From positions 1 to 64,000 of the forward strand of contig NZ_CAJXIV010000003.1 of assembly GCF_913054185.1 (NCBI RefSeq): 64,000 nucleotides of DNA, in the 5' to 3' direction. Under the pieces are notes generated by a model, which was given only the letters and a program-made list of their open reading frames with translations, had not been told where the DNA came from and made no database searches. Position 1 is the stretch's first letter. Each line of letters begins with the position of its first letter. Shown piece after piece: positions 1 through 64,000 of this stretch. This DNA comes from an uncultured Shimia sp. (GTDB lineage: Bacteria > Pseudomonadota > Alphaproteobacteria > Rhodobacterales > Rhodobacteraceae). A program made the position numbers and the translations under genes.

Positions 1-107
1 ACAATCCCCTGCCGCACAGCCACACCGCTGGCGTTCACAGGCGGGTTGTTGATGCAGATCAGCGCCACATCTTCCACAAATTCCACGGTGACTTTGTTCT
101 CGCCCAT
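1..107 (-). CDS. 3-hydroxyacyl-CoA dehydrogenase/enoyl-CoA hydratase, N-terminal fragment
   Basis: Only the first 35 codons are in the window; the gene continues off the left edge. The visible peptide has the crotonase-fold opening strand followed by NNPPVNA and AVRQGI, the pattern at the N-terminus of FadJ/FadB-like fusion enzymes (enoyl-CoA hydratase plus 3-hydroxyacyl-CoA dehydrogenase) of beta-oxidation. The ATG at 107 is preceded by GGGAGG at good spacing, which fixes the start. It is divergent from an acyl-CoA ligase, consistent with a catabolic locus. The fragment cannot tell a fusion enzyme from a single-domain crotonase. Confidence 0.7.
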   Translation of the reverse strand, partial: MGENKVTVEFVEDVALICINNPPVNASGVAVRQGI

Positions 108-301
108 CGTGAGCCTCCCTCGCATACACTTGTTGTCCTTAGTCTACGGCGGCTTCGGCCATGCGAACATCTGTTTCGCAGCCTTCCTGCAAAAAACGAC
201 GCGACGACACTTGCGCAAAATTTCCCGCTGAAAACTCGCCAAGCCGCGCTAGGCTACCTAACGCCCTGTGCGGCGACACAAAGACCAAAGGACCTGGCAC
301 C

Positions 302-1954
302 ATGCCACACCCAAACGCCCGCATTCCGGATTTCTGGCCCACCGGCAAAGACTGGACCTTTGCGCGGCCTGATCAACCAATTGACGTGAGCATGGATGAG
401 GCCGTGGCCAAATGGGGCGACCACATCGCCGTGACATACAACGGCGCTGACTACACCCATCGTGACATCGCCATCCGCGTGACCGCACTGGCAGGATATC
501 TACAACACGTCGGCCTTTCGAAAGGTGACCGGGTGTTGCTCTACACCCAAAACTGCCCGCAATACATCATCAGCTTCTTTGCCATCTTGCGCGCAGGCGG
601 CGCGGTGGTGCCTGTTAATCCGATGAACAAACAAGCGGAAATCGACTATCTCGTCGAAGACACCGGCGCCAAAATCGCCATCTGCGCACTGGAGCTGTCC
701 GAGCACATTTTGCCAGCCCTCAAGCGCGGCAACCTCACGACCCTGATCGGTACCCGCATGACTGACATGGGCCAAGCGGGTTTCGACCTAATCCCTCCCA
801 ACTTGGCACAAGCCATGTCCGAACAAGATGCCGAAACTCTTGGCATCACAGGCTTCCAAGCCGCACTGGACGCGGGCCATGTGCCCGCGCCCCGCAACAC
901 CACCAGCGATGACCTCGCCGTCATTCCTTACAGCTCCGGCACAACCGGCCAGCCCAAAGGCTGCATGCACACGCACCGCACCTTTTTGGCCTCCCTCTAT
1001 GCCAGCGCGCTTTGGAACCCGCCGCATGAAGACACCGTGCACCTCGCCGCGCTGCCATTTTTCCACGTCACCGGCATGGTCGGTGGTATGTGCGCGCCAA
1101 TTCTGACCGGTGGGCGCAATGTGATCCTGCCGCGCTGGTCGTCAAAATTGGCGGCAGGACTGATCAAACGCTACAAAATCTCCCGCTGGCGCTCGATTGC
1201 CACCATGGCCATCGATCTGGTGAACGACCCTGACTTTGACAGCTACGACCTCTCCACGCTGGAGATGATTGGCGGCGGCGGCGCGGCCATGCCCGACGCC
1301 ATTGCCAAACGGCTCAAGGACATGACAGGGCTGGATTACATCGAGGGCTACGGCCTGTCGGAAACAATGGCCGCCACCCACATCAACCCCATTGAGGCCC
1401 CCAAACGCCAATGCCTCGGTCAACCAATTTATGAGGTCGACAGCCGGGTTCTGGAAATTGGCGGCGACACGGAGCTGCCCCATGGTGAAGTGGGTGAGAT
1501 AGTCATGCACGCCCCGCAAAACTTCACCGGCTACTGGCAACGGCCCGAAGCCACGTCGGAGGCTTTTGTCGAGATCGAGGGTGTGCCGTTTTTCCGCTCC
1601 GGCGACATCGGGTATCGCGACACCGATGGCTACTTCTTCATGGTCGACCGTGTGAAACGCATGGTCAATGCCGCAGGCTTCAAAGTCTGGCCAGCAGAGA
1701 TCGAAATGCTGATGTTGCACCACCCAGATATTGCCGAATGCTGTGTGGTCGGCGCCAAAGATCCCCGGCGCGGCGAATGTGTGAAAGCCTTTGTGGTGCC
1801 TCAACCCGAGGCCCGCGACACACTCACCGAAGACGCCATCATCCAATGGTGCAAAACCCAAATGAGCGCCTACAAATGCCCCACAATCGTGGAATTCATC
1901 GACGCTTTGCCCAAATCCGGCGTTGGCAAGGTCTTGTGGAAAGAGCTCTCATGA
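302..1954 (+). CDS. AMP-forming acyl-CoA ligase (long/medium-chain fatty acid type)
   Basis: An ANL-superfamily ligase of 550 residues, the usual family length. It should activate a carboxylic acid as acyl-AMP and transfer it to CoA in the cytoplasm. The P-loop YSSGTTGQPKG lies near residue 210, GYGLSET near 350, the hinge aspartate region RSGDIGYRDTDGYF near 432, and the catalytic lysine in SGVGKVLWK near 540. The ATG at 302 follows AAAGGA; the frame is open upstream to 161, but that stretch lacks family similarity. It is divergent from a crotonase/dehydrogenase and followed by an IclR regulator and a PhyH dioxygenase, which suggests breakdown of a branched or side-chain acid. The substrate cannot be read from the sequence. 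Confidence 0.9.
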   Translation: MPHPNARIPDFWPTGKDWTFARPDQPIDVSMDEAVAKWGDHIAVTYNGADYTHRDIAIRVTALAGYLQHVGLSKGDRVLLYTQNCPQYIISFFAILRAGGAVVPVNPMNKQAEIDYLVEDTGAKIAICALELSEHILPALKRGNLTTLIGTRMTDMGQAGFDLIPPNLAQAMSEQDAETLGITGFQAALDAGHVPAPRNTTSDDLAVIPYSSGTTGQPKGCMHTHRTFLASLYASALWNPPHEDTVHLAALPFFHVTGMVGGMCAPILTGGRNVILPRWSSKLAAGLIKRYKISRWRSIATMAIDLVNDPDFDSYDLSTLEMIGGGGAAMPDAIAKRLKDMTGLDYIEGYGLSETMAATHINPIEAPKRQCLGQPIYEVDSRVLEIGGDTELPHGEVGEIVMHAPQNFTGYWQRPEATSEAFVEIEGVPFFRSGDIGYRDTDGYFFMVDRVKRMVNAAGFKVWPAEIEMLMLHHPDIAECCVVGAKDPRRGECVKAFVVPQPEARDTLTEDAIIQWCKTQMSAYKCPTIVEFIDALPKSGVGKVLWKELS

Positions 1955-1994
1955 CGCATAGAAAATTCCACCATGCGGAAATAGACACAGCCCA

Positions 1995-2819
1995 ATGAGA
2001 AAACGCACATCTGTCGCCAGCGACGCTACCCCTCCCGAAACGGACCGCCAATTTGTCACCGCCTTGTCGCGTGGACTTGAAGTGTTGCGTTGTTTCCGCC
2101 CAAGGGACCGCGCAGGCCTGTCCAACCGCGACATCGCAGACCGCACCGGCTTGCCCAACTCGACAATTTCGCGCCTGACCTACACGCTCTTGCAAACCGG
2201 CTACCTACTCTATGATGAGCAAACCGGCCGCTACCGCATTGGTGTGCCCGCGCTCAGCCTTGGTTTTGCCTGTCTGGGCTCCATGCCAATCCGCGATGCC
2301 GCCAAAGAACCCATGCAGCGGCTTGCTGATTACGCGGGAGACGGCGTGCAGGTCGCTCTTGGCGCGCGTGATGATCACACAGTGACCTACCTCGCCTGTG
2401 CCCGCGCTGAAAAAGGTATGATGTCGCTGCAACTTGGCGTTGGCTCCCGCATCTCTCTGGCCCGCTCTGCCATGGGCCGCGCCTATATCGCTGGCTGCAA
2501 GCCAGACGAACGTGCTGACATTTTGGAAGCGCTGGCTAACCACCACGGCCCGGAGCGCTGGCCTGCCATTTTGGATGGCATCAACGCTGCCGCGACGCAA
2601 ATCGCCGAAAAAGGCTTCTACGTGAACTATGGCGACTGGCACGAAGGCGTACACTCCCTTGCCGTTCCCTTCCCAATGGCAAGTGACGCCGCGCCCGATA
2701 TGACGCTGAACCTTGGCGGCCCCGCCTCCTCGCTGACCAAAGACCGTATGGAAAACGACCTAGGCCCACGCCTGTTGGAAATTGCGCAGTCGCTGCGTCT
2801 ACACGCAACCCAAATCTAA
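1995..2819 (+). CDS. IclR family transcriptional regulator
   Basis: A 274-residue protein with the two-domain IclR layout. The N-terminal winged helix (about residues 20-85) contains LSNRDIADRTGLPNSTISRL, and the effector-binding domain (about 95-265) includes LARSAMGRAYIAG and KGFYVNYGDWHEGVHSLAVP, typical of the ligand pocket. It starts 40 nt after the acyl-CoA ligase and precedes the PhyH dioxygenase on the same strand. It most likely controls these neighbours in response to an organic acid or CoA-ester intermediate; that is inference from position. No strong ribosome binding site is visible, so it may be read by transcript continuation from the ligase. Confidence 0.9.
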   Translation: MRKRTSVASDATPPETDRQFVTALSRGLEVLRCFRPRDRAGLSNRDIADRTGLPNSTISRLTYTLLQTGYLLYDEQTGRYRIGVPALSLGFACLGSMPIRDAAKEPMQRLADYAGDGVQVALGARDDHTVTYLACARAEKGMMSLQLGVGSRISLARSAMGRAYIAGCKPDERADILEALANHHGPERWPAILDGINAAATQIAEKGFYVNYGDWHEGVHSLAVPFPMASDAAPDMTLNLGGPASSLTKDRMENDLGPRLLEIAQSLRLHATQI

Positions 2820-2883
2820 AACCGCTTGACGCCTCCCTCATCCGACCCCACCGTGGCCGTCGCACTTTTGGGGAGGCATCATC

Positions 2884-3690
2884 ATGGTCACGATCACCGA
2901 CAAAGACATCGACACCTACCAACAGGACGGCGTTGTCCTGATCCGCGGCCTGTTTGCAGACCACGTCGAGACCCTGCGCAAAGGGGTTGAACGCAACATG
3001 TCGAAGCCAGGCCCTTACGCCTCCAACAACGAAAAAGCAGGCCAAACCGGCCGCTTCTTTGACGATTACTGCAACTGGCAGCGCATCCCGGAATTTCAGC
3101 AGGTCGTTGAAACCTCCGACGCCGCGGAAGTTGCCGCCGCTCTCATGCAATCCCAAACCGTGCAGATGTTCCACGATCATGTGCTGGTGAAAGAGCCCGG
3201 CACATCCATGGCCACGCCATGGCACACCGACGGGCCATACTATTTTGTCGAAGGTCAGCAAACGGTCAGCTTCTGGTCCCCGCTTGATCCGGTGAAAGAC
3301 GCCACCCTGCGCATGGTCGCCGGCAGCCACAAATGGGAAAAACCAGTCCTGCCCACCCGCTGGGTCTCCGAGGAAAGCTTTTTCCCCAATGAAGACACTT
3401 ACATGCCCATCCCCGATCCGGATGCTGAAGGCATGCGCGTTCTGGAATGGGAGATGGAACCGGGCGACGCCGTGGCCTTCAACTACCACATCCTGCACGG
3501 CGCCCGTGGCAACACCGCCATCACCCGCCGCCGCGCGTTCTCCCTGCGGCTGCTTGGCGACGATGCCCGCTATGTCGAACGCCCCGGCCCGACCTCGCCG
3601 CCCTTCCCTGGCCACGACATGATCGAAGGTCAGAAACTGCGTGAAGACTGGTTCCCAATGCTATGGCCCCGTGGCTCAAAACAATCCTAG
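2884..3690 (+). CDS. Phytanoyl-CoA dioxygenase (PhyH) family protein
   Basis: A 268-residue Fe(II)/2-oxoglutarate oxygenase of the PhyH family. The facial triad is visible as HTD in PWHTDGPYYF (His and Asp near 113 and 115) and a distal His in HILHGARGN near 205; the 2-oxoglutarate-binding Arg is probably in the RRRAFSLRL segment near 218. GGAGG precedes the ATG at 2884. Family members hydroxylate CoA esters or small substrates, and the neighbouring acyl-CoA ligase fits a CoA-ester substrate, though this is not proved. A perfect 11-bp hairpin follows the gene at 3727-3753. Confidence 0.88.
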   Translation: MVTITDKDIDTYQQDGVVLIRGLFADHVETLRKGVERNMSKPGPYASNNEKAGQTGRFFDDYCNWQRIPEFQQVVETSDAAEVAAALMQSQTVQMFHDHVLVKEPGTSMATPWHTDGPYYFVEGQQTVSFWSPLDPVKDATLRMVAGSHKWEKPVLPTRWVSEESFFPNEDTYMPIPDPDAEGMRVLEWEMEPGDAVAFNYHILHGARGNTAITRRRAFSLRLLGDDARYVERPGPTSPPFPGHDMIEGQKLREDWFPMLWPRGSKQS

Positions 3691-3726
3691 GCAAAGACGC
3701 GCAAAGCTCTATTCTCGTCAAAGGTT

Positions 3727-3753
3727 TGTCAGGGTTTTTCTGAAACCCTGACA
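3727..3753 (+). terminator. Hairpin after the PhyH gene, possible terminator
   Basis: The arms TGTCAGGGTTT and AAACCCTGACA pair perfectly (11 bp) around a 5-nt loop. It lies 37 nt past the PhyH stop codon and 27 nt before the next start. There is no T-run after the stem, so it is a weak intrinsic terminator at best and could instead protect the 3' end. Confidence 0.45.
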
Positions 3754-3779
3754 CCAGACAGAATTAGGAACGCATTACG

Positions 3780-4370
3780 ATGAAGCTTTTTGCCGCCGGC
3801 CTTTTGGCCTTCACCGCTAACACCTCAGCTCCGGCGCAAGCGCCAACCAACAGCGCGCCGCCGCCAGCCCCAACGCCAATTGACAGCGGCTATTGGGAAT
3901 ACGGCTCCTGGCGTGTGTTTGCGGAAACCATCGACACCGGCGAAGATCTCCGCCGCACCTGCACTGCTCTGACCGGCGGGGACGGTGAACCGTCCCTCAG
4001 CATCGAAATCAGCAACGGGGATGGCGGTCCGCCCGGCGTTTTCCCGGGCGTCGAAGTCAGAGAGAGCGCCATCCGCGGCTATCCAACCGTGATGCAAGAC
4101 GGCCAAGCCGTCTATATCCGCTTTGACGACGAAGACAGCATGGACGCCGTGGTCGGCGCCTACTTTGACGAAGAGGGTTTTGCCAAAGCCTTTTTCCGCT
4201 TTGACCATCCCGACAGCCAATGGGTGCTGCGCGCCATGCGCAAAAACCACCAACTGGACGCGGTTGTCGGCGGGCACGTGTTTTCCAGCTTCTTCTTGGA
4301 CGGTTTTACCGCAGCCTATGTGAAAGCCATGGATGAATGTGGCTTCTCCGGCGCAGGCGTGGTGGACTAA
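3780..4370 (+). CDS. Secreted hypothetical protein
   Basis: A 196-residue protein that I cannot assign to a named family. The first ~20 residues (MKLFAAGLLAFTA, then AQA) look like a signal peptide, followed by a Pro/Ala-rich linker. The mature part starts with GYWEYGSWRVFAE and contains only two cysteines (near 61 and 187), which could form one disulfide in the periplasm. The single short domain and C-terminal helix ending DGFTAAYVKAMDECG recall the IalB (invasion-associated locus B) family, but the resemblance is loose. The ATG at 3780 follows AGGAA at normal spacing. It converges on the yqeY-like gene with a shared terminator between them. Confidence 0.65.
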   Translation: MKLFAAGLLAFTANTSAPAQAPTNSAPPPAPTPIDSGYWEYGSWRVFAETIDTGEDLRRTCTALTGGDGEPSLSIEISNGDGGPPGVFPGVEVRESAIRGYPTVMQDGQAVYIRFDDEDSMDAVVGAYFDEEGFAKAFFRFDHPDSQWVLRAMRKNHQLDAVVGGHVFSSFFLDGFTAAYVKAMDECGFSGAGVVD

Positions 4371-4376
4371 CCCCAA

Positions 4377-4414
4377 ACAAAAAAGCGGCCCCGCCAGTTC
4401 AGGCGAGGCCGTTT
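4377..4414. terminator. Bidirectional intrinsic terminator
   Basis: A 10-bp stem with one mismatch (CGGCCCCGCC / GGCGAGGCCG, 4386-4411) sits between convergent genes. It has an A-run on the left (4377-4384) and TTT on the right, so it can end transcription in both directions, best for the minus-strand yqeY-like gene. Confidence 0.75.
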
Positions 4415-4434
4415 CAAAATCTCATAAGATCACC

Positions 4435-4902
4435 TTAGCCGTTGGCGAGTTGGTCTTTCACCATCGGGCCCACTTTGCCAAAATCCATTTGGCCAGTGTA
4501 TTTTGCCTTGAGCGCCCCCATGACCTTGCCCATGTCGCGGATCGATTCCGCGCCAACTTCGGCCACCGCAGCTTTCACGGCCGCCACAACCTCATCGTCG
4601 CTCAACTGCTTGGGCAGAAACTCTTCGATGATGGTGATTTCGCTCAATTCCCGCTCTGCGAGGTCCAGCCGACCACCTTCTTCATAGGTGCGTGCACTCT
4701 CTTGGCGCTGCTTCACCATCTTGGCCAGAATCGACAGGATATCCGCATCGGACACACCGCCGCCCTCTTCGCCTTCCACGCGGGCCGCAATGTCGCGGTC
4801 CTTGATTGCGGCCATGATCAGGCGCAAAGTGGAGAGCCGGTCCGCCGCGCGGTCACGCATCGCTTGTTTCAGCGCGCTGTTGATGTCTTCTCTAAGTGCC
4901 AT
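4435..4902 (-). CDS. GatB/YqeY domain-containing protein
   Basis: A 155-residue YqeY-type protein, all-helical, resembling the C-terminal tRNA-binding tail of GatB. Typical segments are MALREDINSALKQAMR at the start, RLSTLRLIMAAIKDRDI, IIEEFLPKQLSDDE, and GKVMGALKAKYTGQMDFG near the end. The ATG at 4902 is preferred over an upstream TTG at 4914 because MALREDI is the normal family beginning. The cellular role of YqeY is not well defined; an association with tRNA amidation or quality control is suggested from the fold. It is divergent from carA, as is common in this bacterial group. Confidence 0.9.
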   Translation of the reverse strand: MALREDINSALKQAMRDRAADRLSTLRLIMAAIKDRDIAARVEGEEGGGVSDADILSILAKMVKQRQESARTYEEGGRLDLAERELSEITIIEEFLPKQLSDDEVVAAVKAAVAEVGAESIRDMGKVMGALKAKYTGQMDFGKVGPMVKDQLANG

Positions 4903-5025
4903 TCTTCTTGCCAATTGCTGTCAAACATAAGCATGAGACCTTATATAAACGCCCAGCGACTCGCAACCATCGCATTTTTTGAAGAAGCCCTTTAAAATAA
5001 GGGGTCACTGAGAATGCACATCTGC

Positions 5026-5054
5026 TTGACGCCCGTCGCCCGCCGACATATGGA
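5026..5054 (+). promoter_or_regulatory. Candidate sigma-70 promoter for carA
   Basis: A -35 hexamer TTGACG (5026-5031), a 17-nt spacer and a -10 hexamer TATGGA (5049-5054) place the transcript start near 5061, about 24 nt before the carA ATG. No attenuator or riboswitch fits in so short a leader. Confidence 0.55.
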
Positions 5055-5084
5055 TCGGCCAATTTGCCAGCCGGAGACTCGCCC

Positions 5085-6239
5085 ATGACCGCCTCGACCC
5101 CCGATCACCCGACCGCCTGCCTCGCTCTTGCTGATGGCACCCTGTTTTACGGACGTGGCTTTGGCGCCACCGGCGAAACAGTGGCGGAGCTCTGCTTTAA
5201 CACAGCCATGACGGGCTATCAGGAGATCATGACCGACCCATCTTATGCCGGTCAGGTGGTGACCTTCACCTTCCCGCACATCGGCAACACCGGCGTGACA
5301 CCGGAAGACGATGAAACCGCAGATCCGGTGGCCGCAGGCATGGTGGTGAAGTGGGATCCAACCACCCCGTCGAGCTGGCGCTCTGTGAACACCCTGTCTG
5401 ACTGGCTGGCCTCCCGTGGCCGCATCGCCATTGGCGGTGTCGACACCCGTCGCCTGACCCGCGCGATCCGCCAGCAAGGCGCACCGCACGTCGCCCTGGC
5501 CCACAACCCGGATGGCAACTTTGACACCGAGGCTCTGGTCGCAAAGGCCCGCGCTTTCTCCGGCCTCGAAGGCCTTGATCTGGCCAAAGAAGTCACCTGC
5601 GCGCAAAGCTACCACTGGAACGAAATGCGCTGGGCCTGGCCGGATGGTTACCCAAAGCTGACCGAACCAAAACACAAAGTTGTGGCGGTGGACTTTGGCG
5701 CAAAACGCAACATCTTGCGCTGCTTGGCCTCTGTTGGCTGTGACGTGACCGTCCTGCCAGCCACCGCAACCGCCGAAGAAGTGCTCGCGCACAATCCGGA
5801 TGGCGTGTTCCTCTCCAACGGCCCTGGCGACCCCGCGGCCACCGGTGAATATGCTGTGCCGATGATCCAAGACGTGCTGAAAGCCGACATTCCGGTGTTT
5901 GGCATCTGTCTTGGTCACCAAATGCTGGCGCTGGCGCTGGGTGGCAAGACCATCAAAATGAACCACGGCCACCACGGTGCCAACCACCCGGTGAAAGACC
6001 ATGACACCGGCAAGGTGGAAATCACCTCGATGAACCACGGCTTTGCAGTGGACGGCCAATCCCTGCCCGAGGGTGTGGTGGAATCCCACGTGTCTCTGTT
6101 TGACGGCTCAAACTGCGGCATCCGCATGGCTGACCGTCCGGTGTTCTCCGTGCAGCACCACCCAGAAGCCTCCCCAGGTCCACAGGACAGCTTCTACCTG
6201 TTTGAAAATTTCGCCGCCGCCATGGCCGCGCGCGCCTGA
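5085..6239 (+). CDS. carA: Carbamoyl-phosphate synthase small subunit
   Basis: The glutaminase subunit (384 residues) supplies ammonia to CarB for carbamoyl phosphate, used in pyrimidine and arginine synthesis. The N-terminal CPSase domain carries GFGATGETVAELCFNTAMTG. The class I glutamine amidotransferase domain shows GVFLSNGPGDP near 243, the nucleophile Cys in FGICLGHQM near 273, and HHPEASPGP near 359 with the catalytic His and Glu. GGAG lies before the ATG at 5085; a TTG at 5064 in the same frame is less likely. The large subunit carB is not in this window. Confidence 0.97.
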   Translation: MTASTPDHPTACLALADGTLFYGRGFGATGETVAELCFNTAMTGYQEIMTDPSYAGQVVTFTFPHIGNTGVTPEDDETADPVAAGMVVKWDPTTPSSWRSVNTLSDWLASRGRIAIGGVDTRRLTRAIRQQGAPHVALAHNPDGNFDTEALVAKARAFSGLEGLDLAKEVTCAQSYHWNEMRWAWPDGYPKLTEPKHKVVAVDFGAKRNILRCLASVGCDVTVLPATATAEEVLAHNPDGVFLSNGPGDPAATGEYAVPMIQDVLKADIPVFGICLGHQMLALALGGKTIKMNHGHHGANHPVKDHDTGKVEITSMNHGFAVDGQSLPEGVVESHVSLFDGSNCGIRMADRPVFSVQHHPEASPGPQDSFYLFENFAAAMAARA

Positions 6240-6246
6240 CCCACAG

Positions 6247-6287
6247 GTCTGGAAATCCAGACGTATGGCGAAAATCCCGCCATACGT
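6247..6287 (+). terminator. Two overlapping hairpins after carA
   Basis: The first stem GTCTGG/CCAGAC (6247-6262) shares two bases with a second, stronger 10-bp stem ACGTATGGCG/CGCCATACGT (6261-6287), so they compete. They begin eight bases past the carA stop and probably end its transcript, although no clear T-run follows. The second stem abuts the CtrA-type box. Confidence 0.45.
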
Positions 6288-6302
6288 TAACTTTGCATTA
6301 AC
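6287..6302 (+). promoter_or_regulatory. CtrA-type binding box upstream of the glycosyltransferase
   Basis: TTAACTTTGCATTAAC matches the CtrA consensus TTAA-N7-TTAAC exactly. It lies 48 nt upstream of the glycosyltransferase ATG at 6350, a position suited to direct control of its promoter. The consensus is established knowledge for alphaproteobacteria; binding here is inference. Confidence 0.55.
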
Positions 6303-6349
6303 CATACACGCGCACCGTAAACCCTCGGTTTAGCTGGCAGGTGGGCGGT

Positions 6350-8317
6350 ATGAGCACCACAAGACTGCGCGAACTACCCAAACGAACTCCCTCCCAAGAC
6401 ACGGCGCGCTTGCCATTGGCCCGCGCCTTGATCGAGTACGGGTTGGTGACCCCTTGGCAATTGTTCTTTGCCTTGCGCTGTCAATCCTCATGGAATGCCA
6501 CCCTCACGGAAATCCTCGCGGCTCAAGGCTGGGTGACGGAGTCCGATCTCAACACTTTCAAAGCGCACAGCAACGACCTCAGACAGGTGGATTTGGCGCG
6601 GACCCCGCCCTCCAAAGACACCGCCGCACTGCTGACACCAGAGTTTTGCCTCAAGCACTGCGTGCTGCCATGGGCCAAGCTTGGCACAACCGTAATTTTT
6701 GTAACAGGTCGCGCGGACCATCTGGATGATCTGCGCGCCGCAATGCCCAATAACCTGAAAGACGCCCTGTTTGCCCTCGCAGACGAGCGCCAACTTCAGG
6801 ACCACATCACCCTCCACCACCGCCGCTTTCTGACCAACGCCGCAGAAACCTCGGTGGCGGACAAAGACAGTTGCCGCGGCTTCACCAAAGGAGCCGCATT
6901 GCAAAAATGCCTCCTGGTCAGCTTGGCGATCTTGCTACTCTTCACCGTCAGCCCAATTCCGAATTTGGGCCTGCACCTGCTGACATGGTGGACCGTTGTC
7001 ACCCTCATTGCAGCCACAAGCCTCCGGATCGCTGCGCTTTTCATCCACCTTTGGCCCACCAGCCGCGCCCCTCCGGTGCCGCCTCTGCGCTGGAGCCCCG
7101 CGGCCCCCTTCACGCTGCCGGCGCACCTCACCCGCAACGGCCGACGCGCGCGTCTGCCGCGCATCTCTATGATGGTGCCACTGTTTCACGAAACCGAAAT
7201 TGCCTCCGTCTTGATCCGACGTCTAACCCGCTTGTCCTACCCCCGTGCCTTGCTTGATGTGGTCCTCGTGCTGGAAGAAAAAGACCAGCTTACCCGAGCC
7301 ACCATCGCCCGCACGCGCTTGCCGCGATGGATGCGTGTGGTTGAAGTACCCGCGGGATCGGGCCTGACCACCAAACCCCGCGCCCTCAATTACGCCCTGC
7401 CGTTTTGCCGGGGTGAGATCATTGGCATCTGGGACGCAGAAGACGCCCCCGCGCCCGATCAGCTTGAACACGTCGCTTATCATTTTGCCCACGCCGCGCC
7501 AGATGTGGCCTGCCTGCAAGGCGTCCTAGATTACTACAATCCCTACACCAACTGGCTCTCGCGCTGCTTTGCCATCGAATATGCCGCGTGGTTTCGACTG
7601 GTATTGCCCACCCTCACCCGTCTTGGCTTCCCGGTGCCGCTTGGTGGCACCACGTTGTTCCTACGCCGAGATGTGATCGAAGAGGTTGGCGGTTGGGACA
7701 GTCACAATGTGACCGAAGATGCTGATTTGGGCATGCGCTTGGCCCGGCGTGGCTACCGGACCGAGCTGATCAACACCATCACACAAGAAGAGGCCAACTG
7801 CCGCCCTATCGCATGGGTCCGGCAACGCTCTCGCTGGCTCAAAGGGTATATGGCCACCTACCTTGTGCACATGCGCAGCCCCCGCAAATTGCTGCATGAG
7901 CTTGGCCCTCGGCAGTTTCTTGGCTTTCAAATGCTGTTTCTCTGCACCATCAGCCAGTTTCTCTTGGCCCCGTTCCTTTGGCTTCTTTGGGGGGCGGCTT
8001 TTGGCCTGCCTCACCCGATGATCAACATACTCGGCCCCAACGCCATGCTGGTTCTGGCCACAACCCTTTTGCTGTCCGGCACCACCAACGGCGCCCTCTG
8101 GATCGCCGCCGCTCACATCAGCAACCGCCCCCGCCTCTATCCGTGGGTGTTATCGATGTGGCTATATTTTCCACTGGCCACACTTGCGGCCTACAAAGGA
8201 GTGGTCGAAATGCTTGTCGCCCCGTTTTATTGGGACAAAACCAGCCACGGCAAAACCGTCGAGGCCATCGACCACGACCTCTCAGCACCATCCAAACCCA
8301 AACAGGCAGACAGCTAG
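6350..8317 (+). CDS. Membrane glycosyltransferase family 2 with N-terminal GspE-N-like domain
   Basis: A 655-residue protein. Residues 1-150 resemble the GspE/MshE N-terminal (c-di-GMP-binding-type) fold: LARALIEYGLVTPWQL, then a repeated helical module and LPWAKLGTTVIFVTGR. One or two membrane helices follow (about 186-225). The GT2 catalytic domain spans about 270-500, with DAED near 362, TED near 454 and QRSRW near 492, the motifs of processive glycosyltransferases. Several C-terminal helices (about 520-635) suggest polymer export across the inner membrane. The ATG at 6350 follows AGGTGG; the GTG at 6341 is less likely. A CtrA-type box lies just upstream. The domain pairing recalls NfrB, which has it in the other order. 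The polymer made is unknown. Confidence 0.85.
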   Translation: MSTTRLRELPKRTPSQDTARLPLARALIEYGLVTPWQLFFALRCQSSWNATLTEILAAQGWVTESDLNTFKAHSNDLRQVDLARTPPSKDTAALLTPEFCLKHCVLPWAKLGTTVIFVTGRADHLDDLRAAMPNNLKDALFALADERQLQDHITLHHRRFLTNAAETSVADKDSCRGFTKGAALQKCLLVSLAILLLFTVSPIPNLGLHLLTWWTVVTLIAATSLRIAALFIHLWPTSRAPPVPPLRWSPAAPFTLPAHLTRNGRRARLPRISMMVPLFHETEIASVLIRRLTRLSYPRALLDVVLVLEEKDQLTRATIARTRLPRWMRVVEVPAGSGLTTKPRALNYALPFCRGEIIGIWDAEDAPAPDQLEHVAYHFAHAAPDVACLQGVLDYYNPYTNWLSRCFAIEYAAWFRLVLPTLTRLGFPVPLGGTTLFLRRDVIEEVGGWDSHNVTEDADLGMRLARRGYRTELINTITQEEANCRPIAWVRQRSRWLKGYMATYLVHMRSPRKLLHELGPRQFLGFQMLFLCTISQFLLAPFLWLLWGAAFGLPHPMINILGPNAMLVLATTLLLSGTTNGALWIAAAHISNRPRLYPWVLSMWLYFPLATLAAYKGVVEMLVAPFYWDKTSHGKTVEAIDHDLSAPSKPKQADS

Positions 8318-8318
8318 A

Positions 8319-8957
8319 TTATTCTGAATTTTCCTGTTTCAACCGCGTCACAAACGCCGTCGAAATATGCGCCCGCAACGCCGCATCCGCCGCATCGCCA
8401 TCCCGCGCAGTGATCGCATCGACAATTGCCTGATGCTCCACCAACGTGTCTTCGCCACGCCCTTCCACAGCAATCGACGTGGTTGCCATCAAGGCCATGG
8501 AGCGGTGCACCAAATCCAGCTGCTGCACCAAATAGCGGTTGTGGCTCGCCAAATGGATCTGCTTGTGAAAACGCCGGTTGGAGCGCGCCAAAGCTGAGGA
8601 GTCATCCACCCGAGCTTTGTCCGCCTCGACCATGTCCTGCAACACCCGCACCTCTTCGTTGGTTGCATGATGTGCCGCCAGTCGCGCCGCCAGCCCTTCC
8701 AGCTCACCGCGGACCACATAAAGCTCCGCCATCTGGTTGTGATCCAGTGAGTTCACAATCAAACTGCGCCCGTCTCGCGCCAGCAAAGACTGGGTTTCCA
8801 ACCGCTGCAACGCCTCTCGGATGGGGGTGCGCGACATGCCAAACCGCTCAGCCAAATCGCTTTCCACCAACCGGTCACCGGGTTTGTACACCCCCACATC
8901 AATCGCTTCGAGAATCAGCGTATAGGCGTCTTTGTTCGGGCGGGTCGTCTGCGACAT
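8319..8957 (-). CDS. GntR family regulator, FCD type
   Basis: A 212-residue FadR/FCD-subfamily repressor. The winged helix (about 10-75) contains YKPGDRLVESDLAERFGMSR and TPIREALQRLE; the all-helical effector domain (about 80-205) keeps the metal-binding Asp/His pattern around RFHKQIHLASHN and the C-terminal HISTAF. It converges one base from the glycosyltransferase and is divergent from the nucleotidase gene. Such proteins usually respond to organic acids or sugar acids. No obvious catabolic partner is adjacent, so the ligand is unknown. Confidence 0.9.
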   Translation of the reverse strand: MSQTTRPNKDAYTLILEAIDVGVYKPGDRLVESDLAERFGMSRTPIREALQRLETQSLLARDGRSLIVNSLDHNQMAELYVVRGELEGLAARLAAHHATNEEVRVLQDMVEADKARVDDSSALARSNRRFHKQIHLASHNRYLVQQLDLVHRSMALMATTSIAVEGRGEDTLVEHQAIVDAITARDGDAADAALRAHISTAFVTRLKQENSE

Positions 8958-9083
8958 CTGGCGCGGTCCTTTTGTGTCTTGCAGGTCAGACTACGCGCTG
9001 AGCAAATTGATGCAACCCCAACGGCACATTGGAGAATCTGTTTCCCCGTTGCGCCAGACCACTGCCCCGCGTATCACACCCTC

Positions 9084-9728
9084 ATGCCAAAGCAGTCTTT
9101 CTCACATGTCACCACCTGGGTGTTTGATCTCGACAACACCCTGTACCCTCCCGAGGCCCGTCTGTTTGATCAGATCGAGGTGCGGATGACCAACTATGTG
9201 ATGGAGGCCCTTGGCGTTGATCGCCCCAAAGCCAACCAGCTGCGGCAAGACTACTGGGCGCGCTACGGCACCACGCTCACCGGCTTGATGCGCGAACATG
9301 ATGTCGATCCCGCACCCTACCTGATTGATGTGCACGATATCTCACTCGACCACATGCAGGCCGACCACCTGCTGGCACAATACATCAAAGAGCTGCCGGG
9401 CCGCCGCATTGTCTACACCAATGGCACCGCGCCTTATGCCGAACGCGTGCTGGCCTCTCGCGGCTTGGACAACTTGTTTGACGCGATCTACGGCGTCGAG
9501 CACGCCAATTTCCTGCCCAAACCGGAACGCGCCGCCTTTGAAACCATTTTCGCGAAAGACGGTGTGAACACCCAAACCGCCGCCATGTTCGAAGACGATC
9601 CGCGCAACCTGCAAGCCCCCCACGACATGGGCATGCGCACTGTGCACGTCGCGCCAGATCCTCTGGACCACGATCACATCCACTTCCACACCGACGATCT
9701 CACCGCCTTTCTGTCAAAACTACGCTAA
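9084..9728 (+). CDS. HAD-family pyrimidine 5'-nucleotidase
   Basis: A 214-residue HAD hydrolase of the Sdt1/YjjG-like pyrimidine nucleotidase group. Motif I is FDLDNTLYP near residue 10, with the nucleophile and acid/base aspartates; motif II is YTNGT; the conserved lysine is in LPKPERAAF; motif III is FEDDPRN. A helical cap lies between motifs I and II. The ATG at 9084 gives the normal short N-terminus. It should dephosphorylate UMP/CMP-like nucleotides in the cytoplasm; substrate range is inferred from the family. Confidence 0.88.
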   Translation: MPKQSFSHVTTWVFDLDNTLYPPEARLFDQIEVRMTNYVMEALGVDRPKANQLRQDYWARYGTTLTGLMREHDVDPAPYLIDVHDISLDHMQADHLLAQYIKELPGRRIVYTNGTAPYAERVLASRGLDNLFDAIYGVEHANFLPKPERAAFETIFAKDGVNTQTAAMFEDDPRNLQAPHDMGMRTVHVAPDPLDHDHIHFHTDDLTAFLSKLR

Positions 9729-9942
9729 AAGTCGGGTCGGGCATGTGGTCGCAGTGCGACAAGGTGCCAGTTTAAACATGCAGCCCAGATGAATATCTAA
9801 CGCATGCGGCAGGAGAGCCTTTCTGACAGGTCTGAAAGATCGGGGGAGCGCGGCAGTGTCGTGCCCCACAGTGCTATCTTTTAGCGTTATCCTCCCTGTT
9901 CCCCGCCCCTCCCCGGCGCGGGCCCTGTAAAGGACTGCCATT

Positions 9943-10149
9943 ATGAGCCTCGCCTCTGCCTCTGACATTTCCGCGCCAAAAACCAAAACCAAACTGGACC
10001 CGGCCACCTGGGTTTGGGCCGGCATCGCCCTGCTTGTCGCACTCTGGGGCACCTCCATTGCCATGTTTGGCGTACCTGGTCTTTATATCCCGGCTGTGGC
10101 CATGGTGCCGGTTGTGTATCTCGCCCTGATCCTGATTTCACGCGGGTGA
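9943..10149 (+). CDS. Small two-helix membrane protein
   Basis: A 68-residue protein with AAAGGA before its ATG. After a polar N-terminus, two hydrophobic stretches (about 24-43 and 46-65) would span the inner membrane, joined by a Gly-Pro turn. I recognise no named family. It sits on the same strand as the UbiH-like gene 62 nt downstream. The 214-nt gap before it contains one small inverted repeat (GTCGCA-G-TGCGAC, 9748-9760) and nothing else clear. Confidence 0.6.
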   Translation: MSLASASDISAPKTKTKLDPATWVWAGIALLVALWGTSIAMFGVPGLYIPAVAMVPVVYLALILISRG

Positions 10150-10211
10150 CATTTCATCCCCTTGGAACTGGTTTGAGCCAGGCGTAAGGTGCCGCGCAGG
10201 AGGCCTTTGCC

Positions 10212-11414
10212 ATGACTGAGACAACCCAAGTGGACATCCTGATTTCCGGTGGCGGCATCGCCGGTCTGACTGCCGCCGCCGCTTTTGGCGCTGCTGGATT
10301 TTCCGTGCAGTGCGTCGACCCGGCCCCGCCCGTGACCGAGCGGGACGCCGCTGGCGCCGACATGCGCACCACCGCCTTCCTGCAACCGGCCCGCACCCTG
10401 CTCGAAGAGGCCGGCCTGTGGCAACGCCTCGACACCCACGCCGCCCCACTGCAAATCATGCGCATTGTCGATGCCGGTGGCGAAGTGGCCGAACCCCGCA
10501 TTGTCAAAGATTTCGACGCCTCCGACATCTCCGAACAACCGTTTGGATGGAACCTGCCAAACTGGCTGCTGCGCCGCGAAATGATCGCCCGTTTGGAAGA
10601 GTTGCCCAATGTCGATCTGCGCATGGGCTGTGGTACCACCACGCTGTTCACCCGCACACATGAAGCCCGCGTTGGCCTGTCCGATGGCAGTCAAACCCGC
10701 GCGCGTCTGGTGATTGCCGCTGATGGCCGCAACTCACCTATGAGGGAGGCCGCTGGCATCGGCACCAAAACCACGCGTTACGGGCAAAAAGCCCTGGCGC
10801 TGGCGGTGTCCCATCCCATCCCGCACGCCAATGTCTCCACCGAAATCCACCGCTCCGGCGGCCCATTCACATTGGTTCCGCTGCCGGACCACAATGGCAT
10901 GCCCTCTTCTGCGCTGGTCTGGATGGAACGTGGCCCGCGGGCCCAAGAACTCTTCGCCATGGAGAAGGCCGAATTTGAGGCGGAAATGACAGAGCGCAGC
11001 TGCGCTCTCTTTGGCCCGCTCACTCTGGCGTCCAACCGCACCATCTGGCCAATCATCTCGCAATCCGCCGACCGGCTTTACAGCCAACACCTCGCACTGG
11101 TGGCCGAAGCCGCCCATGTGGTGCCACCCATAGGTGCACAGGGTCTCAACATGAGCTTGGGCGACATGCGGGTCCTGCTGGAACTGGCCAAGGCCGACCC
11201 ATCTGATCTGGGCAGCGACCGCATGCTGGAACGCTACCACCGCAAACGCTTCACCGAGGTCAAACTGCGCGTGAAAGGCATCGACCTGCTCAACCGCGCC
11301 TCCATGGCCGAAGCCCAACCGCTGCGCAACGCCCGCGCCCTTGGCCTCAATGCGCTCTATTCTCTTGGGCCGGTTCGCAAGACCCTCATGCAAATGGGGC
11401 TGGGCGTGCGCTAA
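10212..11414 (+). CDS. UbiH/UbiF-family FAD-dependent monooxygenase
   Basis: A 400-residue flavoprotein hydroxylase, probably of the ubiquinone pathway. The Rossmann FAD motif ISGGGIAGLTAAAAFG is at the N-terminus, the second FAD motif VIAADGRNSPMREAAG lies near 170, and the third is LVAEAAHVVPPIGAQGLNMS near 300. In this third motif the usual GDAAH reads AEAAH, so the ribose-contacting Asp is Glu. AGGAGG precedes the ATG. The ring position hydroxylated cannot be told from sequence. It is followed three bases later by an M50-like membrane protein. Confidence 0.85.
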   Translation: MTETTQVDILISGGGIAGLTAAAAFGAAGFSVQCVDPAPPVTERDAAGADMRTTAFLQPARTLLEEAGLWQRLDTHAAPLQIMRIVDAGGEVAEPRIVKDFDASDISEQPFGWNLPNWLLRREMIARLEELPNVDLRMGCGTTTLFTRTHEARVGLSDGSQTRARLVIAADGRNSPMREAAGIGTKTTRYGQKALALAVSHPIPHANVSTEIHRSGGPFTLVPLPDHNGMPSSALVWMERGPRAQELFAMEKAEFEAEMTERSCALFGPLTLASNRTIWPIISQSADRLYSQHLALVAEAAHVVPPIGAQGLNMSLGDMRVLLELAKADPSDLGSDRMLERYHRKRFTEVKLRVKGIDLLNRASMAEAQPLRNARALGLNALYSLGPVRKTLMQMGLGVR

Positions 11415-11417
11415 CCG

Positions 11418-12107
11418 ATGCGCGCCCTCCGCACGTTTATCAGCAATCATTGGCAGCTTCTGACCCTGACGCTGCTGATCACGCTCTTGTGGAACACAGA
11501 TGTGCTTTTGCCGCTGCGCATCCTCACGGTGTTCCTACATGAGCTCTCTCATGCAGTCGCCGCAATAGTCACCGGTGGCGAAGTCCTCGGCCTGTCCGTA
11601 AGCCCTAACGAAGGCGGTTTGGTCACCGCGCGCGGCGGGAACCCGTTCTGGATCACCTCCGCCGGATACCTCGGCTCGCTCCTGATCGGCGCTGCGCTTT
11701 TCATCCTTGCACTGCGCACCCACTGGGACCGGACCATCATCGCTATGTTCGGCTTAATCACCCTGTTGGTGGCGGCTTTCTATGTGCGCGATCTCTTTGC
11801 CCTTGGCTTCACTCTTGCCACCGGCGCCGCCATGCTATTGGCCAGCCTCTATCTCAGCCTCGAAATCAACGATATGATCCTGCGCACCATCGGGATCAGC
11901 AGCATGATCTACGCGCCCCTCGACATCTTTGACGACACCATCCGTCGGGCCCACCTGCGCTCTGACGCGCGTATTCTGGCCGAACACGTTGGCGGCTCGA
12001 CACTGTTCTGGGGCGGGCTCTGGCTGGTGATCAGTATGGGAGTGATCGTCCTAACCCTCCGCTACGGACTGCCTCAAAACAGCAACATCAACCGGCGTCG
12101 CAGATAG
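11418..12107 (+). CDS. M50-like membrane protein (peptidase M50B-type)
   Basis: A 229-residue membrane protein. HELSH near residue 41 sits in a hydrophobic helix, the HExxH zinc motif of site-2-protease relatives; PF13398-type proteins share this plan of about six helices. A second metal ligand may be Asp in the APLDIFDD segment near 175. It begins three bases after the UbiH-like stop, so the two are probably cotranscribed. No PDZ domain is present, and the family has no firmly known substrate; proteolytic activity is inference. Confidence 0.75.
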   Translation: MRALRTFISNHWQLLTLTLLITLLWNTDVLLPLRILTVFLHELSHAVAAIVTGGEVLGLSVSPNEGGLVTARGGNPFWITSAGYLGSLLIGAALFILALRTHWDRTIIAMFGLITLLVAAFYVRDLFALGFTLATGAAMLLASLYLSLEINDMILRTIGISSMIYAPLDIFDDTIRRAHLRSDARILAEHVGGSTLFWGGLWLVISMGVIVLTLRYGLPQNSNINRRRR

Positions 12108-12157
12108 GGGCACTCCCCCCAAGCCGTCAATTTTGCAAAACAAACACCAAAATCAAA

Positions 12158-12186
12158 CGGAGGCAGCGCCAAAAACGCCACCTCCG
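12158..12186 (-). terminator. Terminator of the aminotransferase gene
   Basis: The arms CGGAGG/CCTCCG with an inner GCG/CGC pairing form a hairpin 35 nt past the minus-strand aminotransferase stop. On the minus strand it is followed by TTTGATTTT. It also separates this gene from the convergent M50-like gene. Confidence 0.6.
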
Positions 12187-12221
12187 CAAAACAGTCGTAA
12201 TACAGACGCTATACCGACGTG

Positions 12222-13340
12222 CTAAATCACCGTATCAAGCACATTTCGTAAACGATTTATTGTCGCGTCTACGTCGTACAACTTGTCCAATCCAAACAGC
12301 CCAAGCCGGAAGGTCATGAAGCCTTCAGGCTCATCACAGGCCAGCGGCACACCCGCGGCAATTTGCATGCCCACCGCGGCAAACTTGCTGCCGTTCTGAA
12401 CGCCTGGATCACTGGTGTAGCTCACCACCACACCCGGCGCGCCAAAGCCATCCGCCGCAACCGATTGAATGCCTTTGTCTTTCAGCAGGTTACGCACGCC
12501 ATCACCCAACGCCCACTGCGCCATCCGCAGCTTGTCAAAGCCGTACTCTTTGGTCTCCAGCATCGTATCGCGGAACGCCCGCAGCGCATCTGTTGGCATA
12601 GTCGCATGGTAGGCATGGCCGCCATTTTCATAAGCCACCATGATGTCACGCCACTTTTTCAGATCGAGCGCAAAGCTGTCAGATTGGGTATTTTCCAACC
12701 GTGCCAAAGCTTTATCCGACATCATCACCAATCCAGCGGACGGTGAGGCACTCCAGCCTTTTTGCGGCGCGGAGCACAACACATCCACACCCAGCGCCTT
12801 CATGTCGATCCAGACACAACCAGACGCGATGCAGTCCAGAACCATCAAGGCCCCAACCTCATGCGCGGCTTCTGCCATGGCCTTGATATAGTCGTCCGGC
12901 AAGATCACACCGGCGCTGGTTTCCACATGCGGCGCAAAGACAACCTGTGGTTTTTGCTTATGAATTTCAGCAACCACATCCGCAATCGGCGCCGGTGCAA
13001 ACGGCGCTGTGGTCCCGTTTCCGGTTTGCCGAGCCTTCATCACCGTGCTCTCGGCTGCAAAGCCACCAGCTTCAAAAATCTGGCTCCAACGGTAAGAGAA
13101 CCACCCGTTGCGCACCACCAGCGTTTTCTGCCCCGCCGCGAACTGCCGCGCCACAGCTTCCATGCCGAAAGTCCCGCCACCCGGCACTAAAGCCACCGCG
13201 TCTGCGTTATAAACCTCCTTCAAGAGGCCCGAAATATCACGCATAACCTGCTGAAAAGTCTTGGACATATGGTTCAACGACCGATCCGTGAAAACCACGG
13301 AAAACTCGCTCAACCCACCGGGATCGATGTCATGTGCCAT
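12222..13340 (-). CDS. Class V aminotransferase (alanine/serine-glyoxylate type)
   Basis: A 372-residue fold-type I PLP enzyme. The substrate-binding N-terminal part has VALVPGGGTFGMEAVARQF, the PLP-binding Asp is in MVLDCIASG, and the Schiff-base Lys is in CSAPQKGWSASPS near residue 190. The start at 13340 is set by AAGGAG eight bases upstream. It lies downstream of two tandem Lrp genes on the same strand, which fits amino-acid-responsive control. Family members transfer amino groups from alanine, serine or phosphonate amines to glyoxylate or pyruvate; the true substrate is not decided here. Confidence 0.85.
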   Translation of the reverse strand: MAHDIDPGGLSEFSVVFTDRSLNHMSKTFQQVMRDISGLLKEVYNADAVALVPGGGTFGMEAVARQFAAGQKTLVVRNGWFSYRWSQIFEAGGFAAESTVMKARQTGNGTTAPFAPAPIADVVAEIHKQKPQVVFAPHVETSAGVILPDDYIKAMAEAAHEVGALMVLDCIASGCVWIDMKALGVDVLCSAPQKGWSASPSAGLVMMSDKALARLENTQSDSFALDLKKWRDIMVAYENGGHAYHATMPTDALRAFRDTMLETKEYGFDKLRMAQWALGDGVRNLLKDKGIQSVAADGFGAPGVVVSYTSDPGVQNGSKFAAVGMQIAAGVPLACDEPEGFMTFRLGLFGLDKLYDVDATINRLRNVLDTVI

Positions 13341-13439
13341 CGGGAAACTCCTTATCATGTTACCTATGGTGTAGACCAAAATGGCGCGCCAACCAATCAC
13401 TCAAAGCCTTCAAGACCCTTCGTCATGTCCATCAAGCGC

Positions 13440-13895
13440 TTACAAGGGTCCCGGCCGTCTCTCTTCGCTCAACAACACATTGGCTTCAACGTTGCCAACA
13501 CCGGGCAACGTCATCACCCGACGCCGTAAAACCCGTTCAAAATCAGATATATCGCGGGCAGTGACGCGCAATCGGTAATCATACAGTCCCAGCACATGCT
13601 CCACCGTTTGCACCTCTGGAATGGCCGAAACAGCCCGCTCAAAATCGTCCAAGCTCACCCGCCCTTTGGTGGCCAGCTTCACCCCCAGAAACACCGTTAC
13701 GCCAAACCCCAGCTTTTCATAATCCAGATCCAGCTTCCGCCCTGCAATCGCCCCACTGTCCTGCAACCGCTTGATCCGCCGCCACGTCGCCGGCTGCGAC
13801 AACCCAAATCGCCGCCCCAACGCGCCTGCATTCTGGGTCGCATCTTCTGCTAACGCTTTGAGAAGGCTTCGGTCTATCTCATCCAGTTCAATCAT
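13440..13895 (-). CDS. Lrp/AsnC family regulator, second of a tandem pair
   Basis: A 151-residue Lrp-type regulator: helix-turn-helix (about 4-60, with LGRRFGLSQPATWRRIKRLQ) and RAM ligand/oligomer domain (about 68-145, with VFLGVKLATKG and VEHVLGLYDYRLRV). Its start overlaps the stop of the preceding Lrp gene by 4 nt, so the two are translationally coupled. Such adjacent pairs can form hetero-oligomers; that is inference here. It is followed after 99 nt by the aminotransferase. Confidence 0.92.
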   Translation of the reverse strand: MIELDEIDRSLLKALAEDATQNAGALGRRFGLSQPATWRRIKRLQDSGAIAGRKLDLDYEKLGFGVTVFLGVKLATKGRVSLDDFERAVSAIPEVQTVEHVLGLYDYRLRVTARDISDFERVLRRRVMTLPGVGNVEANVLLSEERRPGPL

Positions 13896-14347
13896 ATCGG
13901 CAGACTTTCATCCGACTTTATCCGCGCCACATGCATCAAGGATTCAATATCTGCGATATGCGGCAGGGTCAGAATGCGACTGCGGTACACTTCCTGATAA
14001 TGCCCCATGTCTTTTGCAATCACCGATAAACGCACATCGACACGACCCAAAAAGGTTTGAATTTCCGTGACTTCCGGAATGTCTCGTGCAGCTTCGATAA
14101 ATTCATCAAACGCCCGCGCCTGTGTCTTGTCCAACGTCACCCGCAACGACACCTCCACCGCATATCCCAAAGCTTGCCAGTCAATCACGGCCCTCTGCCC
14201 GCGCAGGACACCAGTTTCTTTAAGCTTCTCAACCCGTCGTGTTAGACGAGAAGTCGTCAACGACAGACGGTCCGCCAAGTCGGGAACAGATTGAGTGGGG
14301 TCCGTCTGCATATAGCGCAGAATACGGCGATCAAGATCGTCAAGCAT
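13892..14347 (-). CDS. Lrp/AsnC family regulator, first of a tandem pair
   Basis: A 151-residue Lrp-type regulator with the DNA-binding part (LADRLSLTTSRLTRRVEKLKE) and RAM domain (VSLRVTLDKTQARAFDEFI and IQTFLGRVDVRL). GGAAG precedes the ATG at 14347. It shows clear but distant similarity to its downstream twin, suggesting an old duplication rather than a recent one. It is divergent from ilvC with 131 nt between the start codons, making ilvC and the Lrp operon itself the likely targets. Confidence 0.92.
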   Translation of the reverse strand: MLDDLDRRILRYMQTDPTQSVPDLADRLSLTTSRLTRRVEKLKETGVLRGQRAVIDWQALGYAVEVSLRVTLDKTQARAFDEFIEAARDIPEVTEIQTFLGRVDVRLSVIAKDMGHYQEVYRSRILTLPHIADIESLMHVARIKSDESLPI

Positions 14348-14373
14348 GAATCTTCCAGAAATCTAGGCGTTGA

Positions 14374-15501
<1,128 letters not shown>

Positions 15502-15520
15502 GCCCCGCTTAGACTTAGGA

Positions 15521-15555
15521 AAAGGGGAGCGATTGCTCCCCTTTTTTGTTTTTTT
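15521..15555 (+). terminator. Intrinsic terminator of ilvC
   Basis: A perfect 7-bp stem GGGGAGC/GCTCCCC with a GATT loop is followed by TTTTTT and a further T-run. It is the clearest intrinsic terminator in the window. Confidence 0.92.
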
Positions 15556-15688
15556 AACTTAAGGCCGCGACCGGCGTTATCCACGCGCCCATGAACAAGG
15601 CAAGCAATTGAGCCTGCCAGCCGCATGCATCTATTTGACCTTTCCCCGATGGAAATGCATGGTCCAGCTTCAGGTGGAAGGAACCCCC

Positions 15689-16042
15689 ATGACCGACGGC
15701 ACTCACCCCCAAATGCGTTTATTCACACCTGAATGGTTGCGCGCTTTGCTTCGCGGCGAGCGGACAACCGGTGAAACCTTTTGGGTTGGCAATTACGGTA
15801 CCGCCTTATTTCATCAACCGCTTATGGCGCTCTTGTTGGTATTGCCGATTAATGCCGTCATTCCCGGTGCACTCACATCTTTGCTTGTTGTATACCAATT
15901 TACTCTCACGATTGCTGTCTGGCGCTCCACCCCCGGAGTACCCACTCCCATTGGTTGGAAAATTGCGGGCGTTCTTTTGACCCTAGGACATACCGCACTT
16001 TTTGCGGTACTCACGCGCGCCCTCTTCACGAGCGGCACATGA
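15689..16042 (+). CDS. Small integral membrane protein
   Basis: A 117-residue protein with about three predicted membrane helices (roughly 37-55, 57-73 and 88-110). AAGGAA precedes the ATG at 15689. I recognise no family. Its stop codon overlaps the start of the EamA transporter gene by 4 nt, so the two are coupled and may act together. The 187-nt stretch before it holds the ilvC terminator and nothing else I can name. Confidence 0.65.
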   Translation: MTDGTHPQMRLFTPEWLRALLRGERTTGETFWVGNYGTALFHQPLMALLLVLPINAVIPGALTSLLVVYQFTLTIAVWRSTPGVPTPIGWKIAGVLLTLGHTALFAVLTRALFTSGT

Positions 16043-16959
16043 CGTCTACGCCAGAGATTACACTCAAGAGCTGGATTATGGTCGCGCTGCTTGGCCTAAT
16101 TTGGGGCGGCACTTTCATGGTGCAAAAACTCGCGCTTAGCCACATGCCGCCTTTCTGGGTTGCGGCAGGGCGCATTGGATTCGCTGCCATCATCACCGTC
16201 GTGATCTGGCAACTGCGTGGTGGCCGCATCTTCATCACCGATACACAAGATTGGCCCCGGCTCGCCTTTGTTTCGGTGTTCAGCGCCGCCGTTCCCTTCA
16301 TGTTTTTGGCCTGGGCGCAGCAATACGTGACCTCTGCCTTCACCGGTGTATCAATGGCGGCCGTGGCATTGATCGTCTTGCCACTTGCGCATTTCTTCGT
16401 CCCTGGGGAGCGTATGTCATTCCGGCGTACGTTCGGGTTTATGATCGGTTTTGCAGGTGTCTTGGTTCTGATTGGCCCAACGGCCTTTGCCACGACCGGC
16501 AGCCCGTTGGAAACGTTTGGACAAATCGCCTGCCTGGCAGCCGCGAGTTGTTACGGCGTCTCCTCCATCATCCTCCGTAAATTGCCTCCGCTCGATCCAG
16601 TTGGTCTCTCAGCAGCAACGTTGATTTTTGGCAGCTTGGTCGTGATCCCCATCGCCTTTGTGCAACACGGACCACCACCAATGCCGCCTATGGAAGGCCT
16701 GGCTTTGGTCGCACTTCTGGGCCTGGTGCCCACCGCCGGGGCCAGTCTGTTACGCATCGTGGTGATCCGCACTGCTGGGCCTGTGTTCATGAGCCTGACC
16801 AACTATCAAGTGCCGCTCTGGTCCGTCGTATTTGGTGTGACCTTGATGGGCGAGCCGCTGCCCGGATCGATGATCTGGGCAACGCTTCTAATTTTGTCAG
16901 GTGTTGCGTTGAGCCAACTCGGTGCTTTGCGACGACTGTTTGGATCAAAAAACGTGTAA
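16039..16959 (+). CDS. EamA/DMT-family transporter
   Basis: A 306-residue protein with ten hydrophobic segments in two EamA repeats. The first starts SWIMVALLGLIWGGTFMVQK, and the second lies after about residue 155 with CYGVSSIILRKLPPLDP. Conserved helix-end motifs (VTSAFTGVSMAAVALIVLP in repeat one and MSLTNYQVPLWSVVFGVTLM in repeat two) are typical. Members export amino acids or metabolites through the inner membrane. The position after ilvC and a coupled small membrane protein is compatible with amino acid export, but this is a guess. It converges on glmM with a 4-nt gap. Confidence 0.9.
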   Translation: MTSTPEITLKSWIMVALLGLIWGGTFMVQKLALSHMPPFWVAAGRIGFAAIITVVIWQLRGGRIFITDTQDWPRLAFVSVFSAAVPFMFLAWAQQYVTSAFTGVSMAAVALIVLPLAHFFVPGERMSFRRTFGFMIGFAGVLVLIGPTAFATTGSPLETFGQIACLAAASCYGVSSIILRKLPPLDPVGLSAATLIFGSLVVIPIAFVQHGPPPMPPMEGLALVALLGLVPTAGASLLRIVVIRTAGPVFMSLTNYQVPLWSVVFGVTLMGEPLPGSMIWATLLILSGVALSQLGALRRLFGSKNV

Positions 16960-16963
16960 TGGA

Positions 16964-18310
16964 TCAGGCCACGGCTGCCTGAACTGCATCGACAACACTG
17001 TCAACGGTGCACTCCAATAGCTGCGCATCCTCACACTCAGCCATGACTCGCACAAGTGGCTCTGTGCCGGATTTGCGGATCAGCAGACGACCTTGACCGA
17101 CCAAAGCGGCTTCGGCATCCGCAATGGCAGCCTTAACAGACGCGGCATCCAGCGGTGTCTGTCCAGCACCATAGCGTACGTTCTTCAACATCTGCGGCAC
17201 GGTTTCAAACACCTGCGCCAATTCCGATGCCTTTTTCCCGCTTTCCACCATTGCCGCGAGGAATTGTAGGCCGGCCATCAGACCGTCGCCAGTGGTGGCG
17301 TAGTCCGTCATCACGATGTGCCCGGATTGCTCGCCACCCAAATTATAACCACCTTTGCGCATTGCTTCGACCACGTATCGGTCGCCCACAGCCGTGCGCT
17401 CCAGGCGCAGGCCTTTGCAGTCCAAAAACCGCTCAAGCCCAAGGTTGGACATCACAGTTGCCACCAGTGCGCCACCTTTGAGACGCCCCTGTTCAGCCCA
17501 TTGGCTGGCCAGAAGCCCCATGATTTGATCACCATCGGCGACTTTGCCTTTTTCATCGATGATCATCACCCGGTCCGCATCGCCATCAAGACAGATCCCA
17601 ACGTCCGCGCCATGCGCCACAACGGCTTCCTGTGCGGTACGCGGGCTGGTGGACCCACAATTCTCGTTTATGTTGTAACCGTTTGGCGTGACACCAACGG
17701 TGATCACTTCCGCCCCTAGCTCCCACAGTGCTTCCGGCGCGGCGCGATAAGCCGCGCCGTTGGCGCAGTCGATCACCACTTTCACGCCGCGCAGCGGCAA
17801 GTCGCGTGGCAGTGAGCTTTTCACCCGCTCAATGTAGCGAAAACGCCCGTCGTCTATTCGTTGTGCGCGGCCAATGTTGGGAGCCTGAGCTGGCTCCACA
17901 CCAGCTTCAATCAACTTCTCAAGCTCAAGCTCGACTTCATCAGACAGCTTAAACCCGTCAGGTCCAAAAAATTTGATGCCATTGTCATCCGCTGGGTTGT
18001 GACTCGCGGAAATCATAACACCCAAATCGGCCCGCATGGATGTCGTGAGCAACCCCACAGCCGGCGTTGGCACAGGGCCAAGCAAAAACACGTTCATCCC
18101 GGTGGAGGTTAAACCCGCGGTCAGAGCGTTCTCAAACATATAGCCAGACAATCGCGTGTCTTTGCCAATCACCACCCGGTGCTGATTGGTGCCATCGTTG
18201 CGGAAATATCGCCCGACCGCCGCGCCAATGCGCAATGCCATCTCTGCTGTCATCGGATAGATGTTGGCGGTTCCGCGAACCCCATCGGTCCCGAAAAACT
18301 TACGCGTCAT
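16964..18310 (-). CDS. glmM: Phosphoglucosamine mutase
   Basis: A 448-residue alpha-D-phosphohexomutase that interconverts glucosamine-6-phosphate and glucosamine-1-phosphate for UDP-GlcNAc, peptidoglycan and LPS. The phosphoserine loop ISASHNP (Ser103) is present, the Mg2+ loop CLDGDADR lies near 243, the sugar-binding loop is GGEQSGHI, and the phosphate-binding loop is [12 protein letters not shown]. The start overlaps the folP end by 11 nt. The order folB, folP, glmM on one strand is common in Rhodobacteraceae. Confidence 0.97.
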
Positions 18311-19319
18311 TGTAGTCTCCTGTCGTCACTGCCTGCCACAGTTTCAAAGCCTGACGGGTCTCCGCCACGTCATGTACACGCACAATTTGCGCCCCTTGCG
18401 CGACTGCTTCAAGCGCAACCGCCACAGATCCCGGCATACGATCTTGCGCAAGCGAAGCCTTGCCGATTGTACCGATGAATTTCTTTCGTGATACCCCGAT
18501 AAGGACTGGGCAGCCCAAGCCGTGAAACAAGCTCACACGTGCCAATAACGCAAGGTTATGCGCAAGAGTTTTTCCAAATCCAACACCCGGATCAATAACA
18601 ATTTTTTCCCGTGCAATCCCCAAGTTGGCAAGCCGCTCAACTTGTGTTTCAAGAAAGTCATAAACGTCGAGCAACACATCGTCGTATGTCGGATTTTCCT
18701 GCATTGTTGCCGGATCACCTTGTGCATGCATGACACAAACAGGCCGGCCCGCATCAACGGCCACTTGCGCTAAATCAGGATCATAGGTGAAGCCGGACAC
18801 ATCATTGATCAGAGATGCCCCTGCCGCAACGGCGGCGCTTGCTACCTCCGCTTTTCGGGTGTCGATGCTGATTGGGACGCAAAAATTATCGGCAATCGCA
18901 TGAATGACTGGGCTCGTGCGCGCGATTTCATCACTTACGGGGACCAACGTCGCGCCAGGCCTTGTGCTTTCGCCCCCCACGTCAATCAAATCGGCGCCCG
19001 CCTCAACCATGCTGCGAGCCTGCTCAAGCGACGCATCAGCCTCTTCAAACCGCCCACCATCCGAGAAGCTATCAGGCGTAACATTCAGTATCCCCATGAG
19101 ATGAGGCACCGACATGTCTAGGTCACAAATCGAGGAACGCGGCGTACAAAGGCGTGCCAACACATCTGACGGCACTGCTCTTGCTGGCAACACCTGGGCG
19201 TGTTGACCACGCATGAGTGTCTCTACTTCGGTAAACCAGCACCATCCGCCCGCAAGTGTCTTGGCATCCGCTGGGCGGGCAAGATCTGTCTGAACAATCG
19301 GGCGATAATAGGTTTTCAT
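18300..19319 (-). CDS. folP: Dihydropteroate synthase
   Basis: Joins pABA to the pterin pyrophosphate in folate synthesis. The TIM-barrel core has [42 protein letters not shown] and GVSRKKFIG, all expected pterin and phosphate contacts. About 75 residues precede the core, a longer lead than in E. coli FolP but usual in this group. The ATG at 19319 is chosen over a TTG at 19334. It overlaps glmM and follows folB after 38 nt. Confidence 0.96.
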
Positions 19320-19357
19320 ATCCGCTGCTTGCAAAAACCAAGGTCAAAAAACAAGTG

Positions 19358-20296
19358 TCAAAGCACTTTCTGAGTGCAGCTAATTTGGTGTGCAGCGGTC
19401 TCAGCCGCAAACTCATCATCCGAAATTTCACCAATTACCCAAAAATCAGCTGCTTGCATCTCGGCCGCGAACCAAGCGGCAAGCCTTAAGGCATCACTTG
19501 GCGGAGCGCTTGGCCCATCCACCGCATCCAGCACGATTTTGGAGGGAGCCCACACACATATTTGGCCATTTTTCATGGCCCAATCAAGTTCTGTCCGTGT
19601 AGCGACAACCACACACCGTTTGTCGCGGGTCGCCAACATCCAAGCATTTTGCTCAATGGACAACAGATCTATCCGCCGCTGTGTCAGATCCAAACCGGTC
19701 TGCAGTATCGCTGCTTCGGGCGCACCCACACACAAAATCAACGGGTGTTCAGCAGCTTTCAATTGGCCAATCCAACCATTCAGGTTTTCGGAGCTCCGTG
19801 CTTCATTGGTCAAAAACACAACTCGAGGCGTTGGTGGCCTTTCCTCAGTCAATGTCTCGACCGGTGCCAAATGCGCTTTTCGTGAGCGCACAATTTCTAC
19901 ACCAAGAGCACCCGGGCCTCGGTCCAGCTTTTCAATTCGCACAAAAACCCGCTGTGCTTGGGGCTCCAAAAGCACGCGATCAGCCACTCGTGCGGCAAGT
20001 GTTTCCAATAAGTTTAAACGTTCCGCCGCCAACTCGTAAGCAATGGCATCTGTGACTTTGTCATAGGATAGGATGCGATCCACGTCATCGTCAGCAACAG
20101 CGGCACTTGTCGGCAGCACTTCGACAACAACGTTGAAACACACACGTTGTGTTGCGCCCCGCTCCGCCTGAAAGGCGCCAATCTCGACCTCAACGATGTG
20201 GTCCCGCAACGAAATCCGATCCAAGGGGTCCGCCCCAGATGTCGCCTCCGCACGTTCCGAGGGATGGGCAAATGCCAGGCGAATTTCGTTGCTCAT
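19358..20296 (-). CDS. folB: Dihydroneopterin aldolase with long C-terminal extension
   Basis: A 312-residue protein. Residues about 25-150 form the FolB domain: LRDHIVEVEIGAFQAERGAT, SYDKVTDAIAYELAAERLNL, LETLAARVADRVL and VFVRIEKLD, including the Glu and Lys expected at the pterin site. FolB alone is about 120 residues. The remaining ~150 residues (from RPPTPRVVFL on) form an alpha/beta-looking region I cannot name. It is first of the folB-folP-glmM group. The aldolase assignment is firm; the tail has no assigned function. Confidence 0.88.
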   Translation of the reverse strand: MSNEIRLAFAHPSERAEATSGADPLDRISLRDHIVEVEIGAFQAERGATQRVCFNVVVEVLPTSAAVADDDVDRILSYDKVTDAIAYELAAERLNLLETLAARVADRVLLEPQAQRVFVRIEKLDRGPGALGVEIVRSRKAHLAPVETLTEERPPTPRVVFLTNEARSSENLNGWIGQLKAAEHPLILCVGAPEAAILQTGLDLTQRRIDLLSIEQNAWMLATRDKRCVVVATRTELDWAMKNGQICVWAPSKIVLDAVDGPSAPPSDALRLAAWFAAEMQAADFWVIGEISDDEFAAETAAHQISCTQKVL

Positions 20297-20423
20297 GTGT
20301 TTGGTCCACGCAGTTTAGCTACATCCAACGAGGGATGCGCAGCAATTAGCAGGACAAATCGGCTCGGACCATAGGGGAAAACGGCACAATACACCGTTGA
20401 ACCGCCTAGCTTCTCGTAAAACG

Positions 20424-21065
20424 TTAGTTTTTAGAAAGACGGGTCGGCATACGGTAGAAATGGTGTACGCCAATTGTTGTGGTTCGCGGGAAGGTGCGCG
20501 CCCAACGGGGATTGACAGCCTTGGTGTGGTAATGGGTTGCCCCATCCGTCAACTGCTTTGGGGCGCCGTCGAGCAACAAATGTGCAACCTTGCCCACACG
20601 CTCATAAGCATCCCGCTCGTGGACCTTGTTGGTGATGCCATCGCAGTTGTAGGTAAACTGACACTGATATTTGCGACCGCTGGCGGTGCCTTGGTTGATC
20701 ACGCCACAAACACTGGCTGGAAAAGACGTGTGCGTTGAGCGATTCATAATGACTTCTGCCACCGCGAACTGCCCTTTTACGCTTTCACCACGTGCTTCAA
20801 AATAAAGCGCCTCCGACAGGCATTGCCATTCCGCGCTGCGGTGTTCGTCACCCACCTTTGGCAGGCTATCAATAAACGCGCGGCTGTAGCTAATCTCGGT
20901 AGGCTTAGCTTTCTTTGAGCTAAAGATATCGCGCAACGACTTGCCATCAAACAGCACCAGCTGGCGCGGCTTTGTTTTGTTTTTGACATTAGAAGGCGTA
21001 GCTTCGGCGGCACCCATTCCGGCCGTCAAAGCAAATGCAATAACACAAACAATCAATCGACGCAT
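20424..21065 (-). CDS. Cell wall hydrolase, SleB family
   Basis: A 213-residue exported protein with a cleavable-looking signal peptide (MRRLIVCVIAFALTAGMGAAEA). The hydrolase_2 (SleB-type lytic) domain spans about 80-205: ECLSEALYFEARGE-like sequence with the catalytic Glu, AEVIMNRSTHTSFPASVCGV, QFTYNCDG and GATHYHT. It should cleave peptidoglycan in the periplasm. It reads toward folB but a 127-nt gap with a weak hairpin separates them. The 146-nt stretch upstream, up to ppdK, shows no clear element. Confidence 0.88.
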   Translation of the reverse strand: MRRLIVCVIAFALTAGMGAAEATPSNVKNKTKPRQLVLFDGKSLRDIFSSKKAKPTEISYSRAFIDSLPKVGDEHRSAEWQCLSEALYFEARGESVKGQFAVAEVIMNRSTHTSFPASVCGVINQGTASGRKYQCQFTYNCDGITNKVHERDAYERVGKVAHLLLDGAPKQLTDGATHYHTKAVNPRWARTFPRTTTIGVHHFYRMPTRLSKN

Positions 21066-21211
21066 CGGAACCTCTTAGCGGGCAAGTCGCCCCTGGCAGC
21101 TGTTAACGAGCCGTCTCTTAAAGGAAAAAATGCAAATGGTCCAATTACGCACGATGCCGCACCAAGGGCACGGCACAGATTCATCGTAAACTTCGCAGTT
21201 TTTCTCTTATT

Positions 21212-23752
21212 TTATTGCAGCTTATCTGAAATTGCCAACTGTGCTGCTGCCAGTCGGGCAACAGGTACACGAAACGGCGAACAGGACACATAGTCCAACC
21301 CAATCTCTCGACAGAAGGCAATCGATTCGGGGCTCCCGCCATGTTCCCCGCAAACCGACAAGGTTAGGTTCGGTTGCGCGCGGCGGCCTCGCTCAGCTCC
21401 CAATCGCAGCAATTCGCCAACGCCTTCCTGATCCAGCGTGTGAAAAGGATCCTCCGGGAAAACGCCCTGCTGCACGTAGGGGCTCATAAATCGCCCGGCA
21501 TCATCGCGCGACAGCCCATAAGTCATCTGTGTCAAATCGTTGGTACCAAAACTGAAAAACTCACAATGCGGGGCAATGTCCTCGGCCCGCAACGCCGCCC
21601 GCGGGGTTTCCACCATGACGCCAAGGCGATACTCAAACTCCCGCCCCCGTTCTGTCTTCACAGCGGCCGCAATTGCATCAATCCGCGTCTTGACCAATTC
21701 GACCTCACGTTTGGCCGACACCAATGGGATCATAATTTCTGGAACAACCGGGTCATTGTCGCCGCAGGAATCGAGCGTGGCTTCAAAAATAGCTCGCGCC
21801 TGCATGTCGAGAATCTCCGGAACAGTTATCGCAAGACGAACGCCGCGCATGCCAAGCATCGGGTTGTATTCCATCAGCGCTTCAACGCGCCGAGTGACAT
21901 CCGATAACGGCAAATTCAACGCCTCAGCCAAGTCACGCAGGCCGGATCGATCTGTCGGGAGAAATTCGTGCAAAGGCGGATCAAATAGACGAATGCACAG
22001 CGGACGCCCCGCCATGAGTTTGAACAATTCAACAAACATGTCGCGCTGCATCGGCAACAAAGCTTGTAACGCCACACTGCGATCTTCGGGCCCATTGGCA
22101 AAAATGACTTCGCGCATCGCAATCAGCTGATCGGCCTCAAAGAACATATGCTCGGTGCGGCACAGGCCGATGCCTTCTGCCTGAAAGGCGAGAGCCGTTC
22201 TTGCGTCTGCGGGCGTGTCCGCATTGGCACGCACCCCAATGTCACGGCTTTCGTCCGCCCAATCCATCAAGGTTTGGAAGGAATCGTCCAACTCCGCCTC
22301 GAGCATCCGAGGTTCTCCACCCAAAATTTGCCCGTTCGTACCGTCCACGGTGATCACATCACCTTCTTTGAAGATACGTCCATCAGCCGCCACGATCCGC
22401 TTCTTGCGGGTTTGGAACCTCATAGAGGTCGCGCCAACGACACACGGCAAACCAAGCCCACGACCAATCACCGCCGCATGGCTTGTCATGCCTCCGCGCT
22501 CGGTTAGAGCCGCACTTGCGGCATGCATTCCGCGAATGTCCTCAGGGTTGGTTTCCCGACGCACCAACACACATGCCTCGCCGCGCGCCGCGCTCGCTTG
22601 CGCCTCGGCGGCAGTGAATACAATTTTGCCGGTCGCAGCCCCAGGGCTCGCGCCGATCCCAGTGCCAACCACGTCGCGCTCCGCGTCGGGGTCAACTTGC
22701 CGATGCAGCAGCTCATTGAGCGCACGGGGTTCAATCCGCATCACCGCTTCTTCACGGGGGATGATATTATCTTCGGCCAATGACACCGCTATCCGCACCG
22801 CAGCCCGAGCGCTCCGTTGCACGCGTACGCCATCCAAAATGCAGATTTCGCCATTTTCCAAGGTAAATTCACACTGCATCTCTTCGCGCAACTTGCGTCG
22901 CATCAACGCCGCATGTTCGGTCAACTGCGCAAACGCCGTCGGCGCTTTTTCTTCCAACGAAGGCCCACGGTCGTCTTTTTGCAAAAACAGAGCAGCAGCC
23001 CCTGTCTGCAAAGCATCGCGCCCCTGCGACTGGCTCAGGTAACGTCCGGTGAACTGTGGAAGCCCTGTGTCGCTATTTACCAACTGCAAAACACCACTGC
23101 CGCTTTCGCCACGACCAACACCTAGCGCCATTGCCTGAATGACCAGGCCCAACCCAGCATCCGCCGGGGCACCTTTGGCCTGGCGCAACAGCCGTGCAGT
23201 AGTGCCTTCCCAGGCTCGCGCCATAGATCGCAATACGCCAGCCAACTGGGTGTCCAAATCCTGTGGAAAGGCCTCTTCGGCTTCATCTTCATAAGCCGCC
23301 AAAAAATCGGCGACCGCGTCCGGCGCGCCACTGTTCAGATCATCAAAGATATCCGGATCAAGCCTTGCCACATGGGTCGAGTAAGACTGAATGAACTTCA
23401 AATAGAGCTTCGTTGCAGCTTCTGCTCCGATGCTGTCGCTCAATTCTGAGAGGCGCTTGTCGTTCATCCCAATATTGAGAATGGCTCCTGGGCCACCCCA
23501 GTCGGGATCTTCCGAGCTTGGGCGCACGCAGAGCAGTTGGCGCTTCGAAAACGCCGCGAGCACATTAGTCATATCCGGAACATCGCCCGCAGCGAGCCCA
23601 TGCACCGCATCAAAGGACAGCGCAACAGTCTTTGGCACCGGCAAATCCAATCGCACAAGTCGCTGCAAGCACTTGGCCCGTCCACCATGTGTGGCGGCGC
23701 TCAGGGGCGCATCAGGGGTGATCAGGGTGATATGCGGATCGCTTTGCTGCAC
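21212..23752 (-). CDS. ppdK: Pyruvate, phosphate dikinase-like enzyme
   Basis: About 846 residues from a GTG at 23752 (AAGGTG upstream); the frame is open to 23881, overlapping glyS, but that part is Arg-rich and unlike the family. The enzyme interconverts pyruvate and PEP. The ATP-grasp part is divergent but keeps the CVRPSSED arginine. The swivelling domain has the phosphohistidine in GGMTSHAAVIGRGLGLPCV. The PEP/pyruvate barrel has ETPRAAL, SFGTNDLTQMTYGLSRDD and the catalytic Cys in VCGEHGGSP. It follows glyS by 89 nt, an arrangement seen in related genomes. The unusual N-terminal domain leaves some doubt over nucleotide use. Confidence 0.88.
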   Translation of the reverse strand: MQQSDPHITLITPDAPLSAATHGGRAKCLQRLVRLDLPVPKTVALSFDAVHGLAAGDVPDMTNVLAAFSKRQLLCVRPSSEDPDWGGPGAILNIGMNDKRLSELSDSIGAEAATKLYLKFIQSYSTHVARLDPDIFDDLNSGAPDAVADFLAAYEDEAEEAFPQDLDTQLAGVLRSMARAWEGTTARLLRQAKGAPADAGLGLVIQAMALGVGRGESGSGVLQLVNSDTGLPQFTGRYLSQSQGRDALQTGAAALFLQKDDRGPSLEEKAPTAFAQLTEHAALMRRKLREEMQCEFTLENGEICILDGVRVQRSARAAVRIAVSLAEDNIIPREEAVMRIEPRALNELLHRQVDPDAERDVVGTGIGASPGAATGKIVFTAAEAQASAARGEACVLVRRETNPEDIRGMHAASAALTERGGMTSHAAVIGRGLGLPCVVGATSMRFQTRKKRIVAADGRIFKEGDVITVDGTNGQILGGEPRMLEAELDDSFQTLMDWADESRDIGVRANADTPADARTALAFQAEGIGLCRTEHMFFEADQLIAMREVIFANGPEDRSVALQALLPMQRDMFVELFKLMAGRPLCIRLFDPPLHEFLPTDRSGLRDLAEALNLPLSDVTRRVEALMEYNPMLGMRGVRLAITVPEILDMQARAIFEATLDSCGDNDPVVPEIMIPLVSAKREVELVKTRIDAIAAAVKTERGREFEYRLGVMVETPRAALRAEDIAPHCEFFSFGTNDLTQMTYGLSRDDAGRFMSPYVQQGVFPEDPFHTLDQEGVGELLRLGAERGRRAQPNLTLSVCGEHGGSPESIAFCREIGLDYVSCSPFRVPVARLAAAQLAISDKLQ

Positions 23753-23841
23753 TGCGGCACCTTTTTGTTGTGCAACGCAGCATAGTCGGCCGTCGCGGCG
23801 AAACAAGCCTTTGCTGTTCCGCCGCGACAATTTTGAGGTTG

Positions 23842-26067
23842 TTAGCCTTCGACGCGGGTGAGATCTGCGGCTTGCAAACAAATCACGCGGATGCGCGACA
23901 GCAGGTTCAGGCGATTGCGGCGCACAATGTCATTGTCGCTGTTCACTTGCACGGCTTCAAAGAACGCATCAATTGGCGCACGTAGCGTGGCCATAGTTCC
24001 CATCGCCGAGGCGAAGTCTTCTGCTTTAAGGGCCGACGCAATTGCCTCTTCCGCAGTATTCAGCGCCGCAAACAATGCCTTTTCGCTGTCGTCCTCGGCA
24101 AATTTCACATCCGCGCCATAGGAGTACTCCACGCCATCTTTTTCTTCGGCTTGGCTCAAAATATTGTTGGCCCGCTTGAAACCTTGCAGCAGGTTCTCAC
24201 CATCTTCGGTGCCAACAAAGTCCTGCAATGCTTTGGCTCGTGCGACCAGCAGCGCAAGATCATCGTTGCCCGGCATGGCAATACATGCGTCGATCACATC
24301 GTGTCGAATGCCTTGATCTTTAAGGTAAACTTTCAAACGATCATGGAAGAACGACAGCAGATCCGCAGATGTATCCGGCAGGGTCTCCCGCAGTGCTTCA
24401 ATGTGCTTTGGTAGATCACCGTCAATGGCTGCTTTTACAGTGTGCACAACGGCACCCAGCACACCATGCTCCGCGATCTCCTGCTCCAAATCTTTGGCCA
24501 GAACCGCCGCCAGTTTGTCGTCTTGTGTTTCATGCGCCTTGTGACGCAACAGCTGACGATCAAAATGCGCATCCAGCGAAAGGCGCAAGTTGTTTTCCAG
24601 CACCAATCGGATCACACCCAACGCGGCGCGACGCAGCGCAAACGGATCCTTGGAGCCGGTTGGCTTTTCATCAATCGCCCAGAAACCGGTCAGCGTATCA
24701 AGCTTGTCCGCTATGGCAACCGCCACTGACACCGGCGCAGTTGGCACATCATCGGATGGTCCAAGCGGCGAATAATGCTCTTCCGCTGCTGCTGCCACTG
24801 CTGCGGAATGACCTGCAGCTTCTCCGTAGTAACGCCCCATCAGGCCTTGCAGTTCCGGAAACTCGTAGACCATCTCGGAGCTGAGATCCGCCTTGGCCCA
24901 ACGTGCAGCTTTATCCGCTTCGCCAAAGGAGGCTCCGGTCACAGGTGCCACTTCGCTGGCCAGGGCCGCGATGCGCGCGATGCGATCACCTTGGCTGCCC
25001 AGCTTGTTGTGAAAGGTCACGTTGTTCAAGCTGTCGAGCCATGCCTCCGCCCCGGAAGAGGCCACGCGAATGTCGTTCTCCCAGAAGAACTTTGCGTCCG
25101 ACAGGCGCGCAAACAGCACCTTCTGGTTTCCGGCCAGAATGGTCTCGCCGTTGTCTTTGGTTTCGCGGTTGGCCACGGTCACAAACTTCTCAATGCGACC
25201 GGTTTTGGGGTTCCTCACCGAGAAAAATTTCTGATGCTCTTTCATCGAGGTCTGCAGAACCTCAGGTGGCAGGCCAAGGAAATCCTCAGCAATGTCGCCC
25301 ATCAGCACAACCGGCCATTCAACCAGCCCAGCCACTTCCGCAAGCAATCCCTGATCTTCGACAAGCTCCAAACTTTGCGCAAACGCCATGTTGGTCGCGT
25401 CATTCCAGATGGTCTCAGCGCGTTCTTCGGCATTCAGGATCACATGATCTCGTTTGAGTTTGACCTCATAGTCCTCAAACCCATGTACGGTGAAACGACC
25501 GCTGCCCATAAACCGGTGACCTTCTGTGGTATCACCCGCTTTGATGCCATCAATATCAAGTGGCACAATCGCGTGCCCATCTTCCGCGCTCAGAACACAC
25601 AGGATGGAGTGCAATGGACGGACCCAACGCAGGCTCCCTGTGCCCCAGCGCATCGACTTAGGCCATGGAAAGTTGCGAATGGCGTCTTCCAATACTTCCG
25701 AGACGATGTCCGCCGCCGGGCGACCGGACTTGGTGATGCTCGCAAAGTAAACCGCCCCTTTTGGCGTGTCGCGCTCTTCCAAATCATCGCGGGATACACC
25801 AGCGCCCCGCAAGAAACCTTCGATGGCTTTATCAGGCGCGCCAACCTTTGGCCCCTTACGCTCCTCCTTCACCGTTGGGCTCTCCGCCAACAGGCCTTCG
25901 ATCGCCAACGTCAAACGGCGCGGCGTGGAAAGGGCTCGCGCATGGGCATAGGTCAGACCGGCGTCAACCAAACCATCCGTGACCTTTTTCTTGAGATCAG
26001 CAGCAGCCCGCGCCTGCATACGCGCGGGAATTTCTTCGGAGAAAAGTTCGATCAACAGATCAGGCAT
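23842..26067 (-). CDS. glyS: Glycine-tRNA ligase beta subunit
   Basis: A 741-residue beta chain of the bacterial alpha2beta2 glycyl-tRNA synthetase. The start MPDLLIELFSEEIPARMQ is diagnostic; DPFALRRAALGVIRLVLEN and the C-terminal anticodon-binding DALR-like region are also present. The partner glyQ lies at 28573-29502 on the same strand but is separated by gltS, a DUF6446 gene and an opposing marC gene. It starts nine bases after gltS ends, so gltS and glyS may share a message. Confidence 0.97.
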   Translation of the reverse strand: MPDLLIELFSEEIPARMQARAAADLKKKVTDGLVDAGLTYAHARALSTPRRLTLAIEGLLAESPTVKEERKGPKVGAPDKAIEGFLRGAGVSRDDLEERDTPKGAVYFASITKSGRPAADIVSEVLEDAIRNFPWPKSMRWGTGSLRWVRPLHSILCVLSAEDGHAIVPLDIDGIKAGDTTEGHRFMGSGRFTVHGFEDYEVKLKRDHVILNAEERAETIWNDATNMAFAQSLELVEDQGLLAEVAGLVEWPVVLMGDIAEDFLGLPPEVLQTSMKEHQKFFSVRNPKTGRIEKFVTVANRETKDNGETILAGNQKVLFARLSDAKFFWENDIRVASSGAEAWLDSLNNVTFHNKLGSQGDRIARIAALASEVAPVTGASFGEADKAARWAKADLSSEMVYEFPELQGLMGRYYGEAAGHSAAVAAAAEEHYSPLGPSDDVPTAPVSVAVAIADKLDTLTGFWAIDEKPTGSKDPFALRRAALGVIRLVLENNLRLSLDAHFDRQLLRHKAHETQDDKLAAVLAKDLEQEIAEHGVLGAVVHTVKAAIDGDLPKHIEALRETLPDTSADLLSFFHDRLKVYLKDQGIRHDVIDACIAMPGNDDLALLVARAKALQDFVGTEDGENLLQGFKRANNILSQAEEKDGVEYSYGADVKFAEDDSEKALFAALNTAEEAIASALKAEDFASAMGTMATLRAPIDAFFEAVQVNSDNDIVRRNRLNLLSRIRVICLQAADLTRVEG

Positions 26068-26076
26068 GACGGGTCC

Positions 26077-27288
26077 TTAGAAGTTCACGATGGATTGGAT
26101 AACAATCGCGTTCGCGATATCGACAAAAAAGGCTGAAACCAAGGGCAAAACGACAAAAGCAATCGGCGCAGGACCGTATCGTTTGGTCACAGCTGTCATA
26201 TTGGCAATGGCCGTGGGGGTCGCGCCAAGTGAAAACCCGGCAAATCCCGAAGCGAGAACAGCCGCGTCGTAGTTACGTCCCAAAATTGGGAATAAGACAA
26301 AAATGACGAGAACCACAGTGATGAGCGTTTGTGCTCCCACCGTGGCCATAATCGCCAAACCGGCGCCACTCAATGTGGAAAAATCCAGCGTCATCAAGGA
26401 AATCGCCAAAAACACACCCAATGCAAATTCGGAGAGCACTGCCAGTGTTGGCGTGCGCGCCACTGGAGGCGCTTTAGGGGCAAGTAACATGCGCGCATTA
26501 CCGAGGATAATACCGACAATTAAACACGGCACGAACAGCGGAAGCATCAGGCCAATTTCCTCAAGCACCTCATGTAAGACGTAGCCTAGGATGATCGCGA
26601 CATGAAGCGACAACATCACCCGCATCAGAGTCACATGGCTGATCTCGGTTGCATTACTTTCTTCCTCAAAAGACACCCCCACCACATCGCCTTCCCCTTC
26701 ATGGGTCGACTTCAACCTGTGTCGGCCAACCAGCAACTTGGCGATTGGTCCGCCCACCAAAGACGCTGCAATCAATCCAAGAGTTGCCATTGCAACGCCA
26801 AGCTCCGCAGAACTGTTCAAACCCGTCGCGGAAGCAACATTTGGCGCCCATGCGATGGCTGTCCCATGCCCACCAATCAAGGCTGCTGAGCCAAACAAAA
26901 CCCCCGATTGCGCAGGCAACCCAAACATGGTGGCCCCTGCAATGCCCACTACGTTTTGCACAATGATCGTACCCAGTGTCAGCACCAACAGCAGCACAAG
27001 GATTTTTCCGCCAGACAACAAGTCGGACAATCGCGCGTTCAAGCCAATGCCTGCAAAGAACACAACAAGAAAGTAGTCGCGCGCAGCCGTCTCGAAGCTC
27101 AACCCCACGCCGGACACGGCGGTAAAGATCGCGAAAATCGCGGCCGCGATCAGCCCCCCTGTGACTGGCTCAGGAATATTGAACTCCCGCAAGAAAGCAA
27201 CTTTTCGCGTCAGGCGCGCACCCAACAAAAACACCGCGAACCCTAAGGTTGCCGTGATCATTTCCGGGACAACAAACACCTGATCCAT
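26077..27288 (-). CDS. gltS: Sodium/glutamate symporter
   Basis: A 403-residue membrane protein with about ten hydrophobic helices in two halves. GltS hallmarks include FNIPEPVTGGLIAA, FFAGIGLNARLSDLLSGG, GSAALIGGHGTAIAWAP, and in the second half SGFAGFSLGATPTAIANMTAVT. It should import glutamate with Na+ across the inner membrane. The ATG at 27288 follows GGAG and lies five bases after the DUF6446 stop, so it is cotranscribed with it. Its position inside the glyQ-glyS locus is unusual. Confidence 0.93.
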   Translation of the reverse strand: MDQVFVVPEMITATLGFAVFLLGARLTRKVAFLREFNIPEPVTGGLIAAAIFAIFTAVSGVGLSFETAARDYFLVVFFAGIGLNARLSDLLSGGKILVLLLVLTLGTIIVQNVVGIAGATMFGLPAQSGVLFGSAALIGGHGTAIAWAPNVASATGLNSSAELGVAMATLGLIAASLVGGPIAKLLVGRHRLKSTHEGEGDVVGVSFEEESNATEISHVTLMRVMLSLHVAIILGYVLHEVLEEIGLMLPLFVPCLIVGIILGNARMLLAPKAPPVARTPTLAVLSEFALGVFLAISLMTLDFSTLSGAGLAIMATVGAQTLITVVLVIFVLFPILGRNYDAAVLASGFAGFSLGATPTAIANMTAVTKRYGPAPIAFVVLPLVSAFFVDIANAIVIQSIVNF

Positions 27289-27293
27289 AAAGC

Positions 27294-27821
27294 TCACTCC
27301 GTTGGTCGAGGAGGACAATGCGCGGGCAAACGCTTGCCGTCAAAAGCAATCTCGCCGCAGGAGTTGATTTCATTCCAAGCAAACCCGCGCCCATCCGGCA
27401 GGATCGCAACAATGCGGTCAATCCCATACAACACGTCTTTTTCACCCAAAAACGCCAGTGCCTTGCCGTTTTCCAGCGACTTCCCGATCTCCTTGGCATC
27501 GAAGCACTCAAACCACTTCGGTGCATTGCGCGGCTCAGCTTTCTCCAGCATCTCGTAGGTTTCGGTCAGCAGGGCTTCGCTCATCGAGGTGGTGAAACAC
27601 GCACGATAGCGAATAGGAGAGCTCTCGCTGTCGATGGCTTCAAAGTCCTCATACAGAATGGGCTCGGCTTGACCATTTACCAAAAGGGTCAATTGCACGT
27701 CATCCTGCATATCCGATGCGGGCACGGCATCGTAATACCCATAGACTTGCAACCAATACATGGCGACGCCACCAACCAAAGCTGTCAGCACAATAAGCCC
27801 TCCAAATAGTTTTCCTGTCAT
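27294..27821 (-). CDS. DUF6446-like membrane-anchored protein
   Basis: A 175-residue protein with one N-terminal hydrophobic helix (about 5-25) and a soluble, probably periplasmic domain with four cysteines. In Rhodobacteraceae a gene of this kind commonly lies between glyQ and glyS; I assign DUF6446 from that context and the sequence pattern (YDFEAI-like, RACFTTS, ECFDA, AWNEINSCGEIAFDG). The ATG at 27821 follows GGAAGG. No function is known. Confidence 0.7.
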   Translation of the reverse strand: MTGKLFGGLIVLTALVGGVAMYWLQVYGYYDAVPASDMQDDVQLTLLVNGQAEPILYEDFEAIDSESSPIRYRACFTTSMSEALLTETYEMLEKAEPRNAPKWFECFDAKEIGKSLENGKALAFLGEKDVLYGIDRIVAILPDGRGFAWNEINSCGEIAFDGKRLPAHCPPRPTE

Positions 27822-27928
27822 GCTCTTACCTTCCCCCAACGGGTATTGTTTCTATTGCGTGGTGGGTAAGACCACGGCACTGTTGGCGCTGATCTAAGCG
27901 ATTTTGCACGACCTTCAAAGGGGTATAC

Positions 27929-28567
27929 ATGTCCGAAAGCTTTGCCATCGCCATGTTTGGTGCCCTATTTGCCGTTATGAACCCCTTCATCAACTTGCCG
28001 GTGTTCCTTGGCCTGACGGAAGACCTGCACCAATCCGAGCAACGCAGCGCAGCCACCAAAATCCTCACCTACACCGCTGTGTCCTGTGTGATCATCGCAA
28101 TTTCTGGCACCGCAATCCTTACTTTTTTTGGCGTCTCGGTTGATGCGTTCCGCGTAGCGGGTGGCATGGTTCTGGTGCAAATTGGCTTTGTCATGCTCAA
28201 CGGACGGCGCAGCACGGCCCACCACGGCACCGAACGCGAGCGCGAAGTCATGCAAAAAGCTGACGCGGACAGCATAGCTTTTTACCCGATGACTTTTCCC
28301 ATGCTGGTTGGACCGGGAACGATCACCACGCTGATCCTTTATGCGCAACAAGTGAAACAACCCTCTGACTGGGCGATTTATTCAGGCTGTGTCCTGTTGG
28401 TGCTACTGATGATCGCCGTTGTGTTTTACTTTGCCGGCAACATTGGTCGCTACTTGAGCAACACAGCCCGCACCATCATGACGCGCCTGATGGGAATGGT
28501 GCTGATTGCAATCGCCGTCGGTATGGTGGCCGACGGCGCTAAAGTCTTGCTACCAGGTTTGGCCTAA
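27929..28567 (+). CDS. MarC family membrane protein
   Basis: A 212-residue protein with six predicted helices and the MarC family pattern: FAVMNPFINLPVFLGLT near the start, LTFFGVSVDAFRVAGGMVL, and FPMLVGPGTITTLI. The family's transport role is unproven. It is encoded opposite to the glyQ/DUF6446/gltS/glyS genes around it and ends five bases from the glyQ stop. An inverted repeat CGTGGT-N7-ACCACG (27858-27876) lies in the divergent promoter region shared with DUF6446. Confidence 0.92.
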   Translation: MSESFAIAMFGALFAVMNPFINLPVFLGLTEDLHQSEQRSAATKILTYTAVSCVIIAISGTAILTFFGVSVDAFRVAGGMVLVQIGFVMLNGRRSTAHHGTEREREVMQKADADSIAFYPMTFPMLVGPGTITTLILYAQQVKQPSDWAIYSGCVLLVLLMIAVVFYFAGNIGRYLSNTARTIMTRLMGMVLIAIAVGMVADGAKVLLPGLA

Positions 28568-28572
28568 TTGGC

Positions 28573-29502
28573 TCACGCCGCGTAGCCACCGGCCTCTGTC
28601 TGCACAAACGCATCGGCGCATTGCTTTGAAAGCGCGCGCACGCGGCCAATATAGGCCTGTCGTTCGGTCACGGAAATCACGCCGCGCGCGTCCAACAGAT
28701 TAAAAAGGTGGGACGCCTTAATGCACTGATCATAAGCAGGGTGAACCATGATGATGCGCTTGCCAGTTTTCGGATCGACGTGCTCCTGCGCGAGAACTTT
28801 CTCACACTCTGCCTCAGCCTCTTCGAACTGCTTCAGCAGTACGTCCGTGTTGGCCACATCGAAGTTCCAGCGGCTGTATTCCTGCTCAGTTTGCTTGAAC
28901 ACATCGCCATAGGTCAGGGCAACCTCAGATTGTGGATTGTTGTACGGCATGTCCATCACGTGATCGACGCCCAGCACATACATTGCCAGACGCTCCAGAC
29001 CATAGGTCAACTCGCCCGACACCGGGTGACAGTCGTGGCCGCCAACCTGCTGGAAATAAGTAAACTGACTGACTTCCATGCCGTCACACCAAACCTCCCA
29101 GCCAAGGCCCCACGCGCCAAGCGTCGGGCTTTCCCAGTCGTCCTCAACAAAACGAATGTCGTGCGTTTCCATATCGACACCAATTGCTTCAAGCGAGCCG
29201 AGATACAGCTCTTGAAGGTTGGGTGGGCTTGGTTTGATCAGCACCTGATACTGGTAGTAGTGCTGCAACCGGTTTGGATTTTCGCCGTAGCGGCCATCAG
29301 TGGGACGACGCGACGGTTGTACATAGGCCGCCGCCCAGGACTTGCTGCCCAGCGACCGCAAAGTTGTCGCCGGATGAAAGGTACCAGCGCCCACTTCCAT
29401 GTCGTAAGGCTGCAACACTGCGCAGCCCTTTTCGGCCCAGTAATTCTGGAGCCGCAAAATGATCTCTTGGAAGCTACGTGGTTTGCTGTCGTTATGTGCC
29501 AT
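28573..29502 (-). CDS. glyQ: Glycine-tRNA ligase alpha subunit
   Basis: A 309-residue catalytic alpha chain of the alpha2beta2 enzyme that charges tRNA-Gly. Class II features are visible: [47 protein letters not shown], and [19 protein letters not shown]. The start [14 protein letters not shown] at 29502 is chosen over longer frames because this is the family length. Its beta partner is about 2.5 kb downstream; the opposing marC makes a common transcript unlikely. Confidence 0.97.
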
Positions 29503-29530
29503 GGTGAAAGCCCTTTCCAAACGCGGGTCT

Positions 29531-29559
29531 TGCTTATGCGCAAGCTTGCACGGGGTCAA
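29531..29559 (-). promoter_or_regulatory. Candidate promoter for glyQ
   Basis: On the minus strand, TTGACC (29554-29559), a 17-nt spacer and TAAGCA (29531-29536) fit a sigma-70 promoter, with start near 29524 and a leader of about 22 nt before glyQ. The -10 match is only fair. Confidence 0.4.
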
Positions 29560-29667
29560 CATGGCGACAAAGCCAGAGTTCACCAAATTATGAGTGCAAG
29601 CTGCGCCGAACCTGATAGAAGAGCCTCTAATTAACAATTGTCACGCGTTTCAGGGACTACCACCAAC

Positions 29668-31458
29668 ATGCTGCGCACTATTCTGTCGCTTTTTGTGGCA
29701 CTGCTTTTCAGTGTCACCTCCGCCATTGCTCAATCCTCAGATGACATCGTTTGGGTACAGCTCGAAGCCCAACCCAGCTTGACGCAAGCCAGCGAAAACA
29801 TCCGCTCCTATGCCCAACGTATGGATGATGTAAACGGCTTTACCCTTGGTGGCGGCTGGTATGCCGTCGCACTTGGCCCCTACCTTCGCGCAGATGCGGA
29901 AAACGTTTTGCGCGTTTATCGCGCCGAGGGTGTAATTCCTGTGGATGCCTATTTGGCCACTGCGCGTGAGTACCGCAGCCAGTTCTGGCCTGTAGGTGCC
30001 AACCAGTTGAACAACCCGCAAGCTGCGCTTTCTGGCCAGCAATCGGTGCAAAATGTGACACAAGACACGCAAGTTGTGATTGTGGAAACACCAGCTGAGC
30101 CGGAACCGGAAGTGGCCCCAGTGGTTCCTCAGCAGCCGGATGAAACTGTCCGCGAAGCCCGCGCCAGTGAAGCCGCTCTGTCCCGTGACGAAAAGAAATT
30201 CCTGCAAGAGTGGCTGAAGTGGGCAGGCTACTACAATTCCGCCATCGATGGCTCATATGGGCGTGGCACCCGCGCCTCCATGTCCAACTGGCAGGCCGAC
30301 AACGGTTTTGACGTAACTGGCGTGATGACCACACTGCAGCGCGACACCCTGCGCCAACAATACTTTGCTGTGCTCAAGGGCATGAACCTGCAATTGGTCA
30401 GCGATCTGGATGCAGGCATTGAGATGATTGTGCCAATGGGCGCGGTGCAAAAAACCACCTCCGAGTATCCCTTCGTGCAATATGAAGCGGCAGGCAACAT
30501 TCCTGCTCAGGTCCTACTGATCAGCCAGGAAGGCGATCAAAACACGCTGTTTGGACTTTACGACATTATGCAGACGCTGGAGATTGTCCCGCTGGACGGT
30601 CCACGCGAACGCAAGAAGTCTAGTTTCGTGCTTACCGGTCAAAACGCCAACACCGTCAGCCACACAGAGGTTTCTCTGAAAGATGGCCACATCAAAGGCT
30701 TCACTTTGGTTTGGCCCGCAGGTGACGAAGAGCGCCGCACCCGCATTCTTGGCGAGATGAAAGCCAGCTTCACCCGCATTGGCGGTGTGCTGGATCCAGC
30801 CGCCGGAGATGACACGGCACAGAACATCGACCTGATCTCCGGCCTGCAGGTGCGCAAGCCCAAGCAGTCCCGCTCCGGCTTCTTCATTGATCGCAAGGGC
30901 CACGTTGTGACCACAGCCGAGGCCGTGCAGAACTGCACCAAAGTAACCATTGAAGAAGACTATGACGCGCAGGTTGCTGTCATCGACGAGGCGCTTGGTA
31001 TTGCAATCCTGAGCCCAACTTCTTCGCTGGCCCCAATCGACGTGGCCACGCTGCGTGAAGGTGCGCCGCGCATCCAATCAGAAGTGGCTGTTGCAGGCTA
31101 TTCCTACGAAGGCGCGCTTGGCGCCCCAACCCTGACGTTTGGCCAACTCGCCGACGTAAAAGGCCTGCGTGGAGAACAAGAGCTCACCCGCCTAGCGCTC
31201 AACGTGCAGCCAGGTGACTGGGGTGGCCCTGTGTTTGACGCGGGCGGTTCCGTATTCGGCATGCTGTTGCCACGCGACGCACAGTCTGCGCAGCAACTGC
31301 CAGAAGAAGTGAACTTTGCCGTGAACAGCGACGCCATCCGCACGCTACTGGCGCAGGAAGGTATTCAGGCCGATCTGTCGTCCAATGGCGCGTCCATGGC
31401 GCCCGAAGATCTGACCAAACAGGCCAGTGACATGACTGTGCTGGTGAGCTGCTGGTAG
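29668..31458 (+). CDS. Exported SPOR-like/peptidoglycan-binding protein with inactive trypsin-like domain
   Basis: A 596-residue exported protein. A signal peptide (MLRTILSLFVALLFSVTSAIAQ) is followed by an SPOR-like domain (about 25-115), a Pro/Glu linker, a PG_binding_1 domain (about 172-235, YYNSAIDGSYGRGTRASMSNWQ), a middle domain, and a C-terminal trypsin-like domain (about 395-570). In the last, the His position of TNAHVV reads TTAEAV, the Asp of DLALL reads GIAIL, and the Ser of GNSGGP reads GDWGGP, so all three catalytic residues are gone. It probably binds peptidoglycan or a partner rather than cutting. The ATG at 29668 is chosen because the signal peptide starts there. It is divergent from glyQ and has its own terminator. 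Confidence 0.8.
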   Translation: MLRTILSLFVALLFSVTSAIAQSSDDIVWVQLEAQPSLTQASENIRSYAQRMDDVNGFTLGGGWYAVALGPYLRADAENVLRVYRAEGVIPVDAYLATAREYRSQFWPVGANQLNNPQAALSGQQSVQNVTQDTQVVIVETPAEPEPEVAPVVPQQPDETVREARASEAALSRDEKKFLQEWLKWAGYYNSAIDGSYGRGTRASMSNWQADNGFDVTGVMTTLQRDTLRQQYFAVLKGMNLQLVSDLDAGIEMIVPMGAVQKTTSEYPFVQYEAAGNIPAQVLLISQEGDQNTLFGLYDIMQTLEIVPLDGPRERKKSSFVLTGQNANTVSHTEVSLKDGHIKGFTLVWPAGDEERRTRILGEMKASFTRIGGVLDPAAGDDTAQNIDLISGLQVRKPKQSRSGFFIDRKGHVVTTAEAVQNCTKVTIEEDYDAQVAVIDEALGIAILSPTSSLAPIDVATLREGAPRIQSEVAVAGYSYEGALGAPTLTFGQLADVKGLRGEQELTRLALNVQPGDWGGPVFDAGGSVFGMLLPRDAQSAQQLPEEVNFAVNSDAIRTLLAQEGIQADLSSNGASMAPEDLTKQASDMTVLVSCW

Positions 31459-31480
31459 CCGCCACCTCAATGAAAACAAC

Positions 31481-31512
31481 AAAGGGCGGCTCTTTACAGA
31501 GTCGCCCTTTTC
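31481..31512. terminator. Bidirectional terminator between convergent genes
   Basis: AAAGGGCGGCTCT and AGAGTCGCCCTTTT form a long stem with one mismatch around TTAC. It has T-rich sequence on both strands and lies between the convergent protease-like and TPP-enzyme genes. Confidence 0.88.
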
Positions 31513-31532
31513 AATTGTGACCGATGATATTC

Positions 31533-33173
31533 CTAGGATGCTGACAGCGCAGCGGTCATCCGGATTAACGTCGGGCGATCCGCGCCGAACGCCTGTGTCA
31601 CCGCAGTTTGTAATTCCTCTGAAGTCTTTGGTTCCGTCGCCAAGCAACCATAACTCTCCGCAAGCTTACAGAAATCCGGGTTCACGGCGACCACGGCATT
31701 GGGCGCGATCTGGCTTGCAACCATGCTATCTTCGATCTCTTTGAGCTTGTGATTGTCCCACAGCAGAATCGGGATTGGCAGTTTCATCTCCACTGCAGCG
31801 CCCAACTCCTGCACCGAGTATTGAAAGCCATAGTCGCCAGCGATGCACACCGTTGGCTTCCCCAACCGTGCCATTGCGCCACCAATCGAGGCGGGCAGCG
31901 CATAGCCCAGCGTGCCAAACCCACTGGGATGGTGCCAGTGCCCGGGGCGGGACATCTCCCACACCTCTTTGGCGACATAGGCAAATTGCGTCATGTCCGA
32001 ATAGATCATCGCATCATCCGGCATCACCTCTGCGAGTACGTCGCAAATGCCCACAATACCTGGACGCTCCGCATCGGTCTCCGCACGGAAGCGTAATTTG
32101 GCAGCTGCGATGTCCCTTGCGCTCCACCTTGGCTCCGCGATTTCCGCCGGCAATGCTGCCAGTATGGTCTCCACAAATGCACGCCCTTCGCAGTGGAAGG
32201 TGATATCCGCACGATGACGATCTGCCAAAACTTCAGCATCAATATCGACCCGAACCATCATACCTTTGTGGCCCAACTCATCACGCCACAAGTCACATTC
32301 AGAGAGTTCTGACCCAATCACTATGACCAAATCCGATTCGCCAATAATGCGTTTGCTTTCGGCACGTCCCAAATACGTGCCAAAACTCAGCGACTCTTCC
32401 GCACTTAACAGCCCGCATCCGGCATAGGTCATGAAGGCAGCCGCACCACTGCGCCGTACCAGATCACGCACGAGAATTTCAATTGGTGTCAGATCGGCTG
32501 GCGCCCCGTTTTGAACAAGTCCGCCGCCAAAAACAAACAACGGCCTTTCGGCGTCCGCCAAAGCCTGCTCAAAGCCACCCAATGACACAGGCACCTGCTG
32601 CCCTCCGCTGCTGGCGTGGTCCCCCGGTGCCTTTTTTGGCGCGTCATTTGCCAGGCTTCCCAACAAGGCAATCGGCACCTGAATGTACTTCGATCTCTGC
32701 CGCTTTGTGCTGAACTCCACAAAAGCCCTATCGATCAGACCATAGGCTGCACTTTCGCTACGCGCTTCTTCTGCCCAATCACACACGGTTGCTGCTGCTG
32801 CACGTTGATCGCGCATCTGATGCAACTGACCACGATGGCCAACATGGTCATCCAGACAACTCGCCAGCGTCAGCACCGAGACACTATCGGAATAGGCCTG
32901 CCCTAGCGGGGTCATGATATTACACACCCCCGGTCCTGTGATGACATAAGCCACCCCCGGCTTGCCGCTGGCCCGCGCATAGCCGTCCGCCATGAAACCC
33001 GCACCTTGCTCGTGACGCGCCAAAACATGGGTGATCCCAGCCTCTTCAATGCCGCGATACAACTCCACATTGTGCACACCCGGAATACCAAAAATGACAT
33101 CCACGCCGCGTGCTTTGAGCATGTGAGAAATCTGCGCGCCCAAAGGACGCATCTCCTGATCAATTGCCGCCAT
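31533..33173 (-). CDS. Thiamine pyrophosphate enzyme, acetolactate synthase-like decarboxylase
   Basis: A 546-residue ThDP enzyme with the three domains of the POX/AHAS family. The activating Glu is in LARHEQGAGFMADGYARASG near residue 50; the central domain follows from about 190; the ThDP site is CIAGDYGFQYSVQELGAAVE near 425, ending at LLWDN. The usual GDG is GDY and the usual NN is DN. Relatives include 5-guanidino-2-oxopentanoate decarboxylase (AruI) and acetolactate synthases; AruI is my best guess. The start at 33173 overlaps the trkH stop by one base (TGATG), so it is coupled to trkH, an odd functional pairing. Confidence 0.8.
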   Translation of the reverse strand: MAAIDQEMRPLGAQISHMLKARGVDVIFGIPGVHNVELYRGIEEAGITHVLARHEQGAGFMADGYARASGKPGVAYVITGPGVCNIMTPLGQAYSDSVSVLTLASCLDDHVGHRGQLHQMRDQRAAAATVCDWAEEARSESAAYGLIDRAFVEFSTKRQRSKYIQVPIALLGSLANDAPKKAPGDHASSGGQQVPVSLGGFEQALADAERPLFVFGGGLVQNGAPADLTPIEILVRDLVRRSGAAAFMTYAGCGLLSAEESLSFGTYLGRAESKRIIGESDLVIVIGSELSECDLWRDELGHKGMMVRVDIDAEVLADRHRADITFHCEGRAFVETILAALPAEIAEPRWSARDIAAAKLRFRAETDAERPGIVGICDVLAEVMPDDAMIYSDMTQFAYVAKEVWEMSRPGHWHHPSGFGTLGYALPASIGGAMARLGKPTVCIAGDYGFQYSVQELGAAVEMKLPIPILLWDNHKLKEIEDSMVASQIAPNAVVAVNPDFCKLAESYGCLATEPKTSEELQTAVTQAFGADRPTLIRMTAALSAS

Positions 33174-34621
33174 CAGGCCCTCCAGAATTGAACCGTAAAG
33201 AGTACATAGACCGCCAAAAGCTCTAGCCGGCCGATCAGCATACCCGCCGCCAACAGCCATTTGGCCGCATCATTTAGCGTCGCAAAATTTCCCGCAGGGC
33301 CGATGATGTCACCCAGCCCTGGACCGATGTTGGCAAGCGCGGCAGCCGCTCCGGACAGCGATGTTGTGAAATCCAGCCCGGTCATGCCCAAAATCACTGC
33401 GAGTCCACCCAGTGTCACCGTGAAGAACACAAAGAAGCTCATAACGGAATTCAACACGTCATCGTTAATTTTGCGCCCTTGGAAACTTGGTGTAAAAACG
33501 CCGCTTGGGTGCTGAATTTTGAGGATTTGCGTTTTGATCGTGGCAAACAGAAGCTGATAGCGGAACACTTTAATCGAACAGGCCGTCGACCCTGCGCAAC
33601 CACCAATCAGTCCAGCAAAAAACAGTACCGAAACGGGAAAGCCACCCCACAGCATGTAGTCGGCGCTGGCGTAGCCTGTGCCCGTCACAATTGAGGTGGT
33701 GTTAAACAGCACCTTGCGAAAGCCGGCCTCACTGCCAAGCCCATTGCTCAGCACCTGCCAGCTGGTCAGCATAATCACAATTACGGCAACGGTCATAAAA
33801 AACACTCGGATCTGCGTGTCTTGCAGAAGAGGTTTGGCACTGCCCGCGGTCATTTGAACAAACCGCACAAACGGCAGCGCCGCGAGCAGCATAAAGATCA
33901 CCGCAACATATTCTGTCCCAATGGAGAAGGCGCCAAACGAAGAATCGTAGTTGGCAAACCCACCTGTCGCGATGGTGGTCATCGCATGCACCACTGCATC
34001 AAACGGGGTCATGCCTGTAATGACATAGGCCAAAGCACATGCCACGGTGAGTGTTATGTAGATCACCGAAATTCGGCTACTGATTTCCGTGGCACGCGGA
34101 AGAATTTTCCCGAAGGTATCAAACCCCTCACTACGAAATATCTGCATGCCGCCAACCCGCAATTCCGGCAAAAACACCATGGCGACAACAATGATACCAA
34201 TGCCACCAAGCCATTGAAGCAGACCGCGCCACAACAACATCCCACGCGGCAGTTCATCCAATCCAGAAAACACTGTGGAGCCAGTGGTGGTCAGCCCGCT
34301 CATCGCTTCAAAAAAAGCATCCACCACCCGCGCTTCCGTCGCACCCAGCATAAATGGCAAGGCGCCAAACATAGGAAGCGCAAGCCAGACGCCAGTGGTC
34401 AGCAAAAAGGTCTGCTGCAAGGACAAGCCGTCGCCCCGTCCATTGTGACAGGACAGGGCCACCATGCCGCCGGACAGGCAAGTGACGGTAGCACTAACAA
34501 AAAAGGCTTCCCAATGGGCCGTGCCATCCAACAGATCAACGCACATGGGCACAAACATGGCCACGCCCAACATCGCCACCAAAAGGCCGATCACATATCC
34601 AACGGGTCGTAAGTCCAGCAT
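33173..34621 (-). CDS. trkH: TrkH-family potassium uptake protein
   Basis: A 482-residue potassium channel-like subunit with about ten hydrophobic segments and the four pore loops of the Trk/Ktr family. Visible selectivity-loop regions are ALSGLTTTGSTVFSGLD-like sequence, MTTIATGGFANYDSS, FNTTSIVTGTGYAS and ALANIGPGLGD. It would take up K+ at the inner membrane together with a TrkA subunit, which is not in this window. The ATG at 34621 gives the normal N-terminus, although no good ribosome binding site is visible; a TTG at 34657 is possible. Confidence 0.92.
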   Translation of the reverse strand: MLDLRPVGYVIGLLVAMLGVAMFVPMCVDLLDGTAHWEAFFVSATVTCLSGGMVALSCHNGRGDGLSLQQTFLLTTGVWLALPMFGALPFMLGATEARVVDAFFEAMSGLTTTGSTVFSGLDELPRGMLLWRGLLQWLGGIGIIVVAMVFLPELRVGGMQIFRSEGFDTFGKILPRATEISSRISVIYITLTVACALAYVITGMTPFDAVVHAMTTIATGGFANYDSSFGAFSIGTEYVAVIFMLLAALPFVRFVQMTAGSAKPLLQDTQIRVFFMTVAVIVIMLTSWQVLSNGLGSEAGFRKVLFNTTSIVTGTGYASADYMLWGGFPVSVLFFAGLIGGCAGSTACSIKVFRYQLLFATIKTQILKIQHPSGVFTPSFQGRKINDDVLNSVMSFFVFFTVTLGGLAVILGMTGLDFTTSLSGAAAALANIGPGLGDIIGPAGNFATLNDAAKWLLAAGMLIGRLELLAVYVLFTVQFWRA

Positions 34622-34748
34622 GGGCGCAGGGTTGGCGGTTGCGCCAGCCGCTGTCAAGCGCGTTTGACGGACATGGTGTCAACGCGCATTACCTAACCCT
34701 CTGTTCTTGTGTGTAAACAATACAACGCTTACAGGCTACGGTGCCGCG

Positions 34749-35849
34749 TTACCCAACGTGAAACAGCGTTGTGAACAGTTTTGGATCGATACTTTGTGAG
34801 GCAAACAACGGGCCATCGGTTAGAACCGACACAGCGTCATGACTATGCAGGCTCTCCTGATGGCTCGCAATGACGCGGAAATCCCCGATCCGCGGATCCG
34901 CCTTCAACTTTTCACAAAATAGCCGGGCCGCATCTTCCACAAAAATTGGATTGGCTGCATTCAACTCCGCAAAAGCCTGCTCATCTTCCCGCTTAACCAT
35001 GACTTGTGTCTCAGTGGGCACGGCTTCCCGCGCCAGGTCAATCAGGTCTTCAAACCAGACACGGGGACGGTCAACTATCTCTACCGAAATCCGCGCCACG
35101 GAGCGTTGCGAATGAGGTGTCGCCAACTGGCGACGAGATATGCGTGCATGCTCGCTCAGTTCCAACGAACACGGACAAGTTGACGAATACACGTAATCCA
35201 AGTGCATAATTTTGTGTGTCGCGCCACCTTGCTGTACCTTTTCCAACGCTATGTCGTAGTATTGATATCCTTCGAGCCCAGAGCGCAGGGATTTGATCTT
35301 CATCGGGTAAGAAAACCGCATTTGAAGTCGGGCATCAAAGCTTTCCAAATCCGTAATATAATCCGCCAACGCGGCTTCCATCACACTAAAACTAAACGTC
35401 TTCTCCGCGTGTTTGTAAAACGACCGCATAATTCTGGACATGTTGATGCCCTTTTTGTCGGCCTCTAAACTCACTGTTCCTGTCACGCTGGTTTCCAGCG
35501 CGATGTCGCCATTGTCCCGGGTATGAAATCGGATCGGCAGGCGGAAGTTCGAAATCCCGACGTGCTGGATTTGCTGCTTCTCGCCTTTGATCAGACTCTC
35601 AGGGCCGTTTTGCAAATCCGGCAAAGTCGCCCGATACTCTGGCGTCGCCTCAAAATCCCCGGGGTACTGGCGCGACAACTCTGGGTAATTCGCAAGCGGC
35701 TGATCTGGAAGCAAACGCGCAACCGCCGGATCCAACTCGGCAATCTCAGTCACCGACGCCTGCTGTGCCCATGCACGCAACCGCTCCAACGCCTCTTCAG
35801 CGTCTTCCCGCGTCAATTGTGTTTGGGTCTTGGAAGTCTGAACATTCAT
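34749..35849 (-). CDS. folE2: GTP cyclohydrolase FolE2 (type IB)
   Basis: A 366-residue FolE2, longer than the ~300 of many members because of about 60 extra N-terminal residues. It makes dihydroneopterin triphosphate, the first step of folate synthesis. The metal-binding Cys is in YSSTCPCSLELSEH near 210, and the active-site EDLIDLAREAVPTETQV and VKREDEQAF segments follow. In other bacteria FolE2 can be a Zur-controlled backup; no Zur box is obvious here, and in this group it is often the only cyclohydrolase. A weak TTGGCA-17-CTAAGT promoter lies upstream (35889-35912). Confidence 0.94.
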   Translation of the reverse strand: MNVQTSKTQTQLTREDAEEALERLRAWAQQASVTEIAELDPAVARLLPDQPLANYPELSRQYPGDFEATPEYRATLPDLQNGPESLIKGEKQQIQHVGISNFRLPIRFHTRDNGDIALETSVTGTVSLEADKKGINMSRIMRSFYKHAEKTFSFSVMEAALADYITDLESFDARLQMRFSYPMKIKSLRSGLEGYQYYDIALEKVQQGGATHKIMHLDYVYSSTCPCSLELSEHARISRRQLATPHSQRSVARISVEIVDRPRVWFEDLIDLAREAVPTETQVMVKREDEQAFAELNAANPIFVEDAARLFCEKLKADPRIGDFRVIASHQESLHSHDAVSVLTDGPLFASQSIDPKLFTTLFHVG

Positions 35850-35970
35850 GGCCAAGCGCCTTTTCCCTGCTGTCGCCTGATTAACTTAGTGTGCCCGTCG
35901 ATAAAATGCCAATTTCGTTAACCCATAACCAAAAAACGACACCCTAGATCAAACTCGTCGCGAGAGACGC

Positions 35971-36000
35971 AAAAGGCGCCCGACCAAGTTGCCGGGCGCC
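35971..36000 (-). terminator. Terminator of metZ
   Basis: A perfect 8-bp stem GGCGCCCG/CGGGCGCC lies 31 nt past the metZ stop; on the minus strand it is followed by TTTTGC. The rest of the gap up to folE2 shows no other gene. Confidence 0.8.
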
Positions 36001-36030
36001 TCATTGTACACTTGCTGCCAAACCCAGGCT

Positions 36031-37218
36031 TTAGGCGTGTGAAGCCTCAACCGCCCGCTGAATATCTGCGATCAGATCGTCGGTGTCTTCCAACCCAACT
36101 GAGAACCGAACCAATCCCGGTGTGATGCCCAGGTCCACTTTCACTTCATCAGGCAGACGCTGGTGTGTTGTGGTTGCCGGATGCGTCGCAATCGACTTCG
36201 CATCGCCAAGGTTGTTGGAAATCACGGCAATTTTCAGCGCATTCAAAAACTTAAACGCGGCTTCGCGCCCGCCCTTGATATCCAGAGACAACACAGTACC
36301 ACCTTTGCCGCCAAGCTGCTTGGTCACTAAAGCGGCCTGTGCGTGACTTTCCAAGCCCGGATAGATCGTACGCTCCAACGCTGGATGGCCTTCCAAAGCC
36401 GCGGCAATTGCCAAAGCGCTCTCGGCTTGTGCCCGCACCCGCAAGTCGATCGTCTCAAGGCCTTTCAGCATCACCCAGGCATTGAACGGGCTCATGCTGC
36501 CGCCGGTGTGCTTCATGTAGGGCTCAAGCGTGCCACGGATGAAGTCTTTGGTGCCAAGCACAACCCCGCCCAGCGCGCGACCTTGACCGTCAATGTGTTT
36601 GGTGGCCGAGTAGATCACAACGTCGGCACCTTGCGAAATCGCTTCGCTAAACACTGGCGTGGAAAACACATTGTCCACCACCACAGTTGCGCCAACCTCA
36701 TGGGCAATTTGCGCCACGGCAGTGATATTGATCACCTCCAACGTCGGATTGGACATGCTTTCAAAGAACACCGCTTTGGTGTCCGGACGCATCGCTGCCT
36801 TCCAGGCCGCGAGCTCCGTGCCATCCACAAAAGTCACTTCCACACCGTACCGACCCAGAACATCCTGCAATACGTAAATACAGGAACCAAACAACGCCTT
36901 AGCGGACACAACGTGATCGCCAGCTTTCAGCATCGAGGTCAATGCGCCGCTCACCGCCGCCATACCGCTGGCTGTGGCAAAGGCATCCTCTGCGCCTTCC
37001 AGCGCCGCAATCCGCTCTTCAAACATCGCAACAGTGGGGTTGCCGTAACGCGCGTAGATAAACTCATCTTCGCCAGTCTCAATAAAGCGAGCCTCAGCCT
37101 GTTCCGCACTTTCGTAGACAAAACCCTGGGTAAGGAAAATGGCCTCACTCACCTCATTATATTGACTGCGCCGCGTCCCACCATGCACCAGCTTTGTGCG
37201 TTTGTTCCAATCGCTCAT
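36031..37218 (-). CDS. metZ: O-succinylhomoserine sulfhydrylase
   Basis: A 395-residue PLP enzyme of the Cys/Met metabolism family that makes homocysteine directly from an O-acylhomoserine and sulfide. Features: YARYGNPTVAMFEERIAALE, ATASGMAAV, VVVDNVFSTPVFSEA with the PLP-binding Asp, and the Schiff-base Lys in IYSATKHIDGQGRALGG near 208. The upstream SAM-II riboswitch supports the methionine role. GGGAGA precedes the ATG. The acyl group (succinyl or acetyl) cannot be decided from sequence alone. Confidence 0.95.
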   Translation of the reverse strand: MSDWNKRTKLVHGGTRRSQYNEVSEAIFLTQGFVYESAEQAEARFIETGEDEFIYARYGNPTVAMFEERIAALEGAEDAFATASGMAAVSGALTSMLKAGDHVVSAKALFGSCIYVLQDVLGRYGVEVTFVDGTELAAWKAAMRPDTKAVFFESMSNPTLEVINITAVAQIAHEVGATVVVDNVFSTPVFSEAISQGADVVIYSATKHIDGQGRALGGVVLGTKDFIRGTLEPYMKHTGGSMSPFNAWVMLKGLETIDLRVRAQAESALAIAAALEGHPALERTIYPGLESHAQAALVTKQLGGKGGTVLSLDIKGGREAAFKFLNALKIAVISNNLGDAKSIATHPATTTHQRLPDEVKVDLGITPGLVRFSVGLEDTDDLIADIQRAVEASHA

Positions 37219-37230
37219 ATTATCTCTCCC

Positions 37231-37286
37231 GGGTCACTCTCACTGACCCAAATAAAAAGCCCCGTTCCGGCCAAGCGGAAGGGGCT
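37231..37286 (-). terminator. Attenuator terminator in the metZ leader
   Basis: In the minus-strand leader, AGCCCC-TTCCG pairs with CGGAA-C-GGGGCT (37258-37286, one bulge) and is followed by TTTTTATTT, a good intrinsic terminator 12 nt after the SAM-II core. A further hairpin GGGTCA/TGACCC (37231-37249) lies just before the metZ ribosome binding site. Together they suggest that SAM binding ends transcription before metZ. Confidence 0.8.
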
Positions 37287-37298
37287 CCTTCGTCCTGA

Positions 37299-37350
37299 CC
37301 TCTTTAGCGGCATTTTTAACGTGGCCCGCAATCCGGTAACAAATCGCCAC
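37299..37350 (-). ncRNA. SAM-II riboswitch
   Basis: The minus-strand leader of metZ matches the SAM-II consensus. P1 is GTGGC/GCCAC, the 5' arm is followed by GATTTG, then ATTGC, then after P1 CGTTAAAAA and the conserved 3' end GCTAAAGAGG. SAM-II aptamers bind S-adenosylmethionine with a small pseudoknot and in alphaproteobacteria precede methionine genes such as metA, metX and metZ. The aptamer starts at or next to the predicted transcript start. Confidence 0.9.
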
Positions 37351-37356
37351 ACAGGC

Positions 37357-37385
37357 GAAGTACGCCGCAACGCCCGATACGTCAA
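37357..37385 (-). promoter_or_regulatory. Candidate promoter for the SAM-II/metZ transcript
   Basis: On the minus strand, TTGACG (37380-37385), exactly 17 nt, then TACTTC (37357-37362). The start would be about 37350, so the RNA would begin with the first strand of SAM-II P1. Confidence 0.6.
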
Positions 37386-37479
37386 GACACACAGGCCCAT
37401 TCGATACTGCGTTACGCCGGCTTTACCCAATCTGCACATTTTTGCGCGACACTGCCTGAAGGTGAAGGGGGGAGCAGCA

Positions 37480-38391
37480 ATGGCGCTCATTCGGATCAAC
37501 GCAGAACACCGCAGACCGGTACTACACGGTACCGATGCCCCGCTATTACCTGTGCTCAACCGTGCACTGGACACCAGTGGCCCCGTGACCATCATGTTGC
37601 ATGGGTACAAATTCCGCCCTTATGACCCTGGCCGATGCCCACATGCGCATATCTTTGCGCCGCTAGATGCTTCCAGTTCCAAAGTTGTGAGTTGGCCCAA
37701 ACGTCTCGGATACCTTTCTCCAAAACCCGACAGTGGTGTTGGGGTTGCCTTTGGTTGGAATGCGCGCGGCTCCCTGAAACAAGCGCTGCGCTCTGCAATC
37801 CGCGCGTCTCATGCGCTGGCGATTCTGGTCCAACAGCTCCGCAGGCAGGAACCGAACCGCCCCGTGAATTTGGTGGCCCACTCAATGGGCGCCTACGTTG
37901 CGCTTCAAGCCCTGCATCGCCTCTCAAAGGGCGACATAGGTCGGATCATTCTATTGAACGGCGCAGTCTTTCGCCCATCCGCCGCCGCAGCCCTGCGCAC
38001 GGACGCCGGGCATGGCGCAGAGCTCTTCAATGTAGTCAGTGGCGAAAACGCGTTTTACGATATCCTGTTTGAGCAACTTCTGGGCCGAAGCCGTGCACAC
38101 GATCGCTCAATCGGCCGTGGCTTTGACGCGCCAAACGCGCTGACCATTCGGCTGGACGACCAGCCCGGCCTGAAACGGCTCGCAGCCCTTGGGCACGTCA
38201 TTGATCCACCCGCACATTGGCTTTGCCACTGGTCCCCATACCTACGCCCCGGCGCCATGGCGTTTTACGCGAATTTATTGCGCAATCCCACGTCGTTACC
38301 ACTGCATACACTTCAGGCACAGCTGACCCCGCGCACCTATTTGGGCGCAGTGCGTCCCAACCTTAACAGTCCCACTTGCAGCACAGCTTGA
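37480..38391 (+). CDS. Alpha/beta hydrolase
   Basis: A 303-residue hydrolase. An early strand and oxyanion region (VTIMLHGYKFRP, near 30) and the nucleophile elbow VAHSMGAYVALQ near 130 (G/A-x-S-x-G) mark the fold; the acid and His lie in the C-terminal part, perhaps LGHVIDPPAHW. GGGGGGAG precedes the ATG at 37480; a longer open frame upstream runs antisense to metZ and its leader and is not used. No signal peptide. The substrate is unknown; lipase/esterase activity is inferred. Confidence 0.75.
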   Translation: MALIRINAEHRRPVLHGTDAPLLPVLNRALDTSGPVTIMLHGYKFRPYDPGRCPHAHIFAPLDASSSKVVSWPKRLGYLSPKPDSGVGVAFGWNARGSLKQALRSAIRASHALAILVQQLRRQEPNRPVNLVAHSMGAYVALQALHRLSKGDIGRIILLNGAVFRPSAAAALRTDAGHGAELFNVVSGENAFYDILFEQLLGRSRAHDRSIGRGFDAPNALTIRLDDQPGLKRLAALGHVIDPPAHWLCHWSPYLRPGAMAFYANLLRNPTSLPLHTLQAQLTPRTYLGAVRPNLNSPTCSTA

Positions 38392-38428
38392 AACCGGCAT
38401 CATAACGGTCACTTTCTGAGGACCGGAC

Positions 38429-39118
38429 ATGTCGCACCCCATTGACCTTTACTATTGGCCCACCCCCAACGGCTGGAAGATTTCCATTGCCTTGGAGGAA
38501 ATGGCCCTGCCGTACAACACCCATCTCATCAACATCGGCAAAGGTGATCAGTTTACGGAGGGCTTTTTAAAAATCGCCCCCAACAACCGGATGCCTGCAA
38601 TTGTCGACCCGAACGGACCAGACGGAAACCCGATCACGGTTTTTGAAAGTGGCGCCATCCTGCTCTACCTCGCGCGTAAGACCGGACAATTTGTGGGCAC
38701 GTCAGAGCAGGATCGAGTCGCCGTTGAGGAATGGCTGATGTGGCAGATGGGTGGACTTGGCCCCATGGCTGGCCAAACCCATCACTTCCTGAAATACGCG
38801 CCAGAAAACATTGCCTACGCCAAGGCGCGCTATCGCGATGAAGCTGCCCGTCTCTATGGTGTGCTGGATCTCCGCCTGGCCAAAAATGAATATCTCGCTG
38901 GTGATTTCTTCTCCATTGCAGACATGGCGGCGTGGGGCTGGGCCTCTTTGTGGGAAGGCCAAGAGCAAACTCTGGAGGACAAACCTCAAATGGCCCGTTG
39001 GCTCAAAACGCTGTGGGAGCGCCCAGCTCTACGGCGTGGCCGCGCATTACACGCAGATCTGCGCGCCGACCGGTCCGACACATGGGTGCAACAAGACCTC
39101 TTTGGCGCAAACACCTAA
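38429..39118 (+). CDS. Glutathione S-transferase family protein, YfcG/YghU-like
   Basis: A 229-residue GST. The N-terminal thioredoxin-like domain has YYWPTPNGWKISIALEE (Asn rather than Ser or Cys at the active site, as in YfcG/YghU) and the glutathione-binding NRMPAIVD and FESGAILLYLA. The helical C-terminal domain has FSIADMAAWGW. Relatives have disulfide-bond reductase activity toward glutathionylated substrates; this is inferred. It follows the alpha/beta hydrolase by 37 nt. Confidence 0.9.
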   Translation: MSHPIDLYYWPTPNGWKISIALEEMALPYNTHLINIGKGDQFTEGFLKIAPNNRMPAIVDPNGPDGNPITVFESGAILLYLARKTGQFVGTSEQDRVAVEEWLMWQMGGLGPMAGQTHHFLKYAPENIAYAKARYRDEAARLYGVLDLRLAKNEYLAGDFFSIADMAAWGWASLWEGQEQTLEDKPQMARWLKTLWERPALRRGRALHADLRADRSDTWVQQDLFGANT

Positions 39119-39145
39119 AGGCACAGCTTTCTCATTCTAAAAGTA

Positions 39146-39187
39146 CCTCGGGGGAGGCGCCGCTTGCGGCACCGGGGGCAGAGCCCC
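39146..39187. repeat. Palindromic GC-rich element at the yciB 3' end
   Basis: Two short hairpins lie in tandem: GGCGCCGC/GCGGCACC with one mismatch, then GGGGC-AGA-GCCCC, preceded by CCTCGGGGG. The last bases touch the yciB stop codon. It may serve as a terminator for the convergent GST and yciB genes. Similar elements occur at gene ends in this bacterial group, but this window contains only one copy. Confidence 0.45.
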
Positions 39188-39807
39188 TAGCCTTCTTCCG
39201 CCTCTTCTTCCAAAGCATAGTCCTGAAAGATTTTGCCTTGGGTCATAAAGAAGACAAACACCGCCGCGGTCAGACCAAAGGTCTTAAAATACACCCAGGT
39301 GTCCGTGCTCTGGGTGCGCCAGATAATTTCGTTGAGCACCGCAAGCCCGATGAAAAACGCCGTCAACCGTTTGGTGAGCAACAACCAGCCCTCTTCTTTC
39401 AAAGGCATCATCTCTTCCATCACGATCTTCAAATAGCTTTGTCCACGCAACAGTCCCACACCCAACGCACCGCCAAACAACAGGTAGATCATCGTCGGCT
39501 TCATCTTGAAGAACCGCTCATCGTTGAGCCACACCGACAAACCACCAAACAAGACCACCAGCACCAAAGTGGCCACCTGCATCTTTGAGAGCTTCCCAGT
39601 CAGCTTCCACAAAATCCCCGTGGTCAGGATCAAAAGTGGGATAAAGCCGGCGGTGGCAACAATAAATCCGTCATAGGCTGTGCCGCCGATCTCTATGGTT
39701 TGGTCCCGCAGCCGCAAATAGGCGACAAAGAACACCACAATCGGTCCCAGCTCCAAGCCCATTTTGAGCATCGGATGGATCTTTTTAACAGAAGTATTCT
39801 CAGCCAT
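39187..39807 (-). CDS. yciB: Inner membrane protein YciB/IspZ
   Basis: A 206-residue protein with five to six hydrophobic helices and YciB family motifs: LELGPIVVFFVAYL near the start, GGLSVWLNDERFFKMKPT near 90, and AVLNEIIWRTQSTDTWVYFKTFG near 160. In other bacteria YciB helps hold together cell division and envelope synthesis. It is 12 nt downstream of an EamA transporter, itself 28 nt downstream of ftsY, so the three probably form one transcript. This gene order is common in alphaproteobacteria. Confidence 0.93.
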   Translation of the reverse strand: MAENTSVKKIHPMLKMGLELGPIVVFFVAYLRLRDQTIEIGGTAYDGFIVATAGFIPLLILTTGILWKLTGKLSKMQVATLVLVVLFGGLSVWLNDERFFKMKPTMIYLLFGGALGVGLLRGQSYLKIVMEEMMPLKEEGWLLLTKRLTAFFIGLAVLNEIIWRTQSTDTWVYFKTFGLTAAVFVFFMTQGKIFQDYALEEEAEEG

Positions 39808-39819
39808 GTCGCGTTCCTA

Positions 39820-40722
39820 TTACCTGCCCACTTCCACTATCACAGCCCCCAGCGCAATCAATGCCATCAAGGCAATCCTGCGCGGCCCAACGGTCTCTTT
39901 TAGCACCAACCAGCCAATCAGTGCTGCAAACACCGGTGACGTTTCCCGCAACACAGCCGCCTCGCCAACATTGTCCAACCGCGTTGCCAGCATCACTGAG
40001 CCAAAACTCGCAAAGGCCACAAGACCACCAATAAACCCACGTGCCATCAGAGGCCCAAGCGTAGGCGGTGTGACCATGGAGCGATATTTCAATGTTGCAA
40101 GCACAGGGAAAACCAGCCCATCAATCAAGAAGAACCACGCCAGGAACGTGAATGGATCTGCGGTCGCGCGGATGCCGTAGGCATCATACGTGGTGTAAAG
40201 CGCGACAAAAAAGCCGGTGAACACGGCAATAACCATTGCCGCAACCAGAGTTTCGCGCCCGTCAGTCATGAACACCATATTGTAAACCGCCAGCCCCAAA
40301 ATGCCAGCCATCAGCACAGCCACCCCAAACCACTGCACGCCACTAAAGGTCTCGCCAAAAATCAGATAGGCGCCGATGACCGTAAAAAACGGCCCCACTC
40401 CGCGCACCACCGGGTAGACAACGGTGAAAGCACCTTTGGTGTAGGCCCAACTTTGCAGCAGCTTGTACCCGGTGTGGATCACAAACGCGCCCGCAAAAAT
40501 CAGCCACATATGTGGCTCCGGCCAAGGCACGACAAACAGCGCAAACGGCGCAGCCATTGCTGCATAGCTGAAATCAATCGCGCCGCGAGTTAGCCAGGGA
40601 TCATGCCGCCCTTTCTGAAGCGCGCCAAACACCGCATGCAGAAAAGCTGCGAGCAAGGCCAATGTTAAGGCCAGTTGCTGACCAGACGCCGTGCCCTCCA
40701 AGGAGACCAGCCAGGCGCTCAC
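39820..40722 (-). CDS. EamA-family transporter
   Basis: A 300-residue protein with about ten hydrophobic helices and two EamA repeats, the first containing AYTKGAFTVVYPVVRGVGPFF and the second LDNVGEAAVLRETSPVFAALIGWL. The start is a GTG at 40722, with GAGGG seven bases upstream. It lies between ftsY and yciB on one strand. The substrate is unknown. Confidence 0.9.
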   Translation of the reverse strand: MSAWLVSLEGTASGQQLALTLALLAAFLHAVFGALQKGRHDPWLTRGAIDFSYAAMAAPFALFVVPWPEPHMWLIFAGAFVIHTGYKLLQSWAYTKGAFTVVYPVVRGVGPFFTVIGAYLIFGETFSGVQWFGVAVLMAGILGLAVYNMVFMTDGRETLVAAMVIAVFTGFFVALYTTYDAYGIRATADPFTFLAWFFLIDGLVFPVLATLKYRSMVTPPTLGPLMARGFIGGLVAFASFGSVMLATRLDNVGEAAVLRETSPVFAALIGWLVLKETVGPRRIALMALIALGAVIVEVGR

Positions 40723-40750
40723 GTCATGCCCTCACAGGAACGGCGCAAAC

Positions 40751-41836
40751 TCACCCTTGCTCCAAGCCAATCAAGGCCGCTGCAAACTCTTCCGGGTCAA
40801 ACGGTTGCAGATCATCAATCTGCTCACCCACTCCAATCGCATGGATCGGCAGGCCAAATTTGTCCGCAAGGCTTACAAGAATTCCGCCTTTTGCAGTGCC
40901 GTCAAGTTTGGTCATCACCAAGCCAGACACATCCGCCAACTTTTGAAACGTTTCAACTTGGCTAATCGCGTTTTGGCCAGTGGTGGCGTCCAGCACCAAC
41001 AACGTATTGTGCGGCGCATCCGGGTTTTTCTTGCGAATCACCCGCACAATTTTGGACAACTCTTCCATCAAATCCTGCCGGTTCTGCAACCGCCCGGCCG
41101 TATCGATCATCAGCAGGTCTGCACCCTCAGCTTCCGCCTTCGTCATCGCATCATAGGCCAAGCTCGCCGGGTCAGAACCCTCTGGCGCTGTCAGTACTGG
41201 CACACCAGCCCGCTCGCCCCAAACTTGAAGCTGCTCTACCGCCGCCGCACGAAAGGTATCCCCAGCCGCAATCACCACGGATTTTCCTGCCGACCGGAAC
41301 TGGCTCGCCAGCTTGCCAATGGTGGTGGTTTTTCCTGAGCCGTTCACGCCCACAACCAGCACAACCTGCGGCTTGGAGGGATAAAGTGGCATTGGACGCG
41401 CCACGGACTCCATGATCCGTGCCACTTCCGTAGCCAAAATGTCTTTAATCTCTTGCGTAGACACGCGCCGCCCCAATCGACCCTCCGCAATATTGGCGGT
41501 CACGCGCAGCGCGGTATCCACGCCCATATCTGATGCAATCAGCAACTCTTCGAGCTGCTCCAGCATGTCGTCATCCAGAACCCGCTTAACCACAGGCCTG
41601 CTTTGGCTTTGCCCAGTCAAACGCCCCAGTAGACTTGGCTGTTGAGGTGCCGGCTCTTCCACAACAGGCGCCGTAACCGCTTCAACTGGCGCGGGCGCAG
41701 ACTGCTCTGCAGGGGGTTCTACAGCCTCAGCGGCTTCAGACTCTTCACCACCATCTTCGACAATCGCCTCAAGCCCCTCGTCCAGTTTGGACGACGATTT
41801 GAACAGCTTGTCTTTGAGCTTTGAGAAAAACGCCAT
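40751..41836 (-). CDS. ftsY: Signal recognition particle receptor FtsY
   Basis: A 361-residue SRP-receptor GTPase that brings ribosome-SRP complexes to the membrane. The N-terminal region (1-75) is acidic and Pro/Glu-rich, as usual. The NG domain contains the P-loop GVNGSGKTTTIGKLASQFR near 172, DTFRAAAVEQLQ, DTAGRLQN, and TKLDGTAKGG near 305. Length and motifs are normal. The start MAFFSKLKDKLF is the family's amphipathic membrane helix. Confidence 0.97.
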   Translation of the reverse strand: MAFFSKLKDKLFKSSSKLDEGLEAIVEDGGEESEAAEAVEPPAEQSAPAPVEAVTAPVVEEPAPQQPSLLGRLTGQSQSRPVVKRVLDDDMLEQLEELLIASDMGVDTALRVTANIAEGRLGRRVSTQEIKDILATEVARIMESVARPMPLYPSKPQVVLVVGVNGSGKTTTIGKLASQFRSAGKSVVIAAGDTFRAAAVEQLQVWGERAGVPVLTAPEGSDPASLAYDAMTKAEAEGADLLMIDTAGRLQNRQDLMEELSKIVRVIRKKNPDAPHNTLLVLDATTGQNAISQVETFQKLADVSGLVMTKLDGTAKGGILVSLADKFGLPIHAIGVGEQIDDLQPFDPEEFAAALIGLEQG

Positions 41837-41884
41837 AGTGGTCTCCGGAACTGCTTGCTTCCAGTTAGTCTGATTTGGGGGGAT

Positions 41885-42559
41885 TTAAAAGAGCGGGGTC
41901 GCCCACCCCACACCTGCCACAATCAAAAACTGCCCACCGGCATAAAGCACCCATAGGGCAATCGACACCATGCGTTGCAGGGCCGCATCCGGCTTCATGC
42001 GAAACAACTGAATCGCCAGCAATGAATCAGAGGCCATAAAGGCGATGGCACCAGCCATCGCCAAAGGGCGATCCGCCAGCCCAAAGGCCGTCGCACCCAT
42101 GGCACAGATAATCACAACATAGGCTCTGACCGGCCAGCGCAGATTACCGGTAAAGGGGCTCAGCCAACGCTCCGTCGACAAAGCGAAAACCACCAAGACC
42201 ACCAACAGTACAGGTATCGCCAGCGGCCCGGTGCCAATGTCCCAAAAGTAGAAAACATACGCCACATGCGCCGCCGCAAAGGAAATCAAACCAACCAGAA
42301 AAGCTTTCTCACCATCTCGCGACAGCGCCAGATCCCCGAGCGCAGACAACAGCAGTGCGACCACCACCGCCCAGGACCCAAAGCTCACCGCCACAGCCGC
42401 CGCAAAGGCCGGCATTGGGATGGTCTTTATCACCGTCTTCCAAATGCTTGGTGGGCGGTGACAGAAGGCCACCGCATAAATTACTGCCGCCAATAGCCCC
42501 ACCACAAGCAGTCCCAAGCGGATGCTCTGACGCAGGGCAATTTCTTCAACAATACTCAT
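41885..42559 (-). CDS. YhhN-family (lysoplasmalogenase-like) membrane protein
   Basis: A 224-residue protein with about eight hydrophobic helices. The YhhN family pattern includes the conserved KTIPMPAFA, LLLSALGDLALSRDGEKAFLVG with its Gly-Asp, and AFMASDSLLAI with the second Ser-Asp. The human relative TMEM86B is a lysoplasmalogenase; enzyme activity here is inferred. It ends 48 nt before ftsY on the same strand and begins 71 nt after the RNase P RNA. Confidence 0.85.
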   Translation of the reverse strand: MSIVEEIALRQSIRLGLLVVGLLAAVIYAVAFCHRPPSIWKTVIKTIPMPAFAAAVAVSFGSWAVVVALLLSALGDLALSRDGEKAFLVGLISFAAAHVAYVFYFWDIGTGPLAIPVLLVVLVVFALSTERWLSPFTGNLRWPVRAYVVIICAMGATAFGLADRPLAMAGAIAFMASDSLLAIQLFRMKPDAALQRMVSIALWVLYAGGQFLIVAGVGWATPLF

Positions 42560-42630
42560 GGCGGCCTCATGTGTTTTGCCAACACCCTATTGTGGCAAGC
42601 CTCTGTTTGTCTTGCGCAAAATGGGAAGGT

Positions 42631-43012
42631 GACGCGCAGAGAGCCTATAAGCCGGATTCTGTTCCCCGACCGAAGCCAGTTCAATGACCATTCATCTAGG
42701 GTGCCTGTTACCAGACACCTCAAGCTGCCAACCCGGACCTGCTCGGAGCAAAGCGCTCCTGTGCTTGCGCACACGCGGTCCCTATTTGGCATTGCTCCCG
42801 GTGGGGCTTGCCGTGCCGCCGCTGTTGCCAGCCGCGCGGTGGGCTCTTACCCCACCGTTTCACCCTTACTCTCGCAAGCGAGAGCGGTCTGTTTTCTGTG
42901 GCGCTTTCCCTCGGGTTTCCCCGGCCGGGCGTTACCCGGCACCGTTGCTTTGTGGAGTCCGGACTTTCCTCGCGGGCTTACGCCCCCACGGCCATCCAGC
43001 TCTCTGCGCGTC
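42631..43012 (-). ncRNA. rnpB: RNase P RNA, class A
   Basis: A 382-nt RNA on the minus strand. The ends pair as an extended P1 (GACGCGCAGAGAGC with GCTCTCTGCGCGTC). The 5' part has GGATGGCCGTGGGGG, then the conserved GAGGAAAGTCCGGACTCCAC, and the 3' part has GAACAGAATCCGGCTTATAGGC, both universal features of bacterial RNase P RNA. It removes 5' leaders from pre-tRNAs together with RnpA protein. The ends come from the P1 pairing and are good to a few bases. Confidence 0.96.
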
Positions 43013-43015
43013 CCC

Positions 43016-43044
43016 GCAATAGGGCTTCGGTGCAATGGCGTCAA
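43016..43044 (-). promoter_or_regulatory. Promoter of rnpB
   Basis: Minus strand: TTGACG (43039-43044), a 17-nt spacer, TATTGC (43016-43021), with the rnpB 5' end a few bases further. The -35 hexamer contains the TGA stop codon of the amidase gene, so the two features share bases. Confidence 0.7.
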
Positions 43045-43706
43045 TCTCTGCGTGCAACCAGCCCCAACCGCGCTGCAATGCGCGCATCCTCAGCATCACA
43101 CGGCCCCTCCGCCCACGGTCGAAATCGCGCTCGGAATGCGGCAAAACAATTCGGATTCTCAAGATCATAGCCAACATTCTTGGCACAGCTCTCCCAATCC
43201 GCATCGGCATTCCCTTGATCCGGCCAAATGGCCAGTTCCTGGCGGGCCAACCGTTGCCAATCAAACTTTGGACCGGGATCAATTTTGCGGCCCGGAGACA
43301 TGTCAGAATGACCAATCACACCGTCCGGGCCAATGCCCCAGCGCTTCTTGATGCCTCTGAGCAGCACCTCCAGCGCGTCCATTTGCTTGGCCGAAAACGG
43401 ATGATCACCTTTGTTGGAGAGCTCAATACCAATACTGCGAGAGTTTACATCGCTTTGGCCCTGCCAGCTCCCGACGCCCGCGTGCCAGGCACGCATCTCT
43501 TCCGCCACCAGTTGCGTGACGTGCCCGTCCGGCGCAATCACATAGTGCGCCGACACTTCCGCCTCTGGATTGCACAGCCAGTCAATCGCCGCCTGGGCGC
43601 TATCCATGGCCGTGTAGTGGATCACAATCAGCTCTGGCCGTTGGCCATCTCGCCGCTCGCCAAAGTTTGGCGAGGGCTGATGCAAAATGTCCGTTTTTGA
43701 GGGCAT
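43041..43706 (-). CDS. N-acetylmuramoyl-L-alanine amidase (AmpD-like)
   Basis: A 221-residue amidase_2 protein that cuts between MurNAc and the peptide stem. Zinc ligands are visible in VIHYTAM near 28 and in VIGHSDMSPGRKIDPGPKFDW near 148; the middle has AHYVIAPDGHVTQLV and RSIGIELSNKGDHP. There is no signal peptide, so it may act in the cytoplasm on recycled muropeptides, as AmpD does. Its stop codon lies within the rnpB -35 box. It follows the Excalibur lipoprotein by three bases. Confidence 0.92.
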   Translation of the reverse strand: MPSKTDILHQPSPNFGERRDGQRPELIVIHYTAMDSAQAAIDWLCNPEAEVSAHYVIAPDGHVTQLVAEEMRAWHAGVGSWQGQSDVNSRSIGIELSNKGDHPFSAKQMDALEVLLRGIKKRWGIGPDGVIGHSDMSPGRKIDPGPKFDWQRLARQELAIWPDQGNADADWESCAKNVGYDLENPNCFAAFRARFRPWAEGPCDAEDARIAARLGLVARRD

Positions 43707-43709
43707 AGA

Positions 43710-44534
43710 TTAGTTGCCGGCCGCCACACGGAACGGGCTGGGATCCCATTTGCAGGCATAGCCGTCACCATCCGGATCAACGCCAAGGCGGTCTTTCTTT
43801 GGACCACCTTTTTCCAGAAACGCCCGCTGCGCAGCCTCGTCGCTGGAAAATTTGGCGCATGCCTTGTCATACCGAGACGCACCGCCAATTTTCAGACGGC
43901 TGTACATCTTGGTCCCGCGCGGGTGTTTCGTCTCCAGCGCATAGGCCACGATATTTGGCCCAACATCTCCCGTGCGCACCGGCACCGCAGTTGGCTGAAT
44001 CACCGTATAATTGGCTTTGTTTTGCGCGCGCCGTGCTGCATCCGCCTCAATAGAGCGACGGCCATCTACAGCAGCAAAGTCATTTTCGTCCGAAATTCCC
44101 GGGTTGGAAAACACCTGCGGCGCAGGATTGCTTGGACTTGCGTCCAGCGGCTGCACGCCAGAATTTGCTGATGCCGCGGCCAGTGCAGCTGTGGTTTCGC
44201 TGGCAATGCTGGCTGCATCATTGTTTGTAGGTGCCACGGTGCTGGCAGATGGCACGGTACTGGCCGTTGCTGCAGCGGTCTGCGGCTTGGCCGTAGTAGT
44301 AGTGATAAGCGGCGTGGCAGCGGCTGTTTGCGCAGGGGCAGCAGGTCGGATCGTCGCCACTTGTGGCGCATCCGGAATGGTTTCCTGCGACACCGCATTG
44401 GCCGGAGGCAACGCGGTATTTCGATGCTCCCCCGTCACCTCGTCATAAAATACGCCTGCGGCGCTGTCCGGTACAGGCGGCTGGCACGCGCTAAGCGCTA
44501 CCAGCGCACAAATGGCCCCAATGCTACGTTTCAT
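43710..44534 (-). CDS. Lipoprotein with C-terminal Excalibur domain
   Basis: A 274-residue protein. The signal peptide ends in a lipobox (ALSAC, Cys17), so it should be lipid-anchored. A long Ala/Thr/Pro/Ser-rich low-complexity region (about 35-145) follows. The C-terminal Excalibur motif is DPDGDGYACKWDPSPFR, an EF-hand-like calcium loop in extracytoplasmic proteins. It ends three bases before the amidase gene, so a shared cell-wall role is likely but unproved. It starts 35 nt after gatA. Confidence 0.82.
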   Translation of the reverse strand: MKRSIGAICALVALSACQPPVPDSAAGVFYDEVTGEHRNTALPPANAVSQETIPDAPQVATIRPAAPAQTAAATPLITTTTAKPQTAAATASTVPSASTVAPTNNDAASIASETTAALAAASANSGVQPLDASPSNPAPQVFSNPGISDENDFAAVDGRRSIEADAARRAQNKANYTVIQPTAVPVRTGDVGPNIVAYALETKHPRGTKMYSRLKIGGASRYDKACAKFSSDEAAQRAFLEKGGPKKDRLGVDPDGDGYACKWDPSPFRVAAGN

Positions 44535-44569
44535 GATCTGCCTTAACTGCTCTTAGTTTTGCAGCAGCT

Positions 44570-46057
44570 TTACCACCATTTGCCTGGTTTGGCCACAAAA
44601 CCTGCAGCCTGTTCCAATGCGTAGGCGGTGTTCAGCAAATCGCCCTCTTCCCAAGGACGGCCAATCAGCTGCAGCCCAAGTGGCAGACCCTGCGTATCCA
44701 CACCCGTTGGTACCGAAATACCCGGGAGGCCAGCAAGGTTTACAGTCACGGTGAAGACATCGTTCAAGTACATTTGGATCGGGTCAGCATCGGTCATTTC
44801 ACCTAGACCAAAAGCCGCCGACGGTGTCGCAGGCGTCAGGATCGCATCAATGCCTTGGGCAAAGACGTTCTCGAAGTCTTGCTTGATCAGCGTCCGCACA
44901 CGACGGGCACGGTTGTAGTAGGCATCGTAGAAACCAGCGGACAGCACATAAGTGCCCACCATCACGCGGCGCTGCACCTCGTGGCCAAAGCCCTCAGCAC
45001 GGGTTTTTTCATACATCTCGGTGATGCCGTCGCCCGCCGCCAGAGTGGCGCGGTGGCCGTAGCGCACGCCGTCATAGCGCGCGAGGTTCGAAGAAGCTTC
45101 TGCTGGCGCAATCACGTAGTACGCTGGCAGGGCGTATTTGGTATGCGGCAGGGAGATATCAACAATCTCCGCCCCCGCCGCTTTCAGCATCTCGGTGCCG
45201 TCTGCCCAGAGTTTTTCGATCTCCGCCGGCATGCCGTCCATACGGTATTCTTTTGGGATACCGATCTTCTTACCGCGAATGTCGCCGGTTAGCATGGCTT
45301 CAAAGTTTGGCACCACAAGATCAACACTGGTGCTGTCTTTCTCATCGTGACCACACATCGCTTCGAGCATGATTGCCGCGTCACGCACGTCTTTGGTCAT
45401 TGGCCCTGCCTGATCGAGCGAGGAAGCAAAGGCCACCACACCCCAACGAGAACACCGGCCATAGGTCGGCTTGATACCGGTGATACCCGTGAACGCCGCT
45501 GGCTGGCGGATAGAACCACCAGTGTCCGTGCCAGTTGCCGCAAGGCACAGATCCGCGGCCACTGCCGAGGCAGATCCACCAGACGACCCACCTGGTGTCA
45601 GTGCCGCATCGTCATTGCCGCGCCGCCATGGGTTGATTGCATTGCCGTAAACCGAAGTCTCGTTTGACGAGCCCATCGCAAACTCGTCCATGTTGAGTTT
45701 GCCAAGCATCACAGCGCCGGAATCTTCCAACTTCTGCGAGATGGTGCTCTCATACTCTGGTTTGAAGCCTTCCAAAATCGCACTTGCGGCTTGGCTTGGC
45801 ACACCTTTGGTGCAGAACAGGTCTTTGATGCCAATTGGCAGACCACACATATCTGGTGCATCACCCTGAGCAATCCGCACGTCCGCCGCTTTGGCACGCT
45901 CCAGCGCAATCTCCGGCGTCTTGTGCACAAAGGCGTTCAACGCATCCGCGTCATCAATCGCTTTCAGAAAGGTTTCGGTCAGCTCAACGGAAGTCACATC
46001 ACCAGCGCGCAGCTTATCACGGGCTTCGGCCAGAGTGAGTTTGGTCAGATCGGTCAT
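44570..46057 (-). CDS. gatA: Asp/Glu-tRNA amidotransferase subunit A
   Basis: A 495-residue amidase that supplies ammonia for making Gln-tRNA and Asn-tRNA on the GatCAB complex. The amidase-signature triad is in [14 protein letters not shown] (Lys near 75), and in the Gly/Ser-rich [19 protein letters not shown] and [17 protein letters not shown] segments. The length is normal. gatC is 62 nt upstream on the same strand; gatB is not in the window. Confidence 0.97.
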
Positions 46058-46119
46058 ATCGGGCGCCTCTCTTTATGGGGCAAATTCTATTGTCAGGGGA
46101 TCAACGGCACGGGACCGGA

Positions 46120-46407
46120 TCACTCCACCACTTTGGGAACGGCAAAAAAGCCTTCACGCGCATCCGGCGCATTGCTCAGGATTTTCTCCTGTTGGTCGCC
46201 ATCAGTCACCACATCCTCACGACGTTTCAAACGCATCGGGGTAACAGACACCATTGGCTCCACACCCTCCACGTCAACTTCATTGAGTTGCTCAATGAAA
46301 CCCAGCACGGCATTGAATTCCTGTGCCAGCGCAGGCAGGGCATCTTCTTCAACCTTGATACGGGCCAGTTTGGCCACTTTGGCGGCGGTGCTTTCGTCAA
46401 TCGACAT
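46120..46407 (-). CDS. gatC: Asp/Glu-tRNA amidotransferase subunit C
   Basis: A 95-residue GatC, which stabilises GatA and holds it to GatB. The start MSIDESTAAKVAKLARIKV and the middle LAQEFNAVLGFIEQLNEVDVEGVEP are diagnostic. It is immediately upstream of gatA on the same strand. The 151-nt gap to the divergent metallo-hydrolase gene must hold both promoters; I do not see convincing hexamers there. Confidence 0.96.
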   Translation of the reverse strand: MSIDESTAAKVAKLARIKVEEDALPALAQEFNAVLGFIEQLNEVDVEGVEPMVSVTPMRLKRREDVVTDGDQQEKILSNAPDAREGFFAVPKVVE

Positions 46408-46558
46408 GGGGCAAGACTCTCTCGTTGCGGACGTGCCCTCAGCCTTTAGCGTGCACGGGATTATGGTGCAAGCGCTTGGCCGGATTTGCGCTGCGGCAAA
46501 CCCTTTCCAAATGCCGTGCCGCTGTTACTCTGACCTCAATTCAACAGGAGATTTTGAC

Positions 46559-47254
46559 ATGAAACTGATTTGGCTTGGACATGGCTCATTTCGCATCGAA
46601 ACCGGCGATCTGGTGTTGCTGATCGACCCCTGGCTCACCGGCAACCCGGTCCTGCCCGAAAACCAACACGAGGCCGCAGTCGCAGGCGGAACGCATCTGA
46701 TCCTGACCCACGCGCATTTTGACCATGTCGCCGATATGTTGCCATTGGCGCGCAAACTGTCCTGCCCGATCGTTGGACAGTACGATTTGATGTCTTACTG
46801 GAATGAACACGAGCATCTAGAGACTGTTGGTTTCAATAAGGGCGGCACAGTCAATCTCAGCGATGATGTGACCCTGACTATGGTGCCAGCCTCACACAGT
46901 TCAACATTTGGCTCTGACGAAGGCCCAAAGGCGGCAGGCTCAGAAGTTGGCTATATTCTGCGCGCCGAAGGCCGCACGATCTACCTTTCCGGTGACACAG
47001 ATATCATGGCCGACATGGATTGGATGGGAGACTACTACAAACCCGACGTGGGCATTCTTTCAGCTGGCGGCCATTTCACTATGGACATGGCGGGCGCAGC
47101 CTATGCCGCCAAACGCTATTTCAATTTCAACACCGTAGTCCCCTGCCACTACAAGACCTTCCCGATTTTGGCGCAATCCGCGGACGTGCTGTCCGCCGGC
47201 CTGCCGGGAGTGGACGTGATCGAGCCAGAAGTGATGCAAGCTATTGAGCTGTAG
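46559..47254 (+). CDS. Metal-dependent hydrolase, MBL fold (UPF0173 type)
   Basis: A 231-residue metallo-beta-lactamase-fold protein. The metal motif HAHFDH is near residue 51 (THAHFDHVADM), with the further ligands in ASHSSTFG, LSGDTDIMADM and VPCHYKTF. UPF0173 members are cytoplasmic hydrolases of unknown substrate. AGGAG precedes the ATG at 46559; the same frame is open for a further 768 nt upstream, but that stretch is antisense to gatA and gatC and is not used. Confidence 0.9.
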   Translation: MKLIWLGHGSFRIETGDLVLLIDPWLTGNPVLPENQHEAAVAGGTHLILTHAHFDHVADMLPLARKLSCPIVGQYDLMSYWNEHEHLETVGFNKGGTVNLSDDVTLTMVPASHSSTFGSDEGPKAAGSEVGYILRAEGRTIYLSGDTDIMADMDWMGDYYKPDVGILSAGGHFTMDMAGAAYAAKRYFNFNTVVPCHYKTFPILAQSADVLSAGLPGVDVIEPEVMQAIEL

Positions 47255-47260
47255 CTGGCG

Positions 47261-47710
47261 TCACCTACGCTCCGCAAAAAACGTCTTGAGCAACGCCTCA
47301 CATTCCTCCGCCGCAAGGCCATCATAGATCTCTGGTACGTGGTGGCTTTGCGGATGTGCAAACACGCGCGGCCCTTGCGCCACGCCGCCGGACTTCGGAT
47401 CAGACGCCCCATAGTACACCCGCGCAATCCGCGCCTGACTGATTGCGCTGGCACACATCGGGCACGGCTCAAGCGTCACGTACAAATCACAGCCAACAAG
47501 CCGCTCACTGCCGACCTTGGCACAAGCCTCTCGCATCGCAAGGATTTCCGCGTGCCCAGTTGGATCGCAGTCTTCCCGTGTCCGGTTGCCTGCTGTTGCC
47601 AGCACAGCCCCATCCGGCCCGACAATCACGGCCCCCACCGGCACCTCTCCCCGCGTCGCGGCAGCGCCGGCTTCCTCAAGCGCAAGATCCATATGGGTTG
47701 TGAACGTCAT
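47261..47710 (-). CDS. tadA: Nucleoside deaminase, TadA-type tRNA adenosine deaminase
   Basis: A 149-residue deaminase. The zinc site is TGHAEILAMREA (His and catalytic Glu) and EPCPMCASAI (two Cys), as in TadA, which converts A34 to inosine in tRNA-Arg. TRGEVPVGAVIV near the start and VYYGASDPKSGGVAQG near 110 are also TadA-like. The start at 47710 gives the expected length; the frame is open further upstream without similarity. The ribosome binding site is weak. It converges on the metallo-hydrolase gene. Confidence 0.9.
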   Translation of the reverse strand: MTFTTHMDLALEEAGAAATRGEVPVGAVIVGPDGAVLATAGNRTREDCDPTGHAEILAMREACAKVGSERLVGCDLYVTLEPCPMCASAISQARIARVYYGASDPKSGGVAQGPRVFAHPQSHHVPEIYDGLAAEECEALLKTFFAERR

Positions 47711-47772
47711 GTTGTATGATTTGCCCTGCCAAGCCCCCTTTCGCAATCCCCGTTTCACAGGTACACGGGGAC

Positions 47773-48651
47773 ATGTCTCAAAAGCCTCCCTCCTCCCGTC
47801 GCCCATCCGCGAAGCCAAACGCGCCCAAATCGCGCCCATCCAAGCCGCGTAGCGCAGCTGCAAAACCGGCATCCGACACGCCCAAACGCGAAGGCGATCG
47901 CATCGCCAAAGTGCTGGCCCGCGCGGGGGTAGCCTCACGCCGTGACGCAGAGCGCATGATCGAAGCAGGGCGCGTATCGGTAAACGGGAGTAAGCTCGAC
48001 AGCCCTGCCCTTAACGTGACGACCAAAGACCGCATCACCGTAGACGGAAAACCGATCGGCGAGCCTGATCCGGAACGCATTTGGCTCTACCACAAGCCAA
48101 CCGGGCTTGTGTCGACAAACCGCGACGAAAAGGGCCGCGAGACCATCTTTGATCACCTGCCTGAAAACCTGCCTCGCGTGATGACTATTGGACGGCTTGA
48201 CCTCAATTCCGAAGGCCTCCTGCTGCTCACCAACGATGGCGACTTGAAGCGTAAGCTGGAGTTGCCAAGCACAGGGTGGCTGCGCAAATATCGCGTGCGA
48301 ATCAACGGTCGCCCAACGGAAGAGACTTTTGCGCCCTTGCGCAAAGGCATCGTGGCGGAGGGAGAACGGTTTCAGCCGATGGAGATCACCTTGGACCGCC
48401 AACAAGGCGCCAACGCCTGGGTGACCATTGGCTTGCGCGAAGGCAAAAACCGCGAAATTCGCCGTGCCATGGAAGCCATCAACCTGACCGTGAACCGTCT
48501 GATCCGTGTGTCTTATGGTCCATTTCAGCTTGGCCAACTTAAATCCGGCGAAGTCGAAGAGGTGCGCCGTCGTGTTGTGCGTGACCAATTGGGCCTCGAA
48601 GGCGCAGTGCCCGAAGAAAAGCGTCGCAAACCTATTCGCCGCCGCAACTAA
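47773..48651 (+). CDS. Pseudouridine synthase, RsuA/RluB family
   Basis: A 292-residue rRNA pseudouridine synthase. A Lys/Arg/Pro/Ser-rich basic leader (about 1-45) is followed by an S4 RNA-binding domain (RIAKVLARAGVASRRDAERM). The catalytic domain has the Asp in GRLDLNSEGLLLLTNDGDL near 141 and NREIRRAMEAINLTVNRLIRV near 230. RluB is more likely than RsuA by its layout, acting on 23S rRNA, but the target is not certain. It is divergent from tadA and lies 115 nt before the stress-like operon. Confidence 0.92.
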   Translation: MSQKPPSSRRPSAKPNAPKSRPSKPRSAAAKPASDTPKREGDRIAKVLARAGVASRRDAERMIEAGRVSVNGSKLDSPALNVTTKDRITVDGKPIGEPDPERIWLYHKPTGLVSTNRDEKGRETIFDHLPENLPRVMTIGRLDLNSEGLLLLTNDGDLKRKLELPSTGWLRKYRVRINGRPTEETFAPLRKGIVAEGERFQPMEITLDRQQGANAWVTIGLREGKNREIRRAMEAINLTVNRLIRVSYGPFQLGQLKSGEVEEVRRRVVRDQLGLEGAVPEEKRRKPIRRRN

Positions 48652-48766
48652 TCAAGTGCGCAGGCTCCCTGCCTCGGCAATGCGCCGCTTTACCAAAACT
48701 TCCCCCTAGCCATCTTGCGGTAGAGTTCTTAGATTTCTCCATAACTTAGCGCAGGGTGGAGCCATT

Positions 48767-48850
48767 ATGTCATCAACCGGTTTGCAGAAGCTGGCCTTCG
48801 GCCTGTTGGTTCTGTTGATCTTCTACGTCTCCTTCACAGGAGGCGGCTGA
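48767..48850 (+). CDS. 27-residue membrane peptide
   Basis: A tiny frame of 27 codons starting with MSSTGLQKLAFG and ending TGGG. A run of hydrophobic residues (about 9-24, including LLVLLIFYVSF) would form a single membrane helix. AGGGTGGA lies six bases before the ATG, a good ribosome binding site. Its TGA overlaps the ATG of the XpaC-like gene (TGATG), so translation of the two is coupled. I cannot name a family; the coding call rests on the ribosome binding site, coupling and hydrophobic helix. Confidence 0.6.
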   Translation: MSSTGLQKLAFGLLVLLIFYVSFTGGG

Positions 48851-49728
48851 TGGCTCAGAAATTTGGTGGGAAATATAGCCCTAGTGGCACACAGACCTCT
48901 GCCAAAGAGGATGGTTTTCGCAATGCTAAGCGCAGCCGCGCTGGGGGCCGGGTCAACCTGCTCTTTATCGCGCCCCTTCCACTGATCTGGAAGGCCTTCA
49001 CATCTGAACCCATCGTGATGGCACAGTATCTGGTGGCACTTGGTACTCTGCTGCTTGCCGCGTGGATGACCCGCGAAGGCATGTTTGCACAAGAGGCCTA
49101 CGACGCGCGCAAAGTGGCCCGCCGTCCCGCCTTGCCCCGCAAACTGCTCGGCTCAGTACTCACGGGGCTCGGCCTCGCTGTCGCCGGTTTTGCAAGCCAT
49201 GGTCTTGTCGGAGCGGGTATCTTTGCCGTTGTTGGCGGCCTATTGCACAGCTTTGCCTTTGGCCTCGACCCGATGTCAGACAAAGGCATGGAAGGCACCA
49301 ACCGGCACCAAACCGACCGCGTTGCCCGCGCTGTGGAAGAAGCCGAAGAGCACCTGCGCGCCATGAGTGATGCCGTGGCCCGCGCCGGCGACCGTAATGT
49401 GGAGCGTCGTGTGGCGGCGTTCCAATCCACCGCCCGCGACCTCTTTCGCACGGTCGAAGAAGACCCACGGGATCTAACCGCAGCGCGTCGCTACCTCGGC
49501 GTTTATTTGTTGGGCGCCAAAGACGCGACCGTGAAATTTGCCGACATCTACAGCCGAACCCAGGACGCGCAGGCCCGTGCCGACTACCTCGCGCTGCTGG
49601 ACGATCTCGAAGAAAACTTCGCCGCCCGCACGCAGAAACTCCTGCTTGAGGATCGTGGCGACCTGACCATCGAAATTGATGTGCTGCGCGAGCGCCTAGA
49701 GCGCGAAGGCCTGCGCCGCGACAGCTGA
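48850..49728 (+). CDS. XpaC-like protein (5-bromo-4-chloroindolyl phosphate hydrolysis family)
   Basis: A 292-residue protein of the XpaC (PF10112-type) family. A basic N-terminus precedes three to four hydrophobic segments (about 36-75 and 98-140). The C-terminal 150 residues are charged helices (RVARAVEEAEEHLRAMSDAV, LDDLEENFAARTQKLL), probably a cytoplasmic coiled region. In B. subtilis xpaC is next to the telA homologue yaaN, and here telA follows after 34 nt. The enzymatic name comes from an old overexpression phenotype, and no catalytic residues are known. Confidence 0.8.
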   Translation: MAQKFGGKYSPSGTQTSAKEDGFRNAKRSRAGGRVNLLFIAPLPLIWKAFTSEPIVMAQYLVALGTLLLAAWMTREGMFAQEAYDARKVARRPALPRKLLGSVLTGLGLAVAGFASHGLVGAGIFAVVGGLLHSFAFGLDPMSDKGMEGTNRHQTDRVARAVEEAEEHLRAMSDAVARAGDRNVERRVAAFQSTARDLFRTVEEDPRDLTAARRYLGVYLLGAKDATVKFADIYSRTQDAQARADYLALLDDLEENFAARTQKLLLEDRGDLTIEIDVLRERLEREGLRRDS

Positions 49729-49762
49729 CAACACATGTGACCTACCGGAAGGGTGGATTTAA

Positions 49763-50959
49763 ATGTCTGAAATCGTAAAACAAAAAGCCGAAGCAGCCTT
49801 GGCGGAAATTACCGAAGCCACCGTTGCGCTTCCCGAACCGGTTGAGGCCAACGCCATTGTGCCTCTTGCCGAAGCGGACGCGCCGGTTTCTGCCGAGATC
49901 ACCAAGCGCATGGCCGAGCTGGACATGACCAATACCAACTCTATTGTGTCTTTTGGCTCCGGTGCTCAGGCAGAACTACAGACAATTTCGCAAGCCATGC
50001 TGCAAGACGTGCGCAACAAAGATGTTGGCCCAGCAGGCGACAGCCTGCGCGACATCGTCACCACCATCCGCGGGTTCTCCGTCTCCGAATTGGACATCCG
50101 CCGCGAGCGCAGCTTTTGGGAGAAACTGTTTGGTAAGGCCGCGCCATTTGCCAAGTTCACCGCCCGTTTTGAAGACGTGCAGGATCAGATCGACCGTGTC
50201 ACCGACGATCTGCTTGATCACGAACACAAACTTCTGAAAGACATCAAATCGCTGGATGTGCTTTACGAGAAAACCCTCGCATTCTACGACGAACTGGCAC
50301 TCTACATTGCAGCCGGAGAGGCGAAGATTGCCGATCTGGATGCCAATGACATCCCCGCCAAAGAGGCTGAAGTTTCTGCCGCAGACGAAAACGCACAGGT
50401 TATGAAGGCCCAAGAGTTGCGCGACCTGCGCGCCGCACGCGATGACCTGGAACGCCGTGTGCACGACCTCAAACTGACCCGTCAGGTCACTATGCAGTCG
50501 CTGCCGTCGATCCGACTGGTTCAGGAAAACGACAAATCTCTGGTCACCAAGATCAACTCGACGTTGGTCAACACCGTGCCACTCTGGGAAACCCAATTGG
50601 CGCAAGCCGTCACCATCCAACGCTCCGCCGAGGCCGCCGCCGCTGTGCGCGATGCCAACGATCTGACCAATGAGCTGCTGACCGCCAACGCCAAAAACCT
50701 GCGTGAAACCAACAGAGCTGTGCGCACCGAGATGGAGCGTGGCGTGTTTGACATAGAGGCTGTAAAAATCGCGAACGCCGAGCTGATTGCCACGATCAAT
50801 GAGTCGTTGCAGATCGCGGATGAAGGCAAAGCCAAGCGTGCCGCCGCGGAGGGTGACATGAAGAAAATGGAAGCTGAACTGCGCGACACATTGGCCTCTG
50901 CCAAAGCCCGCAAGGACGGCCTCGGCGACACAACAGCCACTGCAGTGCCTGCGACGTGA
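49763..50959 (+). CDS. telA: Toxic anion resistance protein TelA family
   Basis: A 398-residue cytoplasmic protein, almost all helical and charged, of the TelA/KlaA family (PF05816). Recognisable parts are SFGSGAQAELQTISQAMLQDV near 55, FWEKLFGKAAPFAKFTARFEDVQ near 118, and VTMQSLPSIRLVQENDKSLVTKI near 245. Homologues protect against tellurite or certain antibiotics in some hosts, but the native role is probably membrane or envelope stress. It overlaps the next gene by 4 nt (GTGA) and follows the xpaC-like gene by 34 nt. No transmembrane helix is seen. Confidence 0.92.
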   Translation: MSEIVKQKAEAALAEITEATVALPEPVEANAIVPLAEADAPVSAEITKRMAELDMTNTNSIVSFGSGAQAELQTISQAMLQDVRNKDVGPAGDSLRDIVTTIRGFSVSELDIRRERSFWEKLFGKAAPFAKFTARFEDVQDQIDRVTDDLLDHEHKLLKDIKSLDVLYEKTLAFYDELALYIAAGEAKIADLDANDIPAKEAEVSAADENAQVMKAQELRDLRAARDDLERRVHDLKLTRQVTMQSLPSIRLVQENDKSLVTKINSTLVNTVPLWETQLAQAVTIQRSAEAAAAVRDANDLTNELLTANAKNLRETNRAVRTEMERGVFDIEAVKIANAELIATINESLQIADEGKAKRAAAEGDMKKMEAELRDTLASAKARKDGLGDTTATAVPAT

Positions 50960-51876
50960 AACGGTTTGCAGGCATAGGTTTGGGGCTGCTGATCACCTTG
51001 GCAGCCTGCGAAGACACCGGCGGCATCACCAAGCCGCCGGTGGCAAAACCAACGCCTGCACCCCCGTCTGAAGCCAGCGCCGCACTGCGCTCTTACTACA
51101 GCAAGGTTCAGGCTGACCTTTTGACGCGCGGATTGCTGCGCACCGACGGCGGCGGCCCAGACACCCCCTTCACACCAGACATCCTTGCCCGCAATTTTGA
51201 ACGTATCGCCTTTTACGATGAGTATAATAGCGGTGGCGGGTTGGAAAGATCCTCTGGTCAAGCGGGTCAGCTACGCCGCTGGAATGGGCCCTTAAAGATA
51301 AATGTCGAATTTGGCCCTTCGGTTCCTGAAGAGCAGCGAGCCAAAGACCGTGCAACTGTGGCCGCCTACGTTTCGCGTTTGGCAAACGCAACCGGCCACG
51401 CCGTTCGCCAAAGCAGCGGCAAGGCAAACTTCCATGTGTTGGTTATGGGCGCGGACGACCGCGATACGGTCAACAGACGCCTCGACAGTTTGTTACCAAA
51501 CGCCTCCCCCAAAACGCGAGCGCTGTTCGCCAATCCACCACGCAATATCTATTGCTTCGTGGTGGCGCTGGCCTCTGACAGCACTCCCAACGTTTACACG
51601 TCCGCCGTCGCCCTTGTACGTGCGGAACACCCTGACCTTTTGCGCAAATCCTGCTTTCACGAAGAGATCGCGCAGGGGCTTGGTTTGGCCAATGACAGCC
51701 CCGAAGCCCGCCCCTCGATCTTCAACGACGACGAGGAGTTTGCCCTCCTCACCACGCATGACGAAAAACTGCTCTCTATGCTCTATGACGACCGGCTTAG
51801 CATCGGCATGAGCGTGGACGACGCCCGCCCTATTGTTTACATTCTGGCCCGCGAGCAGACCGCACAGAACTTCTGA
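50956..51876 (+). CDS. DUF2927 lipoprotein
   Basis: A 306-residue protein starting at a GTG that overlaps the telA stop. The signal peptide ends in a lipobox (TLAAC, Cys18), so it should be lipid-anchored outside the cytoplasm. The DUF2927 domain has LRRWNGPLKINVEFGPSVP near 115 and, near 235, SCFHEEIAQGLGLANDSPEA followed by FNDDEEFALLT. The HEE motif looks like part of a zincin-type metal site but lacks HExxH, so protease activity is only a suggestion. It is the only clearly exported lipoprotein in the operon. Confidence 0.8.
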   Translation: MKRFAGIGLGLLITLAACEDTGGITKPPVAKPTPAPPSEASAALRSYYSKVQADLLTRGLLRTDGGGPDTPFTPDILARNFERIAFYDEYNSGGGLERSSGQAGQLRRWNGPLKINVEFGPSVPEEQRAKDRATVAAYVSRLANATGHAVRQSSGKANFHVLVMGADDRDTVNRRLDSLLPNASPKTRALFANPPRNIYCFVVALASDSTPNVYTSAVALVRAEHPDLLRKSCFHEEIAQGLGLANDSPEARPSIFNDDEEFALLTTHDEKLLSMLYDDRLSIGMSVDDARPIVYILAREQTAQNF

Positions 51877-51912
51877 GCGCCTCCGCGGCCAGCCTTTTGA
51901 AAGGACCACCTC

Positions 51913-53052
51913 ATGGGTATTTTTGATTTCCTCACCGGCGAATTTATCGACGTAATCCATTGGGTGGACGACACCCGCGACACGCTGGTTTTCCGGTTTG
52001 AGCGCGAAGGGCATGAGATCAAATACGGCGCCAAGTTGACCGTACGCGAAGGTCAGGCAGCGGTGTTTGTGCACGAGGGCCAACTGGCCGATGTCTTCAC
52101 GCCCGGTCTCTATATGCTTGAGACCAACAACATGCCGGTGATGACCACGTTGCAACATTGGGACCACGGCTTCAAAAGCCCGTTTAAGTCCGAAATCTAC
52201 TACGTCAACACCACCCGCTTTGCCAACTTGAAGTGGGGCACCAAAAACCCAATTATGGTACGGGACCCCGAATTTGGCCCTGTGCGCCTGCGCGCCTATG
52301 GCACCTACGCCATCCGCGTGGTCGACCCCGCCCGCTTCCTGACAGAGATCGTTGGCACCGATGGCGAGTTCACCATGGACGAGATCAGCTTCCAGATCCG
52401 CAACATCATCGTGCAGGAATTCTCCCGCGTGGTGGCTGGTTCCGGCATTCCGGTTCTGGACATGGCTGCAAACACTGCCGATCTTGGCAAACTGGTCGCC
52501 GCCGAAATCTCCGGCACCATTGCCGAATACGGCCTCGCAATCCCGGAACTCTACATCGAAAATATCTCTCTCCCGCCCGCGGTCGAAGCAGCGATGGACA
52601 AGCGTACCTCCATGGGTATTGTCGGCGATCTGGGCAAATACACCCAGTTCTCCGCCGCCGAAGCCATGACTGCCGCCGCGCAAACGCCAAACTCCGGCAT
52701 GGGCGCTGGTATGGGGATGGGTATGGGCATGGCAATGGCCCAACAGATGGCGCAAACCGGCCCATGGGGTGCAGCTCCAGCCGCCCAAACACCACAAGCC
52801 GCTCCAGCCCCGCAAACCAACGCCGCACCACCTCCGCCCCCGCCGGTCGAACACGTTTGGCACATCGCTGAAAACGGCCAGACCAAAGGCCCCTTCTCCA
52901 AAGCTGCCCTGGGCCGCATGGCCACCGGCGGAGACATCACCCGCGAAACCCACGTCTGGACCGCAGGTCAGGATGGCTGGAAACACGCCGAAGACGTCGC
53001 TGAACTGGCGCAGCTTTTCACCATCCTGCCACCCCCGCCGCCCGGCGCGTAA
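51913..53052 (+). CDS. SPFH-domain protein with C-terminal GYF_2 domain (YdjI-like)
   Basis: A 379-residue protein. Residues 1-240 form the SPFH/YdjI-like domain (MGIFDFLTGEFIDVIHWVDD, VREGQAAVFVHEGQ, PGLYMLETNNMPV, IEYGLAIPEL-like). A Met/Gly-rich stretch (about 255-280) and a Pro/Ala linker lead to a GYF_2 domain (about 312-370, VWHIAENGQTKGPFSKAALG), which usually binds proline-rich peptides. In B. subtilis YdjI is an SPFH protein working with PspA and YdjG/YdjH on membrane stress. AAAGGA precedes the ATG. Confidence 0.9.
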   Translation: MGIFDFLTGEFIDVIHWVDDTRDTLVFRFEREGHEIKYGAKLTVREGQAAVFVHEGQLADVFTPGLYMLETNNMPVMTTLQHWDHGFKSPFKSEIYYVNTTRFANLKWGTKNPIMVRDPEFGPVRLRAYGTYAIRVVDPARFLTEIVGTDGEFTMDEISFQIRNIIVQEFSRVVAGSGIPVLDMAANTADLGKLVAAEISGTIAEYGLAIPELYIENISLPPAVEAAMDKRTSMGIVGDLGKYTQFSAAEAMTAAAQTPNSGMGAGMGMGMGMAMAQQMAQTGPWGAAPAAQTPQAAPAPQTNAAPPPPPPVEHVWHIAENGQTKGPFSKAALGRMATGGDITRETHVWTAGQDGWKHAEDVAELAQLFTILPPPPPGA

Positions 53053-53059
53053 CTCCCTT

Positions 53060-53081
53060 GCCCCGGCTTTCTAGCCGGGGC
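53060..53081 (+). terminator. Hairpin between the SPFH and zinc-ribbon genes
   Basis: A perfect 9-bp stem GCCCCGGCT/AGCCGGGGC with a TTCT loop lies in the 72-nt gap. No T-run follows. It may be a partial terminator or set the ratio between the upstream and downstream genes. Confidence 0.5.
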
Positions 53082-53124
53082 TTCACCTGTTCTTCCCAAG
53101 CCATTTCAAAGCAAGCAGCCTTTC

Positions 53125-54231
53125 ATGTCAGCCACTCCGCCCCCCGCGCCAAAAGAGACCACCCGTTTCCCCTGCGCCCAATGCGGCGCGGACTACCGTT
53201 TCGCGCCCAACGAAGGCAAACTGATCTGCGATCACTGCGGGCACGAAGAAGCCACTGAGCAAGGCGACCGACAAACGGCAATTGCCGAGCTGGATTTCAA
53301 AGCTGCGCTTGCCAAACAGCTCCCAGCCGCCGAAATGGTGGAGGCCCGCACCACCTCCTGCCCCAATTGCGCTGCACATGTTGTGTTTGAAGGCGACATC
53401 CACGCCACCGAATGCCCGTTCTGTGCCACGCCCGTTGTGGTCGATACCGGTACCCACCGCCTGATCAAACCGCGCGCCGTATTGCCGTTTCAAATTGCGG
53501 AAAAAATCGCACATCAAGCCATGAACGATTGGCTGGGTAAACTCTGGTTTGCGCCCAATGGCTTGCAGGAGTACGCGAAAAAGGGCCGCAAAATGGACGG
53601 CGTCTATGTCCCCTATTGGACCTATGATGCCGATACCAAATCCTCCTACATGGGTGAACGTGGCACGATCTATTATGTCACCGAAACCGTCATGGTGGAT
53701 GGCAAACGCGAGCAACGGCAGGTGCAAAAAATCCGCTGGTCGCCTGCGTCTGGCCGCGTCAAACGCTGGTTTGACGATATACTTGTGCTTGGCTCCAAAG
53801 CCTTGCCAAAGAAATACACCGACAACCTGCAGCCTTGGGATCTCTCCGCCCTTGAGCCCTACACGCCCGAGTTCCTCGCAGGCTTTCAAGCCGAAGGCTA
53901 CTCCATTGAACTCGAGCAAGGTTATGACGAGGCCCGCGACCATATGGATCGCGTGATCCGTCGTGACGTGGCCTTTGACATCGGCGGCGACCGCCAGCGC
54001 ATCCACAACATCTCCACTTCGGTTAGCGACGTGACGTTTAAACACATACTGCTGCCGGTCTGGATGGCGGCATATAAGTATCGCGGCACGTCTTATCGCT
54101 TTGTTGTGAATGGACAAACCGGCCGCGTGCAAGGGGAACGCCCCTACTCGAAATGGAAGATCGCCTTTGCGGTTTTGCTTGCCGCTATTGCTGCGGGCGT
54201 GATTGGCTATATCATTGCCCAAAACCAATAA
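53125..54231 (+). CDS. Double zinc-ribbon membrane protein (YdjG-like)
   Basis: A 368-residue protein with two zinc ribbons: CAQC...CDHC (Cys17, 20, 35, 38) and CPNC...CPFC (Cys79, 82, 97, 100). A long middle domain contains YVPYWTYDADTKSSYMGERG and VAFDIGGDRQRIHN, and a single C-terminal helix (last ~20 residues) anchors it in the membrane. This layout resembles B. subtilis YdjG, which helps bring the SPFH protein YdjI to the membrane; here the SPFH gene is directly upstream. Some annotations call such proteins primosomal-like because of the zinc ribbon; there is no helicase motif. Confidence 0.8.
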   Translation: MSATPPPAPKETTRFPCAQCGADYRFAPNEGKLICDHCGHEEATEQGDRQTAIAELDFKAALAKQLPAAEMVEARTTSCPNCAAHVVFEGDIHATECPFCATPVVVDTGTHRLIKPRAVLPFQIAEKIAHQAMNDWLGKLWFAPNGLQEYAKKGRKMDGVYVPYWTYDADTKSSYMGERGTIYYVTETVMVDGKREQRQVQKIRWSPASGRVKRWFDDILVLGSKALPKKYTDNLQPWDLSALEPYTPEFLAGFQAEGYSIELEQGYDEARDHMDRVIRRDVAFDIGGDRQRIHNISTSVSDVTFKHILLPVWMAAYKYRGTSYRFVVNGQTGRVQGERPYSKWKIAFAVLLAAIAAGVIGYIIAQNQ

Positions 54232-54249
54232 TTGTTGGGGAAATCCGAG

Positions 54250-54921
54250 ATGTCTCATCACGCTACGCTGCAAGAGCTTCTGCACACCCGCCATTCTTGC
54301 CGCGCATTCAAATCAGACCCCGTGCCAAAAGATGTGATTACACACATCCTACATGATGCCGGACGAGCCCCATCTTGGTGCAACGCCCAGCCTTGGAAGG
54401 TTATTGTCACTTCGGGCTCTCAGACCGAGGCCTTTCGCGAGGCCACGGCCACAGCCTTTGACAACGGCGCCGCGGCACCGGACTACCCTTTCCCGGACAC
54501 CTACACCGGTGCACATCTTGAACGCCGTCGCACCTGCGGCTTTCAACTTTATGAAGCCGTGGGCATTGGTCGTGGGGACCGAGAAGGCCGCGCCCGTCAA
54601 ATGCGAGAAAACTACACGCTGTTTGGCGCACCACATGTGGCGGTGATCACCTGCCCCAAGGAACTTGGCCCCTACGGCGTGCTCGATTGCGGCGGCTTCA
54701 TCACCGCCTTTTGCCTCTCTGCCAAAGCGCAGGGCATCGGCACGGTCCCACAAGCCGCCTTGTCGCTTTTCTCAGATACAATCCGCACACATTTTGACAT
54801 CCCCGAAGACCGAAACGTCTTGGCTGCCATTTCTTTTGGCCATCCGGATGACGCCGCCAGTATCAACACCTTCCGTACGGATCGCGCAGCGCTGGACGAG
54901 TTTGTCGATTGGCGCGACTGA
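54250..54921 (+). CDS. Nitroreductase family protein
   Basis: A 223-residue FMN-dependent nitroreductase-fold enzyme. The FMN-binding start RHSCRAFKSDPVPKDVITHI and DAGRAPSWCNAQPWKVIVT are present, then GGFITAFCLSAKAQGIGTVP and ISFGHPDD near the end. It follows the zinc-ribbon gene by 18 nt, so it is probably the last gene of the operon. It may reduce quinones, nitro compounds or flavins; its substrate and link to the stress module are unknown. Confidence 0.88.
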   Translation: MSHHATLQELLHTRHSCRAFKSDPVPKDVITHILHDAGRAPSWCNAQPWKVIVTSGSQTEAFREATATAFDNGAAAPDYPFPDTYTGAHLERRRTCGFQLYEAVGIGRGDREGRARQMRENYTLFGAPHVAVITCPKELGPYGVLDCGGFITAFCLSAKAQGIGTVPQAALSLFSDTIRTHFDIPEDRNVLAAISFGHPDDAASINTFRTDRAALDEFVDWRD

Positions 54922-54927
54922 GCCGCT

Positions 54928-55893
54928 TCAGGTCCGCTGCAACACCTGCCCCTTGACGTCACCAGAACTCACATATGGCAGCGCAGTTGGGTGAATGCTC
55001 TCGGAGCGATCCGCACAGACCAGGCGCGGCGAGCGAAACAGGAAATACTTGCCCAGCGACCGCCAGGTCCCAACCATAGGCGCATCCGGATCGGTGACAT
55101 ACCGGTCCCGCCACCCACTTGGCAGGTCAACGCCACACATTGCCAGCCGCTCCAACATCCAGACAAGTGACACATTGGCCAGCGGCCGCGCCGCGTCAAA
55201 GCCGACCAATTGTCCGCCCACATCACTGTGCGCCCCGCGAAACCAGACCTGCTCCACCCGCCCGTCCCAGTCATCGGGACAGCGCCACAGCTCCGGTTCA
55301 AACACCTGCCGCGTCTCATCCAGCGCCAACGCGTGAAACCCGTGCTGCACAACAGGGGCCAGTTGATGATTGTGAAACGCATGACGCCGCTCGGTGATGC
55401 GCCACAACACCGGCACCCGTGCGCCTAACGCCTTCACCGTATCCCAGACGCCAACCATCTCGATTTGCGTTTCCTCATGACAATGCGCCACCGCAAAGGC
55501 CTTGGCCGCTGCACTGTCCGGTGTCAGTTCATAGTGCCGATAGGCCGTACGAATATTTCGTTCTGTGGCACAGTCAGCCCTCAGCAGACCCACCCGGTCA
55601 ATCACCCCAGCCAGCGAGCGCACCGCAAAGGCGCCCCGCGAATAGCCCATCAGGATAATTTTGTCTCCGGGCCGATACCGGCTTGCTAAATAGCCATACG
55701 CCCGCCGAATTTGCCGATTGATACCGCGTCCCATCAGCACATCCAAGGTCTGTCGCCAGGACCGCCATTGCACCCCAGCCTCATAGTAGACCGACACCGC
55801 CGCACCGATCTCACGCAGAAGCATATAAGTTTGCCCGGCGTTGGTTTCCTGCCCCGGCGCAAGCGAGGACATAGTGCCATCCAAAATGATCAC
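54928..55893 (-). CDS. DUF2235 (Tle1-like) alpha/beta hydrolase
   Basis: A 321-residue protein of the DUF2235/Tle1 hydrolase type. The early DGT motif (ILDGTMSSL), the nucleophile elbow LMGYSRGAFAVRSLAG near 85, GVWDTVKALG near 150 with the acid, and WFRGAHSDVGG near 220 with the His form the expected triad. The GTG at 55893 is the only ATG/GTG/TTG start near, but the frame stays open to 55998 and reads plausibly coding (PAGPRRGVVTHV before the GTG), so the true start may use a rare codon upstream. Tle1-type proteins can be secreted phospholipases; no secretion genes are nearby. Confidence 0.8.
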   Translation of the reverse strand: MIILDGTMSSLAPGQETNAGQTYMLLREIGAAVSVYYEAGVQWRSWRQTLDVLMGRGINRQIRRAYGYLASRYRPGDKIILMGYSRGAFAVRSLAGVIDRVGLLRADCATERNIRTAYRHYELTPDSAAAKAFAVAHCHEETQIEMVGVWDTVKALGARVPVLWRITERRHAFHNHQLAPVVQHGFHALALDETRQVFEPELWRCPDDWDGRVEQVWFRGAHSDVGGQLVGFDAARPLANVSLVWMLERLAMCGVDLPSGWRDRYVTDPDAPMVGTWRSLGKYFLFRSPRLVCADRSESIHPTALPYVSSGDVKGQVLQRT

Positions 55894-55972
55894 ATGTGTG
55901 ACAACCCCTCGGCGAGGCCCTGCCGGAGTATGGCTGCTGGTGAACTTACCAGCCAGCCACTCTGATATGCGT

Positions 55973-58270
55973 CTATGCAGCTGTATTTCTGGCCTCTTTC
56001 AACAATTCCCACACGCGATGTGGCGTGAACGGCATGTCCGCCTGGCGCACACCTGCGTCCCACAGTGCATCCTGCACAGCGTTGGCGGCCGCAGCCATCG
56101 CCCCAACGGTGCCCGCCTCGCCACAGCCTTTCATGCCCATGACATTGGCGGTTGAAGGCACCGCCTCGGTGGTGAACCCAATCATCGGCACATCACTGGC
56201 GCGTGGCATCGCGTAATCCATGAAAGTCGCCGTCAACAACTGGCCGTCGTCATCAAACACAACATGCTCCATCAGCGCCTGACCAATGCCCTGCGCCACG
56301 CCGCCATGCACCTGCCCCTCGGCGAGCATCGGATTGATCAGATTGCCAAAATCATCCACCACGGTGTATTTCTCCAACGAAACCTGTCCGGTCTCTGGGT
56401 CCACTTCAACTTCCGCCAAATGCGCCCCATTTGGGAAACTGCGCGCTGGCAAAGTGGTGCGCTCTTCATGCACCATCAAATCTACGCGCCGATCAGTCCG
56501 CGCCATCTCGGCGGCTTCAAGGAAAGTCGGATGTAGGTTAGAGCCTTCCGCCCGGAATTGCTCATCATCAAAGCTCACGTCCGCGGCATCCACGCCCATC
56601 TTCTCTGCAAGATACGGGACAAAGGCTTTAACCATCGTTTCCACGGTTGCCAAAGTGGCGGTGTTTTGCACCGTCACGGACCGCGAGCCCCCGGTCCCGC
56701 CCCCCTGCTTGATGCGGTCACTGTCACCCTGAACCACCTCAATCATCTCGGTTGGGATACCAGTCTGATCGCTCAGGAACTGCGCATAAACCGTCTCGTG
56801 CCCCTGCCCATTGGACTGCGTGCCCACATAGATCGACACGGTGCCATCTTCATTGAACTCCACACGCGCGCTTTCGCTTGGGTCGCCCAAAATACTCTCG
56901 ATGTAGTAACACAGCCCCGCACCACGCAACTTGCCGGCCTTGGCGCTCGCGGCCTTGCGCGCGGCAAACCCTGCCACATCACCAAACTCTTCCACACGGC
57001 TCAGCACCCGATCAAAGTCACCCACGTCATAGGTCTCATCGGTGGCCGACTTATATGGGAACGCCTCTTTCGGAATGAAGTTCCGCCGACGCAGCTCATA
57101 TCCGCTTACGCCCAGCTCCCGCGCTGCCCGATCCATCAACCGCTCCAGCACATAAATCGCCTCCGGCCGCCCAGCGCCGCGATAGGCATCCACAGGTGTG
57201 GTGTTTGTGTAAATGCCGTCCACCTGCAGCCAAGTGGTCTGCACATCATAAACGCCCATCAACACGCGGCTAAACAGCTGCGTCTGGATCGCCTGGGCAA
57301 ACTGCGAGTTATACGCCCCCATATTCGCGACAGACTTCACCCGATAGGCCGTGGCCTTGAGGTTCTCGTCAAACGCCAGTTCCGCCAGCGACACCAGGTC
57401 GCGCCCCGCATTGTCTGACAACATCGACTCGGTGCGATCCGCAATCCACCGCACCGGCTTGCCCAGCATCTTGGCAGCATAAGCCACAACCAGCGGCTCC
57501 TGATAGATCATCGCCTTCATGCCAAATCCGCCGCCGGTGTCCGGGTTGGTCACGCGCACGTCGTCTTCATTCATCTTCAGCACACGCGCGACATTGCTTT
57601 TGGTCCCCCAAACACCCTGGCCGTTGTTCGCCAGATGTAGCCGATCTCCGTCCCATTCAGCATAGGCGCCACGCGGCTCCATGGAGTTCACAATCACCCG
57701 GTTGTCGCCAATCTCAAGGCTCACCACATGCGCCGCCGCGTCAAAGGCTGCTTCGGTTGCAGCTTCGTCACCCAGCCCCCAATCAAACGCGAGGTTCTCT
57801 GGCGCTTCGCCATGCAGTTGCTCGCCACCACGCGATAAAGCCAAATGCGCATCCAGATCGTCATAGTCAAACAGGATCATCTCGGCCGCATCCCGCGCCT
57901 GATCCATGCTTTCTGCGATAATCACAGCAATAGGCTCACCCACGTAGCGCACCCGATCTGCCGCAAGCAAAGGACGCTCCGGTTTGGCGCCTTTGCTACC
58001 GTCGCGATTGTCGACCTGCGTGCCTGGCAAGTTGGCCTCAAGCCCCGCTGCCAACAGGTCCGCCAACGTTAAGACACAAGCCACACCATCCGCCTCACGC
58101 GCGTCCGAAACATCCAGCTCGGTCACAACGCCATGCGCAACCGGGGAGCGCAAAAAATAGGCATGCAGCGCATTTTTGGGCGCAATATCGTCCACGTATT
58201 GGCCTTCGCCGGTCAAAAACCGCGTGTCTTCAACCCGTTTGACCGGCTGGCTTTTCCCAAACTTATCCAT
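55973..58270 (-). CDS. Xanthine oxidase-family molybdopterin subunit, form II CoxL-like
   Basis: A 765-residue molybdenum hydroxylase large subunit. The start FGKSQPVKRVEDTRFLTGEG and the Moco-binding GGGFGMKAMIYQE, TQSNGQGHETVYAQFL and GMKGCGEAGTVGAMAA are typical. The active-site loop is AYRGAGR, the form II signature; true CO dehydrogenases (form I) have AYRCSFR. The small FeS and medium FAD subunits that normally lie next to it are absent: a PLP decarboxylase is upstream and DUF2235 downstream. Its substrate is unknown and CO oxidation is unlikely on this evidence. Confidence 0.9.
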   Translation of the reverse strand: MDKFGKSQPVKRVEDTRFLTGEGQYVDDIAPKNALHAYFLRSPVAHGVVTELDVSDAREADGVACVLTLADLLAAGLEANLPGTQVDNRDGSKGAKPERPLLAADRVRYVGEPIAVIIAESMDQARDAAEMILFDYDDLDAHLALSRGGEQLHGEAPENLAFDWGLGDEAATEAAFDAAAHVVSLEIGDNRVIVNSMEPRGAYAEWDGDRLHLANNGQGVWGTKSNVARVLKMNEDDVRVTNPDTGGGFGMKAMIYQEPLVVAYAAKMLGKPVRWIADRTESMLSDNAGRDLVSLAELAFDENLKATAYRVKSVANMGAYNSQFAQAIQTQLFSRVLMGVYDVQTTWLQVDGIYTNTTPVDAYRGAGRPEAIYVLERLMDRAARELGVSGYELRRRNFIPKEAFPYKSATDETYDVGDFDRVLSRVEEFGDVAGFAARKAASAKAGKLRGAGLCYYIESILGDPSESARVEFNEDGTVSIYVGTQSNGQGHETVYAQFLSDQTGIPTEMIEVVQGDSDRIKQGGGTGGSRSVTVQNTATLATVETMVKAFVPYLAEKMGVDAADVSFDDEQFRAEGSNLHPTFLEAAEMARTDRRVDLMVHEERTTLPARSFPNGAHLAEVEVDPETGQVSLEKYTVVDDFGNLINPMLAEGQVHGGVAQGIGQALMEHVVFDDDGQLLTATFMDYAMPRASDVPMIGFTTEAVPSTANVMGMKGCGEAGTVGAMAAAANAVQDALWDAGVRQADMPFTPHRVWELLKEARNTAA

Positions 58271-58348
58271 GGCTGCTGGCTCCCCTGCGCGTCGCTCCGA
58301 GGAGCAACTCTATAGCGCAAGTCTGGGGTGTCCAGAGCCTGTTGTGCC

Positions 58349-59479
58349 TTACAACGTGGCGACAGTTACCATTTCCTGCAAACCATAGCCGTTAAACCCT
58401 GTGGACAGGGATGATGAGTATGCCCCCATGGCTTTGATCATCACAAAATCGCCCTCAGCTATCTGCGCGGGCAACGCCACGGGATCCGGCAGCCGATCAA
58501 GACTGTCGCACGTCGGCCCGTAGACCACCTTGCGCGCCATCTCACCATCAACCACGGCCCCGTCTGGCCGAAGCACAGAAATCCGGTCCGGCACGCCAAT
58601 ATCGCGCAGCTCGGTCAGCGCGCCATAAATCCCATCATTCAGGAACACCGCCGTGTCACGCACAGTCTTCACCCGAACCGCCAACGTAAATGCTTCCGCC
58701 ACCATCGCGCGGCCCGGTTCACAGACCAGCGCAGGGGCCTCATCGCCAAACGCGCGCACGGTCTCAGCCGCAATCCGATCAAAAATCGCCTCCAAGTCCG
58801 GCGCAGCCCCACTGCGATGCGCGGCAAAGCCGCCGCCGACATTCAATCGCTTTAGCGCCACGCCTGCGCGCCGTGCCACATCTGCAGCCTCAACGATATA
58901 AACCGCCCAGGCCTGCGGATCCGCACATTGCGTGCCCGGATGAAACGTCAAAGAAGTGGCAAACCCCATGTCCCGCGCTTGTTGTAGCAATTCTACTGCC
59001 TGATCCGGGTCCGCGCCAAACTTCTCGCCAAAATCATACGCCGCACCAGCCACCGGCAACCGCAGCCGCACCGCAATTTCGGTTCCAACACGCGGCACGT
59101 CCGCCAGTTTCTGCAACTCGCGCGGACAATCCACTGACCAGCTGGCAATCCCATGCCCCACCGCCTCGGTGATCTCGGCCACCGACCGCACCGGATTGTG
59201 ATAATGCAGCACCGCATCCGGCGCCACACGCCGCACCCGCGCCATCTCCAAGGGCGACGCCACATCAAACGCCGTCAGCCCCGCGCTCACCAAATTGGAC
59301 AGCACTGCCTCGTGGTCATTGGCTTTCACCGCATAGGTCACCAGCCCTGCAAACCCGTCGACAAACCGCTGCGCCGTGGCTTGCAGCACCTCAGGGGCAA
59401 AATACAAAACCGGCGCGTCTGGTGAAAACTTCGTCAGATGCCAAGAAGGGGACGGCCAAAGGGCCGGATCGTTGCGCAT
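58349..59479 (-). CDS. Ornithine/diamino acid decarboxylase, PLP fold type III
   Basis: A 376-residue alanine-racemase-fold decarboxylase of the eukaryote-like ODC family. The PLP lysine is Lys52 in YAVKAND; the phosphate-binding NVGGGF, EPGRAMVAEA near 230, and the catalytic Cys in GPTCDSLD (Cys324) are present. CDSLD marks ornithine or lysine rather than diaminopimelate decarboxylases. It should make putrescine (or cadaverine). AGGTAGGAA precedes the ATG. An Lrp gene is divergent, 107 nt away, with a CTCAG-C-CTGAG dyad (59503-59513) between them, a likely operator. Confidence 0.9.
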   Translation of the reverse strand: MRNDPALWPSPSWHLTKFSPDAPVLYFAPEVLQATAQRFVDGFAGLVTYAVKANDHEAVLSNLVSAGLTAFDVASPLEMARVRRVAPDAVLHYHNPVRSVAEITEAVGHGIASWSVDCPRELQKLADVPRVGTEIAVRLRLPVAGAAYDFGEKFGADPDQAVELLQQARDMGFATSLTFHPGTQCADPQAWAVYIVEAADVARRAGVALKRLNVGGGFAAHRSGAAPDLEAIFDRIAAETVRAFGDEAPALVCEPGRAMVAEAFTLAVRVKTVRDTAVFLNDGIYGALTELRDIGVPDRISVLRPDGAVVDGEMARKVVYGPTCDSLDRLPDPVALPAQIAEGDFVMIKAMGAYSSSLSTGFNGYGLQEMVTVATL

Positions 59480-59586
59480 TTCCTACCTCAATCCTGTTTT
59501 CACTCAGCCTGAGGGATTTTCTTGTCGATTCCACGCGGCACTCTGGTAAAAATGCCGGAAAGACTCGGCAAATTGACGGCACAGAT

Positions 59587-60024
59587 ATGCAACCTGACGA
59601 AACTGACACACGACTCTTGGCCCTGCTCAGCGAGAATGCCCGTGCGCCGGTGGCAACACTGGCTCGCAAACTTGGCCTGGCCCGCACCACTGTTCAGGCG
59701 CGCATCGACCGGCTAGAAACCTCCGGTGCCATCGCTGGCTATACTCTCCGCCTTGGAGATGTCGCTCGGCCGAGACTGCGCGCCACCGCTCTTCTCTCCA
59801 TCGAATTGCGCAGCGGCCCCATTGTGCTGGATCGCCTGAAATCTCTGCCAGCTGTGGAAAGTGTGAACACCTGTTCCGGACGTTTTGACCTGATTGTGCA
59901 ACTGGCCGCCGATAGCACATCGGAGCTGGACGACACGCTCGACAACATCGGCGAGGCCAAGGGCGTAAAAAGCTCCGAAAGCCTGATCCATCTGTCCACC
60001 AAGCTGGACCGTCCACGCGGCTGA
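59587..60024 (+). CDS. Lrp/AsnC family regulator beside the decarboxylase
   Basis: A 145-residue Lrp-type regulator: helix-turn-helix (VATLARKLGLARTTVQARIDR) and RAM domain (LLSIELRSG and VNTCSGRFDLIVQLAADS). The ATG at 59587 gives the family length; the frame is open for 165 nt upstream without similarity. No strong ribosome binding site is visible. It is divergent from the ornithine decarboxylase-type gene, its most probable target, and therefore may tune polyamine synthesis to amino acid supply. Confidence 0.88.
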   Translation: MQPDETDTRLLALLSENARAPVATLARKLGLARTTVQARIDRLETSGAIAGYTLRLGDVARPRLRATALLSIELRSGPIVLDRLKSLPAVESVNTCSGRFDLIVQLAADSTSELDDTLDNIGEAKGVKSSESLIHLSTKLDRPRG

Positions 60025-60348
60025 CCACGCAAACAAACGCCACTAAAAACCTGTCTTTCTGGAAACTTCGAGGGAGAGATGATTTGCGTGCCGTTCTGGC
60101 ACGCAGGATGTACATCTCATCGCCTTCTAGCGTGGAGGCGTCTTGCGCCACACTCTGCTTATGCTGTCGAAAGCGTTAACAGAACCTTAACAAACCAGAT
60201 CTTTTTTGAATTTTTCCAACTTGAGTGAATAAATTCAGGATTTCTCCACTTTCCTAAACAATGTCTTCCCGCTTCCCCTTTGTTCTCGCATTCGATAGAG
60301 ACAACTCCGATTGATAACGGGCGCGAACCGACACAAGGGATCACACCA
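60025..60348. other. 324-nt intergenic region before valS with nested hairpin
   Basis: No gene is visible. It holds a nested stem: outer GAGATG/CATCTC (60076-60118) and inner perfect TGCGTGCC/GGCACGCA (60085-60105), probably the 3' end of the Lrp transcript or part of a small RNA. A full CtrA-type box follows at 60176-60191, then an AT-rich stretch to about 60230. No T-box features (no specifier loop or conserved T-box core) are seen before valS. Confidence 0.5.
60176..60191 (+). promoter_or_regulatory. Second CtrA-type box, upstream of valS
   Basis: TTAACAGAACCTTAAC fits TTAA-N7-TTAAC exactly. It is 158 nt before the valS start, far for a proximal promoter, so it may act on an unseen transcript. 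It is one of only two full boxes I found in the window. Confidence 0.45.
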
Positions 60349-63300
60349 ATGGCGATGGAAAAAACCTTCAACGCAGCCGAGGCCGAAGGCCGGCTGTTTG
60401 ACGCATGGGAAAAAGCAGGCTGCTTCACCGCGGGAGCAAACGCAAAACCGGGTGCCTCCACCTACTGCATCATGATCCCGCCCCCCAACGTCACCGGCGT
60501 TTTGCATATGGGCCACGCGTTTAACAACACGTTGCAAGACATTCTGATCCGCTGGAAACGCATGCAAGGGTTTGACACCCTGTGGCAGCCGGGCACCGAC
60601 CACGCGGGCATCGCCACCCAAATGGTCGTGGAGCGCAAGCTGGCCGAAACCCAACAGCCTTCCCGCGCCGAACTGGGCCGCGAGAGGTTCCTCGAAAAAG
60701 TCTGGGACTGGAAAGCCGAAAGCGGCGGCACCATCATCAACCAGCTCAAGCGCCTTGGGGCCTCTTGTGATTTTTCCCGCGAAGCCTTCACAATGTCCGG
60801 CGCGCCCGGAGCACCGGACGACGTGGCTGGCGGCAACTTCCACGATGCCGTTCTGAAAGTCTTTGTTGAGATGTACAACAAAGGTCTCATCTATCGCGGC
60901 AAACGCCTCGTAAACTGGGATCCGCATTTCGAAACCGCCATCTCCGACCTCGAAGTGGAAAACATCGAAGTGGCCGGTCACATGTGGCACTTCAAGTACC
61001 CGCTGGCGGGTGGTGCGACCTACACCTACGTCGAGAAAGATGAAGACGGCAACGTCACACTTGAAGAAGAGCGCGACTACATCTCCATCGCTACCACCCG
61101 CCCGGAGACCATGCTGGGCGACGGCGCAGTCGCAGTACACCCGTCTGATGAGCGTTACGCCTCCATCGTTGGCAAGCTTTGCGAAATCCCGGTGGGTCCC
61201 AAAGAACACCGCCGCCTGATTCCGATCATCACCGACGAATACCCGGACAAAGACTTCGGCTCCGGTGCGGTGAAAATCACCGGCGCGCATGACTTCAACG
61301 ACTACCAGGTTGCAAAGCGCGGCGGCATCCCAATGTACCGCCTGATGGACAGCAAAGGCGCGATGCGCGCCGATGGCGACAGCTATGACGCCGCCGCAAC
61401 CATCGCCATGTCCGTGGCCAAAGGCGAGCGCAGCCTGACCGTGAATGAAGCTGACGGCGTGAACCTCGTCCCGGATGACCTGCGCGGCCTGGACCGCTTT
61501 GAAGCGCGTAAACTGGTCGTCCAGCAAATCACCGACGAAGGCCTCGCGGTGATGACAACCGAACACTACGTGGACGACGAAGGCCACGAAGCCTTCCGCG
61601 ACATCCCAGTGGTCGAAAACAAACCTATCATGCAGCCGTTTGGCGACCGCTCCAAAGTGGTCATCGAGCCAATGCTGACCGATCAGTGGTTTGTGGAAAC
61701 CGACAAGATTGTTGGCCCGGCACTCGACGCCGTACGCAACGGTGACGTGAAAATCCTGCCGGAAAGCGGTGAAAAGGTCTATTTCCACTGGCTGGAAAAC
61801 ATTGAACCTTGGTGTATCTCCCGCCAGCTGTGGTGGGGGCATCAAATCCCTGTGTGGTATGGCCTCGATCTCTCGGCTGATGATTTCAAAGATGACGAAA
61901 ACAACGGTGCGTTGGATCTCGTCGAAATGGGCCGCTTGCTCGGTGATGGCGGCATGCTGCACCGTGGCAACGTCACCCACTGTGCCGCAAACTTCGAGGG
62001 TGTTGTTGAGCAGTTCCTTGATGACAACGCCAATATCCCCGCGCCATTAAACCACGGAAAAGTGGTCGAAGTGGCCGACAAGCACGAAGCCATCCACATG
62101 CTGGCTGAAAGCCTTGCACAATACGTGGTGGACCAAGATCCGCTGAAACTGGTGTACCCGGTTTGGCGTGATCCTGACGTGCTCGACACTTGGTTCTCCT
62201 CCGGTCTTTGGCCCATTGGCACCTTGGGTTGGCCAGAAAACACCGACGCATTGGGCAAATACTTCCCCACCTCCACGCTGGTCACCGGTCAGGACATCCT
62301 GTTCTTCTGGGTCGCCCGCATGATGATGATGCAGCTCGCTGTGGTGGACCAAATCCCGTTTGACACCGTCTATCTACATGGCCTCGTGCGCGACGCCAAA
62401 GGCAAGAAGATGTCTAAATCCACCGGCAATGTGGTGGACCCGCTGGAGATCATTGATCAATACGGCACCGACGCGCTGCGCTTTACAAATGCCGCCATGG
62501 CCTCTTTGGGTGGTGTGCTGAAACTCGACATGAAGCGTATTGAAGGTTACCGCAATTTTGTCACCAAAATCTGGCAGGCCTGTTCTTATGGCGACAGCCA
62601 GATTGACGCCTTTAACGCCGAGCGTGGAGCTGAACCCCCCAAGGTGACCCTGCCGTTGAACCGTTGGATCGTCGGCGAGATTGCCAAACTGCGTGAAGAA
62701 GTCGATGCAGGCTTTGAAAGCTTCCGCTTCAACGATGCCGCCAACGCGCTTTATTCCACCTTCTGGAACACCTTCTGTGACCGCTACCTGGAGTTCACCA
62801 AACCGGTGTTTCAGGGCGACGATGCTGCGGCCAAAGAAGAGACCCGCGCCACCTTTGCCTGGGTTATCGACCAAGCGTTGATCCTGATGCACCCAATCAT
62901 GCCTTTTGTCACAGAAGAGCTCTGGAACGTCACAGAAGGCCGTGGTTTCAAAACGGGCACGGCGTCGCAGATGTTGGCCCACGCGCAATGGCCCACTTAC
63001 ACTTCCGCTGATCTGGTGGATGCGGAGGCCGAAGCCGAAATGAATTGGGTCATCGCGGTTATCGGCAACGTTCGCTCTGCGCGCGCGCAATTGAACGTGC
63101 CGTCAGGCTCTATTGTGCCGATGCTGGTCACGGACATGGACGCTGCCGCTCAAGACTACTGGGATCGCAACGGCGCGCTGATCATGAACAAAGCACGCAT
63201 CGAGAGCCTGACACAGGCCGACGAACTGCCAAAAGGCTGTATCTCCATCGGCGCTCCCGGCGCCTCCTTTGCGCTTCCCTTGGCCGACATCATTGATGTG

Positions 63301-63504
63301 GCTGCGGAAAAAGCGCGTCAGGAGAAAAACCTCGGCAAACTGGCCAAAGAACTTGGCGGGTTGCGTGGCCGATTGAAAAACCCGAAATTCGCGGCGTCAG
63401 CTCCCGAAGAGGTGGTTGCTGAAGCCCGTGAAAACCTAGCCCTGCGCGAAGAAGAAGAGACCAAGATCAAAGCGGCCTTGGCTAAACTTGCCGAGCTGGA
63501 CTAA
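60349..63504 (+). CDS. valS: Valine-tRNA ligase
   Basis: A class I aminoacyl-tRNA synthetase of 1051 residues. [18 protein letters not shown] carries the HIGH-type motif (HMGH near 53), [13 protein letters not shown] follows, the editing domain lies between about 230 and 430, and KKMSKSTGN is near 686. An insertion of ~90 residues around 510-595 ([12 protein letters not shown] onward) makes it longer than E. coli ValRS; the C-terminal coiled-coil arm is present. The ATG at 60349 follows AGGGA; an ATG two codons later is also possible. Confidence 0.97.
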
Positions 63505-63510
63505 GGCTCA

Positions 63511-63549
63511 TCAAAACAAAGATGCCATGCCCTTTGCGGGCATGGCATC
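63511..63549 (-). terminator. Terminator between valS and the partial crotonase gene
   Basis: A perfect 12-bp stem GATGCCATGCCC/GGGCATGGCATC (63521-63549) lies between convergent genes. On the minus strand it is followed by TTTGTTTTG, so it mainly ends the crotonase transcript, while also able to slow polymerase leaving valS. Confidence 0.8.
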
Positions 63550-63601
63550 TGCTCTCAATCCCTGGTCCGCACCGTCACTAGGGTAACCACTTCGACAGAT
63601 C

Positions 63602-64000
63602 TCAGCCGAAATTTGGCTTTCGTTTCTGGATATTGGCTGCGATCACTTCCATCTGATGCGGCTTACCAATCAAATCCGCCTGCGCCCGGCTCTCTTCCAG
63701 AAGCACCGCGTCCACATCATCCATATGCTCTTCCGCGTATCCAATCAGCGCCTTGGCCGCTTTCACAGCCGAGGGGCTCTTACCTGCAATCTCTTCCGCC
63801 AAAGCCATCGCAGCGGCGAGCGGGTCTTCGGCGATCTCAGTCACCAATCCCCAAGCCAAAGCCTGCTCCGCCTCAACCGGTGCAGCCGTATAGGTCAGAC
63901 GCCGCAACACATCCGAGCGCACCAAATGCGGCAACAAGGTCATCCCGCCCATATCCGGGATCAGCCCCCATTTCATTTCCATGATCGCCATCTTGGTGCC
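63602..64000 (-). CDS. Enoyl-CoA hydratase/isomerase family protein, C-terminal part
   Basis: The last 132 codons of a crotonase-fold protein; the gene runs off the right edge. EMKWGLIPDMGGMTLLPHLV carries the active-site-proximal IPDMGG of the family, followed by the usual EAEQALAWGLVTEIAED and AEEIAGKSPSAVKAAKALI. The upstream half with the oxyanion hole is missing, so hydratase and isomerase cannot be told apart. The stop codon is followed by about 50 nt and the shared terminator. Confidence 0.85.
   Translation of the reverse strand, partial: GTKMAIMEMKWGLIPDMGGMTLLPHLVRSDVLRRLTYTAAPVEAEQALAWGLVTEIAEDPLAAAMALAEEIAGKSPSAVKAAKALIGYAEEHMDDVDAVLLEESRAQADLIGKPHQMEVIAANIQKRKPNFG

Follow-up and report, generated by a model that had tools for sequence, protein, structure and literature searches.

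A conserved alphaproteobacterial gene block joins XpaC-TelA to an SPFH-zinc-ribbon pair and a DUF2927 lipoprotein of predicted matrixin fold

The closest described relatives of the gene block analysed here are two Bacillus subtilis operons, xpaC-yaaN and pspA-ydjGHI, which the available part of PMC3498285 gives as distinct sigma-W units, as the first-pass annotation of this DNA had assumed. YdjI, the B. subtilis relative of the SPFH protein described below, is predicted to be soluble, needs YdjG and YdjH, and is required for PspA foci (PMC8581546, available in part), while YdjG has a zinc ribbon (PMC9239133, likewise in part). Disruption of the TelA gene of Listeria (lmo1967) gave 4-fold higher susceptibility to nisin and 2-fold higher susceptibility to tellurite, as cited in the available part of PMC12791056, according to which the function of Listeria TelA is not established.

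The window, a stretch of 64,000 nucleotides, contains seven plus-strand open reading frames (ORFs) between positions 48767 and 54921, taken from the ORF list and translations (Table 1). Overlaps of 1 nt (peptide/xpaC) and 4 nt (telA/DUF2927) and gaps of 34, 36, 72 and 0 nt bear out the compact one-strand run, with gaps of at most 72 nt, that had been described, and the seven genes are presumably co-transcribed. The block shares protein families and gene order with xpaC-yaaN of B. subtilis and Listeria; whereas the latter is a two-gene unit, the block adds a membrane peptide gene before it and DUF2927, SPFH and zinc-ribbon (ZnR) genes after it. It resembles pspA-ydjGHI in placing a Band_7_1/YdjI-type SPFH protein beside a zinc-ribbon membrane protein and in the proposed membrane recruitment, but lacks PspA and is joined to xpaC-telA and a lipoprotein. 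The tail of its SPFH protein consists of a GYF_2 domain and proline tracts, whereas YdjI is reported, in the available part of PMC8581546, with a zinc-finger motif; the likeness of ZnR to YdjG is architectural only. Pfam gave no PspA domain among the seven block proteins, in agreement with the claim that pspA is absent from the block, and the genome's one PspA match is a PspA-like gene on another contig, C123, whose reading frame, as assembled, contains a TAG. Among 100 family genomes, 21 had a PspA match above the cut-off. No Rfam match fell within 47000-56000, and promoter-like (3 versus a shuffle mean of 2.2) and terminator-like counts (11 versus 9.2) were near chance. The hairpin between spfh and znr was rejected as a conserved terminator: only 9 of 76 relatives have one of at least 7 bp at this place (1.9 expected from shuffling), and the hairpin at 53060-53081 has no T-run.

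Table 1. Features of the seven-gene block, in window coordinates.
Feature	Coordinates	Strand	Evidence
27-aa single-pass membrane peptide	48767..48850	+	Translation; equivalent ORF in 67/77 relatives
XpaC (PF10112)	48850..49728	+	Pfam; hydropathy
TelA/YaaN-type protein (PF05816)	49763..50959	+	Pfam; hydropathy
DUF2927 lipoprotein, lipobox LAAC-E, predicted matrixin fold	50956..51876	+	Pfam; structure model
HEEIAQGLGLAND codons, DUF2927 residues 235-247, EExxQxxGxxND replacing HExxHxxGxxGH	51658..51696	+	
SPFH protein, Band_7_1 residues 26-236, C-terminal GYF_2	51913..53052	+	Pfam
Proline tract PPPPPP immediately before GYF_2	52828..52845	+	PPP or longer in 76/77
GYF_2 domain, SPFH residues 316-365	52858..53007	+	Pfam
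C-terminal proline tract, SPFH end LPPPPPGA	53029..53043	+	PPP in last 15 residues, 77/77
9-bp GC hairpin between spfh and znr, without T-run	53060..53081	.	Not generally conserved
Double zinc-ribbon protein, C-terminal hydrophobic helix ~346-364	53125..54231	+	Pfam; alignment A2; hydropathy
Nitroreductase-family protein, peripheral member	54232..54921	+	Pfam; 51/80 loci

The 27-residue peptide is encoded by a real gene. A hydrophobic ORF of 24-30 residues ends at the xpaC start in 67 of 77 loci, and no ORF of this type was found at the control positions before telA (0/79), spfh (0/80) or znr (0/73). In 31 peptide copies of the same length, third codon positions differ most (417 versus 263 and 141). 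The contrast with the controls and the third-position excess therefore argue against a chance ORF. XpaC matched PF10112 (Halogen_Hydrol) over residues 100-279 with 99.7 bits (cut-off 29.8, E 2.7e-28), and hydropathy placed hydrophobic segments at about 55-73, 99-117 and 119-137. TelA, the sole TelA match in the assembly, scored 351.9 bits against PF05816 (cut-off 30, E 4.4e-105); it has no hydrophobic segment over the threshold of a weak hydropathy test, which also misses the signal peptide of the DUF2927 lipoprotein. An XpaC-like gene also lies near TelA in other Alphaproteobacteria. A PDB sequence search with TelA returned nothing usable. TelA was rejected as a hidden PspA relative (hhalign probability 0.6%); across the TelA, XpaC, SPFH and ZnR alignments, comparison with 17 PspA sequences yielded 0.2-0.6%. 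Since TelA shows no sequence relation to PspA, any client role for it would be by analogy only.

The SPFH protein matched the whole of PF13421 (Band_7_1; model positions 1-211 of 211) with 335.6 bits (cut-off 24, E 1.4e-100) and showed no hydrophobic segment by hydropathy; no other Band_7_1 match in the assembly reached E ≤ 0.001. ZnR matched Zn_ribbon_RRN7 (PF11781, E 4.8e-10), and its cysteines C17/C20/C35/C38 and C79/C82/C97/C100 are invariant in the 55 sequences of alignment A2. The ZnR structure model (pLDDT 79.4) gave no credible match to a PDB structure, and a PDB sequence search with ZnR likewise returned nothing usable; the four protein models other than those of ZnR and DUF2927 reached pLDDT 54.0-58.0.

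Conservation was surveyed in even samples, comprising 199 genomes of the family, a phylum sample and the sample that gave three other families, and in 80 loci that are the best 80 of 583 TelA relatives and close by design; the latter supplied 74 xpaC, 80 telA, 80 DUF2927, 76 spfh, 71 znr and 51 nitroreductase ORFs for alignment. Both TelA and SPFH were found in 171 of the 199 family genomes, TelA only in 2, SPFH only in 0 and neither in 26, a tally in which unlisted negatives were deduced from the totals and the listing order. The two TelA-only genomes are G604, where the contig edge lies just past DUF2927, and G595. SPFH lies at most 5 kb downstream of TelA on the same strand in 124 of the 130 genomes with both positions listed (130 SPFH entries whose TelA position was also listed, from 150 listed TelA entries). 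The six exceptions comprise one contig break, four genomes that keep both xpaC-telA-DUF2927 and SPFH-ZnR but at different sites, and G483, in which xpaC-telA lies ~37 kb from DUF2927-SPFH-ZnR. In G255, whose assembly has 230 contigs, TelA and SPFH are on different ones and may still adjoin. Four genomes from three further alphaproteobacterial families carry the core xpaC-telA-spfh-znr as well, so that the proposed joint set is conserved within the family and, as these four genes, beyond it.

These data bear on the choice between one joint system and two independent stress modules, XpaC-TelA and SPFH-ZnR, that share a promoter and a condition without forming a joint complex. Each module does occur alone: a B. 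subtilis plasmid has xpaC-yaaN and no SPFH, G128 and Comamonas have SPFH and a zinc-ribbon protein without a nearby TelA, Vibrio has SPFH with a protein giving a weak zinc-finger match, and within the family the two can occupy separate places. However, the co-presence of TelA and SPFH is near perfect and persists in the four genomes in which they are unlinked; because this exceeds what a shared promoter requires, a joint complex is favoured and independent modules seem unlikely. Our preferred reading, held tentatively at a probability of about 0.45, is a two-module inner-membrane envelope-stress system. Against it stand the phylum sample, in which TelA adjoined SPFH in 0 of the 19 SPFH-positive genomes outside the family, the extra genes that interrupt the block in many loci, and the literature searched, which yielded no data on the expression, interactions or phenotypes of alphaproteobacterial members.

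The last gene of the block encodes a nitroreductase-family protein (PF00881, E 1e-27) that may start at ATG 54250 rather than TTG 54232, which would leave an 18-nt gap. It is present in 51 of the 80 loci (best 80 of 583 TelA relatives), some of the misses being cut contigs. Of ten inserted ORFs scanned with Pfam, three had no match and the other seven matched seven different families or sets. The largest inserted group in BLAST clustering comprises 17 ORFs in 16 of the same best 80 loci and encodes a membrane protein that is b561-like by the Pfam scan of one ORF of the group. Other inserted groups are five minus-strand ORFs resembling non-genes and six pairs. The nitroreductase and the b561-like protein could suggest an operon for dealing with toxic oxyanions or metals in which the nitroreductase acts as reductant, and the annotation of TelA/KlaB as tellurium or toxic-anion resistance on plasmids and the presence of zinc ribbons point the same way. 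The TelA family is shared with Ter/YceGH-type clusters and with klaABC of RK2, in which TelA is presumably KlaB. The block differs from Ter/YceGH-type clusters, however, in having neither a VWA partner nor a TerB, TerC or TerD domain (Pfam, seven proteins), the nitroreductase and the cytochrome are not core, and the Listeria tellurite effect is smaller than the nisin effect (as cited in the available part of PMC12791056); we regard this explanation as quite unlikely.

The lipoprotein matched PF11150 (DUF2927) with 204.7 bits (cut-off 26.2, E 2.2e-60), and its AF2 model (pLDDT 90.3, pTM 0.85) is predicted to have a matrixin fold. All 50 matches listed by VIA were matrixins, the best being MMP7 (2y6d, Z 11.3, rmsd 2.8 over 147 residues); Foldseek scored the matrixin match weakly (best E 7.2e-3) and had the unrelated chain 6pv4_D among the 50 matches listed. 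A sequence-level link was rejected: the profile of alignment A1 (60 of 81 DUF2927 sequences, the window's and 59 relatives) gave three chance-level hits and no matrixin among PDB sequences, and phmmer gave two such hits. The proposed relationship is thus based on the predicted fold and on two family members that retain the full HExxHxxGxxGH and set the register of the columns. Among 22 DUF2927 ORFs compared, 18 carry EExxQ, 2 HExxH and 2 neither. The operon protein has EExxQxxGxxND in place of the matrixin zinc motif HExxHxxGxxH and keeps the catalytic Glu column; E236, E237, Q240, G243 and D247 are invariant in the 60 A1 sequences and each is at least 95% conserved in all 81, and the alignment is gapped at the Met-turn position. 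It differs from matrixins (MMPs, karilysin) also in being a bacterial lipoprotein in an envelope-type operon. Retention of the Glu column, the invariance of E236, Q240 and D247, and the full zinc motif in 2 of the 22 ORFs, because of which the ancestor may have been a peptidase, would fit an active envelope peptidase using another metal through Glu/Gln/Asp, in which Glu237 acts as general base. None of the three zinc His ligands is kept, however, and we know of no metzincin peptidase with Glu/Gln/Asp ligands, which makes such an enzyme very unlikely. The lipoprotein is probably periplasmic. In E. coli, Asp or Glu after the lipobox Cys keeps lipoproteins in the inner membrane; only 53 of 77 relatives have D or E there, which counts against an inner-membrane lipoprotein. 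The gene is missing from the operon in family genomes G352 and G644 and in four non-family loci, which tells against its membership, and probably also in G450 (249-nt gap). DUF2927 and the nitroreductase, both listed as members by the first-pass annotation, belong to this block, but neither is universal across loci. No report on DUF2927 was found in the open-access literature searched.

The GYF_2 domain of the SPFH protein (PF14237, 73.7 bits, cut-off 25.8, E 1e-20) had been suggested to dock either on the proline-rich linker of the lipoprotein or on its own linker. The lipoprotein linker follows the lipobox and is therefore expected to be periplasmic, on the opposite side of the membrane from SPFH, for which the lack of a hydrophobic segment and the predicted solubility of YdjI point to the cytoplasm, so the first option is unlikely. 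Sequence comparison favours the second: a PPP tract precedes GYF in 76 of 77 relatives and follows it in 77 of 77, and PPP also follows GYF in 7 of 7 distant SPFH-GYF proteins (six Pfam-scanned, L028 not), including those of Vibrio and the actinobacterium Tsukamurella, whereas none of six GYF-less SPFH proteins has it at the C-terminus (four assessed by Pfam scan, L189 and L192 by eye). The protein's own proline tail is thus probably a better GYF ligand than the lipoprotein linker, which would allow self-docking. Residues 312-374 gave one weak hit among PDB sequences ('adventurous gliding motility protein X', 7z3c, E 0.011). An anti-phage or conflict function, hinted at by a TIR-domain gene on the strand opposite the Vibrio SPFH-GYF gene at a distance of ~3 kb, is extremely improbable, as PADLOC matched 0 families for the six proteins scanned (all but the peptide), a single-sequence query found no close SPFH relative in viral contigs, and the block, unlike most defence islands, occurs in 171 of 199 family genomes.

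In the two-module envelope-stress system we infer that the proteins form a complex, that it serves in stress, and that each has the following task. (i) The first module would comprise the 27-residue peptide, XpaC, TelA and usually the DUF2927 lipoprotein. (ii) The second would comprise SPFH-GYF and the zinc-ribbon membrane protein, the two having been brought into one operon in Alphaproteobacteria. SPFH would form a cytoplasmic scaffold tied to the inner membrane by ZnR and XpaC, the part that YdjG and YdjH play for YdjI, and TelA may fill the client role held by PspA in B. subtilis. By binding proline tracts in its own SPFH subunit or in an adjacent one, GYF would lock or gate the scaffold, while the matrixin-like DUF2927, without zinc histidines, may be a non-proteolytic binding or sensing arm at the outer leaflet. 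The predicted topology is compatible with the inner-membrane assembly with a periplasmic arm that had been envisaged. A more specific version, a trans-envelope SPFH/TelA machine with a Glu/Gln/Asp metzincin as non-proteolytic periplasmic sensor and GYF clasping the proline tails of its own ring, is conceivable but doubtful.

The block had been put forward as a possibly undescribed module, which holds within the open-access literature searched, where no report was found tying TelA to SPFH in a toxic anion resistance operon; no wider claim is supported. New here are the predicted matrixin fold of DUF2927 with its altered motif, the GYF-linked proline end and a real 27-residue gene. TelA and XpaC are widespread proteins named after tellurite and a dye substrate, and the tie to an SPFH scaffold of the PspA-recruiting kind gives them a testable partner. 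For DUF2927 the analysis supplies a predicted fold and a hypothesis about the active site, and for a bacterial GYF_2 domain a likely ligand, the proline tails. If the sensor reading is true, the DUF2927 family would span intact zinc peptidases at one end and forms that are inactive or have switched metal at the other; if GYF does clasp the tails, this latch would be in general use among bacterial SPFH scaffolds, from Proteobacteria to Actinomycetota. Of the 199 genomes sampled from this major marine family, which includes genetically tractable laboratory strains, 171 carry the gene set.

The block comprises seven ORFs on one strand, in agreement with the first-pass annotation. By Pfam, the products matched XpaC/Halogen_Hydrol, TelA, DUF2927, Band_7_1 with GYF_2 (SPFH), a zinc-ribbon protein (ZnR) and a nitroreductase; the 27-residue peptide had no Pfam match. 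A profile search of the window's assembly returned a single TelA and a single Band_7_1 match, both inside the block. The gene set is real and conserved, and consists of two modules (peptide, XpaC, TelA and usually DUF2927; SPFH-GYF and ZnR) whose families are known and whose arrangement is new. The neighbourhood survey that the annotation had called for revealed conservation across Rhodobacteraceae: among 199 evenly sampled family genomes, 173 have TelA and 171 have Band_7_1 (E <= 1e-15), with both in 171, TelA only in 2, SPFH only in 0 and neither in 26, a tally from comparing the two tables in which a few unlisted negatives were deduced from the totals and the order of the rows. Of the 23 family genomes in the phylum sample, the same 22 carry TelA and SPFH, on one contig each and <=3 kb apart. 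The 80 best of 583 TelA relatives are near relatives by sampling (the nearest, from Shimia species, share 97, 95 and 91% identity, which marks the window as Shimia-like); TelA was followed by DUF2927 and SPFH in 80/80 of these loci, and xpaC was present in 79 (the contig is cut in the remaining one), znr in 73 and the nitroreductase gene in 51, cut contigs explaining some misses. BLAST clustering placed 17 b561-like membrane protein ORFs in the spfh-znr gap of 16/80 loci. In 67 of 77 loci, a short ORF (24-30 residues, hydrophobic core) terminates at the start of xpaC, and comparable ORFs were absent before telA (0/79), spfh (0/80) and znr (0/73); among 31 same-length copies, differences are most frequent at third codon positions.

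SPFH lies <=5 kb downstream of TelA on the same strand in 124 of the 130 genomes with both places listed. Six genomes lacking close linkage were read individually: the separation is a contig break in G537, four (G521, G563, G538 and G540) carry xpaC-telA-DUF2927 at one place and SPFH-ZnR at another, and G483 is split between telA and DUF2927. That both modules are retained although unlinked speaks for a functional tie between them. DUF2927 looks like an add-on, since it is missing from otherwise intact cores in G352 and G644. Outside the family, six genomes among 192 Alphaproteobacteria gave strong, near-full Band_7_1 matches: four, from three families, carry xpaC-telA-spfh-znr without DUF2927 (hydrophobic small ORFs lie near xpaC in 2/4, less tightly placed), and two carry TelA and SPFH at separate places. 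Elsewhere in the phylum sample, Band_7_1 matches with E <= 1e-15 came from 19 non-family genomes; TelA is present as well in six of these, adjoining SPFH in none of the six. Named plasmid records agree with this spread: TelA-DUF2927-SPFH-ZnR in Paracoccus ferrooxidans; SPFH with a TFIIB-type zinc-ribbon gene (Comamonas) or a weak zinc-finger-match protein (Vibrio), the xpaC-telA pair being absent from the stretches read; and xpaC-yaaN in B. subtilis, the SPFH/zinc-ribbon pair being absent from the stretch read.

Coordinates of the block and other features (L, stretches read out; G, sampled genomes; C, contigs; G000, the window's assembly)
Feature	Location	Strand	Observation
RNA pseudouridine synthase gene	window 47716-48651	+	115 nt upstream of block; relative in 67/80 loci
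Seven-gene block	window 48767-54921	+	
Tle1-like phospholipase domain protein (PF09994)	window 54928-55893	-	Converges on operon, 6 nt between ORFs
PspA-like gene	G000:C123:2866-3366 (L041)		In-frame TAG in this assembly
Second DUF2927 protein	G000:C36:27587-28186 (L042 7423-8793)		456-aa ORF, EExxQ too
Split modules, G483	C1:219484-258093		xpaC-telA ~37 kb from DUF2927-SPFH-ZnR
ORF in spfh-znr gap	L110 13610-14137		Pfam match cytochrome b561; b561-like ORF in 15 further loci
Other TelA cluster, Alphaproteobacteria	L036 6898-11563		telA, VWA/solute-binding-like protein, XpaC-like gene, 372-aa protein without Pfam match
DUF2927, HExxHxxGxxGH intact	L141 (G162:C52:45200-47800)		
DUF2927, HExxHxxGxxGH intact	L147 (G179:C1:838500-841100)		
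SPFH-GYF_2, Tsukamurella tyrosinosolvens plasmid	L190 3001-5408		Actinobacterial; end PPPLPPRS; next gene product with weak zinc-ribbon match only
SPFH-GYF_2, Vibrio coralliilyticus plasmid	L123 3093-8092		TIR-domain protein gene ~3 kb off, other strand

A lipobox was found in 77 of 81 DUF2927 sequences, followed by D in 33 cases and by E in 20. The AlphaFold2 model from 60 sequences (pLDDT 90.3, pTM 0.85) retrieved mostly matrix metalloproteases among 50 Foldseek rows, plus other metzincins and one unrelated chain, at weak scores (best E 7.2e-3, probability 0.99); matrixins made up all 50 matches listed by VIA-align (MMP7: Z 11.3, rmsd 2.8 over 147 residues). The window's motif comprises E236, E237, Q240, G243, N246 and D247, all but N246 invariant in the 60-sequence alignment, with H235 one residue ahead; the catalytic glutamate is kept and the zinc histidines are replaced, from which we infer that the operon protein lost zinc binding. 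In the same columns, 22 DUF2927 ORFs from other loci comprised 2 with HExxHxxGxxGH, possibly active zinc peptidases, 18 with EExxQ and 2 with neither.

PPP or longer precedes GYF_2 in 76/77 SPFH proteins and follows it in 77/77, and PPP also follows GYF in seven distant proteins (L025-L028, L030, Vibrio and Tsukamurella, the last from another phylum; six were Pfam-scanned, L028 was not). None of six GYF-less SPFH proteins ends in PPP: Comamonas (HTH), Butyrivibrio (zinc ribbon), Novosphingobium and G010 (SHOCT-like, below cut-off), and Burkholderia and Gemmatirosa (judged by eye). Tail and GYF thus go together. TelA contains neither PPP nor PPG; PPP occurs in 5/75 XpaC proteins and PP near the N-terminus in 31/72 ZnR proteins. 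Docking of GYF onto the DUF2927 lipoprotein linker, as suggested initially, is disfavoured, because SPFH has no evident membrane segment and its GYF domain should therefore be cytoplasmic, out of reach of that linker. Self-docking on SPFH's own proline tract is the simpler proposal.

In B. subtilis, the SPFH protein YdjI is required for PspA foci and depends on YdjG and YdjH for its membrane location (PMC8581546); this link is restated in a study of ESCRT systems (PMC10936438). The same species has xpaC-yaaN and pspA-ydjGHI as two distinct sigma-W units (PMC3498285). A nisin-sensitive Listeria TelA mutant is cited in PMC12791056. PspA exceeded the cut-off in 21/100 family genomes, so the operon does not require it. 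The TAG in the PspA-like gene of the window's assembly reflects either a pseudogene or a sequencing error. No relation of TelA to PspA was detectable by hhalign. By analogy with the B. subtilis proteins, ZnR, XpaC and SPFH would form a membrane scaffold, with TelA as its client and the DUF2927 lipoprotein as its outer arm. The predicted structure of DUF2927 and the pairing of GYF with a proline tail are of some interest, and the functional role of the block is a proposal.
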